Virus record (IMG/VR): IMGVR_UViG_3300033153_004559
Span: 1 to 28,008 of that record
Origin: a virus
Length of the DNA stretch: 28,008 nt
Direction: 5' to 3' (one strand)
This document shows positions 1 through 28,008 of this stretch, piece after piece; positions within the stretch are counted from its first letter, which is position 1, and each line of letters begins with the position of its first letter. The position numbers were made by a program, and so were the translations under genes. Under the pieces are notes generated by a model that saw only the letters and a list, made by a program, of their open reading frames with translations, did not search any database and was not told the origin of the DNA.

Positions 1-291
1 TTAACCCAAGGAACAGTTGATGATGTGAAAAAGCATTTTAATGGCAGAAACCCACTTGAAGAAGCAAAAAGTAGGTTAAGTAAAATGAATCGTGAAGATT
101 TAGAAAAGTTAGTATTGGTAAGTGCCAATAGGACTGCCACTATTGCTAAAGGTGGTGAATATGCAGATAAGTATGAAGCAATGTTATATCTTTGTACATC
201 ACTTGACAACTTATTCGTAGCTTTTGATAATGCCCAAATGAATGCAGTGGCAACAAATCCAGATTTTAACATGTCTGGTGCTGTAAACTAA
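1..291 (+). CDS. Unknown protein, 5' end outside window
   Basis: The reading frame is open from the first base (reading LTQGTVDD before the GTG at 25), so the gene most likely begins upstream and only its last 96 codons are seen. A GTG at 25 would give an 88-residue protein but has no clear ribosome binding site. The visible part is soluble, mixed charged and probably helical, without Cys pairs or membrane segments. I do not recognise the family. It ends about 50 bases before a strong promoter, so it closes the preceding operon. Confidence 0.6.
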   Translation, partial: LTQGTVDDVKKHFNGRNPLEEAKSRLSKMNREDLEKLVLVSANRTATIAKGGEYADKYEAMLYLCTSLDNLFVAFDNAQMNAVATNPDFNMSGAVN

Positions 292-342
292 TATACTACA
301 ATTACCTGCCCAAAAATTTTTTGCTATATGTGAATTTTTTTA

Positions 343-371
343 TTGACAATCAAATTTTGGGTTGGTATAAA
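343..371 (+). promoter_or_regulatory. Sigma-70 promoter, TTGACA-N17-TATAAA
   Basis: TTGACA at 343-348 is followed by a 17-base spacer and TATAAA at 366-371, with an extended -10 TG (TGG just before TATAAA). It lies in a gene-free stretch and would drive a long leader and then the replication operon starting at 607. Confidence 0.8.
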
Positions 372-452
372 CCTAATAATACATGAGCAATGACTTAAAA
401 CTGTGGTAGTGGCGAGTAGTTTATGTGTTATGGTAAAAAAACTAAAAGAATA

Positions 453-585
453 ACACACACAATCAAATAGATAAAAGCCCTATGAGAAGGGTATTGCTTG
501 GTTCTGTACCTAACCAGTACAAAAAGTTTTTGTGTGTTGAAACTTTTCTACCGGCCAATACCAATACCCTACTCATAGGGCTTTT
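453..585 (+). ncRNA. Structured leader RNA with long closing stem
   Basis: Bases 473-496 pair with 562-585 over 24 positions with one mismatch. Inside are two hairpins: TGTAC/GTACA (505-509 with 517-521) and AAAAGTTT/AAACTTTT (about 523-530 with 541-547). The loop of the second, TTGTGTGT, is complementary to ACACACAA at 455-462 upstream, which would form a pseudoknot or an alternative pairing. The closing stem ends in CTTTTTACG, as in an intrinsic terminator, and the gene start follows 22 bases later. It could be an attenuator, a cis-regulatory RNA or a small RNA; the sequence alone does not decide. It occupies most of the otherwise gene-free 292-606 region. Confidence 0.6.
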
Positions 586-606
586 TACGTTTTGAGGAGA
601 ATTAAT

Positions 607-1833
607 ATGAATGAGATATTAAAAGCACTAAACCAAAGGCCGATAGCCTACTACCCATTATACAAAGAACTAACTGGTTCTTTACAAGGTGCTGTGTTAC
701 TATCTCAACTCATGTACTGGTTCTCAAAAAAGGATACATTCTATAAATCAAACAAAGATTTTATGAAGGAATTATGCCTTACCATCCACGAAATTAAAAC
801 TGCCAAAAAAGCAATCAAGAAATTACCCTTCATCAGCACTGCAAGAAAAGGTGTTCCCGCAACAACATATTATACTATTGATTGGGATAAATATTCTTCA
901 TTTGTTGCAGGTCATCAAGGAAACAAAGGAGGTTCCACAGTTGGCAGCATTTCAACCAACTTGAGAGGTGATATTCAACCAACTAACTCTAAGAATACTA
1001 CTGAAACTACAGAGTTTACTAAAGTAAACAGTCCGACAAGCGGACACGGAGGTAAACCTACTATTGGTTCAAGGAATAAGCGTGATGCATTAAAACAAAA
1101 GAAAAAGACCCTTGTACCACTTAACAAACTCCACGCTGAATCAATAGAATTAATTGAATACTGGAATTCATTTGACACCCTCACTACACATACCTTGACT
1201 CGTAAACGTAATGTATCGCCATTGCACCAACAAACAAAAACTATCCAAAGTATTGATGCTTCTCTTTTCAGGTTGCTGAAAGGTACATTCTATTCAAAGC
1301 ATGAATCAATACAGGCAGGGTTAAAAAAGAAACAGTGGAGTGTTGCGTCAGTCAAAAAAGCAATAGAACGTATGGCACTTGCTTGTAGCATAGACTACAC
1401 CAAAAACCCCAAACGCATGTCGTTCATCAACTTCATTCACAATGCCCATGTTGATATCGGTACAGGTTCAAACAAATACAGGTATAAGTACCCGTTCTTA
1501 CACTTCATAAACAATGAGCCTATCAGGGTATCAGATGACCCTACCCGTAAGAAAAGTGAGTACCCTATCCTTGTTGACAAAACTATAAAAATCCTGAAAG
1601 GTACAATGAGACCGACAGATAAGCAGTACAATCAGGTGGTCAAACAGATTGATAAAGCTATGATATTCATAAAGAGAGTTTCAAATGGTAACCTTGCTGA
1701 GAACAGAATGAAGTTACCCTCACTACTGCACGACACAATGATTGAACACAAACTACCACTGACGGTTGAAGACTTACCGCTAGGGGTGTACAATTTAGAA
1801 AAGTTTATGCGTAGAAAGTTAATGATACAATAG
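607..1833 (+). CDS. Replication initiator / DnaD-like winged-helix protein
   Basis: 408 residues from ATG 607, which has GAGGAG 594-599 at good spacing; a TTG at 592 in the same frame overlaps that site and is rejected. The N-terminal ~110 residues (AYYPLYKELTGS, GAVLLSQLMYWF, then DFMKELCLTIHEIKTAKKAIKKL) have the layout of phage and plasmid replication proteins with a winged helix. In that layout a helix pair is followed by a recognition helix choosing between states of gene expression. A Ser/Thr/Lys-rich linker (about residues 110-180) leads to a basic C-terminal region of unknown fold. Being the first gene before the replicative helicase supports a role in origin recognition or helicase loading. 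That function is an inference from the domain type and the neighbourhood; no catalytic motif is present. Confidence 0.6.
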   Translation: MNEILKALNQRPIAYYPLYKELTGSLQGAVLLSQLMYWFSKKDTFYKSNKDFMKELCLTIHEIKTAKKAIKKLPFISTARKGVPATTYYTIDWDKYSSFVAGHQGNKGGSTVGSISTNLRGDIQPTNSKNTTETTEFTKVNSPTSGHGGKPTIGSRNKRDALKQKKKTLVPLNKLHAESIELIEYWNSFDTLTTHTLTRKRNVSPLHQQTKTIQSIDASLFRLLKGTFYSKHESIQAGLKKKQWSVASVKKAIERMALACSIDYTKNPKRMSFINFIHNAHVDIGTGSNKYRYKYPFLHFINNEPIRVSDDPTRKKSEYPILVDKTIKILKGTMRPTDKQYNQVVKQIDKAMIFIKRVSNGNLAENRMKLPSLLHDTMIEHKLPLTVEDLPLGVYNLEKFMRRKLMIQ

Positions 1834-1841
1834 GAGGCACT

Positions 1842-2093
1842 ATGTTACATGCAAGAAAAGATTATGATTGTATCCAAGACCCATCAGGTAAAATAGGTGA
1901 GGATGAACCAGTATTTTTACTACGTGCTACAGATATGTTTGCCCCTGCTGTTTTACGAGAATGGGCACGTTTAGTTGGGCGTATTGATAGGCCATTAGCT
2001 GAACATGTCCGTAAACATGCTAAACGTATGGAAGAATGGCAAGATAATAACAAACATAAACACCCTGATACTCCACGTGAGGTAAGGGTATAA
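1842..2093 (+). CDS. Small conserved-looking protein upstream of helicase
   Basis: 83 residues, ATG preceded by AGGAGG at ideal spacing. Rich in charged residues and probably helical in the middle (PAVLREWARLVGRIDRPLAE), with a His/Lys-rich tail. No recognised domain. Its stop overlaps the helicase start (TAATG), so translation of the two is likely coupled. Its position between the initiator and the helicase would suit a helicase accessory or loader, but nothing in the sequence proves this. Confidence 0.65.
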   Translation: MLHARKDYDCIQDPSGKIGEDEPVFLLRATDMFAPAVLREWARLVGRIDRPLAEHVRKHAKRMEEWQDNNKHKHPDTPREVRV

Positions 2094-3616
2094 TGGCTAT
2101 AAAAAGAGACAGACTTGATTATAACCGTGAGAAACGGGTAATCATTAATTTAATTCTAAACACAAAATTTTGTGAGAAAGTATTACCGGTAGCAGATGAT
2201 AAATATTTTGATTCAAAATATGCATCTACTATTATTGATTGGGTTGGTAATTATTTTGATTCCTATGGTGTAGCACCAAAAGAACATATCAATGAAATGT
2301 TTGAAGAGTTTGGTGCTAAATTGGATGAAGATATACATGAACAAGTAGGTAATGTACTGCAACACCTTTCTGATGTGTCTGATTCTGAAGTACATAATAT
2401 TGACTACCTCATAGACTCAGCCAATGAGTTATTCAGAGAAAAACATATTGAATTACAAAACATAGCAGTCGAAGTATGCAGGAAATCTGGAGATATTGTT
2501 GGTGCTGAAAATGCAATGATGGAACAGTACCATGGCATTGAAGGAAGCTCACGTGAATTTATTGCTTTTGACGATGAAGATTTTATGCGTGCATGTATCA
2601 GGGATATGGTCATGCAACAAGACCCTGAATCTGCCTTCTTTATGTTTAGTGGTAAACTTGGTGAGTTCATCGGTCCTATTAATCGTGGTTGGTTCATTGC
2701 ATACCTTGCCCCTGCAAAGCGTGGTAAGACCACCTATATGCTTGATGCTGTCATTGATTCAGTACGTCAAAGGCATAACACCCTTATCATATCATTAGAG
2801 ATGCCTGAGAGCCAATTAATGCAACGGTACGCCCTTGCTATCACTGGGGTACAGCCTGAACGCAAACCATACAGTGTAATGGTTCCTATAATGGATTGCG
2901 TACTGAATCAAAATGGTGAGTGTGAAAAGGAAGAACGTCAAGGTGTTGGTGCTATATTAAGTGATGGGGGTTTAGCTGAATATCATGACGAAGAAGATTG
3001 GGAAGTGTGTACTGAGTGCCGTGGTAAATCTGACTTTCAACCATCAGCATGGAAAATACCAGTAGAAAAAGAAACTATACTTGAAGGTGATTACTTCAAG
3101 AAAGTCCAAAAGTTTAATAAATATTTTGGTAAATATGGTCGTGTTGTACACATGCCATCAAAGAGTGTCACCGTTACTGATATGAAACAAGAGGTAGCTT
3201 ACCTTGAGAACACACAAAACTTCATACCTGATGTGATTGTTCTTGATTATGCTGACCTTATTAAACCTGAAAATGGCGGTGAGAAACGTCACCAGTTAGA
3301 TGACATTTGGGAAGAGTTACGTGGGTGGGGTCAAGAGAAACACATCACTATTATTTCAGCTTCTCAGACCAACCGCACCAGTGCAGACGTTGAATTTATT
3401 AGGGACATCCATGTTGCTGAAGATTACAGTAAAATAGCCAAGCTTGATATCGCAATAGGCTTGTGTCAAACAGATAAAATGAAAGAAATGGGGATGATGA
3501 ATATAAACAAAGTAGCACATCGCCATAAAGAATATGTACAGAGTCATGTATGTACCGTACTACAAGAAATGCAGCATCAGCAATCTACGCTAGACTCTGA
3601 GTTTGTAGTCAAATAA
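2093..3616 (+). CDS. DnaB-family replicative DNA helicase
   Basis: 507 residues. A helical N-terminal domain (about 1-150) precedes a RecA-type ATPase core: Walker A PAKRGKTT at 207-214, the LIISLEMPESQLMQR segment typical of DnaB motif 1a, Walker B region VIVLDYADLI, then IISASQTNR. This is the ring helicase that unwinds the fork on the lagging strand with ATP. Unusual is an insertion of roughly 60 residues in the ATPase core after motif 1a carrying four cysteines, C269, C277, C306 and C309, probably a zinc-binding insert. Start ATG overlaps the upstream stop. Family assignment is secure; zinc binding is inferred from Cys spacing. Confidence 0.92.
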   Translation: MAIKRDRLDYNREKRVIINLILNTKFCEKVLPVADDKYFDSKYASTIIDWVGNYFDSYGVAPKEHINEMFEEFGAKLDEDIHEQVGNVLQHLSDVSDSEVHNIDYLIDSANELFREKHIELQNIAVEVCRKSGDIVGAENAMMEQYHGIEGSSREFIAFDDEDFMRACIRDMVMQQDPESAFFMFSGKLGEFIGPINRGWFIAYLAPAKRGKTTYMLDAVIDSVRQRHNTLIISLEMPESQLMQRYALAITGVQPERKPYSVMVPIMDCVLNQNGECEKEERQGVGAILSDGGLAEYHDEEDWEVCTECRGKSDFQPSAWKIPVEKETILEGDYFKKVQKFNKYFGKYGRVVHMPSKSVTVTDMKQEVAYLENTQNFIPDVIVLDYADLIKPENGGEKRHQLDDIWEELRGWGQEKHITIISASQTNRTSADVEFIRDIHVAEDYSKIAKLDIAIGLCQTDKMKEMGMMNINKVAHRHKEYVQSHVCTVLQEMQHQQSTLDSEFVVK

Positions 3617-3666
3617 ATCAGTTATGGAATTGAGCAAATAAAAACGGAGTTTTTTATATAAAAGTA

Positions 3667-3701
3667 TTGACACATATAATAAATTATAGTACATATACTA
3701 T
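3667..3701 (+). promoter_or_regulatory. Promoter with palindromic -10 region
   Basis: TTGACA 3667-3672, 17-base spacer, TACATA 3690-3695. The -10 sits in ATAGTACATATACTAT (3686-3701), a near-palindrome that recurs with one base change at the same offset in the promoter at 22410. A short AAAAAC/GTTTTTT element upstream (about 3640-3656) could terminate the helicase transcript weakly. Drives the gene at 3788. Confidence 0.7.
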
Positions 3702-3787
3702 ATACAATTTAACAGGGTAAAAAGGCATATTAGCCAAATTGCCATAATTAAACGCCATGATAAGTGGCAGAAGCTGGAGGTTTTACA

Positions 3788-4639
3788 ATGAGTTTGAAAA
3801 AGTTGAAGGATTATAAACTGACGTTCAAAGAATTGAAAGCAGCATGTACAGAACTGAATGATTCTGAACTTGCTGACCCTATTGTGGTCAAAGTTGGGAC
3901 AAAAGGTGAAGTGATGCTTGTAGCTTTCCTTGATGCTGTTGATTCTATTAGTAAGAAAAAAGTAAAAAATATTCCTGCAAATGTCAGTGCCTTTTATGAT
4001 GGGCTTTCTCAAGAAGTATTTGATGATGCTGATGACGACGATGCCACTGCTGATGATGCTGATGCCACTGCTGATGATGCTGATGCCACTGCTGATGATG
4101 ACGACGATGCCACTGCTGATGATGACGACGATGCCACTGCTGATGATGACGACGATGCCACTGCTGATGATGCTGATGCCACTGCTGATGATGCTGATGC
4201 CCCTGATTCTGATTGCCCAACATTCCTCACTGGTTGGGATGACGGTGAAGATGACTGCCAGGAATGTAAAAAAGAATATAAAGATGAGTACACTGCTTGT
4301 AAAAAAGCCACCAAGAAAGCTGCAAAAGCTGATGCCAAAAAGAAACCTGCTGGTAATAAAGCTCCTGGTAAACGTACCCGTTACGGTCATGTTCTTGGTA
4401 GTATGAATGAAGATGTTGACAACATGCTGTGGAAAGGTGCAAAGCGAGAAGCCATTGTTGCTGTACTTGTTAAAACTCACAAACGTGAAGAGCGTCTTGC
4501 CGTAAACAAAGTTTCCGGCCATATTGCTCACCTCAAAAACAACCGTGGAATTACTGTCACTGAAAATAAGAAAGGTATTCTTAAAGCTGACAAAGAATTT
4601 TCCAAAGGTTATGATAAGGACAACACTGTAACCAAGTAA
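3788..4639 (+). CDS. Acidic repeat protein with Cys motif and basic C-terminus
   Basis: 283 residues from ATG 3788, chosen because CTGGAGG at 3774-3780 is correctly spaced; an upstream TTG at 3764 is rejected. Three parts: an N-terminal ~75-residue folded-looking region, a tandem Asp/Ala/Thr repeat (about residues 79-140, units like DDADATA and DDDDDATA), and a C-terminal region. The last begins with a Cys motif (CP followed by DDCQEC and a further C) and continues as a Lys-rich domain. The Cys motif resembles the one ending the SSB at 17502. The acidic stretch should be disordered and could mimic DNA. It is a monocistronic unit between its own promoter and a terminator, next to the clamp operon. 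Function unknown. Confidence 0.8.
   Translation: MSLKKLKDYKLTFKELKAACTELNDSELADPIVVKVGTKGEVMLVAFLDAVDSISKKKVKNIPANVSAFYDGLSQEVFDDADDDDATADDADATADDADATADDDDDATADDDDDATADDDDDATADDADATADDADAPDSDCPTFLTGWDDGEDDCQECKKEYKDEYTACKKATKKAAKADAKKKPAGNKAPGKRTRYGHVLGSMNEDVDNMLWKGAKREAIVAVLVKTHKREERLAVNKVSGHIAHLKNNRGITVTENKKGILKADKEFSKGYDKDNTVTK
4020..4203 (+). repeat. Coding tandem repeat, 21- and 24-bp units
   Basis: About eight in-frame units alternate between a 21-bp form (GATGATGCTGATGCCACTGC plus T) and a 24-bp form with an extra GACGAC. The order is roughly mixed, A, A, B, B, B, A, A. All unit lengths are multiples of three, so copy-number change would leave the frame intact and only alter the acidic linker length. 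Confidence 0.9.
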
Positions 4640-4664
4640 CGCATCCGGTGACAGATAGGTAAAC

Positions 4665-4695
4665 AAAGGCAGGGTCATTGCGACCTTGCCTTTTT
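4665..4695 (+). terminator. Rho-independent terminator
   Basis: Stem 4665-4676 (AAAGGCAGGGTC) pairs with 4682-4693 (GACCTTGCCTTT) with one G-U, five-base loop, ending in TTTTT. It ends the 3788 gene and separates it from the clamp operon. Confidence 0.85.
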
Positions 4696-4720
4696 AGGTT
4701 AAACACGTATAGGAGAACAA

Positions 4721-5434
4721 ATGGCTACAGTAAATGCGTTAGCAAAAGCCTTAAATGATGTGCATCTCAGCAACACAATTGAGGAATGCGTCATCACAAT
4801 CGAAGACAATGTGGCATCAATACTTGCCATAGATATTACCGAATCATGCTTCGTAAGTACCAGTGCTGAATTTGAGCATGAAGACACACAGTTTGGTATC
4901 GGTAACCTTTCCCTGTTTTGTAAGTACATGAACACCCTGAAGGATGTTTCTGTTAAGTTTAAACAGAAAGATAATGTATTGACAATCAAACCTAAGAATG
5001 GTGCCGTTGTTAAATATATTATGGCAGATGTTGACCTCATTCCATCATACAAAGATGAATGGGAAGAAGAAGGTGACATCATCAAAAATGAATTGGATGA
5101 GTACACTGGTTCATTTGACCTCACACTTGAAAAGGTTTCAGAATTCATGAACCTTATGGGTATGTTTGATTCAAGTAGTGTTTCTTTTTCTGTTGACAAA
5201 AAAGGAAAAATAACATTACATGGTGGTAAAGAGACTGAGCATCAAATTGATGTTATACTTGGTTCCTCTGATATACCAGAGTCAACCACTTTTGTATACA
5301 ACAAACATCTTGGTGCTGTACTCAACTCAATAGACTTTGGTGCTGAACCAAAGCTTTATTTGAGTGAAGATGAAGCGGTGATTATCACCACTAATACCTC
5401 CAGTTGGTTGTTGAGACCTGTATCTGATGATTAA
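4721..5434 (+). CDS. DNA polymerase sliding clamp (T4 gp45-like)
   Basis: 237 residues, close to the 228 of T4 gp45. Alternating strand-rich segments such as FDLTLEKVSEFMNLMG, VSFSVDKKGKITLHGG and a closing TTNTSSWLLRPV are typical of clamp half-folds. Strong support comes from its place directly before an AAA+ clamp loader, the T4 order 45-44-62. It would form a trimeric ring that holds the polymerase on DNA. AGGAG precedes the ATG. No catalytic residues are expected. Identity rests on fold pattern and synteny rather than a signature motif. Confidence 0.8.
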   Translation: MATVNALAKALNDVHLSNTIEECVITIEDNVASILAIDITESCFVSTSAEFEHEDTQFGIGNLSLFCKYMNTLKDVSVKFKQKDNVLTIKPKNGAVVKYIMADVDLIPSYKDEWEEEGDIIKNELDEYTGSFDLTLEKVSEFMNLMGMFDSSSVSFSVDKKGKITLHGGKETEHQIDVILGSSDIPESTTFVYNKHLGAVLNSIDFGAEPKLYLSEDEAVIITTNTSSWLLRPVSDD

Positions 5435-5654
5435 AGAAGTAACCCAAAAGGAATGTGTTGAATTTTCTGTCAGCATGTTCCGAGTACTTGAACAGCATGG
5501 GTTTCATGTGCATACTGCACGAGAAGCCTTTGCCTGTTTGACTACAATCATCAAAGTACAAGTTGCAAATGAAGTACAACAATCTATGGAGGAATTACAG
5601 TGTCAAAACTGCAAAGCTACATCTGGTTCGAAAAATACCGTCCGATTAAACTGA
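5427..5654 (+). CDS. Small unknown protein between clamp and loader
   Basis: 75 residues. The ATG overlaps the clamp stop by eight bases, and its 3' end overlaps the clamp-loader start by 55 bases, so it is translationally linked with both. Mostly helical, with Cys at the end (CQNCK) that lies in the overlap and may be a by-product of the other frame. Not recognised. The overlap arrangement and lack of a gap make it plausible as real, perhaps a small replisome accessory, but the long overlap keeps confidence moderate. Confidence 0.55.
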   Translation: MIKEVTQKECVEFSVSMFRVLEQHGFHVHTAREAFACLTTIIKVQVANEVQQSMEELQCQNCKATSGSKNTVRLN

Positions 5655-6538
5655 AGGACGTTTCATTAAATAAAGATCACCGCACTGCTTTTAAAAAATT
5701 TATTAAAGACGGTGAAATACCCCACCTGTTGTTAGAAGGACCGCAAGGTTCAGGCAAAACAACAATGGCATACATTTTGATGGCAGAAATCCCATGTGTA
5801 TGTCTCACCCTTAATGCTTCTGGCCAAGACCGTGGCATTGACACTATTCGTGGCAAAGTAAAACAATTTGCAGCATCCGCAGTAAAGAAAGGTCATATCA
5901 AAATCATATTGTTTGATGAGGCAGATGCACTTACAGCAGACGCCCAAACAGCTTTGCGTAATACCATGGAAACTTACAGCAAAAATTGCAGGTTCATTAT
6001 GACCTGTAATTATGTTGACAAAATCATTGGGCCTCTTCAATCACGTTGTACACGATTTACTTTTGACCGTTTCCCTAAACGTAAGCTGGTCAGTGTGTGT
6101 GAAGATATACTTGAAGCTGAAGATATTGAAGACACCAGCCGTGAAGAAATCGCTGAACTGATCAACCGTTTCTACCCTGATATGAGGTCAGTTGTGAACA
6201 ACCTGCAATCTGCCTGTGTTAGTGGTATTTTTAACGCCAAAGCCATTGGTTCCCTCAATGCAGATCCAAAAACAATCTGTGAACACATACTTGCTGGTAA
6301 CATACTGTCATTGAGACAAGAAGTTGCTGGTACAACAGACTTTGCGTTTATGTACAAATATTTGTTTGATGAGTTCATGCTTGATAATGGGGATGCTGAT
6401 CAAAAAGCAGACATTGCCTTAGCTATTGCTGATTCTTGTAGGTATGATCCATCTGTACCTGACAGGGAGATAGAGTTCACTGCTTGCTGTATGAATATCA
6501 TGGCAAGTATGGACATAACACCTAATTTCTCAAAATAG
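5600..6538 (+). CDS. Clamp loader AAA+ ATPase (T4 gp44-like)
   Basis: 312 residues, T4 gp44 is 319. Start is GTG 5600 with GGAGG at 5588-5592. Motifs in order: WFEKYRPIKLKDV at the N-terminus, Walker A GPQGSGKTT 47-55, Walker B FDEADAL 105-111, sensor 1 TCNY 135-138, SRC motif 148-150 with its arginine finger. These are diagnostic of replication factor C-type loaders, which use ATP to open the sliding clamp and place it on primed DNA. The partner small subunit is probably encoded at 6771. Confidence 0.95.
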   Translation: MSKLQSYIWFEKYRPIKLKDVSLNKDHRTAFKKFIKDGEIPHLLLEGPQGSGKTTMAYILMAEIPCVCLTLNASGQDRGIDTIRGKVKQFAASAVKKGHIKIILFDEADALTADAQTALRNTMETYSKNCRFIMTCNYVDKIIGPLQSRCTRFTFDRFPKRKLVSVCEDILEAEDIEDTSREEIAELINRFYPDMRSVVNNLQSACVSGIFNAKAIGSLNADPKTICEHILAGNILSLRQEVAGTTDFAFMYKYLFDEFMLDNGDADQKADIALAIADSCRYDPSVPDREIEFTACCMNIMASMDITPNFSK

Positions 6539-6546
6539 GGGATGGC

Positions 6547-6666
6547 ATGAGTACAACAGCAAAAGTAACACCTTCCAAAAACTTAATTGATTCTTTAGTT
6601 AAGGATGTAAGTAACACATGGGAAGGTAGTGCACGTAGATTTATTCGTGCTGTAGCTCAAGGCTGA
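6547..6666 (+). CDS. Small protein, 39 residues
   Basis: Reads MSTTAKVTPSKNLIDSLVKD then a short Trp/Arg-containing tail, stop at 6664. A purine-rich AGGGGAT lies just before the ATG, and the gene starts eight bases after the clamp-loader stop. It is too short for motif analysis and not recognised, but spacing, codon pattern and lack of overlap suggest a real reading frame. Confidence 0.45.
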   Translation: MSTTAKVTPSKNLIDSLVKDVSNTWEGSARRFIRAVAQG

Positions 6667-6684
6667 AATTTAACCTGTAAGCAC

Positions 6685-6728
6685 TTTTTAAGGGGTAAGG
6701 TACCTTTGCATACCAAGCCCCTTAAAAA
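6685..6728 (+). terminator. Strong hairpin, possible terminator or RNA element
   Basis: TTTTTAAGGGG (6685-6695) pairs perfectly with CCCCTTAAAAA (6718-6728), and GGTA/TACC extends inside. There is no U-run after the stem on the + strand, so it may act as an mRNA-stabilising or bidirectional element rather than a classical terminator. It separates the loader gene from the 6771 gene. Confidence 0.5.
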
Positions 6729-6770
6729 TCAAATGGTGCTATGTTTATTAAATCGTAGGAGGTAGTTGTA

Positions 6771-6944
6771 GTGGCATCAAAATTGTTTGATCAAATAAAT
6801 GATGTATGGGCAGGTAAGAATATAACCACAAAGACAAAACCAGATTCTGTATACATGACAAACAGGTTCTTATCACTTGACCCTGATGGATTCATGCAGT
6901 GGTTAATAAACGGCCACCTAGAAACAAGTATCCAAAGAAATTGA
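6771..6944 (+). CDS. Clamp loader small subunit (gp62-like), N-terminal part
   Basis: GTG 6771 follows GTAGGAGG. The 57-residue product reads MASKLFDQINDVWAGKN and then YMTNRFLSLDPDGFMQW before a tail that stops at 6942-6944. The NRFLSL segment resembles the N-terminus of phage clamp-loader small subunits (the gp62 functional class, in which Y-x-x-NR motifs are common). The position straight after the gp44-like gene matches the T4 order. The protein is too short for that family. The next open frame (-1) from 6887 carries the missing C-terminal half, implying a frameshift, natural or artefactual, near codon 44 (TGG 6900-6902). Confidence 0.6.
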   Translation: MASKLFDQINDVWAGKNITTKTKPDSVYMTNRFLSLDPDGFMQWLINGHLETSIQRN

Positions 6945-7081
6945 CTGAGGGTGTGAAGCTCACAGAAAAAAAGAAGGTAGCACTAAAACGTGTCTGTGTA
7001 AAATTTAATGTGACTGATTTTCATGGTCTCCAGATTATGGGGTTGCTTGAACAAAATGGTATTAAACTGGAGGCATCGTAA
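6887..7081 (+). CDS. Clamp loader small subunit, C-terminal part in -1 frame
   Basis: The frame is open from 6887 after a TGA at 6884; a GTG at 6899 could start a 60-residue protein but lacks a binding site. It encodes a basic segment (KRPPRNKYPKKL) and a helical end (KFNVTDFHGLQIMGLLEQNG). These fit the C-terminal part of gp62-type subunits when joined to the 6771 frame, giving about 103 residues. The stop overlaps the next start (TAATG), which indicates that this frame is really translated to its end. Confidence 0.55.
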   Translation, partial: WIHAVVNKRPPRNKYPKKLTEGVKLTEKKKVALKRVCVKFNVTDFHGLQIMGLLEQNGIKLEAS

Positions 7082-7698
7082 TGAGTTTTTTTGACAATAG
7101 ATCTGATAAGGCTAAGAATTTCTCTAAGGTCACCAAGGGTAAAAGCAAAAATGAGATACGTAAAGCTGAAGAAGCACTACTAAAGCCAGAACCCCTTGAA
7201 ATATACAAAGGTGAAAAGACAAAACATAGAAGTGAACTGGCATCACGTAAAGCTATTATTGTGTTTAAAGATAAGAAACAGCAAAAGTTAATAAATGAAC
7301 TGATGTCTGTCAGGGAGTCAGTTAATGGGGAAGTATACATCACTGACATTTCCATGCTTGAAAATCTTGCCAAGGCTGTGAGAAACGGTGAAATGCGTGT
7401 TATTGATAACAAACTTACCTTTGTTGATGAGCCAGATGACCCTGACACAGTACACTCAATGGAAGAATTCCAAGCCAAGTATTTCCCTAAAGATGTGGGT
7501 AAAAAGTGTTTCACTTGTGGGCGTAAAAAGAAAAAGAAACATAACAAGTACACCACCGCTATCATTGAGAAAGCCATTGCTGATAATACTGAAAAATGTA
7601 TGAATGAGATGAAGGGTTCTGTTGAACCTGAAGTGGTTGGTACTCAGGAAAAAGTAGGAAAAGTTGTGCGGCGTAGAAGTAGACGTAAACTAAAATAA
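7081..7698 (+). CDS. Unknown basic protein with CxxC
   Basis: 205 residues, coupled to the preceding frame by TAATG. Lys/Arg-rich N-terminus (first ~60 residues), a compact-looking middle (FKDKKQQKLINELMSVRES to LENLAKAVRNGEM), one CFTCGR pair followed by a Lys cluster, and an Arg/Lys tail RRRSRRK. The charge suggests nucleic acid binding. I do not recognise the family. Its position in the clamp operon suggests a replication or late-transcription role, which is only inferred. Confidence 0.75.
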   Translation: MSFFDNRSDKAKNFSKVTKGKSKNEIRKAEEALLKPEPLEIYKGEKTKHRSELASRKAIIVFKDKKQQKLINELMSVRESVNGEVYITDISMLENLAKAVRNGEMRVIDNKLTFVDEPDDPDTVHSMEEFQAKYFPKDVGKKCFTCGRKKKKKHNKYTTAIIEKAIADNTEKCMNEMKGSVEPEVVGTQEKVGKVVRRRSRRKLK

Positions 7699-7735
7699 TA
7701 CGGCACTTCACCCAAAAAATTTTATGAGATAAATA

Positions 7736-10075
7736 ATGACTAAACTACCAGACAAATTACCACCATACTACAGCCCACGTATCTCAAGTGAGTTACCTGA
7801 CTGTTCATCCCCACTCACCTTTGATACGTACTCCCGTTGTTCTATGCGGTGCCAGTATTGTGTGCCAAAAGGTTCTGGAATAACGATGGTCGATGGGAGT
7901 ATTAAACAAGTTGAAGATGTCCAAGTAGGTGATGTGGTGCTTGGATATAATGAAGATGATAACTCCCCCGAAGCTACTGTTGTAGAAAAAACAATGTGTA
8001 GGGAAGACACACGTACAATAACTTTCAGGACAGAATCAACCAAATTTAAAGTTACACCTGAACACCCTATATTTACAAAAGATGGTGGGTGGGTTGATGC
8101 AAAAGATGTGGCGAAGGGAGATTTAATATTAACACATAATATTTTTGTGGAAGACCCTGTCACTTCTAAAATAATAGAATTAATATTCAGTAGAAAACCT
8201 ATTAAAGCTGCACATAAACACAGGCTGTACGCTGTTTGGAACGTAATGATACAAAGGTGTCATTACCCAACCAATGATAAGTTTATGTACTACGGATTGC
8301 GTGGCATTCAAGTGTGTAGCGAATGGAGACATAACCCATTTGCTTTTTACACATGGGCAGAGGCACATGGATATGTAGAAGGCTTGGAATTAGATCGTGA
8401 GGATAATGATGGTGACTACACTCCTGATAATTGTAGATTTGTTACACACCAAATCAATTCCAGTAACAGAAATAAAAGAAAAACTAATGTGAGTGGGTAC
8501 ATAGGTGTATCCAATTTGCCTAATGGAAGGTTCAGGGCACGGTCGATTGGCAGGGACTCATTACATAATTCGGCAGAACGTGCTGCTATAATGAGAGATC
8601 GCACTGAAAAAGAAACTGATTGTACACCAAATTTTGCTAGAATACCCCATGCAATACTTAGGTGGGAATGTATTGAATATACACGTACTCACTATGTAGA
8701 TGTGGAGGTGTATAATTTTGAATGTTGGCCTAATAACAATTACTTTGCTCAAATAAGGGACACTACTACTTCCGCATTTACCAATGGGGTATTGATCCAT
8801 AACTGTTTCAGTCATGCACAAAAAGACGTTAATCCTGGAACAAAAGATGCACCCCTTCAAGGTGTTGATGCTGAGAAATTATTTCAGATGATTGATGGTA
8901 CTGCTAAAACCAAAGAAGCCAAACTGTTTTATAAGTATTTCTTCAAGGATAAATTCTTATTCCATTGGGGTGGGTTGGCTGATTCATTCTGTCATTATGA
9001 ACGCAAGTACGACATGTCTTACCCCATACTCAAAGGATTACTTGAACGCAAGTACCCATTGATGTTCAGTTCCAAGGGTCCTGCCATCACTGACGACAAG
9101 TACGTTACCCTGTTTGAGAAGTATAAAAAGCAAAACACTACTGCATTCCAGTTTAGTATTGTGACTGCTGATGATGATCTGGCTAAGAAAGTTGAGCCAG
9201 GAGTTCCTAGCCCCACTGAACGCTTTGAGAACATGAAAGTTCTAAGTGACATGGGTTATTGGACTATACTGAGGCTTAGACCCTTCATCATTGGAGTTAC
9301 TGATGAATCATTACCTGAACTATTACAAAAAGCATATGAGTCTGGGGCGAAAGCTATCAGCACTGAGTTCTTTGCTATGGATCAGCGTTGTGTTGGAAGT
9401 ATGCGTAAAGCTACTGAGAACATGGGTAGGTTAATGGGTATTGATAATATCTTTTCATACTTCAATAAATTGTCACCAAAAGAACGTGGTGGTTACAACA
9501 GGTTGAACCGTTTAGTAAAAGAACCATTTGTCAAATACATGTACAAGTTCTGCCTTGAGCATGACATGGTATTCACGTGTTCCGACCCTGATTTCAAGGA
9601 ATTATGTCAATCAGAAAACTGCTGTGGTTTGCCACCACATGGTGAACACCCCACACCTTCTATGAATAATTGGTCTACACATCAAATGACTTCTTATGTA
9701 ATGCACGCCAGAATAAAATACCATCAAACTGGTGAACGCATGCTATTCAAATTTAATGAGGTGTATGGAAAACCAGATTGGATATTCGATGACATTGCTC
9801 TGAGTCATATGGATATTGGGTGTACCAAGTATCCTTATGCTATGCGTAAGCAGTTAACTCTGCGTCATTTGTTGCAAGAAAAGTGGAATAACCTCAAGTC
9901 GTACGCTAATCCTAGGTCGTACTTTCATGGAAAGGTAATGCCTTGTGGTGTCAGTGAAGATGATAATTTGATTTACCGGTATAATCCAAGTGATTATGAA
10001 TCCAGGTGGGTTAGTGAAGGTATACCACTACATTTAGAATGGGAGGGTGGCACCTATGTTGACACAAAAAAATAG
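7736..10075 (+). CDS. SplB-like radical SAM protein interrupted by an intein
   Basis: 779 codons. After removal of residues 42-356 (intein) the host protein is 464 residues. The extein joint recreates the radical SAM motif CSMRCQYCFSH, CX3CX2C, for the 4Fe-4S cluster that cleaves S-adenosylmethionine; its third Cys exists only after splicing. Downstream features fit the COG1533/SPL-like group: FHWGGLADSF, PLMFSSKGPAI, FQFSIVTADDDLAKKVEPG and ILRLRPFIIG. Spore photoproduct lyase repairs thymine lesions, but phage homologues are uncharacterised; repair or base modification are both possible. There is no good Shine-Dalgarno before ATG 7736. Family assignment is good, substrate unknown. Confidence 0.85.
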   Translation: MTKLPDKLPPYYSPRISSELPDCSSPLTFDTYSRCSMRCQYCVPKGSGITMVDGSIKQVEDVQVGDVVLGYNEDDNSPEATVVEKTMCREDTRTITFRTESTKFKVTPEHPIFTKDGGWVDAKDVAKGDLILTHNIFVEDPVTSKIIELIFSRKPIKAAHKHRLYAVWNVMIQRCHYPTNDKFMYYGLRGIQVCSEWRHNPFAFYTWAEAHGYVEGLELDREDNDGDYTPDNCRFVTHQINSSNRNKRKTNVSGYIGVSNLPNGRFRARSIGRDSLHNSAERAAIMRDRTEKETDCTPNFARIPHAILRWECIEYTRTHYVDVEVYNFECWPNNNYFAQIRDTTTSAFTNGVLIHNCFSHAQKDVNPGTKDAPLQGVDAEKLFQMIDGTAKTKEAKLFYKYFFKDKFLFHWGGLADSFCHYERKYDMSYPILKGLLERKYPLMFSSKGPAITDDKYVTLFEKYKKQNTTAFQFSIVTADDDLAKKVEPGVPSPTERFENMKVLSDMGYWTILRLRPFIIGVTDESLPELLQKAYESGAKAISTEFFAMDQRCVGSMRKATENMGRLMGIDNIFSYFNKLSPKERGGYNRLNRLVKEPFVKYMYKFCLEHDMVFTCSDPDFKELCQSENCCGLPPHGEHPTPSMNNWSTHQMTSYVMHARIKYHQTGERMLFKFNEVYGKPDWIFDDIALSHMDIGCTKYPYAMRKQLTLRHLLQEKWNNLKSYANPRSYFHGKVMPCGVSEDDNLIYRYNPSDYESRWVSEGIPLHLEWEGGTYVDTKK
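7859..8803 (+). mobile_element. Intein with HNH/AP2-type homing endonuclease domain
   Basis: 315 residues (42-356 of the host ORF). It begins at Cys1 with GITMVDGSIKQVEDVQVGD, a standard block A. It has block B TPEHPIF and ends GVLIHN before Cys+1, so all splice residues (Cys1, TxxH, HN, Cys+1) are present. Between the splicing blocks, about residues 160-290, lies an HNH-like endonuclease (WNVMIQRCHYP, YYGLRGIQVCSEW, LDREDNDGDYTPDNCRF). It is followed by an AP2-like DNA-binding stretch (SGYIGVSNLPNGRFRARSIG). It should be active in splicing and homing. Insertion in the cluster-binding motif is typical intein behaviour, since imprecise loss would kill the enzyme. Confidence 0.92.
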
Positions 10076-10126
10076 TTTTGATATGAGGCAAAAATTGTAT
10101 CCGAATGATAGTATAAAGTGGTTCAT

Positions 10127-10318
10127 ATGAAAGAAAAGAAACGGACTTATAGTTGTTATTGGTGTAAGCATCTTTATGAAGTGGCAGGGTTATATCCTTG
10201 GTGCACCTTGAACCCAGAATGGCTACCAATTGAAGAGAAGTATGTACATTTCTGTGGGCAACATGACTGGAACAGTACGGCCAACAAAGAAATACGTGGG
10301 GAGGTATTCTCAGAATGA
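10127..10318 (+). CDS. Small Cys-rich protein
   Basis: 63 residues from ATG 10127 (GTG 10118 in the same frame is an alternative). Cys arrangement CYWC, then PWC, then HFCGQH suggests a zinc-binding or iron-sulfur fold. Its last bases overlap the next start (ATGA). First of a run of small Cys-rich genes; function not known. Confidence 0.65.
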   Translation: MKEKKRTYSCYWCKHLYEVAGLYPWCTLNPEWLPIEEKYVHFCGQHDWNSTANKEIRGEVFSE

Positions 10319-10674
10319 GCTTATCAGATTTAAACCTTAATGATTTTAAACTTGATGAAAAGCCTGACCCTACTCCCTGCAAAGGATTGGTGTTCAGGTT
10401 CTCTAATACCATTTGTATAACCTCCCATCGTGGCTTTATGCAACGTAAGGAACTACGACTGTTGAAACGTAAGTCATGTACTGGTTGTGAGAAGTGTGCC
10501 TGGATTAAGGATTATATTTATGAAGAACTTGAGCAAGGTGACAATAAGGACTTCAATTTAATGAGAGACCTTGAGCATGGGAAAGCCTACACCCCACATT
10601 TTGAATCATCAAGGGACTGGGAAAGTGGCTATGAAGAAATTGATGCCATGTATATGGTGGAGGTACTACCCTAG
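10315..10674 (+). CDS. Small Cys-rich protein with SCTGCEKCAW motif
   Basis: 119 residues, ATG overlapping the previous stop. Cys residues at CKG, NTIC and the cluster CTGCEKC point to metal binding. The motif resembles small conserved proteins of unknown role that recur in large phages. Acidic C-terminal half. No enzymatic signature. It overlaps the GTG of the next small gene. Confidence 0.7.
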   Translation: MSLSDLNLNDFKLDEKPDPTPCKGLVFRFSNTICITSHRGFMQRKELRLLKRKSCTGCEKCAWIKDYIYEELEQGDNKDFNLMRDLEHGKAYTPHFESSRDWESGYEEIDAMYMVEVLP

Positions 10675-10796
10675 TGGAAGCTACACCAGAACAACGTGCA
10701 AAGTTAAAAGCGTATCTTGAATCAGATAAATTCAAACGCTTGCAAGAACGGTATGAGCAAAGCACTGGCAAAAAATATAACCCAAGGAAAAGGTAA
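10674..10796 (+). CDS. Small basic helical protein, 40 residues
   Basis: GTG 10674 preceded by GGTGGAGG at a slightly long spacing; product begins MEATPEQRAKLKAYLESDKF and is predicted helical with a KKYNPRKR tail. Its stop and the next ATG form TAATG, exactly as for its neighbours. This supports translation despite the small size. Function unknown. Confidence 0.55.
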   Translation: MEATPEQRAKLKAYLESDKFKRLQERYEQSTGKKYNPRKR

Positions 10797-11140
10797 TGAG
10801 TGATTGTGATGTAGACAGGGCAGCAAATCAAGAAGATTATAGGGAACCTCATGCACCTGTTCTGATGAGTGAAGTGGGTAAAGCTGAACTGCTCAAGGGT
10901 TTAAAGGAGTGGCTAGGTGAGTCTGGCGAGCGTTTTTTCACGTGGTGCCTTGAAAAGCATGGCAATGTGTCACCTGTGTATATGGAGTCAGGTATGCCTC
11001 ATTGTGTGCATTTTAGGGAGGGTATGGCAGTTCGTAACTTTTTACGGACCTGCCCTGTATGTAAAAACTGGGATACACATCAGTTAGATGACAACTGGGC
11101 AACACTTGTTGAGGAAGCACTTACTTATGAAATTTGCTAA
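10796..11140 (+). CDS. Conserved phage protein with HFREGMxVRNFLR motif
   Basis: 114 residues. The central stretch PHCVHFREGMAVRNFLR followed by CPVCKNW and LDDNWATLVEEAL matches a short protein I have seen in many unrelated phages (a His/Arg-rich motif with a following WxxHxxDDNW-like end). The function of that family is not established. Coupled to both neighbours by overlaps. Confidence 0.7.
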   Translation: MSDCDVDRAANQEDYREPHAPVLMSEVGKAELLKGLKEWLGESGERFFTWCLEKHGNVSPVYMESGMPHCVHFREGMAVRNFLRTCPVCKNWDTHQLDDNWATLVEEALTYEIC

Positions 11141-11312
11141 AAACTACATGCCTATCAGTAAATTCAAAGAGACAGAAGCATTCCAGCAAATGTTAAAAGA
11201 CTATCAATTAAACCTGAGTGATTTTACATGTCTGGGTTGTAAATACAAAGAAACTTGCGGGTATGCATTTGATCCTTATAATACTAATGGCGATTGTTTA
11301 GCAAACAAATAG
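11127..11312 (+). CDS. Small protein with four cysteines
   Basis: 61 residues from ATG 11127, with GAGGAAG nine bases upstream; an earlier in-frame ATG at 11088 would overlap the previous gene more and lacks a binding site. Contains CLGCKYKETC and a final GDC, a pattern suited to one zinc ion. Function unknown. Confidence 0.6.
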   Translation: MKFAKNYMPISKFKETEAFQQMLKDYQLNLSDFTCLGCKYKETCGYAFDPYNTNGDCLANK

Positions 11313-11321
11313 GAGGTTATC

Positions 11322-11699
11322 ATGGAATGTTCTTGCACTGTAGATGTTTACGTGGACGACTACTGTAAATGTTTATTAGCACCTAGAATTAGTAAGGCAT
11401 TGTTACTACATAAGTGTAATGAGTGTAATGAAGAGATACAAATAAATGAAGAATACTTATTTGAAATAACTAAATATGATGGGGTTATTAGTACACATAC
11501 AACGTGTCTTTCGTGTTATTCCATTAGACAAGTATTCTTTTCAAGTGGGTGGTATTACGGTCAGCTAATTGAGGACATGGAAACCTTTGTGATTGATTGC
11601 GGTGGGGAACTATCAGTACCCTGCTTGCTACAACTGACACCACGGGCAAGAGGCATGGTGTGTGACATGATTGAAGAAGGATGGGAAGACGATGCCTGA
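11322..11699 (+). CDS. Zinc-finger-like conserved phage protein
   Basis: 125 residues, AGGAGG before the ATG. N-terminal CSCTVDVYVDDYCKC, then CNECNEEIQINEEYLFEI, then TTCLSCYSIRQVFF and SGWYYGQLIEDM. This order matches a family of phage proteins of unknown function in which two CxxC pairs surround a GE-Y strand pair, giving a zinc ribbon or LIM-like module. No nuclease or helix-turn-helix signature is visible. It overlaps the next gene by eight bases. Confidence 0.75.
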   Translation: MECSCTVDVYVDDYCKCLLAPRISKALLLHKCNECNEEIQINEEYLFEITKYDGVISTHTTCLSCYSIRQVFFSSGWYYGQLIEDMETFVIDCGGELSVPCLLQLTPRARGMVCDMIEEGWEDDA

Positions 11700-11892
11700 T
11701 ATGAGAAAAGTATTAACACGGTGTGAGTATGCTATGTGGGAACGGTTACATGAAGAAAAACTAATTAATTGGTACGATGCCATAGGGTGTGAAGTACAGA
11801 CACTTAACCGTTTAGTTAAAAAAGGGGCAGTCACTCGGTTGTATGAAGGTGACTCAGGTAATAAAAAAGATCAATACTGGGTGATAAAATGA
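11692..11892 (+). CDS. Small unknown protein
   Basis: 66 residues from ATG 11692, overlapping the preceding stop (ATGCCTGATATG; ATG 11701 is the alternative). Pattern of helix, WYDAIGCEVQTLNRLVKKG, then RLYEGDSGNKKDQYWVIK could be a small winged helix, where the end strands form the wing. Ends in ATGA overlap with the glycosyltransferase. Confidence 0.55.
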   Translation: MPDMRKVLTRCEYAMWERLHEEKLINWYDAIGCEVQTLNRLVKKGAVTRLYEGDSGNKKDQYWVIK

Positions 11893-12932
11893 AAATAGGG
11901 GTTACTACATTCTCGCTTCCTTTACAGTGGTGGGATAAAACAAACATAGCACATAATAAAATATTCTCCCACGCAGCAATGGGTCTGATTGATGCAGGGC
12001 ATAGTGTACACATATTTGATAAGGTAGATTTCATGGCTAAAAAATCCATGAAGAAAGCCCAGTGCACCTTTGATAGTAAGCTGAAACAAATGGATGCTTT
12101 GTTTGTTTTTTGTGGGCCGTACATGCCTTTTGATAAAGGATCAAGGACACACCTTACATTAAAACGCATCAAGAAATTCAAAGGACGGGTAGTCTTCATC
12201 ACCTGTGATTACCTATTACAGTTTGACTTCCGTACCAAACGATATGGTACATTGTTAAGTGAATGGAAAAATGATGCTTTGGTAGCCAACAAAGATTGGA
12301 AGTATGTGTTGCATGGTGATTTTGACCACCACTTCAAGACTGAACTACAAGCAGAACGTGTGCTTGAATTTGTACCCAAAGATAACTTCATAGAAGTACC
12401 TTTAAATATGAGTGGGTTGCTACCAACTGGAATACTACCTGCATTAGAAACACCACCAATTGATTTATTATACTGTGGTGCATTCCGTAAAGGTAGAGAC
12501 AAATTTTTTACCAAGTACTTCTGTTGTGATGAAGCAAAAAAGTGGGTTATATCTACAACTCAGCAAAAGAAGTTTGCTGCATTGAAAGATATGAAAGCTC
12601 AGATACGTGGACCATACCCATCACACCTTTGGAAGTTTCTAAATAAGTCATGGGCACAGATCATTTCAAGTGATGCCAAAGATGACAATGCACCTATGCC
12701 TACAAGGTATTGGGAAGCTGTTGCTGCCAACACTGTTGTATTTTTTACAGAACAGTTTCAAGGTAGAGTTAATGATGACCTTATTATTAGTTCACCATCT
12801 GAATTATCTAATAAAATTAAGAAGTTGCAAACTGAACCTGAATGGCGTACACTATTACTTGACCGCCAAATGAAAGAAGCTAAAGGGTTTAACGCAATGG
12901 ATTCCTGGTCAATTAATAGCTGGATAAAATAG
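11889..12932 (+). CDS. DNA beta-glucosyltransferase-like enzyme (GT-B fold)
   Basis: 347 residues, T4 beta-glucosyltransferase has 351. By eye the motifs line up in order. N-terminal MKIGVTTF is a Rossmann start. GRVVFITCDYLLQF parallels the T4 segment holding catalytic Asp100, here D107. DLLYCGAFRKGR (192-203) parallels the T4 segment with UDP-binding Arg191 and Arg195, here R200 and R203. RYWEAVAANTVVFF (273-286) parallels the segment with Glu272, here E276. The T4 enzyme moves glucose from UDP-glucose to hydroxymethylcytosine in DNA, protecting it from restriction. The acceptor base here is unknown, and no hydroxymethylase is in the window. A general GT-B transferase acting on another target is the alternative. 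Confidence 0.75.
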   Translation: MKIGVTTFSLPLQWWDKTNIAHNKIFSHAAMGLIDAGHSVHIFDKVDFMAKKSMKKAQCTFDSKLKQMDALFVFCGPYMPFDKGSRTHLTLKRIKKFKGRVVFITCDYLLQFDFRTKRYGTLLSEWKNDALVANKDWKYVLHGDFDHHFKTELQAERVLEFVPKDNFIEVPLNMSGLLPTGILPALETPPIDLLYCGAFRKGRDKFFTKYFCCDEAKKWVISTTQQKKFAALKDMKAQIRGPYPSHLWKFLNKSWAQIISSDAKDDNAPMPTRYWEAVAANTVVFFTEQFQGRVNDDLIISSPSELSNKIKKLQTEPEWRTLLLDRQMKEAKGFNAMDSWSINSWIK

Positions 12933-12941
12933 GAGTAGTGC

Positions 12942-14888
12942 ATGTCATCATTCTTTAAAAAACATCAAGTAAATAAACCAAACTGCCCTAAATGTGGGTT
13001 GGATAAGCAATGCAAAACACCCCGTGTGCAAGTTTCTGGTTCAGGCGAGAAAGGTATCCTAATCATAAATGATTACCTGTCAAATATTGAAGACAGGGCA
13101 GGTAAAGTATTTTCTGATAATGCTGGCAAGAAACTCACTAAACAACTGCGAATGTCAGGTATAGTACTTAAAAAAGATTGTTGGGTTATTAATGCTGTTG
13201 GATGCAGACCACCAATTAATTCAAAAGGTAACATTATACCACCATCATCTAAAGTTGTTGGGTTTTGTAGACCTACAATACGTGGGATTATTAAGAAGCT
13301 CAACCCTAAAAAAATAATCATCCTTGGTGACACTGCATTAGAATCATTTTACAGTGAACGTAATAAGAACTGTACCAGCATGTATAAAATGGCAGGACTA
13401 AAATTGTGGGATAGTACCTACAATGCATGGGTATTCCCTGTGTGGAATCCAGCATTACTTGAAGTTAAGAGTAGAAATTCTATGCTACTCAGTGAATGGA
13501 AGCGATGTTTGGTGCGTGCTATCAGGGCTGATGATACACCACTCAAAAAACGCTGGAACCCTATACATAAACTTCTTGATTTCAAACAAGCTATACAAGC
13601 CCTGACTAATTGTCTTAAAGAAGACAGAATTATAGCCATTGACTTTGAAACAACTGGTTTGGATATGTATAAAAAGGGGCACAAGACTGCCTCATTCGCA
13701 TGGGCTAATGCAAATGCTTCTTGGGCTGTTCCAGTGCAACACCCTTACTGGAATAAAAAACAACAGGAAAAAATATTCACACTGGTTCAAAAAATACTCA
13801 AGAAACGCAAGATAAAAAAGGTTGTGCAGGGTATTAATTTTGAATACCCATGGACTAAGCAGCAATTCAAAGTAAATCCTGGCAGTTTCATATGGGATAC
13901 ACAACTTGCTACCCACATATTAGATAACCGCACTGGTATTACTGGTTTGAAATTTCAAGCCTATCAACGGTGGGGTATTGAAGACTATGATAAACTCAGC
14001 CAAAAGTATATAAAATCTAATGGCAATGAGTTTAATGACATGCTCAAAATGCCTGTAGACGCACTGCTTGAATACAATGCAAAAGATACATTGTATACCT
14101 ATGCATTGTACGATGAACAGTTGGGTGAATTTGAGGGACGTGAGCTTGAAGCATATAAATTCATGCACGCTGGAGCTATTGTAATGTGTGAGATGAGTTT
14201 TAATGGTATCAGCATTAAGGAATCATTTTACCTCAAACAAAAAGTACTACTTGAACAAGAACGTGATGATTTGATCAGCCTAATTAATGATTCAAGGGAA
14301 GCACGTTTGTACACTAAGAAGTATGGTGGTACATTCGATTACAACAGCCCTAAAGACCTTCAAAAAATGCTGTTTAAAGTGCTGATGCTTAAATCAATCA
14401 AGGAAACCAAAACTGGTCACAGTGTTGATGAAGAAGTACTAACCAAAATTGGTATTGACCTTACCAAAAACATTATTGCTGTGCGTAAGCTAAATAAAAT
14501 GATTGGCACGTATGTTGATGGGTTCTTGAAGCATACTCATGATGGTATGATGCACCCCTCATTCAGTTTATCACGTGCAAGATCATTTAGGAGCTGTATA
14601 GCACAGGGTGAACTTGTTAACACTACTATGGGTATGAAGCCAATTGAAACAGTGTCACGGGGTGATTTGGTGTATTGCTTTGACAACGATATGAAACCGA
14701 CAATACAACCTGTAGTATGGTCTGGTTGTACAGGTCATAAAAATACAATTAAACTTAGAATACAAAAAAACAATGGTGCTATTGTTTATATACAATGCAC
14801 CCCTGAACATAAAATAAGATTATGTGATGGCACTTATAAAAGGGCTGATGCATTACTGCCCACAGATAATATAGCGGAGGAACTTTAA
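12942..14888 (+). CDS. Family A DNA polymerase, N-terminal part plus split-intein N
   Basis: 648 residues. Residues 1-185 resemble family 4 uracil-DNA glycosylase. Cluster-type cysteines C15, C18, C88 and C109 and GKVFSDNAGKKL, INAVGCRPP and IIILGDTALESF are kept. Catalytic motifs look lost (NDYLS for GEAPG, WNPALL for HPSLL). Residues 229-400 are a DEDDy 3'-5' proofreading exonuclease (DFETTGL with D234 and E236; YNAKD). From ~400 the polymerase thumb and start of the palm follow, up to RARSFRS. Residue C552 then starts intein-N, and translation stops at 14886. The rest of the polymerase is the next gene. AGGAG precedes ATG 12942. Confidence 0.88.
   Translation: MSSFFKKHQVNKPNCPKCGLDKQCKTPRVQVSGSGEKGILIINDYLSNIEDRAGKVFSDNAGKKLTKQLRMSGIVLKKDCWVINAVGCRPPINSKGNIIPPSSKVVGFCRPTIRGIIKKLNPKKIIILGDTALESFYSERNKNCTSMYKMAGLKLWDSTYNAWVFPVWNPALLEVKSRNSMLLSEWKRCLVRAIRADDTPLKKRWNPIHKLLDFKQAIQALTNCLKEDRIIAIDFETTGLDMYKKGHKTASFAWANANASWAVPVQHPYWNKKQQEKIFTLVQKILKKRKIKKVVQGINFEYPWTKQQFKVNPGSFIWDTQLATHILDNRTGITGLKFQAYQRWGIEDYDKLSQKYIKSNGNEFNDMLKMPVDALLEYNAKDTLYTYALYDEQLGEFEGRELEAYKFMHAGAIVMCEMSFNGISIKESFYLKQKVLLEQERDDLISLINDSREARLYTKKYGGTFDYNSPKDLQKMLFKVLMLKSIKETKTGHSVDEEVLTKIGIDLTKNIIAVRKLNKMIGTYVDGFLKHTHDGMMHPSFSLSRARSFRSCIAQGELVNTTMGMKPIETVSRGDLVYCFDNDMKPTIQPVVWSGCTGHKNTIKLRIQKNNGAIVYIQCTPEHKIRLCDGTYKRADALLPTDNIAEEL
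14595..14885 (+). mobile_element. Split intein, N-terminal half (IntN)
   Basis: 97 residues from Cys1: CIAQGELVNTTMGMKPIETV then SRGDLVYCFDND, a textbook block A. Block B follows, with IQCTPEHKIRLCDG (TxxH). It ends with stop TAA inside TAATG, where IntC begins. The length and end point match known split IntN halves of around 100 residues. Confidence 0.92.
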
Positions 14889-14992
14889 TGGCAACATTAC
14901 TTTCTGTAGAAGATGCAGGGTTTGTAGATGTATACGACCTTGAAATAGAAGATGTACACAACTTTTTGGTGGGTGGGATTTGTGTACATAAT
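14888..14992 (+). mobile_element. Split intein, C-terminal half (IntC)
   Basis: 35 residues beginning MATLLSVEDAGFVDVYDLEI, then EDVHNFLVGGICVHN. Block F (VYDLEIEDVHNFLVGG) and block G (ICVHN, then Ser+1) are complete. The 35-residue length equals that of classical split IntC halves. Confidence 0.92.
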
Positions 14993-16837
14993 AGCTCACA
15001 ATCACCCAACTTTTAATATACTGGAAGTTGTAAAAGTCGTTGAATTGCTGGGACTTCCTAAAGGCGTACAACTACAGCATAACTGGTAACAGTAAGTGCG
15101 AATGTTAAAAATGTATTGCATGATAATCTTACTTGGTATATAATGTGTATTAGGTTAGTATACAAAGGAGATTTAAAATGGATAATCAGCAGCCAAGTGA
15201 CTTAGGAATAAAAACTTTACTCATAAATGCCAAAGTGGGAGATGGGTACTTTTGGAAACATCCAGAATGTATCAATTATAAAATGGTGTTTACTTCTACA
15301 GATGAAGAAATACTTAAAAAGAAGATGAATTTATACCCATCATTATTTCCTTCAGGGGTTAAGCTATATAGAAAAGAAGGGGCAGTTACTAATTACTGCA
15401 CTAATAGTAAAGCCTTATATAGAATAGCATCATTAGTCCACCCATTATGTACTGAATATGCAAATAGAAGAAAAGAAAGTGTTATTAAAGAAATGACCCT
15501 TTTTGATTTTGCTTTATGGTATCTTGATGATGGTAGTTATATTGCACGCCCGCCTAAAGGACATAGGTTTATGATACATATAGGTGATTGTGCAACAGGT
15601 AGTAAACGGCATGTTATTTTTATGAATAAAGTACAAGAATTATTTGGTCACATTACAACTAGAAGTAATTCTATAGGTCATGTGATAAAAAATAATTCTA
15701 AGGCAACAGAAAACAATATGACTTGGAAAATGCCCATACCATATGGTCTAAAGATAATTGAAACTATTACTTCATTTCATGTAATGCCTAAAAAATTTCC
15801 TAGAGTTAAAGGTTCAGAGACTATCCCTAACGGGAGTACTACCACAGGGATAAGTGGTAGGAAGCGGCGACAACTACATTAGTAGTTATGATATAGTCCA
15901 TCCTTATTGGAAACGATAAGAGTGCTATCAACCCGGATAGTACGTAATGTAAGAGCAAAACGTACCAAAGCGTGACCCCAAGGCAAAACGCATTACACGG
16001 TCAGGTATGGTTCCACGTGAGGGTAGGGTAATTGGTGAAATGGACTTCTCTGGTGCTGAGATTTCAACCTCATGCTACTACCATAAAGATCCAACCTTCA
16101 TTAAGTATCAAACAGAAGGTGGTGGTGATATGCATAATGACGCTTGTGCAATCATACTCGGGCTACCTGAAGGTACAAAGGTACCAAAACCTTTGAGACA
16201 ATGCACCAAGGGCGTGTGGACATTCTCACAGTTCTATGGTAGTTACTATGTATCATGTGCCAGACAAGGCTGGGAGGAATACCCACTGTGTGTTGAGAAA
16301 GATGGGTCACCTTGCCAAATAAATGGTATGGATATTGGTAAGTGGATGAAGAAACAATTCAAAACTTATAAAAACTTTGAAAATCATCTTAAGAAATTCC
16401 AAAGCACCTTCTGGGATGATTGGTTCAAGGTGTATACTAAGTGGAAAGAAAAAGTATGTATAGATTATGAACGCAGTGGTTATGTTGAGACATTTCTTGG
16501 GTTCAGATTCAAAGGGTACATGGATAACAAACAATGTACCAACTACCCAATCCAGGGCACTTCATTTCATTTGCTGGTATACACAGCCGTTGAGTTTTGG
16601 AAAGAGTGCCGTAGGCGTGGATTGAAAACCCTTATCATTGGACAGGTACATGACAGTTTGATTCTTGACATCCCTGTTGAAGAAATTGATGAAGTCAAAA
16701 CCATACTAAAAGAAATTGTTGGTGACCTGCACAACATATTCAAATGGATGGATTTCCCAATGGGACTTGACCTTGAGATAAGTAAATCATATGAGCAGGG
16801 TGGAAGCTTTGCCAGCATGGAGAAACTTGAGTTATGA
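14888..16837 (+). CDS. Split-intein C plus C-terminal part of family A polymerase (join 14888-15013, 15956-16837)
   Basis: ATG 14888 overlaps the previous stop and has GGAGG at 14876-14880, so it is an independently translated gene. Codons 1-35 are IntC, ending GGICVHN before Ser+1. Exon SSQSPNF (14993-15013) follows, interrupted by a group I intron, and resumes QNVPKRDPKAKRITRSG at 15956. Joined, this is the conserved family A SSSxPNxQNxP region. Then motif A GEMDFSGAEIS, motif B RQCTKGVWTFSQFYG and motif C QVHDSLILD. After trans-splicing the polymerase would have about 851 residues (551+7+293). Unspliced mRNA stops at TAA 15014. Confidence 0.9.
15116..15173 (+). promoter_or_regulatory. Internal promoter and RBS-sequestering hairpin for the intron endonuclease
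   Basis: TTGCAT 15116-15121, 17-base spacer, TATAAT 15139-15144. In longer transcripts AATCT (15125-15129) and CTTGGTATA (15132-15140) can pair with TATACAAAG (15159-15167) and AGATT (15169-15173), covering the AAAGGAG ribosome binding site. RNA starting at this promoter lacks the left arm, leaving the site free. Confidence 0.65.
15178..15882 (+). CDS. LAGLIDADG-type homing endonuclease in the intron
   Basis: 234 residues, AAAGGAG at 15164-15170 before the ATG. Two degenerate LAGLIDADG helices are visible: TLLINAKVGDGYF (13-25) and FALWYLDDGSY (111-121), each ending in an acidic residue of the active site. It should cut intron-less polymerase genes at the exon junction and drive intron spread. 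The last ~25 codons run through the ribozyme core (P7 and beyond), so the C-terminal sequence GSTTTGISGRKRRQ is dictated by RNA structure rather than protein function. Confidence 0.88.
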   Translation: MDNQQPSDLGIKTLLINAKVGDGYFWKHPECINYKMVFTSTDEEILKKKMNLYPSLFPSGVKLYRKEGAVTNYCTNSKALYRIASLVHPLCTEYANRRKESVIKEMTLFDFALWYLDDGSYIARPPKGHRFMIHIGDCATGSKRHVIFMNKVQELFGHITTRSNSIGHVIKNNSKATENNMTWKMPIPYGLKIIETITSFHVMPKKFPRVKGSETIPNGSTTTGISGRKRRQLH

Positions 16838-16915
16838 AAACAGAACAAGAACCAAATGATTACATGTGACTGACGAAATACATGAATTAATTGATGAACT
16901 TTGTACAAATAGTGC

Positions 16916-16944
16916 TTGACACATATACTACTCTATGCTATATA
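16916..16944 (+). promoter_or_regulatory. Sigma-70 promoter, TTGACA-N17-TATATA
   Basis: TTGACA 16916-16921, 17-base spacer, TATATA 16939-16944 with an extended -10 TG (ATGC before it). The expected start of transcription falls close to ATG 16952, so the first gene may be read from a nearly leaderless mRNA. Confidence 0.8.
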
Positions 16945-16951
16945 TACCATT

Positions 16952-17509
16952 ATGAATGATTTTGAGGACAAAATAAAGTTCCGGGATTGGGACGATTACA
17001 ATTTAGCAGAAGATGCATACTTTGATAAGTACGCCCTTGACCTTGAGGCTGAAGATCAACCGCATCTAATGTGTAAGTGGCTTGAACTATTAACACAGTC
17101 ACAAGCTGAACTATCTAAAGCAAAGGAGGTCATGGCTAACACTGAAGCCAAATTGTTTCTCAAGGTTAAAACGGAAGGAGTTCCTTCCCTAGGCTCAAAA
17201 CCAACTGAGGCAACTGTAAAAGCGTATGTCCATACTCAACCTGAGTACCGGAAAGCACAAAGGCGTAAAAGAAAAGCCGATAATAGTGTGCACTACCTTC
17301 AAAATGCCAGATCAGTATTGGAGCACAGAAAAACCATGATCAAAGTTGAAGCTGATTTATGGATCTGTGGTTACTTCGCTAAACCGCATGTCAGTGGTGA
17401 AGTAAAGAAGGAACTTGACGAAGAACGTCGCAAGCAACATGCAACCAAATTAGAAGAATCCCTAACTAAGAGGCATAAACGCCAACATAAGGAGAACGAC
17501 AATGGCTAA
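16952..17509 (+). CDS. Coiled-coil protein, possible UvsY-like recombination mediator
   Basis: 185 residues from ATG 16952; an in-frame TTG at 16916 lies inside the promoter and is rejected. Acidic N-terminus, a long helical part (CKWLELLTQSQAELSKAKEV to about residue 135), and a Lys/Arg/His-rich tail. T4 UvsY also has a KW-containing helical body and works with gp32 and UvsX. This gene directly precedes the ssb gene (8-base overlap) and recA lies downstream. The UvsY link is therefore mainly positional with weak sequence support; a structural coiled-coil protein is the alternative. Confidence 0.6.
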   Translation: MNDFEDKIKFRDWDDYNLAEDAYFDKYALDLEAEDQPHLMCKWLELLTQSQAELSKAKEVMANTEAKLFLKVKTEGVPSLGSKPTEATVKAYVHTQPEYRKAQRRKRKADNSVHYLQNARSVLEHRKTMIKVEADLWICGYFAKPHVSGEVKKELDEERRKQHATKLEESLTKRHKRQHKENDNG

Positions 17510-18497
17510 AAGACAAAGTATGCGAGACAAAATGAGAAACAAACTCAAAGACCGTACCAAAGAATCACACAAAAACCGTGACAGTGGCGGTGGTATGAAG
17601 AATTACTTTGATGATGAAAAGATGGGTGAGCTAACCACTTGGTGGGCTGGCAAAGGTGACCACATCATTGATGTTATACCGTATCTTGCTGGTACCAATG
17701 ACCCACGCAATAAAGAAGGCGAACCTGCTTACGTACTTGATATTGAAGTACACCGCTTTGTTGGCTCAATGGATGAAATGGTTGTTTGTCCTGAACAATT
17801 CGGTGACCCATGCCCCATCTGTGAAAAGTCCCGTCAGTTGAACCGTGAAGGTGCTGATTTTAAAACTGAGATCAAACCACTCAAGCCAGGACGTCGTGCT
17901 GTATACAATGTAATTGTACGTGACGGTGGTGACATGGAGAAGAAGGGTAATCAGGTATTTGAGATTGCTCATTGGTTCATGGAGAAACACCTTGCTAAAA
18001 TCGCTAAAGACCCCCGTGGTGGTGGCTTTACTGTATTCAGTGACCCTGATGAGGGTAAGTCTATCTCATTTGAACGCTCCGGCACTGGTGCTACCAGCAC
18101 CAATTATGAAGGGCACCGCTTTGTTGATCGCCCTGAAGTAATCACTGACGAGGAGCTTGACGATGCTGAGTGCCTTGATGATCTCATTGAAATGAAAACC
18201 TATGATGAGATTTATGAAATTTTCTATGGCAAAAGTGTTGATGGTGACGAAGCTGAAGATGATCCAAAGGTTGATGAACCTGAGGAAGTTGATGAGCCTG
18301 AAGAGCAAGAAGAAGCTGATGAAGAGCCTGAAGAAAAACCTGCCAAACGTCGCAACAAAAAAAGTAAGCGTGTCCGTAAGAATAAAAAGCCTGCTTGCCC
18401 CCATGGTCATGTCATTGGTGAAGATATCGATGAAGAAGATGAATGTGATGAGTGCGATATGTATGACAAATGCAGCGACATTGCTGATGATATGTAA
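17502..18497 (+). CDS. Single-stranded DNA-binding protein (gp32-like)
   Basis: 331 residues, AAGGAG before ATG. Basic N-terminus (KRQSMRDKMRNKLKDR) as in the cooperative-binding region of gp32. An OB-type core carries a zinc site of gp32 style: H84, C96, C104 and C107 (CPEQFGDPCPICEKS). Then EGHRFVDRPEVITDEEL and a very acidic Glu/Pro repeat (about 245-290), a Lys/Arg patch, and a C-terminal Cys motif (CPHGH, DECDECDMYDKC). It would coat single strands in replication and recombination, the acidic tail recruiting partners. The last 21 bases are repeated at the end of the next gene. Confidence 0.88.
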   Translation: MAKRQSMRDKMRNKLKDRTKESHKNRDSGGGMKNYFDDEKMGELTTWWAGKGDHIIDVIPYLAGTNDPRNKEGEPAYVLDIEVHRFVGSMDEMVVCPEQFGDPCPICEKSRQLNREGADFKTEIKPLKPGRRAVYNVIVRDGGDMEKKGNQVFEIAHWFMEKHLAKIAKDPRGGGFTVFSDPDEGKSISFERSGTGATSTNYEGHRFVDRPEVITDEELDDAECLDDLIEMKTYDEIYEIFYGKSVDGDEAEDDPKVDEPEEVDEPEEQEEADEEPEEKPAKRRNKKSKRVRKNKKPACPHGHVIGEDIDEEDECDECDMYDKCSDIADDM

Positions 18498-18509
18498 CTA
18501 CTTGTTTTT

Positions 18510-18536
18510 ATACATTTTTAAAAATAAAAAATGTAT
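18510..18536 (+). terminator. Weak A/T-rich hairpin after ssb
   Basis: ATACATTTTT pairs with AAAAATGTAT on each side of a short A/T loop, just after the ssb stop and just before the endonuclease promoter. It might slow polymerase but has no G/C-rich stem. Confidence 0.3.
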
Positions 18537-18584
18537 TTGACAAACACCTCACTTTATTATATCATATACTAATAAAGTGAGGTG
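18537..18584 (+). promoter_or_regulatory. Endonuclease promoter embedded in a 15-bp RBS-sequestering hairpin
   Basis: TTGACA 18537-18542, 17-base spacer, TATCAT 18560-18565. Bases 18545-18559 (CACCTCACTTTATTA) are the perfect reverse complement of 18570-18584, which includes the GTGAGGTG ribosome binding site. Read-through RNA folds and hides the site. RNA initiated here (start near 18572) contains only the right arm and can be translated. Confidence 0.75.
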
Positions 18585-18589
18585 TACCT

Positions 18590-19396
18590 ATGAAGAAAAG
18601 AAAATTATGTGGTTGTGGTTGTGGTGAATTAGCTAATCCTGGGTGTAAGTACATACGTAATCATCATCGTAGGGGAAAAACATTCAAATTAACTGAAGAA
18701 CAAAAAGCTAAACAAAAAAAAGCTATATCTGGTAAAAATCATTATAATTGGGATGCTACCAAAGATAGGGAATCTCATTTATGTGCATGTGGTTGTAGAG
18801 AGTGGACTAAACCTGGAAATAAATACATACATAATCATCATATGTGTGGTGAAAATAATCCAATGTATGGTAAGTTGGGTAAGTTATGCCCAACATATGG
18901 AAGAAAACATACTGAAGAAACTAAAGAAAAAATTAGTTTATCTCGTGTAGGTGAAAAAAATCACAGGTATGATCCAACACGTGATAGAGACACAAAAAAA
19001 TGTGCATGTGGTTGTGGTGAGTTAACAACACCAGGAAAGAAATATATACAAGGGCATTGGGCTAAAACAATACATAATTTAGAAGTAAGGTGTGCAATAC
19101 GCCAATATTGTGATAGTTGGTATGATCCTGATTATAAGGAATGGATAAAACATACACGTGATTTTAAAAAATGCCAAAACCCTAATTGCATACCAAATAA
19201 TACAGAAAAACTTGTACACCATATAAATGAAAATAAACAGGATTGTAGGCCTTACAATTTATTAACATTATGTAGAAGTTGTCATGGTATATATCATATG
19301 GCACACACAAAAGTTAAAAGGAGATTTAGGGAAATGTTTAAAGAGATAGCAAAATACAATACAGATAAGTGCTCCGACATTGCTGATGATATGTAA
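18590..19396 (+). CDS. HNH homing endonuclease with zinc repeats, ending in an SSB tail copy
   Basis: 268 residues. Three repeats of the form CxCGC-E-TxPGxKYIxxH (starting near residues 8, 64 and 138) look like zinc-binding units. Between the second and third is a NUMOD3-like segment (GENNPMYGK, YGRKHTEETKEKIS). The C-terminal HNH is CQNPNC, LVHHINENKQ, YNLLTLCRSCHG. The final residues DKCSDIADDM are identical to the end of the SSB upstream. The composition is more A/T-rich than neighbouring genes, in line with acquisition. It probably targets the ssb 3' end in related phages. Confidence 0.85.
   Translation: MKKRKLCGCGCGELANPGCKYIRNHHRRGKTFKLTEEQKAKQKKAISGKNHYNWDATKDRESHLCACGCREWTKPGNKYIHNHHMCGENNPMYGKLGKLCPTYGRKHTEETKEKISLSRVGEKNHRYDPTRDRDTKKCACGCGELTTPGKKYIQGHWAKTIHNLEVRCAIRQYCDSWYDPDYKEWIKHTRDFKKCQNPNCIPNNTEKLVHHINENKQDCRPYNLLTLCRSCHGIYHMAHTKVKRRFREMFKEIAKYNTDKCSDIADDM
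19364..19396 (+). repeat. Duplicate of the ssb 3' end (original 18465-18497)
   Basis: 33 bases encode the same 10 residues plus stop. The last 21 bases are identical. The first 12 differ at four positions, all silent (for example TCC against AGC for Ser). This is a footprint of endonuclease insertion into ssb. Confidence 0.85.
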
Positions 19397-19498
19397 TAAA
19401 CACCTCCCTCATCCGAAGGTGGTCAGGTAATTCCTGACACTGTAAGGGCTTAGGTCTGCAGACTGAAAAGGAGTAACTCACTCCCTGCCCTTACTTTT
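19397..19498 (+). terminator. Three-stem RNA structure ending in a U-run
   Basis: CACCT/AGGTG and GTCAGG/CCTGAC hairpins are followed by a closing stem GTAAGGGC (19442-19449) with GCCCTTAC (19487-19494). The last encloses a GTCTGCAGAC palindrome and GGAGT/ACTCC, and is followed by TTTT. It probably ended the ssb transcript before the endonucleases arrived. It has the same two-hairpins-in-a-stem layout as 473-585. Confidence 0.65.
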
Positions 19499-19526
19499 AT
19501 TGGTGAATATCATAATGGAGATTATG

Positions 19527-20045
19527 ATGATAACACAAAAAGAATTAAAAAAGGTACTGCAATATAATCAAGAAACTGGTTATTTTATTTGGAAGCATAG
19601 TAAAAGTGGCAGGCGTGGCGATGTAGCTGGTGGATTAGCAAGTGGGTACATACACATTTGTATTAATGGGAAAATATATAAAGCACATAGATTAGCTGTA
19701 CTGTACGTTAAAGGGTATTTCCCTGAACACGGCGTTGATCACAAAGATAGAATAAAACACCATAATTGGTGGGACAACCTACGGGAAGCTACGCAACAAT
19801 GTAATTCAAGGAATCGTGCTAACCCAAGCAATAATACTTCTACGGTTAAAGGTGTTGGTTGGCATAAACATTCTGGGAAATGGTACGCACAAATAGTGAT
19901 AGGTGGGAAACAAACAACTATTGCAAGGAACACAAACTTTGATGAAGCTGTATGCCATAGGTTGGCAGCAGAACAATGTGTTGATTGGGCAGGTTGCGAC
20001 AGCAACAGCCCTGCTTATCAACATGTAAAGGGACAAATACAATGA
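19527..20045 (+). CDS. HNH-AP2 homing endonuclease
   Basis: 172 residues from ATG 19527, spaced six bases from GGAG 19517-19520 (ATG 19524 possible). N-terminal NUMOD-like segment QETGYFIWKHSKSGRRGDVAG, HNH core YKAHRLAVLYVKGYFPEHG, VDHKDRIKHHNWWDNLR, QCNSRNR. AP2-like C-terminal domain with STVKGVGWHKHSGKWYAQI. This is a common free-standing selfish endonuclease type in phages. Its TGA overlaps the recA ATG, so the element has become coupled to recA translation. Confidence 0.9.
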   Translation: MITQKELKKVLQYNQETGYFIWKHSKSGRRGDVAGGLASGYIHICINGKIYKAHRLAVLYVKGYFPEHGVDHKDRIKHHNWWDNLREATQQCNSRNRANPSNNTSTVKGVGWHKHSGKWYAQIVIGGKQTTIARNTNFDEAVCHRLAAEQCVDWAGCDSNSPAYQHVKGQIQ

Positions 20046-21076
20046 CGCAGCGAAGACGGAGTATTGGTAGTAAAATAAAAGAAGGCGTACGTAGCGTAAG
20101 AGAATCAGCAGAAATGGAACCAATTGGTGACCTTGTTATCAGTTGGAAAGACACACTCAGCACTGGTAGCACCCTGCTTGACCTTGCTATCAGTTCAGGC
20201 CGTAAGTATGGTGGTGGCGTTCCTGGTGGCATCTTAATTGAAGTGTATGGTAGGTCTGGGTCTGGTAAGACGAGTATCTTAAGTGAACTATGTGGCTCTG
20301 CACAGGCCAATGGTGGTGACATATTCTTTGCTGACCCTGAAGCACGGTTGGATAAAGAATACGCTGAGACTTATGGTGTTGAAGTACCTAAAGGTGCATA
20401 TTTCCAACCCAATACTGTAACAGAAATGTTTGATAAATTTGGTAAGTGGAACCCTGATAGCAAGGACACTATTAATGTGTTTGCTGCTGACTCACTTGCT
20501 GCCTTGTCTACTGATCTTGAAATGGAAAAGGGCGACAAGATGGGTATGCGTAGGGCTAAAGAATTCAGCCAAGAGTTACGCAAAAAAGCCCGTATGATTA
20601 ATGCTAACAACTGGATCCTTGCTTGCAGTAACCAAGTAAGACAAGGTGATTTTGGCGACATCACTCCTGGAGGTAAAGCTGTTGAGTTTTATTCTTCACT
20701 TCGTATTAGTGTCAACCAAAAAGAAAAACTGTTTAAAGAAAAGTCGTTTGGTGGTAAGAAAGTCAAACGTGCTTTTGGAATAATGTCACAATGTGTTGTG
20801 ACTAAATCATCTATTGATAAGCCATATCGTGACGTCCCCATTTATATCGTATTTGATTACGGGATCGACGACGTCAGAGGCAATCTTCAGTGGTTGAAGG
20901 ACGTGCTTGGAACAACCAAGTACAACGCAGTCAATAAAGAATACATGCGTATGGATCAGGCCATTGACTGGATTGAAAAAAATGACCTTGAAGAGGAGCT
21001 TCGTAAAGAAGTTATATTATTATGGCAAAAAGTAGAAGAAAAATTCAAACACAAACGAAAAAAGAAGAAGCGGTAA
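20042..21076 (+). CDS. RecA/UvsX-like recombinase
   Basis: 344 residues from ATG 20042 (overlapping the endonuclease stop; AAAGGG about ten bases upstream). Walker A GRSGSGKTS at 70-78, DPEARLDKEYAETYGV, FAADSLAAL, ACSNQVRQGDFG and PGGKAVEFYSSLRI are typical RecA motifs. It forms ATP-dependent filaments for strand exchange, driving recombination-dependent replication and repair, with the SSB and possibly the 16952 protein as partners. The Lys-rich C-terminal tail is unusual against the acidic tail of bacterial RecA. Confidence 0.93.
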   Translation: MTQRRRSIGSKIKEGVRSVRESAEMEPIGDLVISWKDTLSTGSTLLDLAISSGRKYGGGVPGGILIEVYGRSGSGKTSILSELCGSAQANGGDIFFADPEARLDKEYAETYGVEVPKGAYFQPNTVTEMFDKFGKWNPDSKDTINVFAADSLAALSTDLEMEKGDKMGMRRAKEFSQELRKKARMINANNWILACSNQVRQGDFGDITPGGKAVEFYSSLRISVNQKEKLFKEKSFGGKKVKRAFGIMSQCVVTKSSIDKPYRDVPIYIVFDYGIDDVRGNLQWLKDVLGTTKYNAVNKEYMRMDQAIDWIEKNDLEEELRKEVILLWQKVEEKFKHKRKKKKR

Positions 21077-21258
21077 CTAATCCGCAGCAGGGCACTGGTA
21101 TACGATGCTCTGCTTGTGGTGGGAAAACACATGTTAATAACTCAGTACCACACCCTAAAGAAAGTAAGATGAATAGATACAGGGAATGTGATGACTGTGG
21201 TAAACGGTTTCTAACTGAAGAAATCATCAAACGAGAAACGGCATCAAGGCGTAAATGA
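21022..21258 (+). CDS. Zinc-ribbon protein (NrdR-like ribbon)
   Basis: 78 residues, overlapping the 3' end of recA by 55 bases in another frame. The pattern IRCSACGGKTHVNNSVP, then YRECDDCGKRFLTEE, is the four-Cys zinc ribbon of NrdR and phage Ogr-type regulators, with a basic N-terminal tail. The ATP-cone domain of NrdR is absent, so it is a lone ribbon, possibly DNA-binding. The Shine-Dalgarno is poor and the start uncertain. Confidence 0.7.
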   Translation: MAKSRRKIQTQTKKEEAVTNPQQGTGIRCSACGGKTHVNNSVPHPKESKMNRYRECDDCGKRFLTEEIIKRETASRRK

Positions 21259-22154
21259 AAACTATTATGATTATAGATTGTGACGGTTTATCGTGGAATG
21301 TATTTCATGCATTGCCCCCACTGTCACATGAAGAACAGGGTACAGCTATTATCTATGGCTTTATGAACCACTTGTTTGAACTACAGGGGTTCAATCAGGC
21401 AGATCATATAGCATTTGTGTGGGATAGTCGAAAATCAAAACGTATTGATATGTTCCCTGAATACAAATTCAAACGCAGAAATAAAAAGAAAGAGTACACT
21501 GATGAAGAAAAAGAGATACACCTCGATAGGTTATCTCAATTTACTTTGCTACGTGAGGAAATTCTCCCTGCTCTTGGGTTCAGTAACATACTTCAAGAAG
21601 ACGGCCTTGAAGGGGATGACATCATTGCTAGTGTGTCTCAAAAATATAGTAAAAACCACTGGGTCAAAATAGTTGCCCGTGATGGTGATTTATATCAGTT
21701 GATAAATGAACGGTGCAGTATCTGGGATATTAAAACAAGGAAGATAATGGATGAAGAACACTTCTTCGCCAAGTATGGTATCTACCCTGATATGTGGGCT
21801 GATGTAAAAGGTATTGCAGGTTGTTCTACTGATGAAGTGCCAGGAATTCCAGGTGTTGGTGAAGGTTGGGCTATAAAATACCTGCTTGGTGGTATGAAAA
21901 CTAGTTCAAAGTTATATAAACGCATCGTAGGAAGCCCTGACGTAGTTGAATTTACACGTAAGCTAACAGTACTACCCTTTGAGGGTACACCTAAGTACAA
22001 GCTCAAACAGGATGCTTGTAAGGTTAAATACCTACGGGATGTAGCTTTAAAATATAATTTAAAATCTTACTTATCCAGAGAAAGATTAAAACATTTTCGG
22101 AGTGATTTCTGTGGCAAGAAAAAGACAAAAAATGAACCAAAGGGCGGACGTTGA
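21255..22154 (+). CDS. 5'-3' exonuclease / flap endonuclease
   Basis: 299 residues, start overlapping the previous stop. Metal-ligand acidic residues sit in order: IDCDGLSWN (D8, D10), VWDSRKSKR, EDGLEGDDIIAS, ARDGDLYQLI. A helix-hairpin-helix VPGIPGVGEGWAIKYL closes the core. This is the FEN-1/T5 D15/T4 RNase H group, which removes RNA primers and flaps during lagging-strand maturation. The length is usual for the phage type. The polymerase here lacks its own 5' nuclease domain, so this is the expected separate partner. Confidence 0.92.
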   Translation: MKTIMIIDCDGLSWNVFHALPPLSHEEQGTAIIYGFMNHLFELQGFNQADHIAFVWDSRKSKRIDMFPEYKFKRRNKKKEYTDEEKEIHLDRLSQFTLLREEILPALGFSNILQEDGLEGDDIIASVSQKYSKNHWVKIVARDGDLYQLINERCSIWDIKTRKIMDEEHFFAKYGIYPDMWADVKGIAGCSTDEVPGIPGVGEGWAIKYLLGGMKTSSKLYKRIVGSPDVVEFTRKLTVLPFEGTPKYKLKQDACKVKYLRDVALKYNLKSYLSRERLKHFRSDFCGKKKTKNEPKGGR

Positions 22155-22401
22155 TTGGGAAGTATTAATAAAAAATAGCTTGTACAAATCTGCACAGACC
22201 GAAAGATGGGGATGCCTTAACAAAGATGGCAAATTATTTAGAATAGCAACACTTAAATCAGTGCAGGTACCCATATCTATCATTCATAAAATGGAAACTG
22301 AAGGTGTTCTTAAATTGAATAATGGAATCGGTATGAACACCATGTATAGATATACCCCTATTAAAAGACGTGGTAAACGGGTCAAACGCACTTTACAGTA
22401 A
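22111..22401 (+). CDS. Small basic unknown protein
   Basis: 96 residues from GTG 22111, eight bases after GGAG 22099-22102 (an earlier GTG at 22102 lies within that site). Basic ends enclose a segment with helices and VPISIIHKMETEGVLKLN, possibly a winged helix. It overlaps the exonuclease gene by 44 bases. Not recognised. Confidence 0.6.
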   Translation: MARKRQKMNQRADVDWEVLIKNSLYKSAQTERWGCLNKDGKLFRIATLKSVQVPISIIHKMETEGVLKLNNGIGMNTMYRYTPIKRRGKRVKRTLQ

Positions 22402-22455
22402 ATTAACTGTTGACAATTAATTATTAATATAGTATATATACTATAACAGTTAATT
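22401..22455 (+). promoter_or_regulatory. Promoter nested in two palindromes
   Basis: TTGACA 22410-22415, 17-base spacer, TATATA 22433-22438. AATTAACTGTT (22401-22411) is the reverse complement of 22445-22455. The -10 is centred in a perfect 16-bp palindrome ATAGTATATATACTAT (22429-22444). The nested symmetry suggests repressor binding. Drives 22471 and the HU-like gene. Confidence 0.8.
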
Positions 22456-22470
22456 TTACATGAGGTCATA

Positions 22471-28008: not shown

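Follow-up and report, generated by a model that had tools for sequence, protein, structure and literature searches.

A probable mobile endonuclease cassette at the duplicated 3' end of a phage ssb gene

In fungal mitochondria, mobile ORFs at atp6 of Allomyces and at atp6, atp9, cox2 and nad3 of Glomus follow the order inserted gene end, mobile ORF, native gene end (PMC3630166). The native ends are those nearest to insert-free relatives, the changes in atp6 are largely synonymous, and gene-end duplications are likewise described for Rhizopus atp9 and Mortierella cox2 (PMC3630166). In phages, an arrangement of a hairpin over the ribosome-binding site together with a promoter has been reviewed for the homing endonuclease genes (HEGs) I-TevI, I-TevII, I-TevIII, segB and mobE (PMC2988022), and a 2026 preprint describes free-standing HEGs as generally confined to intergenic targets, so that gene disruption is avoided (PMC13405050). 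We found no phage example of a gene-end duplication by a HEG in the open-access papers searched.

The locus considered here lies in a window of 28,008 nucleotides (the whole of the analysed DNA, positions 1 to 28,008 of IMG/VR record IMGVR_UViG_3300033153_004559), and all features of the ssb locus given below are on its plus strand. The target gene (17502-18497) encodes a T4 gp32-like single-stranded DNA-binding protein (SSB) of 331 aa with relatives L001-L032; its PF08804 score of 26.2 bits is slightly below the curated cut-off, and the identification is backed by the UvsY-like and RecA neighbours. Downstream follows an ORF of 268 aa (18590-19396), which belongs to the NUMOD3/HNH class of homing endonucleases: it matches NUMOD3 (3.8e-15) and, below the cut-off of 24.8, HNH_3 (20.1 bits), and the HNH residues HH..N..CxxC are present in the conserved columns. 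Both products end in DKCSDIADDM. Copy 1, the end of ssb (18465-18497, GACAAATGCAGCGACATTGCTGATGATATGTAA), and copy 2, the final 10 codons of the HEG ORF with its stop (19364-19396, GATAAGTGCTCCGACATTGCTGATGATATGTAA), are 33 nt long and differ only at tail positions 3, 6, 10 and 11, whereas the final 21 nt are the same. The mismatches fall into three codons (GAC/GAT, AAA/AAG, AGC/TCC), each of them silent. The first-pass annotation had reported identical tails with the last 21 bases in common and four silent differences, exactly as found, and had compared the locus with Allomyces atp6; this comparison is apt, for PMC3630166 describes the Allomyces case and four more from Glomus, and at ssb too an endonuclease ORF stands between two copies of the 3' end of its host gene.

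A chance origin of the match is excluded. Of 106,360 stop-ended peptides from other loci, the best agrees exactly with the end of DKCSDIADDM over two residues only, and of the 77,255 pairs that same-strand ORF ends form at distances of 0.3-3.5 kb in 378 sequences (of which L120 is the window itself again), ssb and the HEG are the sole pair with at least five terminal residues in common.

The order of events can be read from the relatives. The closest one, L001, has an SSB that is 80% identical and is without the insert; its single ssb tail (TATGACAAGTGCTCTGACATTGCTGATGACATGTAA) is followed by GAAACACCCTCCTCATCCGATGGTGGTCAGGTAATTCCTGAC. In the window, the L001-like 3' flank (TAAACACCTCCCTCATCCGAAGGTGGTCAGGTAATTCCTGAC) stands after copy 2 and not after copy 1, and the ssb 3' flank of the equally HEG-free L002 also corresponds to the sequence after copy 2. 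The L001 codons AAG TGC TCT agree with AAG TGC TCC of copy 2 against AAA TGC AGC of copy 1, in which AAA and AGC are the derived codons relative to L001. Because flank and codons both go with copy 2, this copy is the resident end of ssb, and what was added is copy 1 plus the 866 bp that separate it from copy 2 (18498-19363; intergenic control region and HEG body, absent from L001 and L002). Since the tail has only 33 nt, this polarity rests on few informative sites plus the flank, which weighs most; within that limit the downstream copy is, as in Allomyces atp6, the one nearest to insert-free relatives and the one with the native flank. L001 is the only close HEG-free relative with the same tail peptide as the window, and a search of IMG/VR with the tail-peptide pattern matched L001 alone, so that a donor of the copy 1 spelling was not found there. 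The native flank itself (about 40 nt, 19397-19437) shows strong conservation with L001 and L002 and contains two inverted repeats (CACC..GGTG and GTCAGG..CCTGAC), possibly a regulatory RNA.

The insertion junction lies within a conserved C-terminal Cys4 motif of the SSB, CPHG...C..C....C (18396-18473; Cys 299, 315, 318 and 324), which is present in 10 of 13 aligned SSBs, and the fourth cysteine (residue 324) falls in the duplicated tail. Copy 1 now completes the SSB, including the last cysteine of the motif, and it preserves the protein sequence because the replacement end restores that cysteine. Among random single changes in the ssb tail about 16% are expected to be silent, whereas all of the observed changes between the copies are.

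The reading that we favour, at a probability of roughly four in five, is that a mobile cassette, consisting of a replacement ssb 3' end, a control region and a NUMOD3/HNH HEG, entered ssb 30 nt before its stop codon. The HEG reads in frame into the old ssb tail and uses the stop codon of that tail. The endonuclease would cut HEG-free ssb at or near a GAYAAGTGC junction, repair from a cassette-bearing phage would copy the cassette into the cut gene, and the respelled bases of copy 1 would protect the restored ssb from being cut again. In outline the first-pass annotation had proposed the same, namely that an endonuclease invaded ssb at its end, that the replacement stands upstream and that the HEG became fused to the old end, and this agrees with the flank and codons of L001, with the limit of the HEG family and with the two further loci discussed below. 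It had also proposed a comparison of the ssb ends of related phages: these are single and unduplicated in L001, L002 and L003, and a duplicated tail without an endonuclease was seen in none of the three.

The control region, which separates the HEG start from the ssb stop, suggests how the endonuclease may be expressed. Past the ssb stop lies an A/T hairpin predicted by RNA folding (ATACATTTTT..AAAAATGTAT, 18510-18536), a possible 3' end structure of the mRNA. It is followed by a sigma70-like promoter TTGACA-N17-TATCAT (18537-18565), an 11/12 match with a shuffle P of 0.007 for the 92-nt region, in a window that holds three such 11/12 sites. The -10 element falls within the loop of a second hairpin (18544-18585), which is perfect over 16 bp and buries the Shine-Dalgarno sequence GAGGTG of the HEG (18579-18584); the predicted fold of 18498-18610 reaches -30.9 kcal/mol (z = -6.45). 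In mRNA reading through from ssb this hairpin would hide the ribosome-binding site of the HEG. Since the -10 is within the hairpin loop, a transcript from near 18572 would be without the 5' arm, and transcripts starting about 7 nt past the -10, within the 3' arm, would leave the HEG translatable. A buried ribosome-binding site with an embedded promoter is the arrangement of T4-type hairpin-regulated HEG expression, here read from the sequence only. A resemblance of the promoter region to the native ssb flank (AAACACCTCxCT), suggestive of an autorepressor operator, had a shuffle P of 0.07 and is not claimed.

The ssb case is known from one contig, and the same anatomy was found at two other genes in two other contigs. 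In L003, an HNH_3 ORF (7074-7742) follows recA (6026-7081), and its product carries a repeat of the RecA end in the final 70 residues. The two recA-end copies are identical at 190 of 210 nt and share long allele-specific stretches; every relative is closer to copy 2 than to copy 1, and copy 2 overlaps the beginning of the following gene, as the recA end does in L001 and in the window. The HNH family differs from that of the window HEG: it belongs to phrog_1872/59 and has matches in about 1,500 isolate-phage records. The window HEG has no relatives among 50,697 such records. Fourteen codons differ between the L003 copies, six silently and eight with a change of amino acid. A second patch of changes in copy 1 (6974-6994; DYEEALE vs NLEEELR) lies about 120 nt from the junction, where the relatives have the version of copy 2; it may reflect relaxed constraint after loss of the start region of the next gene, or a second recognition region. 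The remainder of the contig showed no other duplication. In L331, a terminase large subunit (PF17289) ends in ...TKRAGTWGKKH and the NUMOD3/HNH ORF behind it in ...TKRAGTWGKRH; the start codon of the HEG lies within copy 1, and the start of the next ORF at the same relative place in copy 2. This terminase begins with what appears to be the C-terminal end of an intein (2484-2630, ..ILVHN/CDDPHN), beside a GIY-YIG-like ORF.

Gene-end duplications were thus present in three of 90 non-redundant HEG-like ORFs compared with the tails of their upstream genes (window ssb, L003 recA, L331 terL), in a survey biased to loci fetched as relatives of SSB, RecA and the HEG; L003 and L331 have the sample prefix 3300014913 in common. 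The three cases score 55-151, against a null maximum of 23 when HEG-HEG paralogue pairs are set aside. Two sets of candidates were rejected as gene-end duplications: L364-L367 are paralogous genes around a HEG, and L358/L324 are HEG-HEG pairs. Beside 18 HNH genes of isolate phages no gene-end duplication was judged real, the matches being low-scoring or like HNH paralogues. The recurrence of one anatomy at ssb, recA and terL suggests a way for HEGs to occupy essential genes without splicing.

What the silent changes signify is a separate question from the insertion itself. The first-pass annotation had held that silent recoding would protect the resident gene from cleavage. The logic of this stands: the restored gene again holds the target sequence, so that immunity has to rest on bases that differ within the recognition site, since a restoring insertion that did not differ from the target somewhere in that site would make the phage cut itself. 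The clustering of the changes at the junction is weak. In ssb all three differing codons are within the first four (P = 0.048), and in L003 recA three of the first five codons differ (P = 0.051), but in L331 the differences are mostly at the far end, and junction clustering was dropped as a general proof of recoding after L331; the L003 copies also differ in amino acids. Recoding as protection from cleavage is therefore a logical but unproven interpretation.

The chances are about even that the cassette was inserted as described above and that the silent differences reflect ordinary divergence with no need of selection for protection from cleavage, copy 1 having come from the ssb of a related phage in which purifying selection removed changes of amino acid. 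Three differing codons out of ten are unremarkable, because, where the window and its relatives have the same amino acid in ssb, recA, pol and the uvsY-like gene, some 20-60% of the codons are spelled differently, and the six silent and eight amino-acid-changing differences in L003 are in line with divergence, as are those of L331 that lie chiefly far from the junction. Against it, a restored end identical to the target would be cleaved by the phage's own enzyme, so that some difference in the recognition site is to be expected, and the differences in ssb and recA do lie near the junction (P of about 0.05 each, Fisher 0.017), to which the later-found L331 is contrary. The data would be matched equally well by protection and by a donor allele that had diverged under purifying selection.

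Another question is whether the duplication was part of a cassette from the beginning. A HEG may first have lain in a donor just behind ssb, recA or terL; in a recipient, homologous repair would then have closed one side of the break and illegitimate joining the other, so that the duplicated end is a scar of repair and not an adaptive cassette. T4-like phages commonly have HEGs beside the target genes (PMC2988022), and the L003 copies, with their 190 of 210 identical nucleotides, share allele-specific stretches. Because these identical stretches are long, the new end could equally well stem from a foreign donor, from local duplication or from gene conversion, and in that contig they would point to a local origin or to gene conversion at a later time. 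Against a scar, the fusion is in frame, the upstream gene end complete and the start or flank of the downstream gene kept in all three cases, and a scar does not by itself account for persistence; we consider this origin possible but somewhat doubtful.

The peptide that the HEG shares with the SSB, identical and in frame in both proteins, could conceivably be functional, for example as a tag that recruits the endonuclease to SSB-bound replication proteins. Homologues of the HEG with the same HNH core (L033, L034) stop about where the SSB tail starts in the window, and the tail is therefore not a feature of the family. An AlphaFold model of the HEG (mean pLDDT 47, too poor for a fold search) is confident for the HNH core alone and places the tail in its low-confidence end, and the recA and terminase tails of the other two cases are unlikely recruitment tags, so that we consider such a function very improbable. 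From the absence of the tail in the family and its low confidence in the model, the HEG ORF seems to end on a stop codon borrowed from the gene that it invaded, and the fused SSB tail is probably vestigial. Weakest of all is an assembly artefact that fused two strain variants: the window is a single virus contig, but the copies differ at four sites with unique sequence flanking each, L001 matches the downstream flank, and the anatomy is found again in two other contigs.

The HEG is carried neither by a group I intron nor by an intein. A search with RF00028 gave no match in 18380-19560 up to E = 5, while the polymerase intron of the same window was detected in this way; an intein was rejected given that ssb stops before the HEG, the HEG is in another frame and there is no Hint match. 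Elsewhere in the window, the DNA polymerase I gene (12942-16837) is apparently interrupted twice: an ORF with an N-intein ends at 14888, where its stop codon and the ATG of a C-intein ORF (TIGR01443, 8.8e-7) overlap, an apparent split intein, and the C-intein ORF continues into a group I intron (15014-15955; RF00028, E = 1e-4) that contains a free ORF (15178-15882); the exon join CTTT + CAAAACG is the exon sequence of L001. A radical-SAM ORF (7736-10075) has an intein (Intein_splicing, 4e-7), the inserted part of which is HNH endonuclease-like. Between ssb and recA a second HEG (19442-20045; HNH_3 and AP2, phrog_99) takes the place of three small ORFs of L001, and upstream of it lies an int-alpA-like RNA (35.3 bits; gathering threshold 35.8). 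An acidic protein encoded at 3764-4639 consists in part of repeated DDDDATADD units.

It is an evenly balanced proposition that gene-end swapping is a third route of phage HEGs into conserved coding sequence, besides introns and inteins and besides intergenic sites: a cassette would bring a respelled gene end, the HEG would borrow the old tail with its stop, the old end would keep the overlapping start of the next gene, two HNH families would have converged on this solution at ssb, recA and terminase, and immunity would come from respelling and not from a split site. If true, this would lift the intergenic-only limit on free-standing HEGs and explain how upstream gene, HEG and overlapping downstream gene are intact together. 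It names three precise candidate cleavage sites, the ends of ssb, recA and terL, ties a phage phenomenon to a documented mitochondrial one, and calls for caution in phage phylogenies, as sequences of gene ends may be swapped.

Like the free-standing seg and mob HEGs of T4, the HEG of the window is phage-borne, stands beside replication genes and has a predicted promoter-bearing hairpin over its ribosome-binding site, as in I-TevI, segB and mobE; the T4 genes, however, are described at distances of hundreds or thousands of bp from the sites that they cleave (PMC2988022), whereas the window HEG lies inside a duplicated coding end. With HEGs of group I introns and inteins it shares the occupation of conserved coding sequence and the preservation of the protein, but there is no ribozyme and no Hint domain, and continuity is provided by the duplicated end instead of by splicing. 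The closest likeness in order is to the fungal mobile ORFs, with an in-phase inserted end upstream, an endonuclease ORF and the native end downstream. Those are mitochondrial, encode LAGLIDADG or GIY-YIG enzymes and have tails of about 50-280 nt, whereas the cases in tailed phages involve two families of HNH enzymes, have tails of 33-210 nt, and the HEG uses the stop codon of the native tail. The phage element works like the fungal ones and is not of their lineage.
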